Origin: Alphaproteobacteria bacterium
GTDB lineage: Bacteria; Pseudomonadota; Alphaproteobacteria; Sphingomonadales; Sphingomonadaceae
Direction of reading: 5' to 3'
DNA: 64,000 nucleotides
Assembly: GCA_018823905.1 (NCBI GenBank)
Contig: JAHJHL010000159.1
Location: forward strand, 1-64,000
Position numbers and translations under genes: made by a program. The first letter of the stretch is position 1. Each line of letters begins with the position of its first letter. The notes beneath the pieces were generated by a model. It was not told the DNA's origin and searched no databases. It saw only the letters and a program-made list of their open reading frames with translations. This document shows, piece by piece, positions 1 through 64,000 of this stretch.

Positions 1-1
1 G

Positions 2-940
2 ATGATGAACAAGAATTTGGAGGATGGCGAAGCGATCGGTTCGAAATGGCTGTCGAAAGCGATCGAGACCGCGCAGAAAAAGGTCGAAGCGCGCAACTAC
101 GACATCCGCAAACAGGTCGTCGAATATGACAACGTCATGAATGACCAGCGCAAGGTGATCTACGAACAGCGCGGCGACATCATCGACAGCGAAACCGTCG
201 ACGATGTGATGACCGCGATGCGCGCCGAGACCGTGAATGCGATCGTTGCCGATGCGTGCCCGCCGGGCAGCTATCCTGAACAATGGAATATCGAGCAGAT
301 GAAGGAGCGGGTGGCCAATATCCTCGACCTGAATCCGCCGATCGATGACTGGATGCAGGAAGACGCGGTCGATCCCGAAATTTTCGAGGAACGCATTCAG
401 GCGATGGCCGATGCGGTCGCCGCCGAAAAGGCCGGGCTGGTCGATCCGGACACCTGGAAGGGTATCGAAAAATCGGTGCTTCTCCAGACGCTCGACCATC
501 AATGGAAGGAGCATCTGGCGACGCTCGACGCGCTGCGCCAGGTCGTGTTCCTGCGCGCCTATGCCCAGAAACAGCCGATCAACGAATATAAGCAGGAAGC
601 CTTTGCGCTGTTCGAACGCATGTTGTCGAACATCCGTGAGGATGTGACGCGCACCGTGGCGCGCATCGACCTGCGCTTTGACGAGCCCGAAGCGATGCCG
701 CTGCCCGACCTGCCCGATTTCCTGACCACCCACATCGACCCGTTCACCGGCGAGGACAACAGCGCCGATATCGACAGCGGCGGTTTGGGCGTAATCGCGA
801 ACACGCTGCCGCCGATGCAGATCCCGCGTCCCGATATGCCGGAGGGTGAAAATCCCTATGCGTCGCTAGAAATCAGCCGCAACGCGCCGTGCCCTTGCGG
901 ATCGGGGCGCAAGTATAAGCATTGTCACGGCCAGATCTGA
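2..940 (+). CDS. secA: Preprotein translocase subunit SecA, C-terminal part (5' truncated by window edge)
   Basis: SecA C-terminal helical domain text ([22 protein letters not shown]) and terminal SEC-C zinc motif [14 protein letters not shown]. Confidence 0.96.
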
Positions 941-955
941 CGCTGATCTGACGCG

Positions 956-1690
956 ATGACCGGGCTCGCCGCGCTCTTTGGCTTGACCGCGCTGCTTTAT
1001 GCCGCGGTCGGGTTCGGCGGCGGGTCGACCTACACCGCGCTGCTGTTGCTGAGCGGCGTCGCGGTCGGACTCGTTCCTGCGACCAGCCTTGCGTGCAACG
1101 TCATCGTCGTCAGCGGCGGGACGATCCGCTTCGCGCGGTCGGGCGTGATGCCGTGGGCGAAGGCGCTGCCGCTGGTCGCGGTTGCAGCGCCGCTTGCCTT
1201 CCTTGGCGGGCTGACCCCGGTGAAGCAGGGGGTGCTCGTCACGCTGCTCGGCTTGTCGCTGCTGGCCTCGGCGCTCGCGCTGCTGGTCCAGCCGCAGTCG
1301 GCGAGGCCGGTGCAGCTGTCGCCCAAGCTGTTACTGCCGATCGCGGCGGCGCTCGGCTATCTCGCGGGCGTCGTCGGCATCGGCGGCGGTATCTTTCTGG
1401 CGCCGATCCTGCACCTGATCCGCTGGGCCGAAGCCCGGGCGGTCGCCGCGACCGCGAGCCTCTTCATCCTCGTCAACAGCCTGTTCGGGCTGACCGGACA
1501 ATTGATCAAGGGGAAGGGTAGCGAGATGGTCGGCGCCGTCGCCAGCCACTGGCCGCTGCTGGTCGCGGTGCTGATCGGCGGCGCGATCGGGACTCAGCTT
1601 GCGGTGAAGAGCGGACCCGCGGTGCTGATCCGGCGGCTGACTGCCTTGCTCGTCGGTTTCGTCGCACTCCGCCTGTTGTTTGGTTTCTAA
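956..1690 (+). CDS. Sulfite exporter TauE/SafE family (TSUP) membrane protein
   Basis: Hydrophobic multi-TM protein with repeated GxGGG motifs (VGFGGGS, VGIGGGIFLAP). Confidence 0.85.
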   Translation: MTGLAALFGLTALLYAAVGFGGGSTYTALLLLSGVAVGLVPATSLACNVIVVSGGTIRFARSGVMPWAKALPLVAVAAPLAFLGGLTPVKQGVLVTLLGLSLLASALALLVQPQSARPVQLSPKLLLPIAAALGYLAGVVGIGGGIFLAPILHLIRWAEARAVAATASLFILVNSLFGLTGQLIKGKGSEMVGAVASHWPLLVAVLIGGAIGTQLAVKSGPAVLIRRLTALLVGFVALRLLFGF

Positions 1691-1837
1691 CGCTTTTTTG
1701 GGCGCTTGCCTTCCCGTGCGGCGGTGCTAGCATCGCGTGTATAAGCTTGGCGGCCACGTAGCTGACGGGCGACGCAGCAGCTGGAACAGGATGCGCCGCG
1801 CGGGCTGAAAACATCGGGCGCGGCATGGGTTGGCACG

Positions 1838-3274
1838 TTGCGTGGAAAGGGCAGGCGCATTTCCTTTTTTGACGAAATGAACAGCCAGGAAGGCGAAACC
1901 CGGTCGCCTTATCGAGACTATTGCGGGTGGTTCGAGGCCGAGGATGTGGCGCGCATCCAGCACAAGGCGGTGCAGGCCGAGGCGCTGTTCCGCACCACCG
2001 GGATTACCTTCAACGTCTATGGCGCGGTCGATGGCGATGAGCGGCTGATCCCCTTCGACGTCGTGCCGCGGATCATCTCGGCCAGCGAATGGCGCCGCCT
2101 GTCGCGCGGCATCGAACAGCGCGTGCGCGCGCTGAACGCGTTTCTCTACGACATCTATCACCGGCAGGAGATTTTGCGCGCCGGCCGGGTGCCGACCGAT
2201 CTGATCGCTGGCAATGCGGCGTTCCTGCCGATGATGATGGGGCTCGACCCGCCAGGCGGCATCTATACCCACATCAGCGGCACCGACATTGTCCGCACCG
2301 GCGCCAATGAATTTTATGTGCTCGAGGACAATGCGCGCACCCCGTCGGGGGTGTCGTACATGCTCGAAAACCGCGAAACGATGCTCCAGATGTTTCCCGA
2401 GCTGTTCGCGAAAGTGCCGGTGCGCGAGGTCAGCGATTATCCGATCAACCTGCTCAAATCGCTCGCCGCCTGTGCGCCGCCCGCATGCGGTGGGACACCG
2501 ACGGTCGCGGTGCTGACCCCGGGCATCCACAACAGCGCCTATTATGAGCATAGCTATCTGGCCGACCATATGGGCGCCGAACTGGTCGAGGGGCATGACC
2601 TGCGCGTCGTTGACGGGCGCGTCGCGATGCGTACCACGCAGGGGTATAAGGCGATCGACGTCATCTATCGCCGCGTCGATGATGATTTCCTCGATCCGCT
2701 GAACTTCCGACCCGATTCGATGCTGGGCGTGCCCGGCATCTGGGACGTCTATCGCGCTGGGGGCATCACCATCGCCAATGCGCCGGGGACCGGCATCGCC
2801 GATGATAAGGCATTGTACAGCTACATGCCCGACATCATCGAATTTTATACCGGGGAAAAGGCGCTGCTGCCGAACGTGCCCACCTGGCGCTGTTCCGAGC
2901 CCGAGCATCTCCGCGAAGTGCTCGACCGCTTGCCCGAACTGGTGGTCAAAGAAGTGCATGGATCGGGCGGCTACGGAATGCTCGTCGGCCCCGCCGCGAG
3001 CAAGAAGGAACTCGCGGCCTTCCGGGCCAAGCTGGAAGCCAACCCGAGCAACTATATCGCGCAGCCGACGCTGTCGCTCTCGACGGTGCCGATCTTTACG
3101 AAGAAGGGGCTGGCGCCGCGTCACGTCGATCTGCGGCCGTTCGTGCTGATGTCGCCGCAGGGGATCACGATCACGCCGGGCGGGCTGACGCGGGTTGCGA
3201 TGACACGGGGGTCGCTGGTGGTCAATTCGAGCCAGGGTGGTGGCACCAAAGATACGTGGGTATTGGAAGACTGA
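1838..3274 (+). CDS. Circularly permuted ATP-grasp family protein
   Basis: FFDEMN..GETRSPYRDY N-terminus, VLEDNARTPSGVSYMLENRE, VVKEVHGSGGYGMLVGP; first gene of the alpha-E/transglutaminase/Anbu operon. Start uncertain (TTG 1838 or ATG 1877). Confidence 0.9.
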   Translation: MRGKGRRISFFDEMNSQEGETRSPYRDYCGWFEAEDVARIQHKAVQAEALFRTTGITFNVYGAVDGDERLIPFDVVPRIISASEWRRLSRGIEQRVRALNAFLYDIYHRQEILRAGRVPTDLIAGNAAFLPMMMGLDPPGGIYTHISGTDIVRTGANEFYVLEDNARTPSGVSYMLENRETMLQMFPELFAKVPVREVSDYPINLLKSLAACAPPACGGTPTVAVLTPGIHNSAYYEHSYLADHMGAELVEGHDLRVVDGRVAMRTTQGYKAIDVIYRRVDDDFLDPLNFRPDSMLGVPGIWDVYRAGGITIANAPGTGIADDKALYSYMPDIIEFYTGEKALLPNVPTWRCSEPEHLREVLDRLPELVVKEVHGSGGYGMLVGPAASKKELAAFRAKLEANPSNYIAQPTLSLSTVPIFTKKGLAPRHVDLRPFVLMSPQGITITPGGLTRVAMTRGSLVVNSSQGGGTKDTWVLED

Positions 3275-4215
3275 TGCTGGGCAAGACCGCAGGCAGCCTC
3301 TTCTGGATGGCGCGATACCTTGAGCGCAGCGAGAATAATGCGCGGCTTATCGACGCTGGGTTCCGTATTGCGCTGACGCGATCGAGCACCGCTGCCGCCG
3401 AATGGAAATCGGTGCTGGTCACTGCTGGGGTCAATCAGGCATTTCAGGCGGCGCATGGCGATTATAGTTCGGCGCGGGTGATCGATTTCCTGCTCCGCGA
3501 CCCGGCCAACCCGTCGAGCATATTGTCGGTGATCCGCCAGGCGCGCGACAATGCGCGCACCGCGCGCACCGCGCTGACCCGCGAGACATGGGAGGCGGTC
3601 AACACCAGCTGGATGACGCTAACCGCGCTGCTCAAACGGCAAGTGCGCGAGGATGATCTCCCCGATGTACTGACAACGATCCGCCAGCAGAGCGCGCAGG
3701 TGCGCGGTGCGCTGAATGGCACGATGCTGCGCAACGACGGCTATCATTTTGCGCTGCTCGGCACCTATCTCGAACGCGCCGACAACACCGCGCGCATCCT
3801 CGACGTCAAATATTATCTGCTGTTGCCTTCGGTCGCGCATATCGGCACCTCGATCGATAATGTGCAGTGGGAGACGATCCTGCGCTCGGTGTCGGCGCAC
3901 CGCGCCTACCGCTGGCTGTACGGGGCAGAGATCAGCGCGCTGAAGATCGCCGAATTCCTGATCCTGTATCCGCAGATGCCGCGCAGCCTGGCCTTTTGCA
4001 GCGAGCGGATGGAGAATCATCTCGCCCAGCTGCAACGCCATTATGGCGAGGAGACCGAGGCGTGGCGGCTGGCGCACGCGCTGAGCCACGAAAAACTCAA
4101 CGCGCCGATCCAGTCGATCTTCGACGGCGGGCTCCACCAATATGTGACTGGCTTCCTGCGCGATACTGCCAACCTCGCGCGGCAGGTCGAGCGCGATTAT
4201 CGGTTTGTCGAATGA
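3274..4215 (+). CDS. Alpha-E domain-containing protein
   Basis: MLGKTAGSLFWMARYLERSENNARLIDAG signature; ATGA overlap with the upstream gene. Confidence 0.92.
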   Translation: MLGKTAGSLFWMARYLERSENNARLIDAGFRIALTRSSTAAAEWKSVLVTAGVNQAFQAAHGDYSSARVIDFLLRDPANPSSILSVIRQARDNARTARTALTRETWEAVNTSWMTLTALLKRQVREDDLPDVLTTIRQQSAQVRGALNGTMLRNDGYHFALLGTYLERADNTARILDVKYYLLLPSVAHIGTSIDNVQWETILRSVSAHRAYRWLYGAEISALKIAEFLILYPQMPRSLAFCSERMENHLAQLQRHYGEETEAWRLAHALSHEKLNAPIQSIFDGGLHQYVTGFLRDTANLARQVERDYRFVE

Positions 4216-5015
4216 AACTTCGTGTCGAACATATCACCCGCTATCAATATGATGCGCCGGTCAAATATGCGCTGCAGCAGCTCAAGCTGACGCCCAAGGA
4301 CCGGCCGGGGCAGCAGCATATTGTCGACTGGGCGATCGACATCGAAGGCGGCACGCAGCAGCTGCATTATACCGATCATCACGGCAATGGCGTCGATCTG
4401 ATTGCGATCGATGGCGGGGTGACCGAGCTGACGATCCGTTGCCATGGCACGGTGGAACTGGAGACATGGGATGGGGTGATCGGGGCGCACCGCGGCGCCA
4501 TGCCGCTGTGGACCTTTCTGCGGCCGACCCCGCTGACGCGCGCGGGGCGGCAAGTGCGCGCGCTGACCGCGCAGCTGGGCCGCGATTACGCCAATGACAT
4601 CGAACGCGCGCACGCGCTGTCGGCATTGATCATCGACCGGCTGGCGTACCGGATCGGCTTTACCGATGCGGAGACGACCGCCGAACAGGCGCTCGGCAGC
4701 GAGGGCGGGGTGTGCCAGGATCACGCCCATATCTTCATCGCCGCGATGCGCCATCTGGGGCACCCCGCGCGCTATGTGTCGGGCTATCTGATGATGAATG
4801 ACCGGACGCAGCAGGACGCGACCCATGCGTGGGCGGAGGCGCATTTCGATCACATTGGGTGGATCGGGTTCGACGTCAGCAACGGCCATTCGCCCGATCA
4901 GCGCTATATCCGGGTTGCCACCGGCCTCGATTACCGCGATGCCGCGCCCGTTCGGGGGATGCGTTATGGTGCGGCGCAGGAAAATCTGGTTGTCCAATTG
5001 CAGGTCCAGCAATAA
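4212..5015 (+). CDS. Transglutaminase-like family protein
   Basis: MKLRVEHITRYQYDAPV N-terminal beta region; GGVCQDHAHIFIAAMRHLGHPARYVSGY (Cys) and THAWAEAHF (His) core; ATGA overlap with the upstream gene. Confidence 0.92.
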   Translation: MKLRVEHITRYQYDAPVKYALQQLKLTPKDRPGQQHIVDWAIDIEGGTQQLHYTDHHGNGVDLIAIDGGVTELTIRCHGTVELETWDGVIGAHRGAMPLWTFLRPTPLTRAGRQVRALTAQLGRDYANDIERAHALSALIIDRLAYRIGFTDAETTAEQALGSEGGVCQDHAHIFIAAMRHLGHPARYVSGYLMMNDRTQQDATHAWAEAHFDHIGWIGFDVSNGHSPDQRYIRVATGLDYRDAAPVRGMRYGAAQENLVVQLQVQQ

Positions 5016-5063
5016 GCGGACCGAGGGCGGCTGAAACGATCCGGGGCGGGGATACGGGATTCG

Positions 5064-5795
5064 ATGACTTATTGCGTTGGCATGCGTTTGAACAAGGGGC
5101 TGGTGTTCATGTCGGACACCCGTACCAACGCGGGTGTCGACGACATCGCGCAGGTGCGCAAGATGCGCAGCTGGCACGTGCCGGGCGAGCGCGTCATCAC
5201 TTTGATGTCGGCGGGCAATCTGGCGACGACGCAGGCCGTGGTCAGCCTGCTCGACGAACGCACCAAGGCGCCCGAAGACCGCCACCCGTCGATCCTTGAA
5301 GCGCCATCGATTTTCCAGATCGCGACGATCGTCGGCGAAACGCTGCGCCAGATCGTCATGCGGCATAATCCCGAAGGACCGGCGGCCGCCTCGCCGTTTC
5401 GCGCTTCGCTGATCGTCGGCGGGCAGATCAAGGGCGCCGAACCGCGACTGTTCCTGATCTATCCCGAGGGCAATTTTATCGAGGCGGGTGAGGACAATCC
5501 GTTCTTCCAGATCGGCGAGACCAAATATGGCCGCCCGATCATCGTGCGTTCCTATGATCCGGCGATGTCGTTCGAGGATGCGGTCAAGCTGCTGTGCGTG
5601 TCGTTCGATTCGACGATCCGCGCGAACGCGGGGGTCGATTTGCCGATCGACCTCAAGATCCACGAACGCGACGATTATACGACGGTGCGCGAGCGGCGCT
5701 TCGAGCGCGGCGACCGCTATTTCGACAGTGTCGCCAACGGCTGGGCCGAAGCGCTGGGGATCGCGCTGGCCGAGCTTCCCGACTTTCATTTCTGA
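5064..5795 (+). CDS. Proteasome-type protease (Anbu-like)
   Basis: MTYCVGMRLNKGLVFMSDTRTNAGVDDIAQVRKM, typical Anbu N-terminus; co-oriented after the ATP-grasp/alpha-E/transglutaminase genes. Confidence 0.9.
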   Translation: MTYCVGMRLNKGLVFMSDTRTNAGVDDIAQVRKMRSWHVPGERVITLMSAGNLATTQAVVSLLDERTKAPEDRHPSILEAPSIFQIATIVGETLRQIVMRHNPEGPAAASPFRASLIVGGQIKGAEPRLFLIYPEGNFIEAGEDNPFFQIGETKYGRPIIVRSYDPAMSFEDAVKLLCVSFDSTIRANAGVDLPIDLKIHERDDYTTVRERRFERGDRYFDSVANGWAEALGIALAELPDFHF

Positions 5796-5841
5796 TCGCC
5801 TTCGGCCACCGTCATCGGGTGCCGGATCGGGAGGGGTTGCT

Positions 5842-7029
5842 ATGATACGCTGGATTGCCGCTGCGTTTGTTTTGACCGCGACGCCAGCGGCTGCCGATGA
5901 GGCGCGCTTCGACAAGGCGCTGGACGATTTCCGCGCGGTGCATCGCGCCGAAATGCGCAAGGCGAATATCGTGGGCAGCAGCCTCTACGTTGTCCGCAAT
6001 GGGCAGACCGTCGCTGCCGATCATCTGGGCGAGCAGGATGTCGAGGCGAACGTCCCGGTCGATGCCCGGACGATCTATCATTGGGCATCGGTGACCAAGA
6101 CGATGACCGGCATCGCGATCATGCAGCTGCGCGATCGCGGGCTGCTTTCGCTCGATGACCCGGTCGTCAAATATGTGCCGGAGCTGACGGCGGTGCACAA
6201 TCGCTATGGCGATACCGGCGCGATCACGCTGCGCCAGCTGATGAGCCACAGCGCAGGGTTTCGCAGCGGCACCTGGCCGTGGCGCGAGCATGACTGGCAG
6301 CCGTTCGAGCCGGCGGGCTGGTCGCAGCTGGCGGCGATGCTGCCCTACACTGCGGTCGACTTCAAACCGGGCAGCCGGTTCGGCTATTCCAACCCGGGTA
6401 TCGTCTATCTGGGTCAGGTGATCGAGCGGCTGTCGGGCGAGGATTATGAAGTCTATATCGACAAAAATATCCTGAAGCCGCTGGCCATGCACGACAGCTA
6501 TTTCGACCGCACGCCGCCGCACCTGCTGCCGCATCGCTCGCACAGCTATTTTGTCCGCGATGGCAAGTGGGTCGCGGCGCCCTTCGATGTCGATACCGGG
6601 GTGACGGTGTCGAACGGCGGGCTCAACGCGCCGATGCCCGACATGGCCAAATATCTAGCGTTCCTGCTCGGCAATCCGGCGCGTGCCGCCGATTACGATC
6701 TGGTGCTAAAACGCTCGTCGCTGGAGGAAATGTGGGTGCCCCAGATTTCGGCGGGCGAGGATTCCACCCAAGGCCGCATGGCGACGACGACGCAGAGCGG
6801 CCTTTCGTTTTTCGTCGACCGCGCCCGGGGCGTGCGTATCGTCGGGCATAATGGCGACCAGAACGGGTTTCGCGCCTATCTGAGCTTTTGTCCCGACCAG
6901 CGTGTTGGCAGCCTGTTGGCGTTCAATACCGAGACGAAGGGCGTGCAGAACAGCCCGGCCAATCGCGAGACGGCGGAATCGCGGATAGCGCTGGCGACTG
7001 ATCGCTTGTGCGAGGCATTGGCAGAATAG
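5842..7029 (+). CDS. Serine hydrolase, beta-lactamase/class C-like, secreted
   Basis: Signal peptide MIRWIAAAFVLTATPAAADE; SVTK (SxxK) and YSN motifs. Confidence 0.88.
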   Translation: MIRWIAAAFVLTATPAAADEARFDKALDDFRAVHRAEMRKANIVGSSLYVVRNGQTVAADHLGEQDVEANVPVDARTIYHWASVTKTMTGIAIMQLRDRGLLSLDDPVVKYVPELTAVHNRYGDTGAITLRQLMSHSAGFRSGTWPWREHDWQPFEPAGWSQLAAMLPYTAVDFKPGSRFGYSNPGIVYLGQVIERLSGEDYEVYIDKNILKPLAMHDSYFDRTPPHLLPHRSHSYFVRDGKWVAAPFDVDTGVTVSNGGLNAPMPDMAKYLAFLLGNPARAADYDLVLKRSSLEEMWVPQISAGEDSTQGRMATTTQSGLSFFVDRARGVRIVGHNGDQNGFRAYLSFCPDQRVGSLLAFNTETKGVQNSPANRETAESRIALATDRLCEALAE

Positions 7030-7037
7030 CCCATCAT

Positions 7038-7152
7038 CGTCGCCCCCGCGAAGGACGTTTCAGAGTCACGTGCCTCTGAACGCGGCCGCAATCGGCCTTA
7101 CCCTGCCTCGCTGCGTAAACCGACAGCGGCCCCCGCCTTCGCAGGGGCGACG
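7038..7152. repeat. Intergenic inverted-repeat element with about 17-bp terminal inverted repeats
   Basis: CGTCGCCCCCGCGAAGG (7038-7054) versus CCTTCGCAGGGGCGACG (7136-7152), one mismatch; lies between convergent genes. Confidence 0.75.
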
Positions 7153-7156
7153 ATTC

Positions 7157-9121
<1,965 letters not shown>

Positions 9122-9219
9122 GTCTGCTTCTCCCGCTTTCGATTTGACTCGGTTGCTGGCTGCGATAACCCGCGAGCCACAAGTTGCAAGGCGCGATGGC
9201 GCCGACAAAGGGGCGGAAT

Positions 9220-10722
9220 ATGGTTCAACTGGGCCAAGCGATAGGTGATCTGCTCGACCGGCTGGGGGTTTCCCGCGCGGCGTGGACCGAAGGGACAATG
9301 CCAGCCGTGACGCCGCTGACCGGCGAACAGCTTGGCATGGTCCAGACCGTCGATGCTGCGGCAATCGACGAGTCGCTCGATCGGGCGAGCGCCGCGTTCC
9401 GCAGCTGGCGTCATGTTCCTGCCCCGCGCCGCGGCGAACTGGTACGGCTGTGGGGCGAAGAATTGCGCGCAGCGAAAGATGATCTGGCCCGGCTGGTGAC
9501 GATCGAGGCGGGCAAGATCCCGTCCGAGAGCGCGGGCGAGGTGCAGGAGATGATCGACATTTGCGACTTCGCGGTCGGGCTGTCGCGCCAGCTTTACGGG
9601 CTGACGATTGCGACCGAGCGCCCGGGGCATCGGATGATGGAGGTCTGGCACCCGCTGGGCGTCGTCGGCGTGATTTCGGCGTTCAACTTTCCGGTCGCGG
9701 TGTGGGCGTGGAATGCGGCGCTGGCGCTGGTGTGCGGCAACAGCGTGGTTTGGAAGCCGTCGGAAAAGACGCCGCTCACCGCATTGGCGGTGCAAGCGGT
9801 GTTCGCGCGCGCGATGGCGCGGTTTGGCGATGCGCCGGAAGGGCTCGCGCAATTGCTGATCGGTGGGCGTGAAGCGGGTGAGACGCTGGTCGACGACAAG
9901 CGCGTCGCGCTCGTCTCCGCAACCGGCTCGACGCGGATGGGACGCAGCGTGGCGCCGCGGCTTGCGTCGCGTTTTGCGGGCGCGATTCTGGAGCTCGGCG
10001 GTAACAATGGTGCGATCGTCGCGCCGTCGGCGGACCTCGATCTGGCGCTGCGCGGCGTGGCGTTCGGCGCGATGGGGACGGCGGGGCAGCGCTGCACGAC
10101 GACGCGGCGGTTGTTCCTGCACGACAGTATCTACGACGGCTTCGTCGCGCGGTTGAAAGCCGCCTATGCCAGCGTGGGCGTCGGCAATCCGCTGGAGGGC
10201 GAGGCGCTGGTCGGGCCGCTGATCGACCGGGTCGCCTACGAGATGATGCAGGAGGCGCTGGCAGCGGCCAAGGCTGTGGGTGGTGTCGTCCATGGCGGCG
10301 AGCGGGTCGGCGAGGGAGCAAGCCATTATGTCCGTCCCGCGCTCGTCGAAATGCCGGGCCAAGTCGGGCCGGTGCTCGAAGAGACCTTTGCGCCAATCCT
10401 TTATGTCATACGCTATTACGATCTCGACGCGGTGATCGAGCTTCACAACGACGTCGCCGCAGGGCTGTCGTCGGCGATCTTCACCACCGACGTGCGCGAA
10501 GCCGAGCGGTTCCTGGCCGCCAGCGACTGCGGGATCGCCAACGTCAACCTGGGGACGAGCGGCGCCGAGATCGGCGGAGCGTTCGGCGGCGAGAAGGAGA
10601 CCGGCGGCGGGCGCGAAAGCGGGTCGGATTCGTGGCGCCAATATATGCGGCGCGCGACCAATACGATCAATTATTCCGATGCACTGCCGCTGGCGCAGGG
10701 TGTGAGTTTCGATATCGGCTAG
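9220..10722 (+). CDS. Aldehyde dehydrogenase family protein (ALDH7 / piperideine-6-carboxylate dehydrogenase type)
   Basis: [70 protein letters not shown]. Confidence 0.9.
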
Positions 10723-12824
10723 CGTCGGGGCAGCGGGGTGGTGAGATCGACCCGCGCGACCTCGCGGATCTGTCCCCGATCGATCCGTGCCTCGACAAGA
10801 TGGGTGCCCATAAGGCCAAAAATGCGGCCCGCGAGGAAAACGGGTCGTGAATTGCCGTACCAATCGATGCACGACACCTCGCAGGCATAAGCGGGGTGGG
10901 TAGCGACTTTGTCTTTCGGCACGGCGATCAGCGCGCCGGCATCGGCAAGCTGACCGGCTGGCGATTTGGTCAGGAAGCTGATGTCGCTGCTTTTCGAACG
11001 CCACCACCGGCGACCTGAGTCATTCTCGCTCTTGACGGTCGGCACGCCGATCAATCCGCTGCCATCGGCATCGACAACGCTGTTAAAGGCGTGGCTGCGC
11101 CCCTCGCTTTCAAAGCGTTGGGGCAGGAACGTCGACGACAATATCCGTGCGTCCTTGCCGAGTCCCAACAAGGTCAGGTGCAATCCTTTGCCGTCACGAT
11201 AGCCATTGAGAATGACGTCGTTGCCGACGCGTTCGGTCCGAACAATATTATGCGGGATGTCGATGACGACGGCTTCTCGGGGGCGCTTGACCGGGACGGC
11301 AACGGCCTTGCTGGATTGCGGGCCATCGTCGGCATCCGGTGGATATCCTCCCCATCTGTCGCGACCGCCGAATACCAGCCAGTCGTCCGCAAACCGGTTC
11401 TCGATGACACGTTTGCCGGTCGAGGGGAGCGGCGTGAAATTGCCATCCGGAACCGGCTCGAACACGGTACCAAAGGCGCTGGTCCGGATTTTCAGGAAAG
11501 CACTGTCGGCGGCCGCGCCATAGGGACGCTCGCAGCGGATGGTGCCCCAGTCGACGAGCGCGCGAAACTCGCCATCACGCTCGTCCATCGAAAGATGGTC
11601 ATAAGGGAAACCCGAAACGGCGGCGACAGTCGCGTCGCGTTCGCGGATCGGCAGGCGATAAAGCGCGGCCGGTCCAACGTCGCGCCGGGTGGCGCGCGGT
11701 AGGGGGGGATTGGGTTTGTCTTCATCCCAATCCTTTACGCATTCGTCCACGTGCGAGTAATCGTCTTCGTCCATCGCCGCATTCCACAGATAGATGGCTT
11801 TAGGCGACACGAACATTTCCGCAGCGCGCGGGCCGACGAAGCCGGTGGTGCGGCAGTCGAGGCTGCGCTTGCGGTCGAAATCGCCCAGCGGGCAAACCGA
11901 AATGGCATGGATGGTCGGTTCGGCGGTACGCAGCACCGGCTTGTAGATCGACCGGGCGTCGAGCAGCTGCGTGCCGCCGGCCTTTCTTTCCTTGCGCTCG
12001 GCCTCTGGCAGCCAGCGGCGAAGCACCGGGCGGGCATCCAATTGTTCGAATTGTTCGAGCGAATAGGGGGTGTAGATGACAAGCTGGTCGCCAACGATAC
12101 GTGTCGCATAATTGTCGACGTCGTAATAATCGTCGGAGGTGATGAGAAATACGCCTTCGCTCTTTACCTGGCCGCTGGCTTGATCGAGCTTGAAGATCGA
12201 CATTTCGGTCGCGCTATCGTCATAGCTATAGGCAGTGACGATGATATGGTCGCTCTGCACCAGCATTTCGTCATACCAGTCGGCGCCTTCGAAACCGTCC
12301 TTGACGTTGCCGCGATAAACATCCGTGCGGTCGGTTAGCTGCATCGTCTTGACGTTGATCGCAAAGATGCGGCCGTCCTGCAGCACGAGCAGATAGTCGC
12401 CGATCTGTTTGACGATATCGCCTTCGTCGACGCCGGTGGTCTGGACGTTGGTGATCGACGTCGGCGCGGCGGCGATCACCGAACCGGTTACCATGACCGA
12501 AGACAATTCATCCTCGGCGGGGCATAATTTGGGGTCATCGCACGTTGCCGGCTCGGCGTCCTGTATCGTCGCGGCGGCGATCACGATTTGGCGATCGATG
12601 CCGGCTGATCTTTTTCCCCTGCGATCGTTGACCCGCTCGAGCGTCCGCAGATAGCGACGGAACTCGCCCTCGCCCGAATAGCGGGCCAGTTCGGACGCGG
12701 TAACGGGGTCGAGCGCCCTATCCTCGAACGCAGGAACCCGATGGCCACCGCTTGCCACGTCGCGCGACGTCGCTGCGCAACCCGCCGTCGTCAGCAATAT
12801 ACCCGCCAGAAAAAGCACCCGCAT
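10719..12824 (-). CDS. Secreted lipoprotein with C-terminal beta-propeller domain
   Basis: Lipobox MRVLFLAGILLTTAGCA; TTGVDEGDIVKQIGDYLLVLQDGRIFAI typical of the Beta_propel family. Confidence 0.8.
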   Translation of the reverse strand: MRVLFLAGILLTTAGCAATSRDVASGGHRVPAFEDRALDPVTASELARYSGEGEFRRYLRTLERVNDRRGKRSAGIDRQIVIAAATIQDAEPATCDDPKLCPAEDELSSVMVTGSVIAAAPTSITNVQTTGVDEGDIVKQIGDYLLVLQDGRIFAINVKTMQLTDRTDVYRGNVKDGFEGADWYDEMLVQSDHIIVTAYSYDDSATEMSIFKLDQASGQVKSEGVFLITSDDYYDVDNYATRIVGDQLVIYTPYSLEQFEQLDARPVLRRWLPEAERKERKAGGTQLLDARSIYKPVLRTAEPTIHAISVCPLGDFDRKRSLDCRTTGFVGPRAAEMFVSPKAIYLWNAAMDEDDYSHVDECVKDWDEDKPNPPLPRATRRDVGPAALYRLPIRERDATVAAVSGFPYDHLSMDERDGEFRALVDWGTIRCERPYGAAADSAFLKIRTSAFGTVFEPVPDGNFTPLPSTGKRVIENRFADDWLVFGGRDRWGGYPPDADDGPQSSKAVAVPVKRPREAVVIDIPHNIVRTERVGNDVILNGYRDGKGLHLTLLGLGKDARILSSTFLPQRFESEGRSHAFNSVVDADGSGLIGVPTVKSENDSGRRWWRSKSSDISFLTKSPAGQLADAGALIAVPKDKVATHPAYACEVSCIDWYGNSRPVFLAGRIFGLMGTHLVEARIDRGQIREVARVDLTTPLPRR

Positions 12825-12904
12825 TGATGTAGCTCCCCTGCTTATCCCGGCAGGAGTATCATTGATGCGCTACGCCGGTTAGCGTTGTGATAGGCTGGTA
12901 CATT

Positions 12905-14407
12905 TTAGCTGGCGCGCCAACCAAAGCCTTGGTCCGACGCGACAAGCTGACCGGCGGTCCCCACCGGCTCGTTCATGCCATCGGTCAGAAACGCCAGCAT
13001 CGCCGCGTCGCCTATATCGACATGCGCGAGCGTGCGATCCCCCGTAGGCGTCCGCGCGACAACCACGCCCGCTTTTGGCGCACTGTCGCGGCCATAAAAG
13101 ACCGTGTAGCTCTCGATCGTCGCCGACCCCGCATAATCCTCGACCAGTTCAGGAACAGGTCCACGCTTCGCTTCGGCCTCAGCCTGATAGTCGAAATCCT
13201 GCGGGAAGCTCGCCGCGGCGATCGGCTCGCTGCCCAGCACGATGCAATGATTGTCGGTCGCGAACCCGCCGTTGGCGAACAGGAAGCCATAGCGACCCTC
13301 GGCGCGTAGCCGGTCGACCATCGAGACGATCGCATGGCTCATATAATTGGCGATCGGGCCGCCGCCGAACGTCAACCCGCCGAATACCGTCGCGGGGCGG
13401 TCCCATGGCCAGCCGAGGATGCGCCGTGCCATCTTGGGCACGCAGGGGAAGCAGCTGTAGAGTTCGACATGGTCGAAATCCTGCGCCGTCATGCCGTTGA
13501 GCGCGAGGGTGCGGGTGATCGACGTCTCCATGCTGACGCTGCCGTCATAGCGGTCGCGGTGAAGGATGCTCGCGGGCTCCTTGGCCGCGGCGCCCATGCC
13601 GACGTAAATCAGCCGGTCTTCGGGGATGCCGCGCCGCCATGCTTCGGCAAGGCTGGCGACGATAAAGCCCGCGCCCTGATTGACCGACGAATTGGCGACC
13701 ATCAGCTTGGAATAGGGGAAAGCGATCGGCCGATTGCGTTCGTCGACGCGCAGGATGTCCTCGGGCGACGCCGCTTTGCGGATCCATGCGCCGTCGTTCG
13801 CTGCGGCGACTTCGGAAAAACGCGACCAGATTTCGGCGCTCTCGGACTGCGCTTCTTCGAGGCTCTGGCCCCAGGCGGCGCGTGTTGCATTCTCGTACAG
13901 TGGATAGACGTCGACGGGCGCAGCGAGGCCATGCTTTTGTGCATAATTGGGTTCGCGCCGCGTCGCGACCTGGCGGATCGCATTATAGCTTTTGTCTTCG
14001 CCGCTCGCCGCCTTGGCGGCACGGCCCGCGGCGGTGCGCAGCGCTTCGGCGCCGACGATCGCGGCAAGTTTAACCTCACCCGCGCCGATGCGGTTCGCCG
14101 CCTCGTTGAGCAGGCGCACCGGGGTGTCGCCATGCGGCGCGGCCGACTGATAGTTGATCGCAGGTGCCGCGCCGATCGCGGCGGCAAGCGGTTCGCACAG
14201 TTTACCGAGATGGTGGAAGCTGATCTGATCGACGATTGCCAGACTGTCGAGGTCGGCTAGCGACACGCCAGCGTCCGCAGCGGCGACTTGAAGCGCCGCG
14301 ACCATCAACCCGAGCGAATCGAGACCGTCGTCGGGATCATCGGGACGGTCATTGACCTGTCCGACGCCGATGATGACGGGGATGCGTTCGGGGTCGATTA
14401 TCGCCAT
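12905..14407 (-). CDS. Thiolase-superfamily / acetyl-CoA acetyltransferase-like protein
   Basis: MAIIDPERIPVIIGVGQVNDRPDDP..., FDHVELYSCFPCVPKMA, long non-canonical thiolase (SCP2-thiolase-like). Confidence 0.8.
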   Translation of the reverse strand: MAIIDPERIPVIIGVGQVNDRPDDPDDGLDSLGLMVAALQVAAADAGVSLADLDSLAIVDQISFHHLGKLCEPLAAAIGAAPAINYQSAAPHGDTPVRLLNEAANRIGAGEVKLAAIVGAEALRTAAGRAAKAASGEDKSYNAIRQVATRREPNYAQKHGLAAPVDVYPLYENATRAAWGQSLEEAQSESAEIWSRFSEVAAANDGAWIRKAASPEDILRVDERNRPIAFPYSKLMVANSSVNQGAGFIVASLAEAWRRGIPEDRLIYVGMGAAAKEPASILHRDRYDGSVSMETSITRTLALNGMTAQDFDHVELYSCFPCVPKMARRILGWPWDRPATVFGGLTFGGGPIANYMSHAIVSMVDRLRAEGRYGFLFANGGFATDNHCIVLGSEPIAAASFPQDFDYQAEAEAKRGPVPELVEDYAGSATIESYTVFYGRDSAPKAGVVVARTPTGDRTLAHVDIGDAAMLAFLTDGMNEPVGTAGQLVASDQGFGWRAS

Positions 14408-14409
14408 CG

Positions 14410-15204
14410 TCAGCGTGCCTTCCACTCAGGCTTGCGCTTTTCGGCAAAGGCGCGCGGGCCTTCGCGCGCGTCTTCGCTGCGCATCAGCGCGGTGCGTTCG
14501 AGCGTGTTGGCTTCCCAATAAGGTGCGTCGGCGGCGATGCGGCCGTCGTGGATGCCGAGCGCGACGCGCTTTGACGCCTGCACCGACAGCGGCGCGTTGG
14601 CAGCGATCTTTTCGGCGAGCGCGATCGCGGTGGGGAGCAGGTCGGCGAGCGGTACGACATGATTGACGAGGCCGAATTCGGCGGCGCGCGCGGCGGGGAT
14701 CGGGTCGCCGGTCAGCATATATTCCATCGCCAGCTTGCGCGGGATTTGCTGAGCAAGGCGAAACGCACCGCCCGCCGCGGCGAACAGCCCGACCTTGACC
14801 TCGGGCAGGCCGAATTGCGCATGATCGGCCGCAATGATGATGTCGCTCATCAGCGCGATCTCGCAGCCGCCGCCAAAGGCGAAGCCGTTGACCGCGGCGA
14901 TGATCGGTTTCGAGATCGGGTGCGACACCATGCCGGCGAAACCCCACAACTGCTGCGCGGGATCGTCGGGGTAGAGGCTTTCGCCGCGCGACAGCGCGAC
15001 GAGGTCGGCGCCGGCGCAGAAGCTTTTGTCGCCTGCGCCGGTGATAACGACAGCGCGGATTTCGGGGTCGTTTTCAGCCTCTTCGAGCGCGGTGCCGATG
15101 CCGACATGAACTGCGGCATTGACCGCGTTGCGCGCCTCGGGTCGATTGATCGTGACGATCAGGACGTGGCCGCGGCGTTCGGTAAGGATGGTGGTGTCGG
15201 TCAT
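14410..15204 (-). CDS. Enoyl-CoA hydratase/isomerase family (crotonase)
   Basis: GRGHVLIVTINRPEARNAVN, FCAGADLVAL, AVNGFAFGGGCEIALMSDIIIAADHAQFGLPEVKVGL. Confidence 0.93.
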   Translation of the reverse strand: MTDTTILTERRGHVLIVTINRPEARNAVNAAVHVGIGTALEEAENDPEIRAVVITGAGDKSFCAGADLVALSRGESLYPDDPAQQLWGFAGMVSHPISKPIIAAVNGFAFGGGCEIALMSDIIIAADHAQFGLPEVKVGLFAAAGGAFRLAQQIPRKLAMEYMLTGDPIPAARAAEFGLVNHVVPLADLLPTAIALAEKIAANAPLSVQASKRVALGIHDGRIAADAPYWEANTLERTALMRSEDAREGPRAFAEKRKPEWKAR

Positions 15205-15240
15205 CGCGAATCTCTCCCTTTGGCAGGAGTATCGCGGTTG

Positions 15241-15258
15241 GTTGACGTTTACGTCAAC
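15241..15258. promoter_or_regulatory. Perfect palindromic operator-like site upstream of the enoyl-CoA hydratase gene
   Basis: GTTGACGT-TT-ACGTCAAC, 8-bp arms, 37 bp upstream of the start at 15204. Confidence 0.6.
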
Positions 15259-15261
15259 TGT

Positions 15262-15405
15262 AATCCTCCCCGGAACGGGGAGGGGGACCACCGAAGGTGG
15301 TGGAGGGGGCGGGCTGCACAAAGCGGCATCGCGCAAGGACGCAGACCCCCTCCGTCAGCGCTTCGCGCTGCCACCTCCCCATCGCTGCGCGAGGGGGAGG
15401 ATCAA
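15262..15405. repeat. Palindrome-rich intergenic repeat element (copy 1)
   Basis: AATCCTCCCCGGAACGGGGAGGGGGACC...CCCCCTCCGTCAGCGCTTCGCGCTGCCACCTCCCCATCGCTGCGCGAGGGGGAGGATCAA; shares long segments with 42576-42721. Confidence 0.85.
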
Positions 15406-16056
15406 TCAGATCGACTGCCCGGTCTTCGCCCAATCCGCGAGGAAGCCTTCGATGCCCTTTTCGGTCAGGATATGCTTGAACAGCCCCTTGATCACTGACG
15501 GCGGCGCGGTCATCACGTCGGCGCCGATCTTTGCGGCTTCGAGCACATGGATGCCGTGGCGCACGCTGGCGACGAGGATCTCGGTCTCATAGCCATAATT
15601 GTCATAAATCAGCCGGATGTCCGAAATCAGCTGCATCCCGTCGAAACCATTGTCGTCGTGGCGGCCGACGAAGGGCGAAACAAAGGTCGCGCCGGCTTTG
15701 GCGGCGAGCAGCGCCTGCGCCGCCGAGAAGCAAAGCGTCACATTGACCATCGTACCGTCGCTGGTCAGCGCCTTGCAGGTCTTCAGCCCGTCGATCGTCA
15801 GCGGTACCTTGATGCAGACATTGTCCGCGATGCGGCGGAGGATTTCGGCCTCTTTCATCATCGTATCGTGGTCGAGCGCAACGACTTCGGCCGACACCGG
15901 GCCGGTAGTCAGCGCGCAGATTTCGCGGGTCACTTCCTTGAAATCGCGGCCCGATTTCGCGATCAGCGACGGGTTGGTGGTGACCCCGTCGAGCAGGCCA
16001 GTCGCGGCGAGTTCCTGGATGTCGGCGATTTCGGCGGTGTCGGCGAAGAATTTCAT
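15406..16056 (-). CDS. Fructose-6-phosphate aldolase / transaldolase (TalC/FSA type)
   Basis: [68 protein letters not shown]. Confidence 0.95.
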
Positions 16057-16146
16057 GGCGCGGGCTTTCTGTCGGAAGGGCGATTCGGCGGTTGCTGATT
16101 GCCCTAGAGCAATGGCTACGAAAACTGAACCGTCGTCACCCTTCCT

Positions 16147-16218
16147 CGTCATGCCGGACTTGATCCGGCATCCATAGCCGTTGCGCCGCATGGGCCCCGG
16201 ATCAAGTCCGGGGAGACG
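16147..16218. repeat. Inverted-repeat element with 15-bp perfect arms
   Basis: CCGGACTTGATCCGG (16154-16168) and CCGGATCAAGTCCGG (16197-16211), flanked by CGTC/GACG. Confidence 0.8.
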
Positions 16219-16268
16219 AAACAGGAAAGGGCTGGCGTTCCATCTTTGTTCCGATTATGCGCGAACGC

Positions 16269-17630
16269 ATGGCTAAAGCGAAACGCCAATATGTCTGCCA
16301 GAATTGCGGCTCCGCCACCTATCGCTGGCAGGGGCAGTGCGCTGATTGCGGCGAGTGGAACACGTTGGTCGAGGAAGCAGGCGAAACCGTCTTTTCGGCC
16401 AAGCACGACCTGAGCAAGGGCGGGCGGACAATTGCGCTCGAAACGCTGAATGCCGAAAGCAAGATGCCGGAGCGGATGCTGTGCGGGATCGCCGAATTCG
16501 ACCGCGCGCTGGGCGGCGGCTTCGTCGCGGGGTCGGCGACGTTGATCGGCGGCGATCCGGGGATCGGCAAATCGACCTTGCTGTTACAGGCGGCCGGACG
16601 GCTCGCGCAGGCGGGCAAGTCGGTCGTCTATATCAGCGGTGAGGAAGCGGCGGCGCAGGTGCGGCTGCGCGCGCAGCGGCTGGGGCTCGGCGACGCGCCG
16701 GTCGCGCTGGCGAGCGCGACATCGGTGCGGGACATTCTCGCGACGCTCGACCGGCAGACCGCCGATTTTGTGGTGATCGATTCGATCCAAACGATGCACA
16801 GCGACCTGATCGACAGCGCGCCGGGGACGGTGAGCCAGGTCCGCGCGTCGGCACAGGAACTGATCCGCTATGCCAAGGACAGCGACGCCGCGATCGTGCT
16901 GGTCGGCCATGTCACCAAGGACGGGACGATCGCCGGACCGCGGGTGCTCGAGCATATGGTCGACACCGTGCTGGCGTTCGAGGGCGAGCGCAGCCACCAG
17001 TACCGCATCCTGCGTGCAGTAAAAAACCGCTTTGGCGGCACCGACGAGATCGGGGTGTTCGCGATGGGCGAGGAGGGGCTGGGCGAGGTGAGCAACCCGT
17101 CGAGCCTGTTCCTGACGGACCGCAGCCGCGACGTCCCGGGATCGGTGGTGTTCCCCGCGCTGGAAGGCACCCGCCCGGTGCTGGTCGAGGTGCAGGCGCT
17201 GACGGTACGGCTGGCGAGCGGCGCGACCCCGCGCCGCGCGGTGGTCGGTTGGGACAGCGGGCGACTGGCGATGGTGCTGGCGGTGCTGGAAGCGCGCTGC
17301 GGGCTGCAGATGGCCGCGGCCGAGGTCTATCTCAATATCGCGGGCGGCTACCGGCTGACCGACCCCGCCGCCGATCTGGCAGTGGCGGCGGCGCTGATTT
17401 CGGCGTTCAGCGAGCGGCCGGTTCCAGCCGATGCGATTGTGTTCGGCGAATTGTCGCTGTCGGGTGAGGTGCGGCAGGTGTCGCACGACGGGTTGCGGCT
17501 GCGTGAGGCGGCAAAGCTGGGTTTTTCGCGCGGCTGGGGGCCAAAGGGAATGAAGCCGGTCGGCGGAATTTCGGTGACCGGTTTCGAACGGCTCGGCGAA
17601 CTCGTTGACCTGATGCTCGGTCGCGACTAG
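16269..17630 (+). CDS. radA: DNA repair protein RadA
   Basis: CQNCGSATYRWQGQCADCGEWNTL zinc finger, GGDPGIGKSTLLLQ Walker A, KNRFGGTDEIGVF. Confidence 0.97.
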   Translation: MAKAKRQYVCQNCGSATYRWQGQCADCGEWNTLVEEAGETVFSAKHDLSKGGRTIALETLNAESKMPERMLCGIAEFDRALGGGFVAGSATLIGGDPGIGKSTLLLQAAGRLAQAGKSVVYISGEEAAAQVRLRAQRLGLGDAPVALASATSVRDILATLDRQTADFVVIDSIQTMHSDLIDSAPGTVSQVRASAQELIRYAKDSDAAIVLVGHVTKDGTIAGPRVLEHMVDTVLAFEGERSHQYRILRAVKNRFGGTDEIGVFAMGEEGLGEVSNPSSLFLTDRSRDVPGSVVFPALEGTRPVLVEVQALTVRLASGATPRRAVVGWDSGRLAMVLAVLEARCGLQMAAAEVYLNIAGGYRLTDPAADLAVAAALISAFSERPVPADAIVFGELSLSGEVRQVSHDGLRLREAAKLGFSRGWGPKGMKPVGGISVTGFERLGELVDLMLGRD

Positions 17631-17640
17631 CCACCCCTGA

Positions 17641-18186
17641 ATGGGAAGTCTGACAGCTCTGGATGTCCTCGTACTGACGCTCGTCGGCGGCAGCGCGGTG
17701 CTCGGTTTTTCGCGCGGCCTGGTGCAGGAAGTGACGACGTTGCTTGCCTGGATCCTGGCGATTGCGGCGGTGCGTTTTTTCCATCCCGTCGTCACCGACC
17801 TGTTGACCGGCTGGGTTGGCAGCGCTGGCGGCTCTGCGATGCTGGCGTTCGTGTTGCTGTTCGGCGGCGTCTTTGCCTTTGCCAAATGGGGATCGCGGGC
17901 GATGGGGCAGCGCAGCCGCGCGTCGCTCGTCGGCGGTTTTGACCGCGGGCTGGGCGCCGGGTTCGGCGCGGTGAAGGGGCTGATGATCGCCGCCCTTGGC
18001 TTCATGGCAGTGACGCTGCTGTACGACATCGGCTACGGCAATGCACAGCGTCCGGCGTGGATGACCGACAGCCGCACCTATCCCGCGCTCAATGCGACGA
18101 GTCAGGCGCTGAGCAAGGTGATCGCCGAGCGCCGCGCGGAAGCGCGCGAGGCCGAGGCCGGTCAGAAGGACGCGCCGACGCCATGA
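17641..18186 (+). CDS. CvpA family membrane protein
   Basis: TALDVLVLTLVGGSAVLGFSRGLVQEVTTLLAWILAI; four TM-like stretches; follows radA as often seen in alphaproteobacteria. Confidence 0.88.
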   Translation: MGSLTALDVLVLTLVGGSAVLGFSRGLVQEVTTLLAWILAIAAVRFFHPVVTDLLTGWVGSAGGSAMLAFVLLFGGVFAFAKWGSRAMGQRSRASLVGGFDRGLGAGFGAVKGLMIAALGFMAVTLLYDIGYGNAQRPAWMTDSRTYPALNATSQALSKVIAERRAEAREAEAGQKDAPTP

Positions 18187-18611
18187 GCGCGCCGTTGTAC
18201 AACCGCGACATTTTGGCGCTGGCGGTGGCGACGTCCGAACATCTACCCAATCCCGACGCGCGCTATCACGCCACCGCGCGCGCGCCGCTGTGTGGCAGCC
18301 GTATCCTCCTCGATCTCGACGCTGATGATGGGGGGCGAGTGACCGGGATCGGCATGCATGTCGAGGCGTGCGCGCTGGGACAGGCGGCGGCGACGCTGCT
18401 GGCGCGTCACGTCAAGGGACGCAGCCGCGACGAGATTCGCAAAGCGCGCGATGCGATCGTGGGCTGGTTCGGCGGCACCGGCGATGTTCCCGACTGGCCG
18501 GGCTTCGCTCTGCTCGCCCCGGCGCGCGACTATCCGGCGCGGCAGGGCGCGATCCTGCTGCCGTTCGAGGCGGCGATCTTGGCGCTCGAGAAACAGGGCG
18601 CGCGAGTGTGA
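18183..18611 (+). CDS. Iron-sulfur cluster assembly scaffold-like (NifU/IscU N-terminal-like) protein
   Basis: CGSRILLDLDADDGGRVTGIGMHVEACALGQAAATLLARHVKGRS; ATGA overlap with cvpA. Confidence 0.75.
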   Translation: MSAPLYNRDILALAVATSEHLPNPDARYHATARAPLCGSRILLDLDADDGGRVTGIGMHVEACALGQAAATLLARHVKGRSRDEIRKARDAIVGWFGGTGDVPDWPGFALLAPARDYPARQGAILLPFEAAILALEKQGARV

Positions 18612-20488
18612 ACCTGCTCGTCCTTACCGCCGCGGCAACCGAGGTCGCCGCCGAACAGACGTCCGCTGCCGCGCTCGTCGAGGGTGCGATCCTGCTCGGC
18701 GTCGCGACGCTCTTCGTGCTGCTGTTTCGCCGTCTCGGTCTGGGCGCGGTGCTGGGATATCTGGTCGCGGGCTCGCTCGTCGGACCCTACGGGCTCGGCC
18801 TCGTCGGCGGAGGCGAATCGAAACTGGCCTTTGCCGAAATCGGGATCGCCTTCCTGCTGTTCCTCGTCGGGCTCGAACTGCATCCGCGGCGCTTGTGGGA
18901 CATGCGCCGCGCGATTTTCGGGCTTGGTCTGGCGCAGGTCGTCATCACCGGATTAATCCTCGCGGGCTTGATCTTTCTGACCCTGGGTTTCAGCTGGCAG
19001 GCCGCGCTCGCGCTCGGCCTGCCGCTCGCGCTATCGTCGACCGCGCAGGTACTGCCGGGACTGAAAAGCTCGGGCCGGATCAATTCGCCTTTCGGCGAAA
19101 AGGCCTTTTCGGTCCTGCTGTTCCAGGATCTGGCGATCGTGCCGATGATCACGATCATCGCGGTGCTGTCGCGCGCACCCGCCAATCCCGACGCGCCGCC
19201 GGGATGGCAGATGGCGTTCTACACCGTCGCCGCGATCATCGTCCTCGTTGTAGTCGGGCGCTTTGTCGTCAACCCGTTGCTGCGGATCATCGGCCGCTAT
19301 GGCGAGCGCGAGCTTTTTGTCGTCGTGGGTCTGCTCGTCGTGCTCGCCAGCGCGGCGTTCATGCACAGCCTGCATCTGTCGACCGCGCTCGGCGCCTTCA
19401 TTGCCGGGGTGATGCTCGCCGACTCGCCCTATCGGCACGAGATCGAGGCCGATATCGAGCCTTTCCGCCTCGTGCTGCTCGGGCTGTTTTTTCTTGCGGT
19501 CGGCATGGTGCTCGACCTCAATGTCATCCGCGAAGACCCACTGCGTGTCGTGGCGCTCGCCGCCGGGCTCGTCGCGGTGAAGGTTGCGGTACTGACTGTC
19601 ATCGTCCGCCTGTTCGGCAAGCCGTGGAGCGTCGCGCTCGGGCTGGGGCTGTTGCTCAGCCAGGGCGGCGAATTCGGCTTCCTCTTGTTCACGCAGGCGA
19701 CCCAGGCGCAGTTGATCGCGCCCGAAGCCGCCAGCCTGTTCAGCGCGGTCGTGACGCTGTCGATGATATCGACGCCGTTCCTGATGCTGTTCGCGCGCAA
19801 CCTGGAGTTTGCGCCCGAAAGCATCGAAGCCGATCTCGACGATCCCGAACATGCGCCGCGCGGGTCGGCGATCGTCGTCGGCTACGGCCGCTTCGGGCAG
19901 ATCGTGACGCAGATGCTCCATGCGGTCGATTGTTCGGTGACGCTGATCGACAAAAAGCCGAGCCAGATTGAAACGTCGGGACGCTTTAATACCAAAGTCT
20001 ATTATGGCGACGGATTGAAGGTCGATGTGCTGCGCCGCGCTGATGCCGAGGACGCAAGGCTGATCATTTTCTGCATCGACGACCGCGGCTTTGACGCCGC
20101 GGTGCTGGCGCCGATCGTCAAGGCGTTTCCCAAGGCCAAGATATTGACCCGGGTGTTCGACCGCCGCCAGTTGATGGCGATCGATGGCGCCGGGGTTGAC
20201 GGCGCGGTGCGCGAAACCTTTGAAAGTTCGATCGCGCTCGGGCTGCTCGCATTAAGGCAAATCGACATCGACGATGATGAAATCGCCGATGTCGAGATGG
20301 CGCTCCGGCATCTTGATGAAGAACGGCTCCACGCGCAGATCAGCGAAGGAACGATGTCCGCGGGGATGGACCACCGGTTCGTACCAGGCGGCGGCCGACA
20401 AGCGGCGAGCATTCTCGAAAGGCTACGCGAACGGCGTCAAGCTGCCAAATTGGCAAAGGACGAGGAAGAGGCGGCGGCGGGCGCCTAG
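18608..20488 (+). CDS. Monovalent cation:proton antiporter-2 (CPA2/Kef) family protein with RCK N domain
   Basis: LFLVGLELHPRRLWDMR, GGEFGFLLF, Rossmann IVVGYGRFGQIV; GTG start overlapping the previous stop. Confidence 0.92.
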   Translation: MNLLVLTAAATEVAAEQTSAAALVEGAILLGVATLFVLLFRRLGLGAVLGYLVAGSLVGPYGLGLVGGGESKLAFAEIGIAFLLFLVGLELHPRRLWDMRRAIFGLGLAQVVITGLILAGLIFLTLGFSWQAALALGLPLALSSTAQVLPGLKSSGRINSPFGEKAFSVLLFQDLAIVPMITIIAVLSRAPANPDAPPGWQMAFYTVAAIIVLVVVGRFVVNPLLRIIGRYGERELFVVVGLLVVLASAAFMHSLHLSTALGAFIAGVMLADSPYRHEIEADIEPFRLVLLGLFFLAVGMVLDLNVIREDPLRVVALAAGLVAVKVAVLTVIVRLFGKPWSVALGLGLLLSQGGEFGFLLFTQATQAQLIAPEAASLFSAVVTLSMISTPFLMLFARNLEFAPESIEADLDDPEHAPRGSAIVVGYGRFGQIVTQMLHAVDCSVTLIDKKPSQIETSGRFNTKVYYGDGLKVDVLRRADAEDARLIIFCIDDRGFDAAVLAPIVKAFPKAKILTRVFDRRQLMAIDGAGVDGAVRETFESSIALGLLALRQIDIDDDEIADVEMALRHLDEERLHAQISEGTMSAGMDHRFVPGGGRQAASILERLRERRQAAKLAKDEEEAAAGA

Positions 20489-21591
20489 CGCGCCCGCTCG
20501 GCGTCCAGAAAAGCCGCTACTTTATCGAGCCCAAATTCGTCGGTGACAAAGCTCTGTCCGATCCCGCGCGTCAGGATCAGCGGCAGCTTGCCGCCGCGCA
20601 CCTTTTTGTCGTGCGCCATATGCGCCGCCAGCGTCGCGCCGTCGGCATCGACTCCGGCGCTCGCCAGATCGTGCGGCAGGCCGACCGCGGCGAGATGCGC
20701 GGCGACGCGGTCGGCGTCGGCGCTCGGGCACAGACCCTGCACAGCGGAAAAACGGTGGGCCAGCGCCATGCCGGCGGCCACGGCCTCGCCGTGGAGCAGC
20801 TTGTCGGAATAGCCGGTTGCGGCCTCAAGCGCGTGGCCGAAGCTATGACCGAGGTTGAGCAATGCGCGAATGTCCTGCGTCTCGCGCTCGTCGGCGGCCA
20901 CAATGCGCGCCTTTGCCGCGACGCTGTGGGCAATCGCCGTATGCCGGGCGGCGCTGTCGCCCGCGAGCAGTGCTTCGCCATGCGCTTCGCACCAAGCGAA
21001 GAAATCAGCGTCGTCGATCAGGCCATATTTGACGACTTCGGCATAGCCAGCGGCCAGATCGCGGCGCGGCAGCGTTTCGAGTGTCGTCGGGTCAATGACG
21101 ACGAGCGCAGGCTGGTGAAACGCGCCGATCATATTCTTGCCCGCCGCGACGTTGATCGCGGTCTTGCCGCCGACGCTGCTGTCGACCTGCGCCAGCAACG
21201 TCGTCGGCACCTGGATGAAGTGGCAGCCGCGCTTCACGATGCTGCATGCGAAACCGACGAGGTCGCCGATCACGCCACCGCCGAGCGCGATGACATGGTC
21301 GCTGCGCTCGATGCCTTCGCCGATCAGCCATTCGGTCAGGCGCGCGAGCCCGGCCCAGCTTTTCGTCGCCTCGCCGGGGTCGAGAACGAAGGACGAGAAG
21401 GAGATATTCTCCATCGCCAGCGCGGTGCCGAGCGAAACGAGATAATGGTCCGCGACATGGGTATCGGTGACGATCATCGTCCGCGGGCGTTTGAGCATCG
21501 GCGCGACATGCGCGCCGATGCTGCGAATCAGCCCGTCGCCGATCAGTATCGGATAGCTGCGGGCGCCCAGCTCGACGGTCAGGCTTTCCAT
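20485..21591 (-). CDS. aroB: 3-dehydroquinate synthase
   Basis: VIALGGGVIGDLVGFACSIVKRGCHFIQVPTTLLAQVDSSVGGKTAIN, LNLGHSFGHALEA. Confidence 0.97.
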   Translation of the reverse strand: MESLTVELGARSYPILIGDGLIRSIGAHVAPMLKRPRTMIVTDTHVADHYLVSLGTALAMENISFSSFVLDPGEATKSWAGLARLTEWLIGEGIERSDHVIALGGGVIGDLVGFACSIVKRGCHFIQVPTTLLAQVDSSVGGKTAINVAAGKNMIGAFHQPALVVIDPTTLETLPRRDLAAGYAEVVKYGLIDDADFFAWCEAHGEALLAGDSAARHTAIAHSVAAKARIVAADERETQDIRALLNLGHSFGHALEAATGYSDKLLHGEAVAAGMALAHRFSAVQGLCPSADADRVAAHLAAVGLPHDLASAGVDADGATLAAHMAHDKKVRGGKLPLILTRGIGQSFVTDEFGLDKVAAFLDAERAR

Positions 21592-22154
21592 GTTGACAAG
21601 GCCTCCAATATCGCACGCACCGTTTGGTCGTGCGGGGTGCTCGCCGAGCTGACGCGCAGATGCGCTTCGGCATAGATCGGGTTGCGAACCGCCGCCAGTT
21701 CGCGGAGTACCTCGGCAGGGTCGCGGTTTTTGAGCAGGGGGCGGTGGCTGCGGCGCCCGACGCGCTCGACCAATGTCGCAATATCGGCGTCGAGCCAGAT
21801 GCACAGGCTATCGCGCAGGATCAGCGCCCGCGTATCGGGGTTGATGAAGGCGCCGCCGCCGGTCGCCAGCACCATGGGTTTCCCCGCGAGCATGCGCGCG
21901 ATCACGCGCCGTTCTCCATCCCGAAAATGCGCTTCGCCAAAGCGTTCGAAAATATCGGCGATCGTCATGTCGGCGGCGCGTTCGATTTCGTCGTCGGCGT
22001 CGGCAAAGCGCATGCCGAGCCGCCCCGCGAGACGGCGGCCGACGGTCGATTTTCCCGACCCCATCAACCCGACAAGCACGATCGACCGGTCGCGGATCGC
22101 GGCGGGGATCGCGCTCGCGCTGCTTGGCGCCGGGCTTTTCGGGTTTCGCGACAT
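21579..22154 (-). CDS. aroK: Shikimate kinase
   Basis: IVLVGLMGSGKSTVGRRLAGRLGMRFADADDEIE, MVLATGGGAFI; 3' end overlaps the aroB start by 13 bp. Confidence 0.95.
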   Translation of the reverse strand: MSRNPKSPAPSSASAIPAAIRDRSIVLVGLMGSGKSTVGRRLAGRLGMRFADADDEIERAADMTIADIFERFGEAHFRDGERRVIARMLAGKPMVLATGGGAFINPDTRALILRDSLCIWLDADIATLVERVGRRSHRPLLKNRDPAEVLRELAAVRNPIYAEAHLRVSSASTPHDQTVRAILEALSTWKA

Positions 22155-22281
22155 GATGCGCGCGGCTATACCGTCCGGGACGCGCGGAACAACGGTTTTC
22201 GCCGACAAACGAAGGCGCGACCGACCGAGCGTGCAGGATTGAGGTGGACGTGGCCGACAAGATTGGCGAAAGCGCAGCGCG

Positions 22282-24099
22282 ATGACGAAAAAACTGCTGA
22301 CGCTGACCCTGGGCCTGTCGAGCACCGCGCTGGCCGCCGCGCTGGTGCTGCCCGCGCTCGCGCAGGAATCGCTGCTGCCCGAAGGCTTTGGCAATCCTGC
22401 CGAGACCCCGGCGCCGCGCCCGACCCCAACCCCATCGCAAACCCCCGCGCCAACGTCGGCACCAAAAAACGGCACGACCCCGCCGCCGGTCACTTCGACC
22501 GTCGGTACCACCGACACCGCCGGGACGCCTGCCGACGCCGCTGACGAAGAGGGCGATGACGGTGAAGATGTCGCCCCCGGCACGCTGAAATACGACTTGC
22601 CGCCGGGCGCCCGCCGCCTGCTTACCCGCATCGGGCCGCTCACTCCCGAATCTGGCGGGCTTGCGCCGGATGCCTTTGGGGTGCGCGGGCAATATGCCGC
22701 GGCGATCATGCGCCGCACCAACGGCCAGTTCGCGTCGCGCTGGGGCCAGATCCTGCTTCGCCGCGCGCTGGTGTCGGCGATCGACACCCCCGACACGATC
22801 AACGGCGCCGACTTGGCCGCCGAACGCGCGTCGCTGCTCCTTCGCATGGGCGAATCGATCGCGGCGCGCTGGATCGTCCAGGCGGTCGATTATGACCGCG
22901 CGAGCCCGCGCCTGGTCGCCGCGGCGCAGCAGACCTATCTCGCCAATGCCGATCCGGCGGGGATGTGTCCCTATGTTCCCGCGGGTTTGGCCCATGGTGA
23001 TGAGCATTCGTGGCGCTTGTCGGCGGCGATCTGTTCAGGACTCACGGGTGAAGCCGGACCAGCGGGCTGGGCGATCGGGCGCGTGCGGTCGAGCGGCAAG
23101 ATTTCAAATTTCGACATATTGCTCACCGAACGTGTGCTCGGCGCGACCGGCAGCGGGCGCCGGTCGACGACGATCGAATGGGACAATATCGATAGGCTGA
23201 CCAGCTGGCGGTTCGGCATGGCGACTGCGACCGCGGTGCCGGTTCCCGAACCGTTGCGCACGTCGGCGCCCGCCAATATAAAGGGGTGGACGGTGCTCGC
23301 CCCGATGACCGACATGGCGAACCGCGTCGCGGCGGCGCCCGAAGCCGCGGCGCGCGGCGTGTTGTCGAGCGAAGCCTATGTGTCGTTGCTGAGTGCGGCG
23401 GCGAGCGAAGAAGAACCTGCCGAAGCTCTGGCGTTGCAAACGGACCAGCTTCGCGCGGCCTTTGGCTCGGCGCAGGGTGCCGATCGTTACACGGCGATGC
23501 AGGGGATCTGGTCCGCGGGTATAACCCCGGTGCAAACCTATGCCGCGATGGTATCGACCGCACGCGCTGCCGCGGCGTTGCCGGTCGGCACCGAAGTCGG
23601 CGACGATCCCTGGCAATTATTGGGGTCGATGCTGGCGGGCGGGTACGACGACAACGCGATCGATTGGGTGCCGACGATCACCGTGGGCAGCCGCGCGTGG
23701 GGCGTACTGGCGGTCGGGTCGCCGCGGCCGCTGAACGGCACGACGGCTGGTACCGTCGGACAATTTTCGGGCAATGACGACAGTGCGGATTATCTGCGCT
23801 CGAAATTCCTGCTCGCCGGACTGGCGGGCCTCGGTCGGATCGATTCCGGCGCTGCCGCGTCTGCGGCAAGCGATCTCGAGGTCGATCTGGGAAAGCAGAC
23901 GCGCTGGTCGCGCGCGATCATGGCGGCGGCTGAGCGGCGTGAACCGGGGATGGTGGCTTTGCTCGCCGCAGCGGGGATGCAGGGCGAATGGTCGAAAGTG
24001 CCGCCCTATCATCTCTATTATATCGTCCGCGCGCTGCGCGAGGTGGGGCTGGCGGCCGAAGCGCGGATGATCGCTGCCGAAGCGCTGGTGCGTGTCTGA
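22282..24099 (+). CDS. Hypothetical secreted/periplasmic protein with Pro/Thr-rich N-terminal linker
   Basis: Signal peptide MTKKLLTLTLGLSSTALAAALVLPALAQ, then TPAPRPTPTPSQTPAPT linker; long ORF with no opposite-strand competitor of quality. Confidence 0.75.
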   Translation: MTKKLLTLTLGLSSTALAAALVLPALAQESLLPEGFGNPAETPAPRPTPTPSQTPAPTSAPKNGTTPPPVTSTVGTTDTAGTPADAADEEGDDGEDVAPGTLKYDLPPGARRLLTRIGPLTPESGGLAPDAFGVRGQYAAAIMRRTNGQFASRWGQILLRRALVSAIDTPDTINGADLAAERASLLLRMGESIAARWIVQAVDYDRASPRLVAAAQQTYLANADPAGMCPYVPAGLAHGDEHSWRLSAAICSGLTGEAGPAGWAIGRVRSSGKISNFDILLTERVLGATGSGRRSTTIEWDNIDRLTSWRFGMATATAVPVPEPLRTSAPANIKGWTVLAPMTDMANRVAAAPEAAARGVLSSEAYVSLLSAAASEEEPAEALALQTDQLRAAFGSAQGADRYTAMQGIWSAGITPVQTYAAMVSTARAAAALPVGTEVGDDPWQLLGSMLAGGYDDNAIDWVPTITVGSRAWGVLAVGSPRPLNGTTAGTVGQFSGNDDSADYLRSKFLLAGLAGLGRIDSGAAASAASDLEVDLGKQTRWSRAIMAAAERREPGMVALLAAAGMQGEWSKVPPYHLYYIVRALREVGLAAEARMIAAEALVRV

Positions 24100-24125
24100 A
24101 CCGGGCAAAGCGCCGGACATCGAGC

Positions 24126-25055
24126 ATGTCTGACGGGGCAGCGATCGACCGTTTTCTGGAGATGATGGCGGCCGAACGCGGAGCGTCGCGCAACACGCTC
24201 ACCGCCTATCGCCGCGATCTGGAGCAGGCGACCGAATTTGTGACCGGTCGCCTCGCTGATGCCGATGTTACGATTTTGAGAAAATTGATGGCTGATTATC
24301 AATCACTTGCGGCAAGCAGTGCGGCGCGCAAGCTGTCGGCGCTACGGCAGTTCTTTGCCTTTCTGCTCGACGAAGGCGACCGCGCGGACAATCCTGCGCT
24401 CGATATTGCACGGCCAACGACGCGGCGCCCGCTGCCGCGCATCCTGACGCACGATCATGTCGGGCGGCTGTTTGCACAGGCCGAAGAGGACGCCGCGGGC
24501 GAAGCGCCAGCCGCGGCGGCGGTGCGGATGCTGTTGCTGCTCGAACTTCTTTATGGATCGGGACTGCGCGCGAGTGAACTGGTAGCACTGCCGCGGCGGG
24601 CGATTGCCGGCGAGCGCGAATATCTGATCGTGCGGGGCAAGGGCGACAAGGAACGGCTGGTACCGCTGTCGGATCGCGCCCGCGGCGCGCTCGATCGCTG
24701 GGTTCCCTTGCTCGCCGACGGTTCGCCCTGGCTGTTCCCGTCGGGCAAAAGCCATGTTTCGCGCGTGCGGCTGTTTCAGATGCTCCGCGATCTGGCAGCG
24801 CGCGCGGGGATCGATCCGACCGCGGTCAGCCCGCATGTGCTGCGCCACGCCTTTGCCACCCATTTGCTTGAGGGCGGCGCCGACCTGCGTGCCTTGCAGT
24901 TGATGCTGGGCCATGCCGACATCGCGACGACCGAAATCTATACCCATGTCGACAGCCGCCGCTTGGTAGAGTTGGTCAACAAGCGTCATCCGCTCGCGCA
25001 CATGGACGTCGAACCGGAGTCGCCAGACGTTGACGTCGTCCGGCCTTCGTCCTAG
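24126..25055 (+). CDS. xerD: Tyrosine recombinase XerC/XerD-like
   Basis: ELLYGSGLRASELVALP, SPHVLRHAFATHLLEGGADLRALQLMLGHADIATTEIYTHVD. Confidence 0.93.
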   Translation: MSDGAAIDRFLEMMAAERGASRNTLTAYRRDLEQATEFVTGRLADADVTILRKLMADYQSLAASSAARKLSALRQFFAFLLDEGDRADNPALDIARPTTRRPLPRILTHDHVGRLFAQAEEDAAGEAPAAAAVRMLLLLELLYGSGLRASELVALPRRAIAGEREYLIVRGKGDKERLVPLSDRARGALDRWVPLLADGSPWLFPSGKSHVSRVRLFQMLRDLAARAGIDPTAVSPHVLRHAFATHLLEGGADLRALQLMLGHADIATTEIYTHVDSRRLVELVNKRHPLAHMDVEPESPDVDVVRPSS

Positions 25056-25066
25056 CGACTCCCGCC

Positions 25067-26014
25067 ATGACAGCCTTTCTGGACTTCGAAAAACAGGTCG
25101 CCGCGCTCGATCGGCAGATCGCCGAATTGCGCGAAATGGGGGACGACCCCACGCTCAACATCGACAATGACATCGCACGGCTGGAGGACAAATCCTCGAA
25201 ATTGCTGCGCGATATCTATACGAAGCTGACGCCTTGGCAAAAGACGCAGGTCGCCCGCCATCCCGATCGACCGCACTTTAAACATTATGTCGCGGAGCTG
25301 TTCGACGACTGGATGCCGCTCGCCGGCGACCGTAATTTCGGCGACGATCAGGCGATTTTAGGCGGTCTCGCGCGCTTTCGCGGTCGCCGTGTGATGGTCA
25401 TCGGCCATGAAAAGGGCGACGATATTCCGTCGCGGATGAAGCATAATTTCGGGATGGCGAAGCCCGAGGGCTATCGCAAGGCGATCCGCCTGATGCAGCT
25501 CGCCGACCGTTTCGGCCTGCCGGTGATCACGCTGGTCGATACCTCGGGCGCCTTTCCGGGCATTCAGGCCGAAGAGCGCGGTCAGGCCGAAGCGATTGCG
25601 CGCTCGACCGAGCAATGCCTTGCCTTGGGCGTTCCCATGGTTGCGGCGATCGTTGGCGAGGGCGGGTCGGGCGGCGCGATTGCGCTCGCCGCGGCCAACC
25701 GCGTGCTGATGTTCGAACATGCTGTCTATTCGGTGATTTCGCCCGAAGGCTGCGCGTCGATCCTGTGGCGGACGTCCGACAAGGCGGCCGATGCCGCGGC
25801 GGCGATGAAGATGTCGGCACAGGATCTTCTTGGGCTGAAAATCATCGATCGCATCGTTCCCGAACCCGTCGGCGGGGCGCATCGCGATCCCGCCATGGCG
25901 ATTGCCGCGCTCGGCGATGCGATCGCACAGGAGCTCGACAGCCTGTCGGGTATGCCGCGCGACGCAGTCCTTGCCGCGCGTGAAGAGAAATTCCTCGCGA
26001 TGGGGCGCGCCTGA
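25067..26014 (+). CDS. accA: Acetyl-CoA carboxylase carboxyltransferase subunit alpha
   Basis: FLDFEKQVAALDRQIAELRE, RPHFKHYVAELFDDWMPLAGDRNFGDDQAILGGLARFRGR, GEGGSGGAIALA. Confidence 0.97.
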   Translation: MTAFLDFEKQVAALDRQIAELREMGDDPTLNIDNDIARLEDKSSKLLRDIYTKLTPWQKTQVARHPDRPHFKHYVAELFDDWMPLAGDRNFGDDQAILGGLARFRGRRVMVIGHEKGDDIPSRMKHNFGMAKPEGYRKAIRLMQLADRFGLPVITLVDTSGAFPGIQAEERGQAEAIARSTEQCLALGVPMVAAIVGEGGSGGAIALAAANRVLMFEHAVYSVISPEGCASILWRTSDKAADAAAAMKMSAQDLLGLKIIDRIVPEPVGGAHRDPAMAIAALGDAIAQELDSLSGMPRDAVLAAREEKFLAMGRA

Positions 26015-26165
26015 CGCGCCGCGATAGCGGAACCCGTCGCCCGGATTTGCGTTCACCGTCAAGATATTGGCCGCGTCGTTGGGAAACCGCGGTTGCGCCA
26101 CGGCTTGCCTCGTGGCGAATAGGGGATATTCCTTGGGTAACAAACGGCATGTGGGAGGCGCAGCG

Positions 26166-27677
26166 ATGAGCAAGATCAAGAAAAATGGCTTGGCGATCAA
26201 GCTGGCGGCATCGGCGGCGCTTGGCAGTCTCGCTTTGACCGGCGTTGCCGACGCTCAGCTGAGGGCAATCAAGACGGCGACCAACATTTCGCCGTCTGAA
26301 CGCAAGCAGGGCGATGAAGCGCATCCGCAACTAATGGCCGAATTTGGCGGCGCCTATAACGGCCCGCAAGCGTCCTATGCCGTCCGCGTCGGACAGAATA
26401 TCGCACTGCAATCGGGGCTGTCGAACGCGCGCAGCGATTTTACCGTCACGCTGCTCAACTCGCCCGTTAACAACGCCTTCGCGATCCCCGGCGGCTATGT
26501 CTATGTCACGCGCCAGCTGATGGCGCTGATGAACGACGAGGCTGAACTCGCCGGGGTGCTGGGGCATGAGGTCGGCCATGTCGCGGCGCAGCACAGTAAA
26601 AAACGGCAAAAGGCAGCGACCCGCAACCAGATTCTGGGCGTCCTCGGCGCTGTGCTCGGCGGCGCGATCGGCGACAGCGGCGGCGTGCTCGGCGGGCTTG
26701 GCGGGCTGCTCCAGAATAATGCTATGCAGGTCGCGCAGTTTGCAACGCTGGGCTTTTCGCGCAGCCAGGAATTGCAGGCCGACCAGCTCGGTGTTCAATA
26801 TCTTCGCAGCGCTGGCTATGATCCGCTGGCGCTGTCGACGATGCTCGCGAGCCTCGCGAACCAGACCAACCTCGACGCGCGCCTGTCGGGCGGCGATGCG
26901 CGGTCGCTGCCCGCGTGGGCGAGCACGCACCCGGACCCCGCCTCGCGCGTCCGCAATGCCCAAATGCTGGCCAGCCGCGTTGGCGGCACCGGCGGCGTGC
27001 GCAATGCCGACGCCTTCCTCGCCGCCGTCGACAATGTCCTGTATGGTGACGATCCGGCGCAGGGCGTCGTCGAAGGCAACCAGTTTCTGCACCCCGATCT
27101 GCGCCTGCGTTTCGAAGTGCCGCGCGGATATGGCATGCAAAATGGTGCTACTGCAGTTTCGGTTAGCGGCAATGGTGGACAGGGGCAGTTTACGACCGGC
27201 CCCTACAGCGGCGACATGAACGCTTATATCGCTGCGGCATTCAAATCGGTCGCGGGCAATACGGCGATCAGCCCCAGCGCGGTCCAGCGCACCACGGTCA
27301 ACGGCATTCCTGCTTTTTATTCGACGGCGCGCGTCGCCAGCCAGTCGGGGCAGGTCGATGTGACGGTTTTCGCGTATGAGTTTTCGCGGAGCAGTGCGTT
27401 TCACTTCGTTACGTTGACGAAGGCGGGGGGCACCGGCGTGTTCAACCCGATGTTCAACAGCGTGCGGCGGCTGAATGCGGCCGAAGCAGCGGCGATCAAG
27501 CCGCGGCGGATCGATGTGGTGACCGTGGGGCGCGGCGACACGATGGCCAGCCTGGCGCGGCGCATGGCGTACAACAATTATCAAGCCGAGCGGTTCCAGG
27601 TACTTAACCGGCTGACCGCATCGAGCCGGTTGGCGCCGGGGCAGAAGGTGAAAATTGTGGTGTATTCCAGCCGTTAG
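26166..27677 (+). CDS. M48 family metalloprotease with C-terminal LysM-like segment
   Basis: Signal peptide, GVLGHEVGHVAAQH (HExxH), C-terminal VGRGDTMASLARRM...LNRL...LAPGQKVKIV. Confidence 0.9.
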   Translation: MSKIKKNGLAIKLAASAALGSLALTGVADAQLRAIKTATNISPSERKQGDEAHPQLMAEFGGAYNGPQASYAVRVGQNIALQSGLSNARSDFTVTLLNSPVNNAFAIPGGYVYVTRQLMALMNDEAELAGVLGHEVGHVAAQHSKKRQKAATRNQILGVLGAVLGGAIGDSGGVLGGLGGLLQNNAMQVAQFATLGFSRSQELQADQLGVQYLRSAGYDPLALSTMLASLANQTNLDARLSGGDARSLPAWASTHPDPASRVRNAQMLASRVGGTGGVRNADAFLAAVDNVLYGDDPAQGVVEGNQFLHPDLRLRFEVPRGYGMQNGATAVSVSGNGGQGQFTTGPYSGDMNAYIAAAFKSVAGNTAISPSAVQRTTVNGIPAFYSTARVASQSGQVDVTVFAYEFSRSSAFHFVTLTKAGGTGVFNPMFNSVRRLNAAEAAAIKPRRIDVVTVGRGDTMASLARRMAYNNYQAERFQVLNRLTASSRLAPGQKVKIVVYSSR

Positions 27678-27706
27678 TTGATCGCTGACGGCGGCAGAAA
27701 AAAAGG

Positions 27707-27731
27707 GCGGTGATTGCTCACCGCCCTTAAT
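27707..27731. terminator. Hairpin terminator between convergent M48 protease and Flp pilin genes
   Basis: GGGCGGTGA-TTGC-TCACCGCCC stem with A-rich 5' and TTAATTT 3' flanks; could act bidirectionally. Confidence 0.8.
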
Positions 27732-27771
27732 TTCGTACCTCTCCGCGCCGAAACGCGTGAGTGGCGCAATA

Positions 27772-27936
27772 TTACGGATTCAGGCCATTGTTGACGTTCG
27801 TGAACGTCGACTTGACGCTGGTACCAACCGAGGTCATCGCGGCGATGCCGGCGACGGCGATCAGCGCGGCGATCAGGCCATATTCAATGGCGGTTGCGGC
27901 TTTGGTATCGCGAACGAACTTTTTGATGAACTTCAT
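27772..27936 (-). CDS. Flp family type IVb pilin (54 aa; absent from ORF track)
   Basis: Manual translation MKFIKKFVRDTKAATAIEYGLIAALIAVAGIAAMTSVGTSVKSTFTNVNNGLNP; Flp motif AATAIEYGLIAALIAV. Confidence 0.92.
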   Translation of the reverse strand: MKFIKKFVRDTKAATAIEYGLIAALIAVAGIAAMTSVGTSVKSTFTNVNNGLNP

Positions 27937-28076
27937 GACTGGTCTCCTGATATCACTTACCCTGTTGACGGTCTGGTCTGGGTCAACAGTTGCTGGTTTA
28001 GGACGAATAGGTTTTGAAAATATTAATGGCGGGACCTCGGCAGATCAGGCGCCGGGTCCCATTTTAGAACAGCTGA

Positions 28077-28247
28077 TCACATGGCGTTGCTTGAGGCCGA
28101 TGATACGCCGGTCCACATATTTATCGTGGACCGACCGACCTCGGTGATCATTCCCATGGCAGCAAGAAAGATGAGGGCCAATATAAGCCCGTATTCGACG
28201 GCTGTGGCGGCCCTGGTCGACCGCAACAGCCTGTAAAGATTGCCCAT
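28077..28247 (-). CDS. Second Flp-type pilin / pilin-like protein (56 aa)
   Basis: MGNLYRLLRSTRAATAVEYGLILALIFLAAMGMITEVGRSTINMWTGVSSASSNAM; conserved ATAVEYGLILALI. Confidence 0.85.
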   Translation of the reverse strand: MGNLYRLLRSTRAATAVEYGLILALIFLAAMGMITEVGRSTINMWTGVSSASSNAM

Positions 28248-28312
28248 TGTTCCACCCCTGACTGAAATATAGTTCCCGAGGATGCCCATGTTCGCACAGG
28301 AAGGTTAACAAT

Positions 28313-28741
28313 TTGACCGTCGTCAGCCCCGGAAAACCGCCAAAAAACGACCTAGTTGTGGTCGCTGCGGCGCTTGTCGATCGCGATGGCCGCCTGCTGG
28401 TGCAACAGCGCCCCGAAGGTCTGTCGATGGCAGGGCTATGGGAGTTTCCGGGCGGCAAGGTCGAACCCGGCGAAACCCCCGAACAGGCGTTGATCCGCGA
28501 GCTTGCCGAAGAACTGGGCATCGACGTCGAGCAAGCCTGCCTGGCTCCCGCCTGTTTCGCCAGCGATATGCTGGGCGACCGGCACTTGCTCCTGCTGCTC
28601 TATGTGTGCCGTAAATGGCGCGGCACCGCGATTGCCCACCATGCCAGCGCGCTGCGGTGGGTGCGTCCGGTCGAACTGCACGGGCTGGCGATGCCGCCGG
28701 CCGACAAGCCGCTGATCGGCTTGCTGGAGGCGCTGCTCTAG
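28313..28741 (+). CDS. mutT: NUDIX hydrolase, MutT-like 8-oxo-dGTP diphosphatase
   Basis: GGKVEPGETPEQALIRELAEELGI Nudix box; TTG start. Confidence 0.9.
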   Translation: MTVVSPGKPPKNDLVVVAAALVDRDGRLLVQQRPEGLSMAGLWEFPGGKVEPGETPEQALIRELAEELGIDVEQACLAPACFASDMLGDRHLLLLLYVCRKWRGTAIAHHASALRWVRPVELHGLAMPPADKPLIGLLEALL

Positions 28742-29589
28742 CCTTTCGGCTTGAGCGCGTCGGCGAGCGAGGCGGTGCCGCTGCCGCGTCGGGCAGGCTG
28801 CGGCTGGTCCGGATGCGGCGCCCAGCCGCTGAAATGAACGATCCGCAGGCGTTCGGCGATGCGGCCGTCGGGATCGGCCTGCGCCGCAAAAGCGGCAGCG
28901 ATCTGTGCTGCCTCGATGCGCGTCAGCGGCGGCGGGGCGGGAGCAAGGCGGCTTGCCAACCCTGCTGCCCGCAGATCGCCGACCAGCGCGAACCAGTCAC
29001 CGTAACGCACCGTCAGCGCCTCGATATCGACCACGGGCAGCGTGAATCCGACGCGCTGAAGTAGATTGCCCATCGCCGCGAGGTCGATCTGAGGGTGCAA
29101 CCGTCCGATCGGGCGCACGCCGTCGGTCATGACTGCGCGGCGCAGCCGCGGCAGGCTGCCGTCGCCGACAAATGCGCCGAGCAGCAGGCCGTCAGCCGCG
29201 AGCAAAGCGCGCAGACGGAGCAGCGCCCCGGGCACGTCGTTGACGCTGTCGAGCCCGCCGGGCCAGACGATCAGGTCGAAACTGGCAAAGGGCAGGTCGA
29301 TCGCGTCGGCCTCGACGACCAGCGCGCCGCTGGTCGCTGCTAGCCGGGGACCGACCTCGATGATCGTCAGTTCGCCCCCGGTGCCGCGCAAATAATCGAC
29401 CAGCGTCCGGTCGTGGGCGCCGATGAGCAGGATGCGCGGAAAGTCGCGCGTCACCATTGCCAGCCGGTCGAGCAAGGTTTCGGTGATGATCGGGGCGAGG
29501 AAGTTGGCGGACGCGGGTAGGCGCGCCATGCGGTCGCGCTGGGCGCTGTGGCGGGCGGCGGAAAAAAGCGAGCGGGGCGGCTGCGACAT
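28738..29589 (-). CDS. SAM-dependent methyltransferase domain protein (BioC/NDUFAF5-like)
   Basis: ILLIGAHDRTLVDYLR, LPFASFDLIVWPGGLDSVNDVPGALLRLRALLAADGLLLGAFVGDGSLPRLR. Confidence 0.82.
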   Translation of the reverse strand: MSQPPRSLFSAARHSAQRDRMARLPASANFLAPIITETLLDRLAMVTRDFPRILLIGAHDRTLVDYLRGTGGELTIIEVGPRLAATSGALVVEADAIDLPFASFDLIVWPGGLDSVNDVPGALLRLRALLAADGLLLGAFVGDGSLPRLRRAVMTDGVRPIGRLHPQIDLAAMGNLLQRVGFTLPVVDIEALTVRYGDWFALVGDLRAAGLASRLAPAPPPLTRIEAAQIAAAFAAQADPDGRIAERLRIVHFSGWAPHPDQPQPARRGSGTASLADALKPKG

Positions 29590-29631
29590 CCGGCGCTTGT
29601 GCCGTCCCTGGCGATGCTTCACAAGCGGCGG

Positions 29632-30495
29632 ATGGCAACGGCGACCGGGGATGTCGAAGAAAAACATGCGCCCACGGGGGCATTGTCCCGCGGCCTGCGG
29701 ATCGCGGCGCGGACGATCGTCGACTATGCGCTGCCGCCGCGCTGCCCGGGCTGCGGGGGCATCGTCGGCGAAGACCGGCAATTCTGCCTGACCTGCTGGA
29801 CGTCGCTCGAATTCCTCGACGGCCCGGCTTGCGCGCATTGCTCGATTCCCTTGCCGACCGCGCTGCCCGGTGGGGCGATCGCTTGCGGTGCATGCTTGGC
29901 CAGCCCGCCGCCGTTTGACGGCGCGCCCGCGGCGGTTGCTTATGGACCCGTTGCGCGCACCGTCGCGCTGCGGCTAAAATATGGACGGCGCACAGGACAT
30001 GCCCGGTTGATGGCGCGGCTGATGGCGCGGCAACTGGCGACGCTTGGCGACGCCGCGGACATGCTGCTGGTACCGGTGCCGCTCCACCGCTGGCGGCTGT
30101 GGTCGCGCGGGTTCAACCAGGCGGCGCTGGTCGCCGACGAGCTGGCGCGCGTGAGCGGAGCGCCGCGCGACCATCACCTGTTGCTCCGCGTCAAATCGAC
30201 CGCATCGCTGCGCGGCAAAGGGAGGCGCGAGCGCGAAAAGATCGTGGCCGGGGCGTTCGCTCTGGCCGCCGATGCCAAAGCGCGGGCAGCGGGGCGCCAC
30301 ATCATCCTGGTCGACGATGTCCACGCCAGCGGCGCCACCTTGCGCGCCGCGGCAAAAGTGTTGCGGCGCAGCGGCGCGGCGCGCGTGTCGGCGCTCACCT
30401 GGGCGCGGGTGGTTCCCGAGGCGCTGATGACGAGCAACATATTTGACTTTGCTTCGTTGGATTCCGATATGTCGGACCAGTTGATGACAGGATAG
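29632..30495 (+). CDS. ComF family protein (phosphoribosyltransferase-like)
   Basis: CPGCGGIVGEDRQFCLTCW zinc motif, RGFNQAALVADELA, IILVDDVHASGATLRAAAKVL (PRPP loop). Confidence 0.93.
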   Translation: MATATGDVEEKHAPTGALSRGLRIAARTIVDYALPPRCPGCGGIVGEDRQFCLTCWTSLEFLDGPACAHCSIPLPTALPGGAIACGACLASPPPFDGAPAAVAYGPVARTVALRLKYGRRTGHARLMARLMARQLATLGDAADMLLVPVPLHRWRLWSRGFNQAALVADELARVSGAPRDHHLLLRVKSTASLRGKGRREREKIVAGAFALAADAKARAAGRHIILVDDVHASGATLRAAAKVLRRSGAARVSALTWARVVPEALMTSNIFDFASLDSDMSDQLMTG

Positions 30496-30498
30496 GCC

Positions 30499-30759
30499 AT
30501 GGCCAAGATCGAAGTTTTTACCAAATTCCTCTGCCCCTATTGCTCGCGCGCGAAAGCGCTGCTCGATCGCAAAGGCGCCGAATATCAGGAAATCGACGTG
30601 ACAATGGACCGCGCCGGCTTCAATGCGATGGTCGAGCGTGCGGGGGGAGCACGCACGGTGCCGCAGATATTTATCGACGGACAGCATATCGGTGGCAGCG
30701 ACGATATGGCGGCGCTCGACGCGCGTGGCGGGCTCGACCCGCTGCTGGGGATCGCCTGA
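30499..30759 (+). CDS. grxC: Glutaredoxin 3
   Basis: CPYCSRAKALL, RTVPQIFIDGQHIGGSDDMAALD. Confidence 0.95.
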   Translation: MAKIEVFTKFLCPYCSRAKALLDRKGAEYQEIDVTMDRAGFNAMVERAGGARTVPQIFIDGQHIGGSDDMAALDARGGLDPLLGIA

Positions 30760-30761
30760 CC

Positions 30762-31235
30762 TTGATCGTTTTCGACCTCTGCTGTGCTGCCGGAGATCAT
30801 CGTTTCGAAGCGTGGTTCGCGAGCAGCGACAGCTTTGCTGATCAGCAGGCGCGCGGGCTGATCAGCTGCCCGGTATGCGGCGATAGCGCGGTTAAAAAGG
30901 CGGTGATGGCCCCGCGCATCGGTGCGAAGTCGAACCAGCTGACAGTCAAAGCGCCGACTAAACCGGACGATGCCGCGACAGCGGGCGAAGTTTCGCCCGA
31001 ACTGGTACGCAAAGTGATGGCCGAAATCGCAGCGAAGCAGGCCGAGATGCTGCCGCAGTCGCGCTGGGTCGGGCGTGACTTTGCCGACGCGGCGCGCGCC
31101 ATGCACGAAGGTCGCGCGGCCGAGGATCTGATCCACGGTCAGGCTTCGCCGCAGGAGGCGCAGGCGCTGCGCGACGACGGGATCGCGGCGATGCCGCTGC
31201 TGGTACCGATCGTTCCGCCCGACGCGGTTAATTGA
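30762..31235 (+). CDS. DUF1178 family protein
   Basis: LIVFDLCCAAGDHRFEAWFASSDSFADQQARGLISCPVCGDSAVKKAVMAPRI; TTG start; commonly near grxC/comF. Confidence 0.88.
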   Translation: MIVFDLCCAAGDHRFEAWFASSDSFADQQARGLISCPVCGDSAVKKAVMAPRIGAKSNQLTVKAPTKPDDAATAGEVSPELVRKVMAEIAAKQAEMLPQSRWVGRDFADAARAMHEGRAAEDLIHGQASPQEAQALRDDGIAAMPLLVPIVPPDAVN

Positions 31236-31284
31236 CCCGGCCCGATTGACGCTGCGCGTGCGGCGCCGCTACACGAACCGCGGC

Positions 31285-31361
31285 GCACCCGTAGCTCAGC
31301 AGGATAGAGCATCAGATTCCTAATCTGGGGGCCACAGGTTCGAATCCTGTCGGGTGCACCA
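31285..31361 (+). tRNA. tRNA-Arg (anticodon CCT)
   Basis: GCACCCG...CGGGTGCACCA acceptor, D-arm GCTC..GAGC, anticodon loop TTCCTAA, T-arm CAGGTTCGAATCCTG, encoded CCA. Confidence 0.95.
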
Positions 31362-31472
31362 TTGCAACTAGCTTCCGACCTCGCCGAAAAGGTCGGTGTT
31401 GGATAGCAAGCGGGGGAGGGGTAGCGGAGAGGGGCGGCGGCCCGGTCAATCCAATTGCGCGCGTTGGCGGTG

Positions 31473-31919
31473 CTATTTCAGAATAAGATGCAAAGACGAT
31501 AGCCGCTCGTATGCTGCGTCACTGAGCGCGGTTTTCTCTTCAGCATAGCTGACGACTTCATATTCGATGCCGTCGTGGTCAAGGAAATAGAAGCGGCGGC
31601 CGGGCTCGTAATCGCCGTGGCTAAAGGGGATCAGGCCCGCTGCCATGACCCGCGCCTCGACCGCATCGAGATCGTCAACCTGAATACCGAGATGATTGAG
31701 CGGCTCACCCTTGGCGTAGCGGGTGTCCGCGCGCTGGCCGTCGGGGCCGGTGTAGAGCGCCACATAGGCGCGGTCGCTGCCAAGATGGATCGTGCGCCCG
31801 CCATCGCGAGCGGGGCCGCGCCAGCGTTCGTGCCAGCCGAAGATGGTCGACAGCAAAGCTGCGCTGCGGTCGGGGTCGCTGACCGTGACATTGACATGCT
31901 CGATGAAGGGATGCGTCAA
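31473..31919 (-). CDS. VOC (glyoxalase/bleomycin resistance) family protein
   Basis: FIEHVNVTVSDPDRSAALLSTIFGW, LNHLGIQVDDLDAVEARV, FYFLDHDGIEYEVVSY. Confidence 0.9.
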   Translation of the reverse strand: MTHPFIEHVNVTVSDPDRSAALLSTIFGWHERWRGPARDGGRTIHLGSDRAYVALYTGPDGQRADTRYAKGEPLNHLGIQVDDLDAVEARVMAAGLIPFSHGDYEPGRRFYFLDHDGIEYEVVSYAEEKTALSDAAYERLSSLHLILK

Positions 31920-31954
31920 TTTGTTGCTCCTGATTCGGGTTGACGCAGCGACAT

Positions 31955-31972
31955 TTGCAAGTTCAAGTGAGG
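31955..31972. promoter_or_regulatory. Putative SoxR box in the soxR/VOC divergent region
   Basis: TTGCAAGTTCAAGTGAGG; reverse complement CCTCACTTGAACTTGCAA shares 12/18 positions with the recalled soxS box CCTCAAGTTAACTTGAGG. Confidence 0.45.
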
Positions 31973-32005
31973 TTTAGATCAAGGCCTGATTTCGAAGGAG
32001 CTGCG

Positions 32006-32473
32006 ATGCACCGAACCGACCTCATTCCGATCGGCGAACTGGCGGCACGCACCGGGGTCGCGGTGTCGGCGATCCGCTTTTACGAGGCCAAGGGGCTGGT
32101 CGAAGCGCTGCGCACGCGCGGCGGTCAGCGGCGGTTTCTGCGCGCCGACATTCGCCGCGTGTCGTTCATCCTGATCGCGCAGCAGCTGGGGCTGAGCTTG
32201 GAGGAGATTGCCGCCGAGCTGGCGCGGCTGCCCGCGGGGCGCACGCCCAATGGCGCCGACTGGACGCGGATCAGCACCGCATTGCGGGCGCGGATCGATG
32301 GGCAGATCGCGGCGCTAGAGCGGACGCGCGAATTGCTCGGCACCTGCATCGGCTGCGGGTGTTTGAGCCTGAAGAAATGCGGGCTGTATAACGCGCAAGA
32401 CAAGGCGGCGCAGCGCGGGGCGGGGCCGCGTTATGTGCTGGGCGACAGGGCGGGGGAGATTGCGGAGGTTTGA
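32006..32473 (+). CDS. soxR: Redox-sensitive transcriptional activator SoxR (MerR family)
   Basis: MerR HTH and CIGCGCLSLKKC [2Fe-2S] motif (Cx2CxCx5C). Confidence 0.95.
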   Translation: MHRTDLIPIGELAARTGVAVSAIRFYEAKGLVEALRTRGGQRRFLRADIRRVSFILIAQQLGLSLEEIAAELARLPAGRTPNGADWTRISTALRARIDGQIAALERTRELLGTCIGCGCLSLKKCGLYNAQDKAAQRGAGPRYVLGDRAGEIAEV

Positions 32474-32494
32474 GGGTAGCGGGCGATTCCGCCC

Positions 32495-32782
32495 CTAAAC
32501 TGCGCTCAACTTCTCAATCTCCGGCGCGCCCGCCAAGCATGGCCCAAGCTTCGCGCCCAGCGTGCGGAAATGCTCCGACGCGCGGTGCGCCTCGACCGCC
32601 GCGCCATCGTCATAACATTCCAGCACCTTGTAAACGCCCGCCTCTTCGGTGCGGAACAGACGGTAATAGCTGTTTCCGGGCTCGTTCGCCGCGACCGCGG
32701 GCGCCAGCTCGGCGAAGACGCCCTCGAATTCCGTTTCCTTGCCGGGCTGGACGCGCAGCGTGGCGATGATGCCTATGGCCAT
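32495..32782 (-). CDS. Antibiotic biosynthesis monooxygenase (ABM) domain / putative quinol monooxygenase
   Basis: IGIIATLRVQPGKETEFEGVF...GNSYYRLFRTEEAGVYKVLECYDDGAAVEAHRASEHFR. Confidence 0.88.
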   Translation of the reverse strand: MAIGIIATLRVQPGKETEFEGVFAELAPAVAANEPGNSYYRLFRTEEAGVYKVLECYDDGAAVEAHRASEHFRTLGAKLGPCLAGAPEIEKLSAV

Positions 32783-32813
32783 GTTTCTTTCTCCCTCGTC
32801 TATTTGCGAATGT

Positions 32814-33398
32814 CTATTTGCGAAGATCGGGATCGACGTCCCACCCTTCTTCGACCTGGATACCAAAGCTGTTCAAGATCATCGAAACCTGCGTGTATTG
32901 ACCGACGGTCATCACCAGATCCATGCGCCCCTTGTCGCCAAGCGGCGCGAGCGTAGCCCACGTTGCGTCGGTGACAAAATGACCCGCAGTCAGCTCGTCA
33001 GTGGCGCGCAGCATGGCGCGATCGAGGTCGTTCCAGCCGTCTGCGTCCGGCCCCGCCTTGATCAGCGCAATCTCATCTTCGCTGAGGCCGCAATCAAGAC
33101 CGATGCGCTTGTGCTGGGTCCATTCATATCCCGAGCGACAGTTGTAGCCGGTGCGCAGGATGACGAGTTCGCGGTCGCGTGGGCTCAGCGCGTTGCGCTT
33201 CGACAGGATATAATTGCCCCAACTCAGGAACGCGGTCAGCGCCTTCGGCGCATGGGCAAGGGTGCGGAAGATGTTGAGGATCTTGCCGCCCCCGACCTTG
33301 CCGCCGTCGGAGGCAAGGAAGGGTTCCAGCGCGGCGCGCTGGTCGGCATCGAGCCGGTCGAGATCGACCGGCTCGATACGCGGTTGGCTGAGTCTCAT
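32814..33398 (-). CDS. Carboxymuconolactone decarboxylase family protein
   Basis: NIFRTLAHAPKALTAFLSWGNYILSKRNALSPRDRELVILRTGYNCRSGYEWTQHKRIG. Confidence 0.88.
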   Translation of the reverse strand: MRLSQPRIEPVDLDRLDADQRAALEPFLASDGGKVGGGKILNIFRTLAHAPKALTAFLSWGNYILSKRNALSPRDRELVILRTGYNCRSGYEWTQHKRIGLDCGLSEDEIALIKAGPDADGWNDLDRAMLRATDELTAGHFVTDATWATLAPLGDKGRMDLVMTVGQYTQVSMILNSFGIQVEEGWDVDPDLRK

Positions 33399-33413
33399 TT
33401 AACGGGCCGCAAA

Positions 33414-34595
33414 TCAGAAGACCTCGAACAGGCCCGCAGCGCCCTGACCACCGCCGATGCACATGGTCACAACCGCATATTTCACGCCGCGGCGCTTGCC
33501 TTCGAGCAGCGCGTGGCCGACGCAACGCGCCCCGGTCATGCCGAAGGGATGGCCGATCGAGATCGAGCCGCCATTGACGTTGAGCAGTTCGTTGGGAATG
33601 CCAAGCTTGTCGCGGCAGTACAGCACCTGCACCGCGAACGCCTCGTTCAATTCCCACAGGCCGATGTCGTCTATCTTCAGCTCGAAGCGTTCGAGCAGCT
33701 TGGGGATCGCGAACACGGGGCCGATGCCCATTTCGTCGGGCTCGGTACCCGCCACCGCCATGCCGACATAGCGGCCGAGCGGGGTCAGGCCGCGCTTTTC
33801 GGCGACCTTTGCTTCCATCACGACACACGCCGACGAACCATCGGCGAGTTGGCTGGCGTTGCCCGCGGTGATCGTGTGGCCTTCGCCCATCACCGGCTTC
33901 AGGCTCGACAGACCTTCCAGCGTGGTGTCGGCGCGGTTGCACTCGTCCTTGTCGGCGACGACGTCCTTGAACGAAACTTCCTTGGTTTCCTTGTCCATCA
34001 CCGCCATCGTCGCGTTGCACGCGACAATCTCGTCGGCGAAGAGGCCCGCGGCCTGCGCGGCGGCGGTGCGCTGCTGCGACTGGAGCGAATATTCGTCCTG
34101 CGCTTCGCGGCCGATGTTGTACCGCTTGGCGACGACCTCGGCGGTGCCGATCATCGGCATATAGGTGTCCTTGTGCATCGCGATCAGCTCGGCGTCGGTC
34201 TCGACGAACACCTTGCCGCTACCGCTGACCTTCGAGATGCTTTCGATGCCGCCGGCGACGCAGATGTCCTGGCGGTCGACGATGATCTGCTTCGCCGCAG
34301 TCGCGATCGTCATCAGGCCCGACGAGCACTGGCGGTCGATGGACATGCCGGGGACGGTGACGGGCAGGCCCGACCGCAGCGCGATCAGGCGCGCGACGTT
34401 CATCGTCTGCGATCCCTGCTGCATCGCGGCGCCGAACACGACGTCGTCGATCTCGCCGCCTTCCAGGCCCGCGCGCTCGACCGCGGCCTTGACCGAGAAC
34501 GAACCCAGCGTCGGGGCGAGGGTGTTGTTGAACGAGCCGCGGCCCGCTTTGGTCAGCGGGGTGCGGGCGGTGGAAACGATGACGGCGTCACGCAT
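33414..34595 (-). CDS. Acetyl-CoA C-acyltransferase (thiolase)
   Basis: RQCSSGLMTIATAAKQI, NVNGGSISIGHPFGMTGAR, CIGGGQGAAGLFEVF. Confidence 0.95.
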   Translation of the reverse strand: MRDAVIVSTARTPLTKAGRGSFNNTLAPTLGSFSVKAAVERAGLEGGEIDDVVFGAAMQQGSQTMNVARLIALRSGLPVTVPGMSIDRQCSSGLMTIATAAKQIIVDRQDICVAGGIESISKVSGSGKVFVETDAELIAMHKDTYMPMIGTAEVVAKRYNIGREAQDEYSLQSQQRTAAAQAAGLFADEIVACNATMAVMDKETKEVSFKDVVADKDECNRADTTLEGLSSLKPVMGEGHTITAGNASQLADGSSACVVMEAKVAEKRGLTPLGRYVGMAVAGTEPDEMGIGPVFAIPKLLERFELKIDDIGLWELNEAFAVQVLYCRDKLGIPNELLNVNGGSISIGHPFGMTGARCVGHALLEGKRRGVKYAVVTMCIGGGQGAAGLFEVF

Positions 34596-34649
34596 GGTAA
34601 TATTCCTCTTCGAAGAGTTTGAGAAAATCTTTGCCGGGGAGGGCGGCGC

Positions 34650-35108
34650 TCAAACGAAAAACTGGCTGATCCATTCGGCGATCAGGGCGGGCTTTTCCTC
34701 GCCCTCGATCTCGACGGTCACTTCATTGGTCTGTTGCCACTGGCCGGGGCGCTTTTCCTCCAGCTCAAGCAGCTTGATATGGCTGCGCACGCGCTTGCCC
34801 GAGCGGACCGGCGACAGGAAGCGGACTTTGTTGCAGCCGTAATTGACCCCCATCTTGACCCCGCCGACCTTCGGGCCGTCGGTGCTCTGGCCCAGCATCG
34901 GCATCAGCGACAGGGTCAGGAAACCATGCGCGATGGTGCCGCCGAAGGGCGTCAGCTTCGCCTTTTCCTCGTCAATATGGATGAACTGGTGGTCGCCGGT
35001 GGCATCGGCAAACTTGTTGATCATGTCCTGATCGACGAGCACCCAGTCCGACGTTCCGAGATGCTCACCGACCTTGGTCTGCAATTCCTGCGGCGTGATT
35101 GTGGCCAT
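34650..35108 (-). CDS. MaoC family dehydratase
   Basis: FADATGDHQFIHIDEEKAKLTPFGGTIAHGFLTLSLMP hydratase motif. Confidence 0.93.
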   Translation of the reverse strand: MATITPQELQTKVGEHLGTSDWVLVDQDMINKFADATGDHQFIHIDEEKAKLTPFGGTIAHGFLTLSLMPMLGQSTDGPKVGGVKMGVNYGCNKVRFLSPVRSGKRVRSHIKLLELEEKRPGQWQQTNEVTVEIEGEEKPALIAEWISQFFV

Positions 35109-35202
35109 CGCTCATCCCCTTGATCATTGGTTCGGCGCGCGTTCTAGGCCTGTCCGGAGGCGTTGCACAAGGCCCAAGCCCCAGAGCCGCGTCGCCGTAG
35201 CG

Positions 35203-36408
35203 TCAGCTCTTCGCGGGCTTGGGCGTCTTCATCGTGACGCTTTCGGCATAGGGCAGAATCATCGTGCCGTCGGGCGCCGCGGTAAAGGTCGTCTGGGTTG
35301 GATAAGCGAAGTCGTAACCGGCGCGGGTCAACTCTTCGAACAGGCGGATGCCGATCTCGGTCCGCGCCGCGATGACTTCATTATAATCATCGCTGTGGAC
35401 GTCGACGACCAGTTCGAAATCAAGGCTGGAGGGGCCGAAGCCGATAAAACTCGAACGGACGAATTCATGGCCTTCGCCCTCGACCTGTGCCTTCAGCAGC
35501 GCAGGGAGCGCGCGCAGCATTTCGGGCGTCGTCTGATAAATCACCCCGATCGCATATTGGACGCGCCGACGGTGGAGGTTGGCATAGTTGGTGATCTCTT
35601 TCGAGAGCAGGTTGGTGTTCGAGATGACGAGCAACTCGCCGTTGATCGAACGCAAATGCGTGCTTTTCAATCCGATGCGTTCGACCGTTGCGATACTCGT
35701 GTCATATTTGATCGTCTCGCCGACGCGGAACGGCCGGTCGAAGATGATCGACAGCGACGCGAACAGGTCGGAAAAGATGCCCTGTGCCGCAAGGCCGATC
35801 GCGATACCGCCGATGCCAAGGCCAGCGACAAGTCCGGTGACGTTGACCCCCATATTGTCGAGAATGACGATCGCGGCGATCGCGAACAGCGCGACGCTGA
35901 TCAGCAGCCGGATAATCCCCATCGCGTTCGACAGCGTTTCGTTATGCCCCTCCGCCGCGCGGCGCTGGATCAGTCCGAGCACGATCTCGCGCACCCAGAT
36001 CGCGACTTGCATGACGACCGCGACGGTAAAGACGAACTGGATGATCTGCAGGACGAGGGCAGGCGGCTGGGCATAGCCGGCGACCAGCCGGATCGAAATG
36101 ATCGCCAGAACCAACGACTTGGTCTTGTGAATGACGCGACCTACAATGTCGGTGAGCGTGAACTGGCCGGGCGCCGACTGCGCGCGCTTGAGCGCAAAGC
36201 CGCGGATCATCGACAACAGGAAATAGATGATCAGGCCGGCCGCGATCGCGATTCCGATCTGGAGCCAATGGCTTTCGACCCATGCGACACTGCTGTCCCA
36301 CCAGATCCGTACATCCTGGAGCGGGTTGGTATTTGCGGCAGCGACCGGTTCGGCAGCGCTGGCTTTTGTGGGGACGGTTTGAGCGGCGGCAAGGATAGAA
36401 AAAGTCAT
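35203..36408 (-). CDS. Mechanosensitive ion channel (MscS) family protein
   Basis: GLGIGGIAIGLAAQGIFSDLFASLSIIFDRPFRVGETIKYD typical MscS pore/beta domain. Confidence 0.93.
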   Translation of the reverse strand: MTFSILAAAQTVPTKASAAEPVAAANTNPLQDVRIWWDSSVAWVESHWLQIGIAIAAGLIIYFLLSMIRGFALKRAQSAPGQFTLTDIVGRVIHKTKSLVLAIISIRLVAGYAQPPALVLQIIQFVFTVAVVMQVAIWVREIVLGLIQRRAAEGHNETLSNAMGIIRLLISVALFAIAAIVILDNMGVNVTGLVAGLGIGGIAIGLAAQGIFSDLFASLSIIFDRPFRVGETIKYDTSIATVERIGLKSTHLRSINGELLVISNTNLLSKEITNYANLHRRRVQYAIGVIYQTTPEMLRALPALLKAQVEGEGHEFVRSSFIGFGPSSLDFELVVDVHSDDYNEVIAARTEIGIRLFEELTRAGYDFAYPTQTTFTAAPDGTMILPYAESVTMKTPKPAKS

Positions 36409-36440
36409 AGCGGAGCTTTGTGGTCCTCTTTGGTACGGGT

Positions 36441-37451
36441 TCAGGCGGTGCGGAGCAGTGCTGCGGCGTCGGGCGCACTTTGCAGATAGGCCAAAAATCC
36501 GCGTTCGTAACGCGAAAGATATTTGGCCACGCGCGGTAACGGACCCACCGCCGCGGAAAAATCGCCGCGCTCCTGCGCCGCCGCGATCATCGCCGGGTGG
36601 ACATAGGCCTTGCGAGCAACCGCGGGGGTATTGCCCAGCCGGTCGGCCACATGCTCCAGCATCGCTTTCAGGGTTGGGGCTTCGGCGGCATCGTAAAGGA
36701 AGGTGAAGGCTTCGACGCTCGCCGACCATGTGCGGAAATGCTTGGCGCTGAATTCATCGCCCATCGCGTCGCGGATATAGGCGTTCACATCTTCCGACCC
36801 GATCGTGCAGATCTCGCCATCCTCCTCATATTGGAACAAATGCTGTCCGGGCAGATCCTGTAGCCGCCGCACCAGTGTCGTCAGGCTGCGGTCGCTGATT
36901 GCGACCTCCTTTTTTGCGCCGCCCTTGGCGCGATAGCGCAGACGAAGCGTTTGGCCGGTCAGTTTGGCGTGGCGCTGGCGCAGCGTCGTGGCGCCGAAAC
37001 TGTTGTTCGCCGCCGCATATTGCTCGTTGCCGACGCGCAGGGCCGCAAGGTCGAGCAGGCGGACGACGGCGCCGACCACGCGCTCCTGACACAGGTTACG
37101 CCGCGCCAGATCGTCCACCAGCCGCGCGCGCAACAACGGCAGCGCGTGGCCAAAGGCGGAGCAGCGATCATATTTGTCGGCATCCTGCGCCAGTCGGAAT
37201 TCGGGGTGATAGCGATATTGCTTGCGCCCGCGCGCGTCGTAACCGGTGGCAAGGATATGGCCGTTTGGCGCGGGGCAATACCAGGCGTCCTCGTAGGCCG
37301 GGGGCAGCGCAATCGCGCTGAGCCGCGCGATCTCGTCGCCGCCGCGGATGACCTTGCCCTTCGTATCGCGGTATCGCCACTGGTCGCCAACGCGCTCGCG
37401 GGTGATGCCGGGCAGGCCGTCGTCGACATGGATCAGGCGCGCGGTGGACAT
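36441..37451 (-). CDS. DNA topoisomerase IB (poxvirus-like)
   Basis: DGLPGITRERVGDQWRYRDTKGKVI, RVGNEQYAAANNSFGATTLRQRH, KHFRTWSASVEAF, ARKAYVHPAM. Confidence 0.93.
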   Translation of the reverse strand: MSTARLIHVDDGLPGITRERVGDQWRYRDTKGKVIRGGDEIARLSAIALPPAYEDAWYCPAPNGHILATGYDARGRKQYRYHPEFRLAQDADKYDRCSAFGHALPLLRARLVDDLARRNLCQERVVGAVVRLLDLAALRVGNEQYAAANNSFGATTLRQRHAKLTGQTLRLRYRAKGGAKKEVAISDRSLTTLVRRLQDLPGQHLFQYEEDGEICTIGSEDVNAYIRDAMGDEFSAKHFRTWSASVEAFTFLYDAAEAPTLKAMLEHVADRLGNTPAVARKAYVHPAMIAAAQERGDFSAAVGPLPRVAKYLSRYERGFLAYLQSAPDAAALLRTA

Positions 37452-37488
37452 GGCGCATTAGCGCCTTGCCCCGCCCTTTGGTTCCGCC

Positions 37489-38871
37489 TCAACGCGCGTC
37501 GGGCAGCGAATGCCGGGGAGGAACCTGCGCCGGACGCGCCATCAAGGGGCGCCATCCGGCTTCCTGTTCGCGGCGGCGGCAATAGGTCGACAACCCCATT
37601 TCCAGCGCCAGCATCATATAGATGAATGGCTGGAACGCGATGCCGACAAACAGCGACCCGACCATATAGACGATATGGCCATGCTGAAGCGCGGTCGCCA
37701 GCGGCGCGATCCATTGTTCTTCGCCGCGCCGCGTTTTCAGATAGCGGCGGCGCAGGCGCTCCATCTGTACGATGCCGACAATGTGAAGCAGCAGCCACAG
37801 AGCCAGCCCCGGATACCCCTGCTCGCCCAGCATCTCGAAATAACTCGAATGATAGGCGCGCGACTTTTCGTCATGGACCGTCGCATCGGCATTTTGCGGC
37901 TGGTCGGGGTCATAGTCCGACCCGGTCGTTTCGACGCGCAACCGGTTCTGGATATAGGCCTCGAACCCGCCGCCGAACGGGTTTTCCTTGGCATAGTCCC
38001 ACGTCCACGCCCACACCGCGACGCGCGTCGAGGCGGACTGATCGGACTTGTAGCCCTGGATCGTTTCCATGCGTTCGGTGAAGCTTTGCGGCAGGAACGG
38101 CACCGCGGCGATCGCGAGCAGCCCGGCGCCGGTCATATAGAGGAAGCGGTGCTTGACCGCGCGCAGCGATAGCACCGCAAGCACCGCCAGGCAGACGAGC
38201 CCGGTGCGCGCCTGCGTCCCGATCGGCAACAACATGCACGCAAAACACAGCGCAAAGCAGAAGGTCGACACGCGCCAGTCCGACGGAAAGATCGTCCCAT
38301 GGCGGCGGTACCACAGGATCAGCGGGATGATCGCGATGCCGACGGTCGACATGATCGATCCCTCGTACAGTCCGTAATTTTCGTTGAGCAGCAATTGCAG
38401 CGTGCCATAGCCGCCGCCGCCCGCTGCGGTCTTGATCCCCCCGGCGATGGCGATCGACGCTGCCGACAGCAGCATGATGAGCGCGAGGGATTCGATCCGT
38501 AGCTTGGTTCGCAGGGTCAGCGGCAGGAAAATTGCCCAGATCAGCGCCTTCCACACCCAGCTCCATTTGTCCTGTGCTTCGACCGGGAAATCGGCCTGCA
38601 TCGTCGTGAGGCCGCAATAGATGAGCAGCGCGACGAGCAGGAATTGCCGCCCCGACCATCTGGTGTCGCGCTTGTCATCGACCGCGAGCCAGCCAGTGAT
38701 GGCGAGACCGAAGACGATCAGCGAGATCGGGATCGAATTGATCAGGAAATAGCTGAGCCGCTGCGGCGCGACGATGTCGATATAGCAAAAGCACAGCACG
38801 AACAGGAACGGCTTGCGAAATCCGAGCCCGATGAAGGCGAACAGGAAGGCGACGAACGCAATATCACGCAT
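37489..38871 (-). CDS. Putative O-glycosylation ligase, exosortase A-associated (Wzy-like)
   Basis: MRDIAFVAFLFAFIGLGFRKPFLFVLCFCYIDIVAPQRLSYFL; TRVAVWAWTWDYAKENPFGGGFEAY; neighbour of XrtA-type glycosyltransferase. Confidence 0.85.
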   Translation of the reverse strand: MRDIAFVAFLFAFIGLGFRKPFLFVLCFCYIDIVAPQRLSYFLINSIPISLIVFGLAITGWLAVDDKRDTRWSGRQFLLVALLIYCGLTTMQADFPVEAQDKWSWVWKALIWAIFLPLTLRTKLRIESLALIMLLSAASIAIAGGIKTAAGGGGYGTLQLLLNENYGLYEGSIMSTVGIAIIPLILWYRRHGTIFPSDWRVSTFCFALCFACMLLPIGTQARTGLVCLAVLAVLSLRAVKHRFLYMTGAGLLAIAAVPFLPQSFTERMETIQGYKSDQSASTRVAVWAWTWDYAKENPFGGGFEAYIQNRLRVETTGSDYDPDQPQNADATVHDEKSRAYHSSYFEMLGEQGYPGLALWLLLHIVGIVQMERLRRRYLKTRRGEEQWIAPLATALQHGHIVYMVGSLFVGIAFQPFIYMMLALEMGLSTYCRRREQEAGWRPLMARPAQVPPRHSLPDAR

Positions 38872-39019
38872 CGGGGAGGTCGTCCGGTTCCGCGTCGCGC
38901 CGCTGTTGCCACTGCGCACGCGGGCTGACCTCGCGGTCGAGATCGTCGCGGTGCAGCAGGCGCCAGAGCGCAATCGCCATCAAGACGTGCGTCAACCCGA
39001 TGGAAAAATTGTCGACCAT
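38864..39019 (-). CDS. Possible small ORF (51 aa) upstream of and overlapping the O-glycosylation ligase
   Basis: Manual translation MVDNFSIGLTHVLMAIALWRLLHRDDLDREVSPRAQWQQRRDAEPDDLPDA; 8-bp overlap with the ligase ATG, single TM-like segment. Confidence 0.45.
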   Translation of the reverse strand: MVDNFSIGLTHVLMAIALWRLLHRDDLDREVSPRAQWQQRRDAEPDDLPDA

Positions 39020-39085
39020 ATAGGATGTTGCCTAGGCTATCTGGGTTGACGCGGCGTTAAGCCTTGTCTGCCAGAGACCATCATA

Positions 39086-40294
39086 ATGACCCGAATATTG
39101 CACGTCCTCGACCATAGCCTGCCGACGCACAGCGGCTATACCTTTCGCACCCGCGCATTGATGAAGGCGCAGGTGGCGAAGGGGTGGGAGGTCGCCGGGG
39201 TTACCGGGGTGCGCCACCCCGAACCCGGACCGGACGGCGAAACCGTTGACGGACTGACCTTTTATCGCACCCCGCCGATCGCGCCCGCGCGCGCGCCAAT
39301 CCGCGAGTGGCGGGAAATCGGTGCGCTGGCCCGGCGGGTCGAGGCGCTGGCGCTGGAGTGGAAGCCCGATGTGCTGCACGCCCATTCGCCGGTGATGGAC
39401 GGGCTCGCGGCGCTGCGCGTCGGCAAGCGGCTGGGTATCCCCGTGATCTATGAAATCCGCGCCTTTTGGGAAGATGCGTCGGTCGGCAATGGCACCGGGC
39501 GCGAAGGCAGTTTGCGCTATTGGCTGACCAAACAGCTGGAGACTCACGCAGTGAAATCCGCCGATGCCGTCGCGGTGATCTGCGAAGGCCTGCGCGGCGA
39601 TCTGATCGCGCGCGGCATCGACCCCGCCAAGATTACTGTCTCGCCCAACGGCGTCGACCTCGACCTGTTCGGCGATCCGCCGCCGCGCGACGATGCGCTG
39701 GCGGACACGCTGGGGATCGCCGCCGACGATGCGGTGATCGGCTATATCGGCAGCTTTTACGATTATGAGGGCATCGACGATCTGATCGCGGCGATGCCCG
39801 CGCTAGTCGCGGCGCAGCCAAAAGCGCGGCTGCTGCTCGTTGGCGGCGGCCCGATGGAGGCGGCGCTGAAGGCGCAGGCCGCGGCCTCGTCTGCGGCGGC
39901 GCAAATCCATTTCGTCGGACGGGTGCCGCATCAGGAGGTCGAGCGCTATTATTCGCTGATCGACATCCTCGCCTATCCGCGCAAAAAGATGCGGCTGACC
40001 GATCTCGTCACCCCGCTCAAACCGCTGGAGGCGATGGCGCAGGGCAAACTGGTCGCGGCGTCCGACGTCGGCGGCCACCGCGAACTGATCGAGAATGGCG
40101 TCACCGGGACGCTGTTCGCCCCCGACGATCCCCAAGCGATCGCCGATGCGCTCGCGAAGCTGCTCGAAAATCGGGGCATTTGGGCGGAACGAAGGCGCAC
40201 CGCACGTATTTTTGTCGAAACCCATCGTAACTGGTCATCAAACATTTTACGTTACGAGCCGGTTTACCAGCGATTGCTGCGCGGCGCCGCCTGA
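39086..40294 (+). CDS. Glycosyltransferase family 4, PEP-CTERM/exosortase A system-associated
   Basis: MTRILHVLDHSLPTHSGYTFRTRALMKAQVAKGWEVAGVTG (signature of XrtA-associated GT), SPNGVDLDLF, PLKPLEAMAQGKLVAASDVGGHREL. Confidence 0.92.
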   Translation: MTRILHVLDHSLPTHSGYTFRTRALMKAQVAKGWEVAGVTGVRHPEPGPDGETVDGLTFYRTPPIAPARAPIREWREIGALARRVEALALEWKPDVLHAHSPVMDGLAALRVGKRLGIPVIYEIRAFWEDASVGNGTGREGSLRYWLTKQLETHAVKSADAVAVICEGLRGDLIARGIDPAKITVSPNGVDLDLFGDPPPRDDALADTLGIAADDAVIGYIGSFYDYEGIDDLIAAMPALVAAQPKARLLLVGGGPMEAALKAQAAASSAAAQIHFVGRVPHQEVERYYSLIDILAYPRKKMRLTDLVTPLKPLEAMAQGKLVAASDVGGHRELIENGVTGTLFAPDDPQAIADALAKLLENRGIWAERRRTARIFVETHRNWSSNILRYEPVYQRLLRGAA

Positions 40295-40344
40295 GCGCGC
40301 TGCCCGAGAAAACGAGATTTTGGCCCCGCGCGGGCCGCACGGAA

Positions 40345-41181
40345 TTGGACGATATGGACGAGACCAGCGACAACCCCGGCCACGGCAAAGCCAGCGCGCT
40401 CCTCCGCACGCTGCGCCCCGCCATGCCCGCGGTGATCGGCGCCGCGGCGCTGACCTTCCTGTTCGCCGCGGTCATGCCGATGTCGTGGGTCGCGGGGATC
40501 GCCTGGAACCTCTATCTCGATCGGCTGTCGGACTATTTTGTGCCGCCGGTCGGCAATGCTGCGCGGCTGATTCTGGCGCTCGGCATGGCGGCGATCGCGG
40601 CGCTGATCGCAGGCCTGGTCGCGCTGCTGATCGCGCAGCCCGAAGCGGCGGGACTGTCCTCGCTGCGCGGGCGTTTCCGCCGCGAGCCCACGGCGGATGC
40701 CGACGAGGATAGCGACGCCTTTTGGACGCGCCGCCGCCGCGTTGACCTGCATCCCGACGATCCGGTACGACCGCCGATCCGCGCCGGGCGCGATCTGCCC
40801 GCGGGCGGGCTGGGGCCGCTGAACGCTGAGGTTGCGGATCAAAGCGCCGAAGCCGATCTGTGGCTCGACGAATTTGCCGAGCAAAATGCCGACGAACTGG
40901 TGCTCGCCGATCTCGCACCCGAAGACCATGCCGCTGGCGACGAACCCTGGCTGCAACCCGCCGAGATGACGGCAAAGTCGCTGTCTGCCGCCTCCGACAA
41001 TTCGCTCGGCGCGATGGTCGCGCGGCTCGAAGCCGGTCTGGCGCGCCGCCGCGAACCGACCGCCGCCGCCGACATGACGGCGCCTGACGGTGCCGCCGTC
41101 GAACCGGAGCTCGAGGTCGACTTCGCGCTCGAAGCCGCGCTCAGCACCCTGCAACGGATGACGCGCCAGTCGGTGGGCTGA
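40345..41181 (+). CDS. Hypothetical protein with two TM segments and a long acidic cytosolic tail
   Basis: Hydrophobic PAVIGAAALTFLFAAVMPM and LILALGMAAIAALIAGLVALLIA, then Asp/Glu-rich region. Confidence 0.65.
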   Translation: MDDMDETSDNPGHGKASALLRTLRPAMPAVIGAAALTFLFAAVMPMSWVAGIAWNLYLDRLSDYFVPPVGNAARLILALGMAAIAALIAGLVALLIAQPEAAGLSSLRGRFRREPTADADEDSDAFWTRRRRVDLHPDDPVRPPIRAGRDLPAGGLGPLNAEVADQSAEADLWLDEFAEQNADELVLADLAPEDHAAGDEPWLQPAEMTAKSLSAASDNSLGAMVARLEAGLARRREPTAAADMTAPDGAAVEPELEVDFALEAALSTLQRMTRQSVG

Positions 41182-41192
41182 CGTCCCCACAC

Positions 41193-41519
41193 TCAATCTT
41201 CGACCGTCAGAATTTCGATCTGTAACGCGTCCTGCGCACCCCCGCATTCGACCACGACATCGGCGACGACATGACCCGGTAGCGTCCATTCGGCCGCGCT
41301 CAATTCGCTCTGTAAGGCGGTGCTGACCGCTTTTGCGTCATCTGCGGCCAGCAGGCACGGAAAGATGTGGCGCGCGCCGACAAAATTCGCGCTCGCCCAC
41401 GGCCGGAACGTCGAAGCGCCGATTGTCATCCCGGGCGGCAAAGCGCCCGCAAGCAGGTGCCGCAAACGGCGGTGCGGGCAACCGGGGCGGCGCGACTGCG
41501 CGGGCGACCAGCGCGTCAT
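41193..41519 (-). CDS. Hypothetical protein, coupled to the upstream small gene
   Basis: MTRWSPAQSRRPGCPHRRLRHLLAGALPPGMTIGASTFRPWASANFVGARHIFPCLL...; ATGA overlap with 41516-41779. Confidence 0.6.
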   Translation of the reverse strand: MTRWSPAQSRRPGCPHRRLRHLLAGALPPGMTIGASTFRPWASANFVGARHIFPCLLAADDAKAVSTALQSELSAAEWTLPGHVVADVVVECGGAQDALQIEILTVED

Positions 41520-41779
41520 GCCCGCGCTCCCTTGGCAGATTGGCGAAAGGTCCGCGTTCGCCGGTCGCCCTGCGGCGCGACGCGGCCCGCATGACGTTCG
41601 GCGCGCCATATGTTCATGAAATGTTCCACACGGCAAATAAGCTGGCCGCCGGGTTCGCGACCGCCGCGCAAATCGCTCACCAGCTTTGGATCGCGCACCG
41701 CGGCACGGCCGAACACGGTGGGCGGCATCGCCGATTCCTTCAAAAAGGCGTCGATCCGTTGCAACAATGTGCGCTCCAT
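41516..41779 (-). CDS. Small hypothetical protein, possible HTH
   Basis: MERTLLQRIDAFLKESAMPPTVFGRAAVRDPKLVSDLRGGREPGGQLICRVEHFMNIWRAE; HTH-like helix pattern; divergent from S24 gene. Confidence 0.65.
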   Translation of the reverse strand: MERTLLQRIDAFLKESAMPPTVFGRAAVRDPKLVSDLRGGREPGGQLICRVEHFMNIWRAERHAGRVAPQGDRRTRTFRQSAKGARA

Positions 41780-41821
41780 AACTTCCTCCCTGACCGCGTC
41801 GATAACCGGGCGACTCACCCG

Positions 41822-41837
41822 ATAGGATAAATCCTAT
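41822..41837. promoter_or_regulatory. Operator-like palindrome 1
   Basis: ATAGGAT-AA-ATCCTAT, perfect 7-bp arms. Confidence 0.6.
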
Positions 41838-41848
41838 CTGATGTTCAA

Positions 41849-41868
41849 TTTCCTACTTGTCTAGGAAA
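41849..41868. promoter_or_regulatory. Operator-like palindrome 2
   Basis: TTTCCTA-CTTGTC-TAGGAAA, perfect 7-bp arms; further TAGGAA copies at about 41880-41896. Confidence 0.6.
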
Positions 41869-41906
41869 AATCCGCTTGCTAGGAACGAAATAGGAAGGAC
41901 TAGTGC

Positions 41907-42575
41907 ATGAGCGACCATGTTGCCGATCCGCGCGCCGCGCTCGACCGCCTCTTGACCGACAAGGGCATCGACTATGCGCGCCTGTCGCAGGTGATCGGGC
42001 GCAATCCCGCCTATATCCAGCAATATATCAAACGCGGTTCGCCGCGGCGGCTTGCCGAACAGGACCGGGCGCGGATCGCTGCCTATCTGGGCGTTTCCGA
42101 AGCCCTGCTCGGCGGGCCGGTGCAGCGCGTTGCAACCCCGGCGCGGATGCGCGGGCCGGGGATGATCCTGGTCCCGAAACTGGCGATCGGCGCCTCGGCG
42201 GGCGCGGGGGCCAGCGTCGAGGGTGAGCCGATCGAGGGCGAAGTCGCGTTCGATCCCAAATGGCTGCGCGACCTCGGTGCCGATCCGCGCGCGCTCAGCA
42301 TCATTCGGGTCGAGGGCGATTCGATGGCGCCGACGCTGGACGACGGCGACGACATTTTAGTCGACGGCGGCGACGCCGCGGCGCGGCTGCGCGACGGCAT
42401 CTACGTGCTGCGCATGGACGATGTGCTGATGGTCAAACGCATTGCGCGGGCACCGGGACCGGGACGCATCTCGGTGATCAGCGACAATCCGCATTACCGC
42501 AGCTGGGACGACCTGCCGATGGGATCGGTGCAACTGGTCGGCCGCGTCGTGTGGACCGGGCGGCGGGTGCGGTAA
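41907..42575 (+). CDS. S24 family peptidase / LexA-CI-like repressor with N-terminal HTH
   Basis: C-terminal S24 motif IIRVEGDSMAPTLDDGDDILVDG and GIYVLRMDDVLMVKRI; N-terminal LLTDKGIDYARLSQVIGRNPAYIQQYIKRGSPRRLAEQDR. Confidence 0.9.
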   Translation: MSDHVADPRAALDRLLTDKGIDYARLSQVIGRNPAYIQQYIKRGSPRRLAEQDRARIAAYLGVSEALLGGPVQRVATPARMRGPGMILVPKLAIGASAGAGASVEGEPIEGEVAFDPKWLRDLGADPRALSIIRVEGDSMAPTLDDGDDILVDGGDAAARLRDGIYVLRMDDVLMVKRIARAPGPGRISVISDNPHYRSWDDLPMGSVQLVGRVVWTGRRVR

Positions 42576-42721
42576 TTGATCCTCCCTGTGGCGAAGCCAT
42601 GGGGAGGGGGACCGCTTGCGAAGCAAGGGGTGGAGGGGCCGCGACGGTAGTGTGAAAGCCCCTCTGTCAGCGCTTCGCGCTGCTTGATCCTCCCCATCGC
42701 TACGCGACAGGGAGGATCAAG
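42576..42721. repeat. Palindrome-rich intergenic repeat element (copy 2)
   Basis: GATCCTCCC...GGGGAGGGGGACC...GGTGGAGGGGCC...CCCCTCTGTCAGCGCTTCGCGCTGC..CCTCCCCATCGCTACGCGACAGGGAGGATCAA; homologous to 15262-15405. Confidence 0.85.
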
Positions 42722-42736
42722 CAGCGTTCCGCGGCG

Positions 42737-43042
42737 CTATCGCGGCGCCGCCATCACCGCTTCGATTTCATGATCTAGTACTTCGGCGCGCTGGCATTGG
42801 TCTTCATTGCCATCGCGGCACTTCTCGGCGGCCTTGTCGCGCTGGCGCGACAGCTTGCCCAGCTGCTCCTCACGCTTGCGCATCTCGCGGCCGCGGTTGC
42901 GATCCGATTCGTCCTGGCTCGTGGTCGTCCAGTCGGCGACCTGCCCAACCGCCTTGACCGGCGCGGTCACGACGGACTTTACTGCGCTAAAGCATCCGGT
43001 GAGCAGCGGCAGCGCCGCCACGGCGATGATGATGGCACGCAT
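42737..43042 (-). CDS. Small putative lipoprotein
   Basis: MRAIIIAVAALPLLTGCFSAVKS lipobox; charged coiled-coil-like tail. Confidence 0.75.
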   Translation of the reverse strand: MRAIIIAVAALPLLTGCFSAVKSVVTAPVKAVGQVADWTTTSQDESDRNRGREMRKREEQLGKLSRQRDKAAEKCRDGNEDQCQRAEVLDHEIEAVMAAPR

Positions 43043-43247
43043 GGTTGTCTCCTCGCCGTCGCTACCCGATCGGTGCGCCGCCTCATCGCATAGCGGGCGC
43101 GATCTGAACAGAATATTGCGACGGGGCGCCTCACATTGCGGCCCTGTGTCACAGCATTGAAACAAATGGTTAAAGTCGTGTTTACCAACGTCGCTTAGGC
43201 CGAGCCGCGAAGCAGCAACCGCCGCGCACAGAGAGATCACGCCCGTC

Positions 43248-44525
43248 ATGGACCATATTTTGTCACCATCATCGGGCCATGCCGCCGCGGTCGCCACCGA
43301 CGCGCATATGGCCGACGTGATCGACCTGTTTCGCGGCAATCCCGATCTGCGCGCGCTGGCAGTGCTCGATGCGAACGCACGCCCGATCGGCGTCATCCGC
43401 GAACAGCGGGTACGCGAACTGCTTTTCTGTCCCTTCTGGTTCTCGCTGATGCAGAATCCGACGATCGGCGGATCGATCGCTTCCATGATCGAACCTTGCC
43501 CGACCGCCGATGTCTCACGAGCGACGACCGAATTGCTGCGCATCGCAGCGCAGGGCAGCGGCCATGGTGAGTTGATCCTCGTCGAGCGTGGCCGTTTTGT
43601 CGAAACGCTCGACAGCGGCCAGCTCGCCAAGCTGGCGATGCTGCGCGACGTCGAACTGGCGCGGGAGGACGCCGCGCGGGCGACAAAGGTCGACGATGCG
43701 GGTCGCCGGTTTCAACAAGATATTACCGCTCTGACCGCTGTATTGTCCGACATGGCGCATCAGGTCGAAACTTTTGCTGCGACCCTGTCCGATCGCGCGC
43801 GGCAGACAGGGCGCGACGCGGTGACGGTGGCGGGGGCGACGGCGCAAACGCTGACGGGGCTGCACGAACTGGGCGAACGCGGTCATGCGCTCGCGGCGAC
43901 GATGGCAAAGATCGTCGACGATGGCTCCCGCGCCCGCGTCATTCGCGGCGAGGCGCATCGCAAAGTCCAGCAGGCGGGCGAACGGGCAGAGGCGCTCAAG
44001 ACTGCCAGCCAGGCGATCGAGCAGATGTTGGCGCTGATCATCGACATGGCGAGCCGCACCAACATGCTGGCGCTCAACGCCGGGATCGAAGCCGCGCACG
44101 CGGGTGAAGCCGGGCGCGGCTTTGCGGTCGTCGCGTCGGAGGTGAAGACGCTGGCCAACCAGACACGGTCGGCTGCGGGTGACATTGCCCAATATGTCGA
44201 TCATATACGCGACATTGTCGGTCAGGTGGCGGCCGGTTTTGGCGAGGTCGAACGCGCGATCGACGCCAATAATGGTTTCTCCGACGCGATCGACAGTGCC
44301 GTCGACGGGCAGAGCGCCACGACGCTCATGATTGCGAGCTATGTCGAACAGGCGGTCTCGGCAGGTCGCGAGATCGACCTGCGCGTCCAGGAAATCGGGC
44401 ACGGCGCCACCGCGGTCGGCGATGGCGCGCAGGCGCTTGGCGAATTATCGGCGGGACTGTCGGAGGCAGCGCGCTCGCTCGATCAACGCGCACGCCATTT
44501 CGTCGAAGCGGTCGCCGCCGCCTGA
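43248..44525 (+). CDS. Methyl-accepting chemotaxis protein signalling domain protein, apparently soluble
   Basis: [52 protein letters not shown] hairpin; no TM segment seen in the N-terminal about 150 aa. Confidence 0.88.
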
Positions 44526-44623
44526 AATTCTGCGTCACCGCAAAGACTTGCTCGCCCGGCCAGCCCTGATAGGATGGCAGGGCGCCGGAGGCGTCCATGG
44601 CCGCCGGTGGGGAGGAGGGTCAC

Positions 44624-45349
44624 ATGACGAATATGCAAAAAGGCTTGGCCGAGTTGATCGGCACATTCTGGCTTGTCTTCGGCGGCTGCGGCAGCGCGGT
44701 GCTGGCGGCGGCGTTTCCCGATGTCGGCATCGGATTGCTCGGGGTGTCACTCGCGTTCGGTCTGACGGTCGTCACCATGGCCTATGCGATCGGCCATATC
44801 TCGGGCTGCCACCTCAACCCAGCGGTCACCGTCGGGCTGTGGGCGGGCGGGCGCTTCGACGCGCGCGACATCCCGCTTTATGTCGGCGCGCAGGTCGTCG
44901 GTGCCGTGATCGCGGCGTTCCTGCTGTTCTATATCGCCAGCGGCAATCCTGCCTATGATCTTGCGACCAACGGGCTTGCGGCCAATGGTTTTGATGCCGG
45001 ATCGCCGGGGGGCTACGACATCTGGTCGGGCTTCATCATCGAGATCGTGCTCACCGCCTTCTTCCTGTGGATCATCATGGGATCGACCGACGGTCGCGCG
45101 CCCGCGGGCTTTGCGCCACTCGCGATCGGCTTGGCATTGACGCTGATCCACCTGATCTCGATCCCGGTCACCAACACCTCGGTCAATCCGGCGCGCAGCA
45201 CCGGTCCCGCGCTGGTGGTCGGTGGCCTCGCTATCCAGCAATTGTGGCTGTTCTGGCTCGCCCCCCTGATCGGCGGGGCGGTCGGCGGCCTGCTCTACAA
45301 GACGCTGGGCGCCGACACCTTCCCGAAACCGAATATCGAGGGGGAATAG
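44624..45349 (+). CDS. aqpZ: Aquaporin Z
   Basis: [53 protein letters not shown] (two NPA motifs). Confidence 0.96.
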
Positions 45350-45371
45350 TCACGTCGAGTTAAGCGTGTGT

Positions 45372-45508
45372 CCCCGCGAAGGAGCATCGGGTTGGATCGT
45401 CCCCCGGACGATCCTTGACCATGCGGGGCATGGTCATCCCGATACTGACCCGTCTCCGGTGGGTTCAAGTTTGCGCCGACCGGAGATGGGCTCCCGCCTT
45501 CGCGGGAG
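45372..45508. repeat. Intergenic inverted-repeat element with nested palindromes
   Basis: Terminal CCCGCGAAGG (45373-45382) / CCTTCGCGGG (45497-45506); nested GGATCGTCC-CCC-GGACGATCC and ACCATGCGGGGCATGGT; end sequence shared with 7038-7152. Confidence 0.78.
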
Positions 45509-45538
45509 CACGCGGCCAATTTAAAATCGCGGATAGCG

Positions 45539-46402
45539 CTACTTCAGCAGATCGATCGCAAATGCGCGGACTTCGGCGGCGATGTCAGGGCGTTCGAGCG
45601 CGACCGCCAGATTGGCCTGGATATAGCCCGCCTTTGATCCGCAGTCGTACCGCGCGCCGTCAAAGGTCACGGCGTGGAACGGCTGGGTGCCGATCATCGA
45701 CGCCATCGCGTCGGTCAGCTGAATTTCGCCACCCGCGCCTTTTTCCTGTCCCTCAAGTACCCGCATCACCTCGGGCTGGAGGATGTAGCGGCCGGAGACG
45801 ATCAGGTTCGACGGTGCGTCCTCGACCTTCGGCTTTTCAACCAGTCCGGTGACCTCGGTCAGCGCCCCGTCGCGCGCGCCCGGCGCAATCACGCCATAGG
45901 AGGACACCTGTGCGCGCGGCACCTCGAGCACCGAGATGAGGTTGCCGCCGACCTGGTGGTACGCATCGACCATCTGCTTCATGCAGCCTGGCGATCCGTG
46001 CATGAACTCGTCGGGCAGGAAGATCGCAAAGGGTTCGTCACCGACGATCGCGCGCGCGCACCAGATCGCATGGCCCAGCCCGAGCGGTTCCTGCTGGCGG
46101 ACGTAAGCGCAATTGCCGGGGCCAAGCCGCGTCGGTTCCAGCACCGACAGATGCTTGCCGCGCTCGGACATCGTCTTTTCCAGCTCGAACGCGACATCGA
46201 AATGATCCTCGATCGCGCTCTTGCCGCGGCCGGTGACAAAGATCATCTGCTCGATCCCCGCCTCGCGCGCCTCGTCGACCGCATATTGGATCAGCGGGCG
46301 ATCGACGATCGGCAGCATCTCCTTGGGGATCGCCTTGGTCGCCGGCAGGAAGCGCGTGCCGAGACCGGCAACGGGAAAAACGGCTTTGCGGATCGGTTTC
46401 AT
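45539..46402 (-). CDS. galU: UTP--glucose-1-phosphate uridylyltransferase
   Basis: IRKAVFPVAGLGTRFLPATKAIPKEMLPIVDRPLIQYAVDEA. Confidence 0.96.
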   Translation of the reverse strand: MKPIRKAVFPVAGLGTRFLPATKAIPKEMLPIVDRPLIQYAVDEAREAGIEQMIFVTGRGKSAIEDHFDVAFELEKTMSERGKHLSVLEPTRLGPGNCAYVRQQEPLGLGHAIWCARAIVGDEPFAIFLPDEFMHGSPGCMKQMVDAYHQVGGNLISVLEVPRAQVSSYGVIAPGARDGALTEVTGLVEKPKVEDAPSNLIVSGRYILQPEVMRVLEGQEKGAGGEIQLTDAMASMIGTQPFHAVTFDGARYDCGSKAGYIQANLAVALERPDIAAEVRAFAIDLLK

Positions 46403-46457
46403 GGGCGGTGGCTTAGCCGCAATGCGCCCGCAAGAAAAGTCGAACCGGCCATGGATA

Positions 46458-46964
46458 TTACGGCAATTGCGGTGCCACGATCATCACGACCCGGCGGTTG
46501 TCCTGGCGACCTTCCTCGGTATCGTTGCTCGACATCGGCACAGCTTCGCCGCGCCCGACGATCTGGTCGGGCGAAAGCTGCATTCCGCTCGCCTGCATCG
46601 GCGCCGCGACTGCGGCGGCGCGCGCCTGTGACAGCGTCAGATTATAGGCAGCCGCGCCGACCGAATCGGTATGACCCTCGACGCGCGCGGTGGTGATGCC
46701 GACGCCGACCAGCCGGGATGCGATCCGGGCAATGTGCGCCTGCTGCTCGGCGGATATCGCACTCTCATTGGTCTGGAACAGCAAGCGTTCAGGCATGTTC
46801 AACGACCAGTCGAAACCCTGATCGACAAAGCCCTCGGCCTTCAGGACGGCGATTTGCTCGGGCGTGAAGCCGGTCGGTGCCGGCACGCTTTGGCAGGCCG
46901 CAAGCAGGGAAGCGCAGAGGATAAGAAGCAAGCTTCGGATCGAGTGGGGAATAGTCTGGGTCAC
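46458..46964 (-). CDS. OmpA family lipoprotein (YfiB-like by context)
   Basis: Lipobox SLLAACQS; OmpA_C VEGHTDSVGAAAYNLTLSQARAAAVAAPMQASGM..VGRGEAVP; third gene after yfiR/yfiN-like genes. Confidence 0.85.
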   Translation of the reverse strand: MTQTIPHSIRSLLLILCASLLAACQSVPAPTGFTPEQIAVLKAEGFVDQGFDWSLNMPERLLFQTNESAISAEQQAHIARIASRLVGVGITTARVEGHTDSVGAAAYNLTLSQARAAAVAAPMQASGMQLSPDQIVGRGEAVPMSSNDTEEGRQDNRRVVMIVAPQLP

Positions 46965-46980
46965 GGGATATCTCCGATGG

Positions 46981-48198
46981 TCACACGCGGGAACGGTTGC
47001 GCAATTTGTCGGCGTACATGGCGGCGTCTGCGGCGGTCAGCAGGGCTGTCGCATCGCCGCCTTGGTCGGGATAAACCGCGACGCCGACACTGACCGATGC
47101 GTGATAGGTCTCGCCGCCAGGAAGCTCGACGGGTTGGGCTACGCAGGCGCGAATGCTCCTCGCCAGGTTGTCGGGAACGACGTCCGCGTCGAGGGGGTCG
47201 ACGATCACGACAAATTCGTCGCCGCCGATGCGCGCCGCGAAATCGCCCTTGCGCAACGTTTCCTTGATCCACGCTGACAGCGCGACCAACACCGCATCGC
47301 CTGCGGCATGGCCGAAGCTATCGTTCGCCGCCTTGAAATTGTCGGCGTCGATGAACAGCAGTGCAAAGCGCTCGCTGCGCGTGTCGGCGGCCGCGATGCG
47401 TTGCGCCAGTTGCTCGTCAAAAGAATCGCGGTTCGGCAGCGCGGTCAGCGTGTCGTGCGACGCCCGGTGCGCAAGCAGGGCGCGCTCGCTTTCCATGTTC
47501 CCCTGCCAGCCGTGCAATTCATCGAGCAAGGCATTGATGTCGCCGCCCAGCCGGTCGAGCTCCGCAATTCCCAATGGCTTGACGCGCTTGTCGAACCGGC
47601 GGTGCAGGCGCACATCGTGCGCGACCGTCGCGATCTCGTTCAGCGGCTTGACCAGTTCATATTCGAACCGCCGCGCCAGAAAGATCGTGCCGAACGCGGT
47701 GATCAGCAGGCAACCGAGCCCGGCGAGCAAGCCAATTCGGACATAATCGATCAGCGTCGAGCTATCGCCCCACACCTCGACCGTGCCGATCGCCGACCCG
47801 TTGCGCCGGACAGTCACGGCAAAAGGATGCGGAAAGAACAGGCGGCTGAGCAACGGCGCGGGGTCGGCGGTGGGCGATGCCCATTGCACCAGCGCCTGCC
47901 CGCGATCGTCAAGCACTCGTAACCTGGCGATGCCCGGGATGCGCGTCAGCGGCTCGATCCCCTCGCGCGCCGCTTGCGGGTCGTTGAACACAAGCGCAGG
48001 TTCGACGCCATAAGCGCCAAGCTGCGCCGCCAGTTCCATATTGCGATCGGCATAGCCGCGCAGCGCGGTCACGCCGGCGAGCAGGATGGTCAGGCCTGAC
48101 AGCGCGACGGCGAACAAGGTTATCCCGAAATGAAAGCGGGATAACAGCTTCTGTAAGGTCGTTCGCGCGCCGATCCGCTCGGGAGGCTTGCCGGTCAT
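46981..48198 (-). CDS. Diguanylate cyclase (YfiN/TpbB-like: periplasmic CHASE8-like region, HAMP-like, GGDEF)
   Basis: RIGGDEFVVIV active site with RKGD I-site five residues upstream; two TM segments flanking a periplasmic region. Confidence 0.9.
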   Translation of the reverse strand: MTGKPPERIGARTTLQKLLSRFHFGITLFAVALSGLTILLAGVTALRGYADRNMELAAQLGAYGVEPALVFNDPQAAREGIEPLTRIPGIARLRVLDDRGQALVQWASPTADPAPLLSRLFFPHPFAVTVRRNGSAIGTVEVWGDSSTLIDYVRIGLLAGLGCLLITAFGTIFLARRFEYELVKPLNEIATVAHDVRLHRRFDKRVKPLGIAELDRLGGDINALLDELHGWQGNMESERALLAHRASHDTLTALPNRDSFDEQLAQRIAAADTRSERFALLFIDADNFKAANDSFGHAAGDAVLVALSAWIKETLRKGDFAARIGGDEFVVIVDPLDADVVPDNLARSIRACVAQPVELPGGETYHASVSVGVAVYPDQGGDATALLTAADAAMYADKLRNRSRV

Positions 48199-48740
48199 GA
48201 CGCGCCTCCGTCGCTGCGCCCGATGCTCAGAACGCGCGGGTCGATCCGGAGCGGGCCGCGTGCGATGGCATCGAGATTGACCGAAAAGCTGAGACTGGCC
48301 GCGCGTTCGTTCATGCAAAACATCGCACCATAAATGCAGGCCGCGTCATCGTCGGTGATGGTCAGGACCGGGCGACCGCGAACCCACGCGATCAATTTTT
48401 GCCGGTCGGGAACGGGCATGCGGCCCATAAACAGGATGTCGCAGTCGTTACGACCGGTGACCGCCGTAGTGCTGATGCGCCGCACCAGAACGGTCCCGCG
48501 GCCGGGGACGCCGGGCGCCAGACGGTTGGTCAGCCGCGGCGTTCCGACCACGCACATGACACGAATGGTCTCCGCTGAACCCGTCGGCCACCACACATAG
48601 CTGGCGATGCCGCCAACCATCCGGTTGACCGCGCGAGCCATGCCATCCTCGTTATCATCGACGATCGTCTGGCTTGCGGCCTGGGCCGACATCTGGGGCG
48701 TCGTCAGCGACGCGCCAATCAGAAACAGCGATGCCAGCAC
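48195..48740 (-). CDS. YfiR family periplasmic protein (DUF4154-like)
   Basis: Signal peptide; ASYVWWPTGSAETIRVMCVVGTPRL, GRPVLTITDDDAAC, MFCMNERAASLSFSVNLDAIARGPLRIDPRVLSIGR; ATGA-type 4-bp overlap with the DGC. Confidence 0.85.
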   Translation of the reverse strand: MLASLFLIGASLTTPQMSAQAASQTIVDDNEDGMARAVNRMVGGIASYVWWPTGSAETIRVMCVVGTPRLTNRLAPGVPGRGTVLVRRISTTAVTGRNDCDILFMGRMPVPDRQKLIAWVRGRPVLTITDDDAACIYGAMFCMNERAASLSFSVNLDAIARGPLRIDPRVLSIGRSDGGAS

Positions 48741-48880
48741 CTTGCAGCGACCCCCAACTGCGCTTGACCCTAGTCTGCCCCAGCGCGGGGGTGTCCGCTA
48801 GTCAAAAGGATTGGAAAGTCAATGAAAAGTGACGTCATGCGGCCATTTGGCAACAGTTCGGCGCGGGGTGCGCGCGCCGC

Positions 48881-49417
48881 CTATTCGGGGCGCAGCCGGT
48901 CGGCAAACCCCTTGCGCAGTTTCGCCAGCTTCGGCGGGATAACCGCCATGCAATAGGGATTGCGCTGGCCTTCGCCGTCCCAATAGGATTGGTGGTAATC
49001 CTCGGCCGGGTACCAGGTGGACGCCGGCTCGATCATCGTGACGATCGGCGCCGACCAATCTGCCTGCGCCCGCTCGATTGCGGCGCGCGCGGCGTCGCCT
49101 TGCGGGGCATCAAGTGGAAACAGCGCGCTGCGATACTGGGTGCCGACGTCGTTACCCTGGCGGTTCAGCGTTGTCGGGTCGTGCGTCGCGAAATGGACGT
49201 CAAGCAGGTCGTCGTAGCTGATGACCGTTGGATCAAAGGTGATACGGATCGCCTCGGCATGGCCCGTATCGCCGCCACACACCTGCTTATAGGTTGGATC
49301 GGCGACCTGACCGCCGATATAGCCGCTTTCGACGCGCTCGACGCCCGCCAGCGATTGGAACACCGCCTCGGTGCACCAGAAGCAGCCTCCGGCGAAAATG
49401 GCGGTTTCGTGGGTCAT
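48881..49417 (-). CDS. msrA: Peptide-methionine (S)-S-oxide reductase MsrA
   Basis: [49 protein letters not shown]. Confidence 0.97.
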
Positions 49418-49471
49418 TGGGTCGATCCTTGGTCGGGGGAGGGGAGTTTTACAGATAGGAAGCGACGGCGG

Positions 49472-50470
49472 CTATTCCAAGGGCGGCGGTGCGTCGATCA
49501 GTGGCGGATGCAGCGGCTGGTCCGATGCGCGCGCCGCAGCGATCAGCGCGGCTTCGGCTTCGAGCGAAGCGACGCGGTCGCGCCAACCCGGATGCGTCCC
49601 GGCCTGGAACAGCGGTCGCCCCTTGCGCTGACCGAAAGCGGTCCAGAAACGTGCCGCGGCCGCGGGGTCGTAACCCGCGCCGGCGAGTAGCCAAACCGAC
49701 AATCGGTCGGCCTCGACCTCGGTCTGCTTGAACAGCCGCGCGCTGCGCCCGAACTGTTTGCCCAGCCCGCGATCGACCCCGGCGGCATCAAGCCGCGCGC
49801 GATGGCGCAGGATATTGTGCGCCAGCTCGTGCGCGATCGCCGCGGCCAGTTCGTCGTCATCATTGGCAAATTGGGCTAATCCTTGATTGACCAGCACCAT
49901 CCGGCCATCGGCAACCGCGCCCGCCTTGGCGTCCGCTTCGACGCGGAAATCGCTGACGCATCCGGCGACGGGGGTGAGTGTAAACGCGCCTGTATCGCCC
50001 GTGTCGAGCGCGAGCGGAGCGGAGGGCGGAAGGGCGGCAAGCCATGTTTCAATCGCGGTGATCCGGGCAAAGGGGTGCGTATCGGCGCCTTCGGGGACGG
50101 CGCTGCCCTGCATCCCGGTAACCGCCGCACCGACGCGTAAGCCCGCATTCGCCGCGGGCGACGCCGGGGCTAACGCAGCGAGAAAAGGCGCGTCTCGGTC
50201 GGTGGCACCATAGACGGCAATCGCCTCCGCCCGCCGATCCGCATCGTAAAGCCTGGGATCGCCCCAGACCCAGCCGAATTGCGGCTGCTGCACCGGACAC
50301 CACGCGGCGTTGGCGGTGGTCAGGCGAAAGCCGATCGCCGCGACGCGCGCCTCCAGCGCCGCGAGCGCCGCATAGGGCGACGGATCGGCGGGCGCCGCGG
50401 CACCCGCTGGCCCGGCGGCGAGCAGCGACACGAAGGCAATAAAGGCGGAGGCGCGGTGCAACATCGGCAT
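49472..50470 (-). CDS. M48 family metalloprotease, periplasmic
   Basis: Signal peptide; AAAIAHELAHNILRHRAR HExxH; EVEADRLSVWLLAGAGYDP; PDZ-like SPAANAGLRVGAAV. Confidence 0.88.
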   Translation of the reverse strand: MPMLHRASAFIAFVSLLAAGPAGAAAPADPSPYAALAALEARVAAIGFRLTTANAAWCPVQQPQFGWVWGDPRLYDADRRAEAIAVYGATDRDAPFLAALAPASPAANAGLRVGAAVTGMQGSAVPEGADTHPFARITAIETWLAALPPSAPLALDTGDTGAFTLTPVAGCVSDFRVEADAKAGAVADGRMVLVNQGLAQFANDDDELAAAIAHELAHNILRHRARLDAAGVDRGLGKQFGRSARLFKQTEVEADRLSVWLLAGAGYDPAAAARFWTAFGQRKGRPLFQAGTHPGWRDRVASLEAEAALIAAARASDQPLHPPLIDAPPPLE

Positions 50471-50567
50471 CGCTTATCAACGCGCGCCTGTCACGGCCAT
50501 GAATTTCCCCGCCCAGGACGCGCCCGCCTCTTGCCTATGACCGGGCAAGCGCCGATAGGGCGGGGCG

Positions 50568-51617
50568 ATGACGAACGCCGCTACCCTGTCCTCGCCCGCC
50601 GCCCGCCAACCCCGCCCCGCCGCGCTCGCACGCTGGCTTTGGGCCGTCGCCTTGCTGGTGGTCATCGTGGTCGGGGTCGGCGGGATCACCCGCCTGACCG
50701 AATCGGGGCTGTCGATCACCGAATGGCGTCCGGTATCGGGGGTGCTGCCGCCGCTGAACGAGGCCGACTGGATCGCGGAATTCGAGAAATACAAGCAGAT
50801 CCCCGAATATAAGGAGATCAACCTCGGCATGACGCTGGCCGGGTTCAAGGCGATCTTTTTCTGGGAATGGCTGCACCGCATTCTCGGCCGCGTGGTCGGC
50901 ATGGCGATGATCGTGCCGCTGGCGTGGTACGCTTGGCGCCGCGCGATCCCGGCAGGTTATGGCGTGCGGCTGTTCGCGCTGACGTCGCTCGTCGGGCTGC
51001 AGGGCGCGCTCGGCTGGTGGATGGTCGCTTCGGGGCTCGAATATCGCATCGATGTCAGCCATTTCCGCCTTGCGGCGCATTTGTTGACTGCACTGTTCTT
51101 GCTTGCCGGTCTGGTCTGGACGGCGCGTGACCTTGATGCCTTGGCGCGTGACCCGTCGGCGCGGCCCGCGCGGCTGACCGGCGGCGGCATTGCGGTGATC
51201 GCCATCCTGTTCATCCAATTGTTGCTTGGCGCGTGGGTCGCGGGGCTCAACGCGGGATTTGTCGCCAGCAGCTGGCCGCTGATGAACGATCATTTCGTGC
51301 CCGAAGGCATCGACTGGGCAGGGGGAGCATGGTTGGCGCTGACAAACGATTCCTTCCTGATCCATTTCCTGCATCGCTGGTGGTCGTGGATTGCGGCGCT
51401 GGCGCTGTTGCTGCTCGCGCGCGGTTTGTCGCGGTTCGGGGCAAAGCGTGAAGCCTCGCTGCTGATCGCGGTGGTCGCGGTGCAGATGCTGCTCGGTATC
51501 TGGACCGTCGTGTCGGGGGTGTCGATGTGGGTCGCCGTCGCGCATCAGGTAGTGGGGGCGATCCTCGTTGCTATCGCCGCCGCGGCGCTGCACCGGCTGG
51601 GGCGCACCGCCCAATGA
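50568..51617 (+). CDS. ctaA: Heme A synthase (COX15/CtaA family)
   Basis: GGITRLTESGLSITEWRPVSGVLPPL, FKAIFFWEWLHRILGR, FLIHFLHRWWSW. Confidence 0.95.
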   Translation: MTNAATLSSPAARQPRPAALARWLWAVALLVVIVVGVGGITRLTESGLSITEWRPVSGVLPPLNEADWIAEFEKYKQIPEYKEINLGMTLAGFKAIFFWEWLHRILGRVVGMAMIVPLAWYAWRRAIPAGYGVRLFALTSLVGLQGALGWWMVASGLEYRIDVSHFRLAAHLLTALFLLAGLVWTARDLDALARDPSARPARLTGGGIAVIAILFIQLLLGAWVAGLNAGFVASSWPLMNDHFVPEGIDWAGGAWLALTNDSFLIHFLHRWWSWIAALALLLLARGLSRFGAKREASLLIAVVAVQMLLGIWTVVSGVSMWVAVAHQVVGAILVAIAAAALHRLGRTAQ

Positions 51618-52417
51618 TGCTGATCGGCGGTCTCGGCGGCGCGCTGCTGCTGATCGCTCAACCCTTGCCCGGCGAAGGCGCTGCGCCGCTCGCGCAGGGC
51701 ATGGCGCAGGTCCAGTTCGCTCCGCCCCTCGATCGCCCGATGACCTATCGCGTCACGACACGCCGCATCGGCCGCGACGGGTCGCTGATCAATTTCTCGC
51801 TGGTCTATGCGCTGCAATGGCAGTGGATCGGGCGTGGCTATCAGCTGCGATCGGTCTTGCAACGGATCGATTCGGACGCCCCGCCCGCGGTCACCCACGC
51901 GCTGACGCTGATGCTCCAACCGTTGATCGGTGAAGAACTCGTCTATCTTGTTGCCCCTGACGGCAGCCGTATCGATCTGGTAGATCCCGAAGGCCTGTGG
52001 GAGCGGGCGACGGCGCGGATCGAGACCGCCGCCGCCGATGATGGGCGTGCCGAGGCCCGGCAGCTGGCACAGCTGATCGCAGCACTGTCAGAGGCTGAAC
52101 GCGACCGGTTGACGACCGCCGATGTACGCGCGCTCGTTGCCCCTGCGAATGTCGCGATCCCTCTCTCGGCAGCGCGTGAGGGCTCGAGCGTGTCGATTTC
52201 GCACGACGGGACACGACGTACAATCGCCAAGGTTGAGCATAGTTCGGCGGCAGCCGGGGGCCGCACCCCGCCCCTCGAAATCGATCATCTTTGGACCATC
52301 GATACCGTCACTGGACTGTTGTTGCAGGAACGGCGACAAAGCTGGATTATCGACGCCGATGGCAGCGGACGGACACTGGTTGAAGAACGGGTGCGGGCGC
52401 TCGAGGGTGCTCCGTAA
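51614..52417 (+). CDS. Hypothetical exported protein, translationally coupled to ctaA
   Basis: ATGA overlap with ctaA; N-terminal hydrophobic signal; consistent ORF. Confidence 0.7.
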   Translation: MMLIGGLGGALLLIAQPLPGEGAAPLAQGMAQVQFAPPLDRPMTYRVTTRRIGRDGSLINFSLVYALQWQWIGRGYQLRSVLQRIDSDAPPAVTHALTLMLQPLIGEELVYLVAPDGSRIDLVDPEGLWERATARIETAAADDGRAEARQLAQLIAALSEAERDRLTTADVRALVAPANVAIPLSAAREGSSVSISHDGTRRTIAKVEHSSAAAGGRTPPLEIDHLWTIDTVTGLLLQERRQSWIIDADGSGRTLVEERVRALEGAP

Positions 52418-52423
52418 AACTCA

Positions 52424-52439
52424 GGGTATCATAATACCC
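52424..52439. other. Short hairpin GGGTAT-CATA-ATACCC after the ctaA-linked gene
   Basis: Perfect 6-bp stem with 4-nt loop; no T-run, so role unclear. Confidence 0.4.
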
Positions 52440-52596
52440 GTCAGCAAAGCCGCGATCTGCTTGACTTTCCGCCCGCTTGGCGTCATTGGCCCGCTCCGAA
52501 GCGCCGCTGCGTCCCTCGTGGATCAGGCGGCGCGGTTTGTTTCGGGCCGTGGGGCATTGCTCCATCGCCCAGTCCCTATCTGTCAAGGAGCGTGCC

Positions 52597-53079
52597 ATGA
52601 TGAAGGCGCTGACCAAGACGACCGTATCGGCGAACGCTGCCACGGTCGAAAAGAAATGGGTGCTGATCGACGCCGAGGGTCTCGTTGTGGGCCGCGTTGC
52701 ATCGATCATCGCCAGCATCCTGCGCGGCAAGCATAAGCCGAGCTTTACCCCCCACGTCGATTGCGGTGACAATGTCATTGTCATCAACGCAGAGAAGGTG
52801 GCGTTCACCGGCAAGAAATTGCAGGACAAGCGGTACTACAAGCACACCGGCTATGCCGGCGGCATCAAGGAAACCAGCCCCGCGAAGATCCTCGAAGGCC
52901 GTTTCCCCGAGCGCGTGCTCGAAAAGGCCATCGAACGCATGATCCCGCGTGGTCCGCTCGGCCGCCAGCAGATGCGCAACCTGCGCATTTTCGCCGGCAG
53001 CGAACATCCGCATGAAGGGCAGAGCCCCGAAGTGATCGACGTCGCGTCGATGAACCGCAAGAACAAGGTGGGTGCATAA
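52597..53079 (+). CDS. rplM: 50S ribosomal protein L13
   Basis: [50 protein letters not shown]. Confidence 0.98.
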
Positions 53080-53576
53080 TGGCTGACGAACAGACCATGA
53101 CCGATCTCAAGGACCTCGGCGGCGCCGTTGAAGGCACTGTCGCAGCTCCGGTCTCGACCACGCCGCTGCGTGAGAAGATCGTCGATAAGCAGGGCCGCGC
53201 TTATGCGACCGGTCGCCGCAAGGACGCGGTTGCCCGCGTGTGGCTGAAGCCCGGCACGGGCAAGATCACGATCAACGGCCGCGACCAGGAAGTGTATTTC
53301 GCACGTCCGACGCTGCGCCTCGTGATCAACCAGCCCTTCGGCCTGACCGATCGCATCGGCAGCTATGACATTGTCGCTACCGTCAAGGGCGGCGGCCTTT
53401 CGGGCCAGGCGGGCGCCGTGCTGCATGGTATCTCGCAGGCGTTGACCCGCATGGAACCTGCGCTGCGCGGCGTCGTCAAGACCGCCGGCTTCCTGACTCG
53501 CGACAGCCGCACCGTCGAGCGTAAGAAGTACGGCAAGGCCAAGGCCCGCCGCAGCTTCCAGTTCTCGAAGCGTTAA
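53079..53576 (+). CDS. rpsI: 30S ribosomal protein S9
   Basis: [28 protein letters not shown]-terminal [14 protein letters not shown] coupling to rplM. Confidence 0.98.
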
Positions 53577-53610
53577 ACGACTTTCCTCGATCGACGGATC
53601 GGGAAACGGG

Positions 53611-53641
53611 AAGGGCGGTCCAGCGATGGACCGCCCTTTTT
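53611..53641 (+). terminator. Rho-independent terminator after rplM-rpsI
   Basis: GGGCGGTCCA-GCGA-TGGACCGCCC followed by TTTTT. Confidence 0.93.
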
Positions 53642-53723
53642 GCATGGCGCGGCGATGGCGGTAGGATGCAACATCCGGGTCGCGGGCAGCGTTGCGGATA
53701 CTCCAGTATGAAAGGATTATCCC

Positions 53724-54284
53724 ATGGCAAACGCCGAGCCGCTCGTCTCGCACCGCATTCTCATCATGGCCACCGACGGCTTCGAGCAATCCGAACTTGA
53801 GGTGCCGCTTGAACGGCTCCAGGTGGTGGGCGCAGAGGTCGACATCGCGTCGCTCAAATCGGGCGACATTACCGGCTGGGACGGCGATGATTGGGGCGAC
53901 GACGTCGAGGTCGATCTGAAGATCAGCGACGTCAAAATCGATGATTATGCCGCGCTCGTGCTGCCCGGCGGTCAGATCAACCCGGACTTATTGCGCGTCG
54001 ATGATGCCGCGGTCGCGCTAATCCGCGACTTCGACGCCGCGGGCAAACCCGTCGCCGCTATATGCCACGCGCCTTGGCTGTTGATTGAGGCGGGGCTGGC
54101 CAAGGGCAAGCGCCTGACCAGTTACAAGTCGATCCGCACCGACGTGACAAACGCGGGCGCCGATTTTGTTGACGAAGCGGTCGTGGTCGATGGCAATATC
54201 ATTACTAGCCGCTGTCCCGACGATCTCCCCGCCTTTTGCGATGCGATCATCAAAGCTGTCGCTGAGAGTCGGGTTGAAGCCTAG
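53724..54284 (+). CDS. DJ-1/PfpI family protein (protease I-like deglycase)
   Basis: ILIMATDGFEQSELEVPLERL, ALVLPGGQINPDLLR, VAAICHAPWLLIEAGLAKGKRLT (nucleophile Cys). Confidence 0.93.
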   Translation: MANAEPLVSHRILIMATDGFEQSELEVPLERLQVVGAEVDIASLKSGDITGWDGDDWGDDVEVDLKISDVKIDDYAALVLPGGQINPDLLRVDDAAVALIRDFDAAGKPVAAICHAPWLLIEAGLAKGKRLTSYKSIRTDVTNAGADFVDEAVVVDGNIITSRCPDDLPAFCDAIIKAVAESRVEA

Positions 54285-54295
54285 TTAATCGAGCG

Positions 54296-55336
54296 TCAGA
54301 GTAAATCCAGACTCCCCAGCGCCAGCGCCTGCCGCGCTGGCCGCTCGGCCATCACCGCAAACATTTCGTCACCGCGGTCGGTGCGCTCGACGTTCATCGA
54401 TGCAAAGACGGCCATGAAATAGCCGCTGAGCGCGCCGACGCGGTAATCGTCCCATAGCGCCGCCGCGTCTGGCTCGACGCCCCGCGCTGTCAATGCCGCC
54501 AGCCAATGATCGAAAGCCGGACGGTCGGCGGCGGCGCGCTCGAACGGGTCGGCGATGCTGGTGCCGACCAGATAGGCAAGGTCTGTCGCCCCGCTGCCGC
54601 GCCCCAGCGTCTGCCAGTCGACGAGCCAGCAGGCATCGCCATCGGGGGCGAACAGGATATTGTCGATGCGAAGGTCGCCATGGACCAGCGTCCGTGCCGC
54701 GGGTTCGCGCGACAGATAGGCGTCGAGGCTGGCGACAATGCCCGCACCGACGTCGAGAATTTCGGGCGCGAGGCGCGCGGCATAACGCTCGCGAAATCCC
54801 AGATAGAGCTGCGGGAACAGTGCGCGGACCAAGTCGCCATTGTCGCGTGCAAGCCAAGGCAGCTGCGCGAGGCGCGGATCGTTCCAGAGGTAGGCATGGA
54901 GAGTGGCCGCCGCTTCGATGCACGGCACGAGACCGGTGAGGCCAAGCCCCGCAAGTTGGTCGCCCTGCCGCGCCGGGGCGAGGTCGGACAGGATCAGGAT
55001 GAAGTCGACCTCGTCTTCGGCAATCTCCGAATGGTGGCAGCGCGGTGCCGGAACCCCGCTCGCGGCGGCGAGCTCGCGGTACCAGCTGACCTCTTTGACA
55101 TAGGTGCCGGTGAGCTTGGCAATGTTGCGGCTCGCCTCGTCATGGCTCGGGCATTTGGCGATGACGGTCGCGGGGGCGTCGGTCCCGGCCTGCCAGCCGA
55201 GCATCAGGCGGTAGCTGTCGCACATCTGGCCAGTGCCGACCTGGGTCGCGGTGAAACCCTTGAGCCGTCCCGACTGCCCAAGCACGGCGCCGAGCCAGTC
55301 GGCGCTGATCGCCTCGGGCGAGGTCGGAAAGCTCAT
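54296..55336 (-). CDS. Phosphotransferase (APH/choline-kinase-like) family protein
   Basis: RTLVHGDLRIDNILFAPDGDACWLVDWQTLGRGSGATDLAYL (HGDxxxxN and DxD motifs). Confidence 0.9.
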   Translation of the reverse strand: MSFPTSPEAISADWLGAVLGQSGRLKGFTATQVGTGQMCDSYRLMLGWQAGTDAPATVIAKCPSHDEASRNIAKLTGTYVKEVSWYRELAAASGVPAPRCHHSEIAEDEVDFILILSDLAPARQGDQLAGLGLTGLVPCIEAAATLHAYLWNDPRLAQLPWLARDNGDLVRALFPQLYLGFRERYAARLAPEILDVGAGIVASLDAYLSREPAARTLVHGDLRIDNILFAPDGDACWLVDWQTLGRGSGATDLAYLVGTSIADPFERAAADRPAFDHWLAALTARGVEPDAAALWDDYRVGALSGYFMAVFASMNVERTDRGDEMFAVMAERPARQALALGSLDLL

Positions 55337-56421
55337 GCGGCGGGGTCCATCAGCCCGGTTAGGCCCGTCGGCGCGTGCGGGCCGACGAACAATTGTTCGA
55401 GCACACCGATGCCGACATCGGTGCGGTCGCCGTCGTTCAGCTCGGCGCGGACCAGCGCTTGCACGTGCATTGCCAGCGGATTGCCCCACGCCCGTTCGGC
55501 TTCGGACAGGCTGTCGTGTGCGACCTCCAATTCGCCATGATCGAAGCCATGACCCCAGACGGGGTGCGTATAGCCGAGCCCGCTCATCGCGAATAATGGC
55601 CCGCTCGGGGCAAGGGTCAAACGCGTGCTGCCATCAAAATCGGCGGTCAACCCGGTCAGGCGCCGCGTTCCCGGCTGCCATTCGGCGGCAAAGGCCGGAT
55701 CGGCGAAATGGCGTTCAGCACCGTTGCCGCTCACCAGCACCGCGCGGCGATTCCACGCGCTGCCCTCGCCATCGTCATTGCTGTGAAAAAATAGCGAGCG
55801 ATCGGCGAAATTGCATGGCGTCCACAGCCAGAAGAACTGGTGGAAATTGCCTTGCGGTGGCGGTTGCGGTTCGGCGGCGCCGACCGGGCGAATGCCCCAG
55901 CTGCGGTCGCGGGTTCCGGCCCAGTCGGCGCCAAACTCTATCCGCTGCCCATCGGCTGCCAGCCAGCCCGACCAATAGCCGTTCTGGGTCATCCGCGTGT
56001 AATCCATGAACAGCCGCGTGCCGTTGCGGCGGGTGAAGCGGGGTTCCTCGATGGGAAAATGGCGCGCGGTGAAACACAGCTCGCCGGTGAGCGGGCCGTC
56101 GTTTGCGACCACGGTCAGCGTCAACCGCTCGAGCGGTTCGTCGATGCGGATCGTAATGGGACCGACCGCCAGATCGAGCCGCTCGCCCGCCGAGCGGCGG
56201 CTGGCGCGGAGGTTATGCTGCACCCCGTCGATCAGCACGCAGAACGCCGCATCGACGATCCCGAGCTGTGGATAAAATCCCATTGCAGCAGCGAAAAACA
56301 CCGATCCATCGGGCGCATAGCCGTTGAAGAAATAGCGGTCGTAGAAATTGCGGTCGGTGCCCGCGAACGCGATCGGCTCGGCGCTCTGGTGCAGCGGGAA
56401 ATCGTCGCCCTTGGTTAGCAT
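55333..56421 (-). CDS. Conserved hypothetical protein (hydroxysteroid/carotenoid-hydratase-like fold suspected)
   Basis: ATGA overlap with the phosphotransferase gene; DRNFYDRYFFNGYAPDGSVFFAAAMGFYPQLGIVDAAFCVL, RDRSWGIRPVG. Confidence 0.72.
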   Translation of the reverse strand: MLTKGDDFPLHQSAEPIAFAGTDRNFYDRYFFNGYAPDGSVFFAAAMGFYPQLGIVDAAFCVLIDGVQHNLRASRRSAGERLDLAVGPITIRIDEPLERLTLTVVANDGPLTGELCFTARHFPIEEPRFTRRNGTRLFMDYTRMTQNGYWSGWLAADGQRIEFGADWAGTRDRSWGIRPVGAAEPQPPPQGNFHQFFWLWTPCNFADRSLFFHSNDDGEGSAWNRRAVLVSGNGAERHFADPAFAAEWQPGTRRLTGLTADFDGSTRLTLAPSGPLFAMSGLGYTHPVWGHGFDHGELEVAHDSLSEAERAWGNPLAMHVQALVRAELNDGDRTDVGIGVLEQLFVGPHAPTGLTGLMDPAA

Positions 56422-56486
56422 CGTCGTTCCTCATCCCGTTTTTTCTTGCAACCTAACGGGATGGGCAAGGGCGTCAATGGGCGGCG

Positions 56487-57335
56487 TCAATGCACCGGTG
56501 GGTCGACCGGGGGAACGGCGTGGATCGGCGCCACCGGCTCGCCCGGTTGGCGCGGCGGTAGCGCGTCGGTGGGAATGTCGGTGATCTGCATGTCGGGGGT
56601 GGGGACCGCAGCAACGTTGCGGACGCGGACTTCGACCTCGCCATCCTTGATCCGCAGCTCGTTAAAACTTGGCGGGGTCGACCGGATGCGCTGCGACAAG
56701 GTGCCCGCGCCGATCATGCGGATCGGACCCGCGGCGGTCGGAGCGACGAGGTCGAATGCGTCATGAACATGGCCCGTCAGCACCGCGGCGACGCCGCGCG
56801 CCGCCAGCGCTTCCAGCGCGCGCGCGCCGCCGCGGGTTAGGGCGCGCCCTTTCGTCCCGGCCTCGACCAGCGGATGATGCGCGGTGACGAGCGCCGCGGT
56901 GCCACGCGGGAGCGCGTCGATCGCGGTCAGCGTTTTGTCCAATGCATCGCGCGTGACCCAGCCCTTCGACCAGTCGAGCCGCCACTGCGCGCGCGCGGTA
57001 GTCTTGAGCGGCACCACCGCAACATCGGCAAAATCGAGCTCGCGCTCGACCAGCCGCTCGATCCGCCTGATCCGGCGATAGGGCCAGAAAAAGCGCGCGA
57101 ACGGGTTGAAATAGGGCAGATCGTGATTGCCAACCTCGACGGTGACCGGCACGTCAAGCGCCTCGATCCAGTCGCACGCCGCTGCAAACTCGCGGCTACG
57201 GGCGCGCATCGTAAGATCGCCGGTAATCAGCACCGCGTCGGGTTGTTCGCGGCGGACGCATTCGCGGAACCAGTCGAGCGCAGCACGATCCTCGAGTCCG
57301 AAATGCAGGTCGCTGATATGGAACAACCGCGTCAT
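56487..57335 (-). CDS. Metallophosphoesterase
   Basis: RLFHISDLHFGL, DAVLITGDLTMRARSREF, GNHDLPYF, VTAHHPL, VLTGHVHDAF. Confidence 0.95.
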   Translation of the reverse strand: MTRLFHISDLHFGLEDRAALDWFRECVRREQPDAVLITGDLTMRARSREFAAACDWIEALDVPVTVEVGNHDLPYFNPFARFFWPYRRIRRIERLVERELDFADVAVVPLKTTARAQWRLDWSKGWVTRDALDKTLTAIDALPRGTAALVTAHHPLVEAGTKGRALTRGGARALEALAARGVAAVLTGHVHDAFDLVAPTAAGPIRMIGAGTLSQRIRSTPPSFNELRIKDGEVEVRVRNVAAVPTPDMQITDIPTDALPPRQPGEPVAPIHAVPPVDPPVH

Positions 57336-58162
57336 GCCGTCGCGATGAAATCGACCGCGCTGGACCCGAGCGAAAATGTTGCGGGCGACGCCACCTCGTT
57401 CAGTTCGCCATCGAACTCCAGGCTGATCGGCTTCTCGCTCTCCAGCATGATCGTGTCGGCGGTGGTGATCGGCTCGCTCGGCCCGTCACGGAAATCGCCG
57501 CCCAGCCACGCGAGACCGTGGCGCAGCACGTCTCCGGTGCCGTCGGTCAATATGCCGTCGGCGCGGATGCCGGTCGGCGTTGGGGTCAGGATGACCGCCG
57601 GATAGTCTTTACCGTCGGCGCCGACGCGGACGCCAGGGCCGTTCATCATCTCGTCGAGCGCTTCAGGTGCGGCGCGGCTCGCCTCGATGATCCCGTCTTG
57701 CCGCATCGTCTCGCGCACCTCGGCCCAGCGCGTCGCGGGGCCGGCGATGACCGTGATAAAGGCTTCGCGGGCATCGGAGAGGATCGTCGGGATCAGGCTG
57801 CGACGGGCGGTGCTTTGCAAGGCGTCGGTCAAAATCTCCGGCACCGGGCGATCGCCGTGCAGCGCCTTGGACAGCAGGTTGAGCGTCCCGCCGGGCAGCA
57901 CCAGAATCGCGCCGTCCCATCCCGCCGCCTTGGTCGCTGCGGCGTTGATCGTGCCGTCGCCGGTCCACGCCAGCAGCAAGTCGATGCCTTGCCGTTGTAG
58001 TTCGGCGGCATCAGGAATGTCGCCGTCGGGCAGTGCGAACGTGGCTACAAGCGGCGCGCCATTCGCGCGGCAAAGTTCGACGATCTGCTCACGAACGGCT
58101 TCGTCATGGCTGCCGCTCTGAGTGTTGCAGACAAGGGCGGGGCGGGAGAAGGGGCTGGTCAT
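57332..58162 (-). CDS. Diacylglycerol kinase family lipid kinase
   Basis: ALVCNTQSGSHDEAV, LLAWTGDGTINAAATKAAGWDGAILVLPGGTLNLLSKAL; ATGA overlap with the phosphoesterase gene. Confidence 0.88.
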   Translation of the reverse strand: MTSPFSRPALVCNTQSGSHDEAVREQIVELCRANGAPLVATFALPDGDIPDAAELQRQGIDLLLAWTGDGTINAAATKAAGWDGAILVLPGGTLNLLSKALHGDRPVPEILTDALQSTARRSLIPTILSDAREAFITVIAGPATRWAEVRETMRQDGIIEASRAAPEALDEMMNGPGVRVGADGKDYPAVILTPTPTGIRADGILTDGTGDVLRHGLAWLGGDFRDGPSEPITTADTIMLESEKPISLEFDGELNEVASPATFSLGSSAVDFIATA

Positions 58163-58266
58163 CGCCCTGTCCTACGCATGAGGACGAAAAAGGTGGCAGG
58201 TTTCGCCTCGGTTGAGCCGACGTCGGCCGCCTTGTTCAACACCGCGTCGCGCGGTAGGGCTCGACA

Positions 58267-59220
58267 ATGACAGCGCAGATTTCCAAAGGACGGCGGGTGC
58301 TCAAGTTTCTGGTGGTGGCCGTCCTGCTCGTGCTGCTGGTCGGCGGCGCGACGCGGATGATCGTCGCGGGCGGGGCGAAATCGCTCAACATCGGCGACCG
58401 GTTGCTCGGCGACAGCGAAGGCGCGACGTTGCAGGTCGCGGGGCAGCCCTATGGCGCTGGGGAGCGCAACAAACTCAACATCTGGGTGCCGACGGGAACC
58501 AAGAAAACCGACAAGCTCCCGGTGCTCGTCTGGCTCTACGGCGGCGGCTGGTACAGCGGTCAACGCGACGATTATGGTTTCGCGGGGCGCGCCTTTGCCA
58601 AACAGGGCTTCATCGTCGTCATCCCCGACTACCGCCTGGTGCCTGAGGGACATTGGCCTGACTTCCTGCAAGACAGCGCTGCGGCAGTCGCATGGACCGA
58701 GAAAAATATCGAAAACTACGGCGGCGATCCGGGTCGCATGGCGCTGGCGGGGCATTCGGCGGGGGCGTATAATTCGCTGATGTTGGCGCTCGACCCGCAG
58801 TGGCTGAAGGCGGCGGGCAGCGATGCGTCGGTCATCCGCGGCGTCTTATCGCTCGCCGGGCCGACCGATTTTTACCCGTTCGAAAAGGGCGGCCGCGCCG
58901 ATGTCGCGATGGGCGACATCCGCCCGGTCGAACAGACGCAGCCGATCACTTTCGTGCGCGCCGATGCCCCGCCGCTGTGGCTCGGTCATGGCACCGCCGA
59001 CACCGTGGTGCGGGTGCGTAACAGCCAGCGACTGGCGGCGGCGATGCACAAGGTTGGCGGTTCGACGACCCTGCGCGAATATGACGGGCTGAGCCACAAT
59101 GACCTGGTCATGGCGCTGACCAAACCGCTGGCGTACAAAGGGCCGATCCTGCCCGAGATGACCGATTTCCTGCGCGGCGTCACCGCGCGCCGTGTCTCGC
59201 CCACGCCACGCGCCGAATGA
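58267..59220 (+). CDS. Alpha/beta hydrolase (carboxylesterase/BD-FAE-like)
   Basis: LPVLVWLYGGGWYSGQRDDY oxyanion region, MALAGHSAGAYNSLML nucleophile elbow, HNDLVM. Confidence 0.92.
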   Translation: MTAQISKGRRVLKFLVVAVLLVLLVGGATRMIVAGGAKSLNIGDRLLGDSEGATLQVAGQPYGAGERNKLNIWVPTGTKKTDKLPVLVWLYGGGWYSGQRDDYGFAGRAFAKQGFIVVIPDYRLVPEGHWPDFLQDSAAAVAWTEKNIENYGGDPGRMALAGHSAGAYNSLMLALDPQWLKAAGSDASVIRGVLSLAGPTDFYPFEKGGRADVAMGDIRPVEQTQPITFVRADAPPLWLGHGTADTVVRVRNSQRLAAAMHKVGGSTTLREYDGLSHNDLVMALTKPLAYKGPILPEMTDFLRGVTARRVSPTPRAE

Positions 59221-60002
59221 TCCCGGCGATCATTCTCGCGGGCAGCCGCCCCGGCCCCGACCCGTTGCTGACGGGCAGCGGCGTATCGACCAAGGCGCTG
59301 CTGCCGATCGCGGGCCACGCCATGCTGGTCCATGTCGTGACGGCGCTGCGCGCCTCGCCGCTGGTCGGGCGGATCACGATCCTGGCGCAGAACAGCGCCG
59401 AGCTGGCCGCAGAGCCGGGGCTGGCGGATTTCGCCGACCTGCAATTTGAGGATTCGGGGCAAGGGATCAGCAGCTCGCTCGCCGCGGCGCTGCCCGTCGG
59501 AGACGATCCGCTGCTGGTCACGACCGCCGACCATGTGCTGCTCACCCCGACGATGATCGCCGAATTCCTGACCGGTGCAGCCGACAGCGACGTCGCGGTG
59601 GCGATGGTCGAGCGCGCCGTGCTGCTCGCGCGCTATCCGGAATCCAGACGCACCTGGCTGAAGTTCGGAGGCGGCTGGTGGTCGGGGGCGAACCTATTCT
59701 ACCTGCGCGGGCGACGCGTGCTGCCGCTGCTCGATTTCTGGGGACGGATCGAACGCGACCGCAAAAAGGGACTGAAGATCATCGCGGCATTCGGCCCGTG
59801 GCTGCTGATCGGTGCGCTGCTCCGTCTGTTCACGATTCAGCAGGGGGTCGCACGCGCGGGGCTGCGTTTCGGGCTGAAAGCGACGGTTGTGCCGATGTCC
59901 GAGGCCGAAGCGTGCATCGACGCCGACAAACCCGCCGACATCGATCTGATCGAGCGGATATTTGCCGCGCGGGGCCAAGCCGCTATAGGGCCCAAACCAT
60001 GA
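59217..60002 (+). CDS. MobA-like NTP transferase (nucleotidyltransferase) family protein
   Basis: AIILAGSRPG...VSTKALLPIAGHAMLVHVVTAL, LVTTADHVLLTP; overlaps the hydrolase stop. Confidence 0.85.
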   Translation: MIPAIILAGSRPGPDPLLTGSGVSTKALLPIAGHAMLVHVVTALRASPLVGRITILAQNSAELAAEPGLADFADLQFEDSGQGISSSLAAALPVGDDPLLVTTADHVLLTPTMIAEFLTGAADSDVAVAMVERAVLLARYPESRRTWLKFGGGWWSGANLFYLRGRRVLPLLDFWGRIERDRKKGLKIIAAFGPWLLIGALLRLFTIQQGVARAGLRFGLKATVVPMSEAEACIDADKPADIDLIERIFAARGQAAIGPKP

Positions 60003-60763
60003 CCATCGAAAAAGCCATCATCCTGTCGGCCGGGCAGGGTTCGCGCCTGCTGCCGCTGACCCGCGACATCCCCAAATGCCTGATCGACCTGAACGGTCGC
60101 ACCCTCATTGGGTGGCAGGTTGCGGCGCTCGCCGCCAACGGCATTAAGGACATCGTCGTCGTCACCGGATTTCGGACCGAGCGCGTCGAGGATCATGCGT
60201 TGCAGCTCTATCGCGACACCGGGGTGCGCATCCGCACATTGTTCAATCCCTTCTTCCAGGTCGCCGACAATCTGGGTACCTGCTGGATCGCGCGTGAGGA
60301 AATGGACCGCAATTTCATCATCCTCAACGGCGACACCATCATTTCGGATGAGATCGTCGCGAAGCTGATCGCGGGCGCCAATGAGCCGATCACCGTCACC
60401 GTCGACGTCAAAGCCGACTATGACGACGACGATATGAAGGTGAACCGCGACAGCGAAGGGCGCCTGCATCATATCGGCAAGCGGTTGTTGCCGCCCGACA
60501 CCAACGCCGAATCGATCGGCATGCTGGCGTTTGTCGGCGACGGCCCGTCGATCTTTCGCAACCAGGTCGACCAAATGATGCGCACCCCCGAAGGGGTTGA
60601 GCGCTGGTATCTGCGCGCCATCGACGTCATCGCCAAAGGCAACCGCGTCGGCACCGTATCGATCGAAGGGCTGGAATGGCAGGAAGTCGATTTCCCGCAG
60701 GACGTCGAAGCCGCCGATGTGCTCACCGCCCGGTGGGCGGCGGCGGGACTCTACGCGAAATAA
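59999..60763 (+). CDS. Phosphocholine cytidylyltransferase-like (LicC-type) nucleotidyltransferase
   Basis: KAIILSAGQGSRLLPLTRDIPKCLIDLNGRTLIGWQV, FNPFFQVADNLGTCWIAREEM, FIILNGDTIISDEIV. Confidence 0.88.
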   Translation: MTIEKAIILSAGQGSRLLPLTRDIPKCLIDLNGRTLIGWQVAALAANGIKDIVVVTGFRTERVEDHALQLYRDTGVRIRTLFNPFFQVADNLGTCWIAREEMDRNFIILNGDTIISDEIVAKLIAGANEPITVTVDVKADYDDDDMKVNRDSEGRLHHIGKRLLPPDTNAESIGMLAFVGDGPSIFRNQVDQMMRTPEGVERWYLRAIDVIAKGNRVGTVSIEGLEWQEVDFPQDVEAADVLTARWAAAGLYAK

Positions 60764-61179
60764 GGCTTGAGCCAGTCGGTCAGCGCCGCGACCTGCGCCG
60801 CATCAAGCTTCACCGCCTGCGCCAGATCGGGCTGCCCCGACCAGCCCGCGTCGGCAACGGTCAAGCCCGCGCCCGAGCGTTCGCCGTCGTAGCGCGGCAG
60901 GACATGGAAATGGACGTGCGGGTCGACCATCATAAGCATCAGATAGTTGATCCTGGCATAGCCGACCGCGCTGGTCAGCGCCGCCTCGATCGCCGCGGTC
61001 ACGACCTTGAGCTCGGCATGCGCCGCGGCTGGCAGATCGCCGAACGCCGTCGTGTCGGACTTCGCCGCCAACACCAGCGCGCCGAGCGTCGGCTGTGCGG
61101 GACGCAGCAGCACGACCCAATGATCATATTCGGCGATCAGCGTTGCGGGGTGGCCGAATCTCACAATGGTGTCGTTCAT
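60751..61179 (-). CDS. HIT family protein
   Basis: DPHVHFHVLPRYDGE histidine triad. Confidence 0.93.
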   Translation of the reverse strand: MNDTIVRFGHPATLIAEYDHWVVLLRPAQPTLGALVLAAKSDTTAFGDLPAAAHAELKVVTAAIEAALTSAVGYARINYLMLMMVDPHVHFHVLPRYDGERSGAGLTVADAGWSGQPDLAQAVKLDAAQVAALTDWLKPYFA

Positions 61180-62279
61180 GCTTCTTCCATCCAGCTGACA
61201 ATCGGGCGGCCGGCGCGCCGCTCTGCATAGGCCTGCACCAATTGCACCGCGTGGACCACCAGCGAGATGATCGTCCACCAGGCGACTGCGATCAGCCCGA
61301 TGTCGGGGCGTCCGGCGAGGGTAGCGAAGAACAGGATCGCGATATTCGGGTTGCGCCGCGCCGTGATCAGGCGGAACTGGCTGTCGAAGCGGCGCCAGAC
61401 ATGGACGTCCATGCCGAAATCCTTGATGAACATCCCTTCGATCACGCGCTGGAGCACATAGCCCGCGACGACCGCGATCATCACCAGCAGAAAGGTTTGA
61501 TCGGAGAGCGCCAAGCCCCAAGTACCAAGGCCGACACCCCAGAAATACCACCAGAAGGGCGGGTGAACCAGATCGACGCCATGGTCGGCGACATTACCCC
61601 ATTTCGACGAAGTGATCGTGCAGCGCGCCAGCTTTCCGTCGACGGTGTCGAACACCATGAAGATGAAGGCGGCGAGCATTCCGGTCCAGTAATGGCCGTA
61701 GGCGAAGAGATAGGTCGCATAAATGCAAAGCGCCGCGCCGATCGCGGTGACCATGTTTGGGGTCATCCCGATGCTTGCGGCGATCCGCGTCAGCCACAAC
61801 GCCAGTTCGGGCCACAAATATTTGGTCAGCAGATCGGTGACGCCTTTGTACGCCCCGAAATAGCTTTTACGCTCGATTTCGCGCCGCGTGTCGGGGGTCA
61901 GCCGCTGGATGAAGGGGCATTCGAGCTTGCGCAGCTGGCGGTTATAGATTTGCGGATTGTCGCGGTAGTCGATGATCGTCAGCGCGTCGCGGTGCGCTGC
62001 GATATTATCGGGGGTCATGCCGCCGGTCAGATGCGCCATGACCAGCGCGTCGCCGTCCATCACCACCGTGCCCGGCAGGGTGACGATATGGCGCAGCCAC
62101 ACCGGATCGAAGACATAGTCGAGATTGACGTATAATTGCGCGCCCGACGGCGGCACGGTTTCAGGGAAGCCTTCCGCACGGGCCATTCGGCGCAGCCGTT
62201 CGGCGTTCGTCATGCCCCACAGCAAAGTCGGATTGTCGCCGATCGGCGTCAGGGCGGGCAGCGTCGTTGGTTCGCTCAT
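61176..62279 (-). CDS. CDP-alcohol phosphatidyltransferase family protein with about 165-aa N-terminal extension
   Basis: DTVDGKLARCTITSSKWGNVADHGVD matches D-x2-DG-x2-AR-x8-G-x3-D-x3-D exactly; TM segments. Confidence 0.93.
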   Translation of the reverse strand: MSEPTTLPALTPIGDNPTLLWGMTNAERLRRMARAEGFPETVPPSGAQLYVNLDYVFDPVWLRHIVTLPGTVVMDGDALVMAHLTGGMTPDNIAAHRDALTIIDYRDNPQIYNRQLRKLECPFIQRLTPDTRREIERKSYFGAYKGVTDLLTKYLWPELALWLTRIAASIGMTPNMVTAIGAALCIYATYLFAYGHYWTGMLAAFIFMVFDTVDGKLARCTITSSKWGNVADHGVDLVHPPFWWYFWGVGLGTWGLALSDQTFLLVMIAVVAGYVLQRVIEGMFIKDFGMDVHVWRRFDSQFRLITARRNPNIAILFFATLAGRPDIGLIAVAWWTIISLVVHAVQLVQAYAERRAGRPIVSWMEEA

Positions 62280-63415
62280 CCGCCGCTCTTATCCGCTGCC
62301 GCGTCCTTTGCAAGGAAGCGCGCGATCGCTTCGGCCCCGCGCCGTGCCGCGCCCGCGGGGTCGCCGCCAATCGATTCAGCCAGCCGTTCGCGCTGCGCGT
62401 CGATATAGCGCGGATGATGCGCAGTGGCCTGATCGAGCGCGTCAGGGAGGTCGGAGATATCGTCGATCACGTCGCCAAGCGTCCAGAACAGATAGTCAGG
62501 ATCACCTTCCCAATCGACTTCATGCGCGTTGAGGAACAGGCATGGGCGCGGGGTCGACAGAAATTCATACACCTGGCTGCTGACATCGCCGAGATAGATG
62601 TCGGCGCCGCTGGTATAGCTCATGTCGAACAGGCGATCGGAGCCGAGGTCGATCAAAATCTTGCCCGGGACGGCGAATGCCTTCACCGCGGCGCGGTCGG
62701 CATCGCTGGCTTCGGCGAACAGGCGGATATGCGGTGCGACGACCAGATTGTAGCGATCCTGCGCCGCGAACCAATCGATGATGTCGCGTCCGAAACAATC
62801 CCACGACGACAATCCGCGGTGGAAATGCGGCGCATAAAGGACGGTTGGGCGACCATTGTCGAACAGCGGTGCGCGCGTCTTGTCCAGCCGCGCCATCAGG
62901 TCCAGCTTCACATAGCCGTTCAGGGCGTAATGGCCCGCTCGGATCGTCCCAGCCTCGAGCAGTCGCTGCTCGCTCTTTTCCCCCGCGACCAGCACAAAAT
63001 CGAAATGCCGATCGCGCGGGTCGAGCATGATCGCCCGGTCGCCCGCGCCATGCGGGGTAAAGATCAGCCGCGTCCGGCGCGGCAGGAAGTGGCGGATTGC
63101 CGTCGTTGTCCGCTCGGGGACGACGATCGCATCGAACTGGCGCAGATAACGCAGCGCGCCGAACAGGATCGGCAGGCGCGGATGGCGAATGATCGCGCGG
63201 GCGCGCAGCCAGCGGCTGATCCCGCGCTGGCCGAGCAGCCCGATCCGCGGCGCAAAGCCCGGATAGGCCGCCGCCACCTGCTCGACCACCGGCAGATGTG
63301 CGGCGCTCGCCACCGCGACCTCAACGTCGGAACCGGTCGCTGCCATCTCGGCGGCAATGGGCAGCGCGTGGAAAATCTGGTGCGGTTCGCCGATAAACAG
63401 GAAGAGAATTCGCAT
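62276..63415 (-). CDS. CDP-glycerol glycerophosphotransferase-like / glycosyltransferase-B-fold protein
   Basis: LIFTPHGAGDRAIMLDPRDRHFDFVLVAGEKSEQRLLEAG, PTVLYAPHFHRGLSSWDCFG, ADIYLGDVSSQVYEFLSTPRPCLFLNAHEVDW. Confidence 0.82.
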   Translation of the reverse strand: MRILFLFIGEPHQIFHALPIAAEMAATGSDVEVAVASAAHLPVVEQVAAAYPGFAPRIGLLGQRGISRWLRARAIIRHPRLPILFGALRYLRQFDAIVVPERTTTAIRHFLPRRTRLIFTPHGAGDRAIMLDPRDRHFDFVLVAGEKSEQRLLEAGTIRAGHYALNGYVKLDLMARLDKTRAPLFDNGRPTVLYAPHFHRGLSSWDCFGRDIIDWFAAQDRYNLVVAPHIRLFAEASDADRAAVKAFAVPGKILIDLGSDRLFDMSYTSGADIYLGDVSSQVYEFLSTPRPCLFLNAHEVDWEGDPDYLFWTLGDVIDDISDLPDALDQATAHHPRYIDAQRERLAESIGGDPAGAARRGAEAIARFLAKDAAADKSGG

Positions 63416-64000
63416 TATCGAACCTTGGCGGCGGCGCCTGCCGTCGTTTCTTCAAAATCGGTCGTCTGCCAGCCGTGCTGTGTCGCCAGCCGGACAAATT
63501 TGTCGCCGCGTCCGACGAGCCAGGCTTCATCGGCGAGAGCGAAGGTCGGCGCATCGCTGATATGGTCTGAATAGGCGCGGATATGCGCGGTGCCGGGCGC
63601 GTGGGTGCTCAGCCATTCGGCTACCCGCCGCGCCTTTTCGGCGCCGTAGCAATTGGGTCCGTCGAGCATCGGCAACCAATTGCCGTCGGCGTCGCGCTGG
63701 TGGCGCGAGGCGACGATCGCGTCGAAGCCGAGCGCATCAGCAATTGCGCCTGCGTAAAATTCGGGCGCCGCGGTGGCCATCAACAGCTGGTATCCCTCGG
63801 CCCGGTCGCGCGCGATGCTGGCCTGCGCGCCTGGCGGCACATCGCGCTGCACGCGCCAGGCGGCGAAATGCGCGGCAAGCCCTGAAGCGCGTGCGGGGGT
63901 CAGATGCGGTCCGAGCATCAGGCGGATCGCGCTAGGTTTGAACCGGTCGCGGCCATAGAGACGTAGCGCATAGCCGATCATCAGTGCGGCGAGCGCAGGC
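63415..64000 (-). CDS. HAD-superfamily (HAD-IB, phosphoserine-phosphatase-like) hydrolase, N-terminus beyond window
   Basis: Motifs II-IV seen (MATAAPEFY, YGAEKARR, YSDHISDAP); DxDxT motif I not in window, so the gene is probably truncated at the edge. Confidence 0.82.
   Translation of the reverse strand, partial: PALAALMIGYALRLYGRDRFKPSAIRLMLGPHLTPARASGLAAHFAAWRVQRDVPPGAQASIARDRAEGYQLLMATAAPEFYAGAIADALGFDAIVASRHQRDADGNWLPMLDGPNCYGAEKARRVAEWLSTHAPGTAHIRAYSDHISDAPTFALADEAWLVGRGDKFVRLATQHGWQTTDFEETTAGAAAKVR

Follow-up and report, generated by a model that had tools for sequence, protein, structure and literature searches.

The gene cluster at the end of the DNA analysed here (64,000 nucleotides of contig JAHJHL010000159.1; the window) very probably encodes the second stage of a Caulobacter CPG2-type phosphosphingolipid headgroup pathway, carried as an exchangeable cassette within the genus, as judged from sequence and by analogy with Caulobacter. 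In this Sphingopyxis-like genome, the genes very probably serve to lengthen the charged headgroup carried by a sphingolipid of the outer membrane. A preliminary description of the same DNA had predicted a CDP-activated phosphodiester headgroup pathway, and this part of it is supported, probably with a sphingolipid as the carrier. The pathway had also been put forward as a candidate undescribed one, which was incorrect, since NT1, NT2 and CDP-OH (Table 1) very probably correspond to genes of the Caulobacter CPG2 pathway (PMC11324152, PMC12275187).

Layout of the locus and its flanks

All six open reading frames of the locus were intact and chained, with overlaps of 4 bp (EST/NT1, NT1/NT2, HIT/CDP-OH and CDP-OH/GT) or 1 bp (GT/HAD), and the convergent genes NT2 (+) and HIT (-) share 13 bp at their ends. 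This agrees with the preliminary description, which had noted chained minus-strand genes and, converging on them, two nucleotidyltransferases linked to an esterase. The extent given there, 59217–64000, stops at the window edge inside HAD, which continues to 64125 and has a full length of 236 amino acids. Extension past 64000 in search of transporters, as had been proposed, found the Wzx-like flippase, followed by a divergent sdhB before the contig ends at 66373.

Table 1. Features of the locus and its flanks, in order of position
Feature	Position	Strand	Basis
Calcineurin-like phosphoesterase, constant flank	56487..57335	-	PF00149 2.4e-14
Lipid kinase (DAGK_cat; DAGK), constant flank	57332..58162	-	PF00781 2.3e-10
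BD-FAE-type alpha/beta hydrolase (EST)	58267..59220	+	PF20434 5.6e-33
NT1, MobA/CofC-like nucleotidyltransferase, probable CC_1153 type	59217..60002	+	NTP_transf_3 4e-14
NT2, probable CpgD-type CTP:phosphoglycerate cytidylyltransferase, cassette A	59999..60763	+	NTP_transferase; 12/12 CpgD side chains
HIT-family protein (HIT), cassette A	60751..61179	-	PF01230 1.8e-4; triad HVHFH
Probable CpgA-type CDP-alcohol phosphotransferase (CDP-OH), cassette A	61176..62279	-	PF01066 4e-9
TagF-like GT-B transferase (GT), cassette A, most variable gene	62276..63415	-	AF2 model; remote profile matches
HAD-IB phosphatase (HAD), cassette A	63415..64000 in window, to 64125	-	PF12710 8e-30 (whole protein)
Wzx-like flippase, outside window	64122-65732		Overlaps HAD by 4 bp

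Gene order was judged on congeneric carriers whose locus had been read at length, and in these it was kept with the exception of the variable GT slot; a neighbourhood not conserved across sphingomonads had been named in advance as evidence against the pathway, and conservation was what was found. Because gene order is kept, and because the 35 of 60 congeneric genomes that have CDP-OH are precisely those that have NT2, the locus represents more than a chance grouping. EST belongs to the constant flank, being seen in both carriers and non-carriers of cassette A. The G+C content of the cassette is slightly below that of its flanks (0.62–0.65 vs 0.65–0.68), and the cassette was not marked as foreign from composition alone because this gap is only slight.

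Enzyme assignments and the probable link to sphingolipid synthesis

On the basis of residue numbers, domain matches and neighbourhood, NT1, NT2 and CDP-OH are very probably the counterparts of CC_1153, CC_1152 (CpgD) and CC_1159 (CpgA), respectively. CpgD is a CTP:phosphoglycerate cytidylyltransferase that contacts both CTP and phosphoglycerate (PMC13228409), and all 12 of the ligand and catalytic side chains checked (G12, R16, K26, N90, T93, N110, G111, D112, M147, K161, S170 and W201; PMC13228409) were present in NT2 at offsets of 0–2. A search of the PDB found no chain close to CpgD, the best being 1jyk (E 7.5e-14). For NT1, the best NCBIfam match was CofC, far under the cut-off, and its homologs adjoin CerS in many sphingolipid clusters. 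In CDP-OH, the motif D-x2-DG-x2-AR-x8-G-x3-D-x3-D is intact at residue 211, with its Asp residues invariant in 23/23 orthologs, and the N-terminal domain is degenerate and cytidylyltransferase-like. The AF2 model of this protein (pLDDT 92.7) matched AF2299 over the full length (TM 0.70), AF2299 and PIPS being the best fold matches; the NCBIfam equivalog cut-off for PIP synthase was missed (49.8 of 170 bits).

By profile and by model, GT is a remote relative of TagF, in line with the TagF-like component of the preliminary description. It had no Pfam match above cut-off, and homologs missed the gathering cut-off of PF04464 (12.5 and 17.3 of 22.1 bits); the homolog at locus L035 matched this family at 0.0025, and profile matches in the PDB were TagF-like Cps3D (5e-4) and TarL (0.019). 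The AF2 model (pLDDT 91.6) superposed on the TagF structures 3l7i and 3l7j with TM 0.63–0.65. GT shares with TagF/TarL of wall teichoic acid synthesis and TagF-like capsule polymerases (PF04464) a GT-B fold, remote profile similarity and an expected CDP-polyol-type donor, but unlike them it lies under the Pfam cut-off, and UDP-GlcNAc 2-epimerases fit its fold equally well. The best NCBIfam match of HAD was TIGR01490, with only a weak match to PgpC, and a HIT gene accompanies NT2 at 41 of the 80 loci compared, in Proteobacteria and beyond.

The preliminary description had seen no sphingolipid synthesis gene, which holds for the window but not for the genome: contig C78 carries the series CerS-LptG2-LptF2-CpgB-CpgC-SPT-ACP (locus L194), and the SPT encoded there matched bacterial SPTs of known structure (2x8u, E 6.5e-212). 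The cassette is not contiguous with these core genes; the SPT-CerS-CpgB-CpgC locus lies on another contig here and 33–93 kb away in most relatives. The DAGK of the window was rejected as a ceramide kinase, since a CpgB homolog adjoins CpgC and SPT on C78. Among 288 alphaproteobacterial genomes, 41 of them with SPT, CDP-OH orthologs were confined to SPT-bearing genomes (21/21; co-occurrence p 6.5e-21, in a statistic that ignores phylogeny). Homologs of NT1, NT2, CDP-OH, HIT, GT and the flippase, in varying subsets, sit among sphingolipid genes (SPT, CerS, AasR, CerR, CpgB, CpgC, LptF2 and LptG2) in other alphaproteobacteria, Azotobacter, Desulfobacteraceae and Nitrospirae. For the comparison with C. 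crescentus, the nearest named anchors are in Azotobacter beijerinckii (L183) and in a Caulobacterales MAG (L168).

Genes of the ceramide-diphosphoglycerate (CPG2) pathway of Caulobacter crescentus (CC_1152–CC_1168, including CpgA–D) have been reported to be scattered in Sphingomonas wittichii (PMC11324152, PMC12275187). The present system resembles this pathway in the CpgD-type cytidylyltransferase, the CofC-like second nucleotidyltransferase, the CpgA-type CDP-OH and the flippase, as well as in having CpgB, CpgC, SPT, CerS and LptF2/G2 in the same genome. Unlike in Caulobacter, the genes are split over at least two loci, the tight cassette adds TagF-like, HAD and HIT proteins to which the published scheme assigns no role, and the cassette is accessory and exchangeable within the genus. 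The inositol sphingolipid cluster of Bacteroides (PMC9246714) likewise employs a CDP-alcohol transferase to add a lipid headgroup in a sphingolipid maker, but headgroup precursor and gene set differ, and CDP-OH reached 25 of 350 bits against the PIPSynBT1523 model.

Families, motifs, co-localisation with sphingolipid genes and the core genes of the genome were established at the sequence level, and the reactions are inferred from the published Caulobacter work. At the core locus, ceramide would be made, phosphorylated by CpgB and converted, with CpgC, to ceramide phosphoglycerate. By analogy, NT2 would form CDP-glycerate from CTP and 2-phosphoglycerate, and the CpgA-type CDP-OH would pass phosphoglycerate to the lipid with release of CMP. 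For the other proteins we infer that the TagF-like protein probably adds one more phosphodiester-linked unit, that HAD may trim phosphate, that HIT may handle the nucleotide by-product and that the Wzx-like flippase may move the lipid across the inner membrane. NT1 is kept in genomes without NT2 and CDP-OH, yet CC_1153 is required for CPG2 in Caulobacter; the steps may therefore be shared out differently among the enzymes here.

A polymorphic slot between the flippase and NT1

Across the 60 congeneric genomes, the slot between the flippase and NT1 was polymorphic: 35 carry cassette A (NT2, HIT, CDP-OH, GT and HAD), 20 carry an LmtA-like gene (cassette B), and 5 have neither. Each of the 16 cassette B loci read had the LmtA-like gene in this slot, next to a gene for a P-loop kinase; a PDB search found no chain near this kinase. 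The cassettes are nearly exclusive (LmtA-like gene in 1/35 cassette A carriers vs 20/25 non-carriers), the sole double carrier having a divergent LmtA-like copy alongside cassette A. NT1 is constant with both cassette types and occurs in most non-carriers of cassette A, at 80–88%. Cassettes A and B interleave on trees, with 5–7 changes; by parsimony, the proximal flank, which is without bootstrap, gave 3–4 and the distal flank 6–7, and one near-identical genome pair differs by a sharp A/B replacement. The best family for the membrane protein of cassette B was LmtA (TIGR04571, E 5e-32), the lipid A 1-phosphate O-methyltransferase of Leptospira; it falls below the curated NCBIfam cut-off (111.5 of 325 bits), and its neighbours are those of a sphingolipid locus rather than of lipid A synthesis.

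The polymorphic slot and the exchange of A and B are new here. The presence of a different cassette at this position in sister species suggests that the headgroup of a cell-surface lipid is switched by gene swapping; the cassettes are probably alternative finishes of the sphingolipid phosphate, and the choice of A or B would set whether it is extended or methyl-capped. More tentatively, and with somewhat less than even confidence, we propose that this Sphingopyxis locus is a polymorphic sphingolipid-headgroup locus that does, in bacteria with a sphingolipid outer leaflet, what O-antigen or teichoic-acid loci do elsewhere. Exchangeable cassettes would be framed by an invariable flippase and nucleotidyltransferase; A would extend the lipid phosphate with (possibly several) phosphoglycerate units via CpgD, CpgA and the TagF-like enzyme and B would methyl-cap it via the LmtA-like enzyme, transferase genes within A being exchanged too.

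Alternative readings and significance

That the cassettes are unrelated genes sharing an insertion hotspot next to sdhB, their swap being uninformative on headgroups, we consider unlikely. The locus is clearly recombination-prone, and the neighbouring DAGK gene is likewise polymorphic; however, both cassettes resemble lipid-phosphate enzymes (CDP-OH and TagF-like vs LmtA-like), both are framed by the same flippase and NT1, and the two almost exclude each other. Less probable still is a teichoic-acid-like or capsule-like polymer built from a CDP-glycerate precursor on another anchor (e.g. undecaprenyl or a glycan), with an incidental link to sphingolipids. The TagF-like protein, the Wzx-like flippase and a GT slot that varies as in polysaccharide loci would fit such a polymer, but no initiating transferase, polymerase or ligase was seen beside the cluster, homologs lie inside the sphingolipid clusters of unrelated genomes, CDP-OH was found only with SPT, and enzymes of the CDP-OH family have membrane lipids as substrates.

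Very little probability attaches to an inositol (phospho)lipid cluster in which CDP-OH would act as a phosphatidylinositol-phosphate or archaetidylinositol-like synthase, with HAD as the matching phosphatase. PIP synthase families are the best NCBIfam matches of CDP-OH, in keeping with its fold matches and with the PgpC-like match of HAD, but every NCBIfam score is far under cut-off, the phosphoglycerate-contacting residues of CpgD are present in NT2, and the neighbourhood is that of CPG2. A role in making a cofactor (molybdopterin, F420), or in ordinary PG/PE synthesis, can practically be dismissed: NT1 has a weak likeness to MobA/CofC but was rejected as a molybdopterin/F420 enzyme because its scores are far under cut-off; CDP-OH was rejected as an ordinary PG/PI synthase because of its low NCBIfam scores and because the genome has two further PF01066 genes, on contigs C75 and C128, which are the likelier housekeeping enzymes; and NT2 and CDP-OH are missing from 25 of the 60 congeners.

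In Caulobacter, sphingolipids of this type permit survival without LPS and set polymyxin sensitivity (PMC11324152, PMC12275187). If sphingomonads switch headgroups by cassette exchange, they would have a means of varying their surface that is based on sphingolipids. Species carrying cassette A or B at one locus would offer a natural experiment on headgroup function and on sensitivity to phages and antimicrobial peptides, and would also be useful for the TagF-like, HIT, HAD and CC_1153-type steps of CPG2 synthesis.

Gene layout at the contig end

The contig bearing the window (its bases 1–64000) is 66,373 bases long and belongs to a 3.69-Mb draft genome. ORF reading bore out the six closely packed genes of the preliminary description, and extension beyond base 64000, proposed there as a search for transporters, completed the HAD gene and revealed a Wzx-like flippase (Polysacc_synt_3) overlapping it by 4 bp, followed by divergent sdhB. 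The minus-strand chain (flippase, HAD, GT, CDP-OH, HIT) is convergent with a plus-strand chain of esterase, NT1 and NT2. Because two records named Sphingopyxis (L184 and L185) have the same gene order, with NT2 91 and 95% identical, the genus is very probably Sphingopyxis.

Features of the locus and of related loci
Feature	Record	Position	Strand
Lipid kinase	window contig	57332-58162	
Esterase	window contig	58267-59220	+
NT1, nucleotidyltransferase	window contig	59217-60002	+
NT2, nucleotidyltransferase	window contig	59999-60763	+
HIT protein	window contig	60751-61179	-
CDP-OH, CDP-alcohol transferase	window contig	61176-62279	-
GT, TagF-like protein	window contig	62276-63415	-
HAD protein	window contig	63415-64125	-
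Wzx-like flippase	window contig	64122-65732	-
Apparently frameshifted gene(s)	L203	15066-16153	
Apparently frameshifted gene(s)	L228	5859-6794	
Slot with neither cassette (genome G300)	L225	6453-12041	

Probable relation to ceramide-phosphoglycerate synthesis

The pathway had been put forward as undescribed; its kind is already known from the Caulobacter ceramide-diphosphoglycerate (CPG2) cluster (PMC11324152, PMC12275187). In that cluster CTP:phosphoglycerate cytidylyltransferase activity belongs to CC_1152 (CpgD; PMC12275187). CC_1153 is CofC-like, CC_1159 (CpgA) contains a CDP-alcohol transferase domain, the ceramide kinase is CC_1160 (CpgB), addition of the first phosphoglycerate requires CC_1161 (CpgC), and CC_1166 may be a flippase; scattered orthologs were reported in Sphingomonas wittichii and Zymomonas (PMC11324152). 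CC_1157 was rated probably unrelated (PMC11324152); it may be the HIT gene, since HIT directly precedes LptF2 in several clusters.

NT2 retains all 12 of the checked CpgD side chains, taken from the residues contacting CTP, magnesium and glycerate in CpgD crystal structures (PMC13228409), with offsets of at most 2 residues; G12, R16, K26, N110, G111, D112 and K161 have the same residue numbers in both. CDP-OH has a complete catalytic motif, with aspartates invariant in 23/23 orthologs, and its AlphaFold model (pLDDT 92.7) gave a full-length match to AF2299 (TM 0.70) that takes in an N-terminal degenerate cytidylyltransferase domain. For GT, a Pfam search gave no match above cut-off, and a profile of 21 orthologs searched against the PDB matched TagF-like Cps3D (E 5e-4) and TarL (0.019). 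Its model (pLDDT 91.6) has a GT-B fold equally near to TagF and to UDP-GlcNAc 2-epimerases, and homologs (37–45%) lie in Azotobacter and Desulfobacteraceae sphingolipid clusters. GT plausibly acts in a TagF-like manner, although it is not assigned to that family. HxHxH was present in 21 of the 41 HIT homologs near NT2; in those without it that were looked at, the first histidine was replaced by N, Y or E/P-type residues, and the two later histidines were kept.

Sphingolipid genes, proposed as a check beyond the window, are present in the same genome on contig C78 (CerS, LptG2, LptF2, CpgB, CpgC, SPT and ACP), where SPT matches solved bacterial enzymes. Both loci share a single contig in 18 relatives, 33–93 kb apart in 15 of them. 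Among 288 alphaproteobacterial genomes, SPT was found in 41 and a CDP-OH ortholog in 21, all SPT-bearing (21/21). Around 80 NT2 homologs, many on short contigs, CpgA or a core sphingolipid gene was found at 64, with individual counts of 46 for CpgA, 47 for NT1, 41 for HIT, 33 for CerS, 21 for SPT and 19 for GT. In distant alphaproteobacteria (L035, L036, L041, L045 and L050), varying subsets of CDP-OH, NT1, HIT, GT and flippase orthologs cluster with SPT, ACP, CerR, AasR, CerS, CpgB, CpgC, LptF2 and LptG2; records named Azotobacter, Amphiplicatus, Azospirillum, Desulfobacteraceae and Nitrospirae show similar clustering.

CpgD-type genes also accompany SPT, CerS, CerR or AasR in L122, L125, L137 and L160, records named Desulfobacteraceae, Geobacter, Nitrospirae and Thiotrichaceae in which MAG binning errors are possible; the published CPG2 work does not include these groups among its examples. 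In one alphaproteobacterial family (L038–L041, L043 and L044), three CDP-alcohol transferase paralogs occur around the sphingolipid cluster, one of them directly after LptG2.

Alternative cassettes at one slot

CDP-OH and NT2 occur in the identical 35 of 60 congeneric genomes, the carriers of cassette A (NT2, HIT, CDP-OH, GT and HAD). In non-carriers the locus is otherwise intact (sdhB, flippase, slot, NT1, esterase, DAGK, phosphoesterase, Rv3169-like and APH-like genes), and in 16 of the 20 such loci read the slot holds cassette B, two other genes of ~1.6 kb together. Of the remaining four, L227 is empty and L225, L231 and L233 differ; the L225 slot is a possible further cassette type, in which glycosyltransferases and a TagF-like gene accompany a second flippase. 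The first cassette B gene encodes a membrane methyltransferase (PEMT, PF04191) for which LmtA, the lipid A 1-phosphate O-methyltransferase family, is far ahead as best family (TIGR04571, E 5e-32), under the curated cut-off; the second is P-loop kinase-like, with weak dTMP-kinase matches. The methyltransferase was found in 20/25 non-carriers versus 1/35 carriers (Fisher p 2e-10, uncorrected for relatedness of the genomes), the single carrier having a partial match (65%) at a contig end.

When trees are built from distal flanking genes, A and B are intermixed, with 6–7 changes (bootstrap 5–7; shuffled mean 13.5), versus 3–4 when they are built from the adjacent flippase and NT1, as expected if the cassettes move together with their nearest flanks. 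The literature searched, which left most subscription journals out of reach, yielded no prior description of this exchange.

Within cassette A, NT2 hardly varies between carriers (mean identity 94%); the mean is 87% for HIT, 82% for CDP-OH (minimum 67) and 67% for GT (minimum 38). In 24 carriers the GT slot is occupied by the window type; 7 have a second TagF-like type there and 3 a GT4 glycosyltransferase, and in 1 the slot is empty. L085 and L099 are 95–99% identical in their flanks and only 66–85% from a point inside the flippase gene through the end of CDP-OH, and L099, unlike L085, has no GT; as read from the sequences, this difference is a recent replacement. The lipid kinase slot (compared in L087, L088, L094, L096, L201, L208 and L211–L214) has two allele classes, about 50–53% or 67–88% identical to the window copy, independent of cassette type. 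Rv3169-like and esterase genes appear frameshifted, with matches split across frames, in single relatives (L203 and L228).

Proposed pathway

The core enzymes most likely make ceramide phosphoglycerate. By analogy with Caulobacter, NT2 would most likely form CDP-glycerate and CDP-OH transfer phosphoglycerate to the lipid. GT may add further units, HAD may trim phosphate and HIT may clear or use the nucleotide by-product, with the flippase as putative lipid exporter. Cassette B would instead methylate a lipid phosphate, perhaps supplied by its kinase. NT1 probably acts in a step common to both types, because it persists where NT2 and CDP-OH are missing, whereas Caulobacter CC_1153 was assigned to CPG2 alone. 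A pathway of this kind is already known; what appears to be new is its arrangement as a swappable cassette for which an LmtA-like alternative exists.
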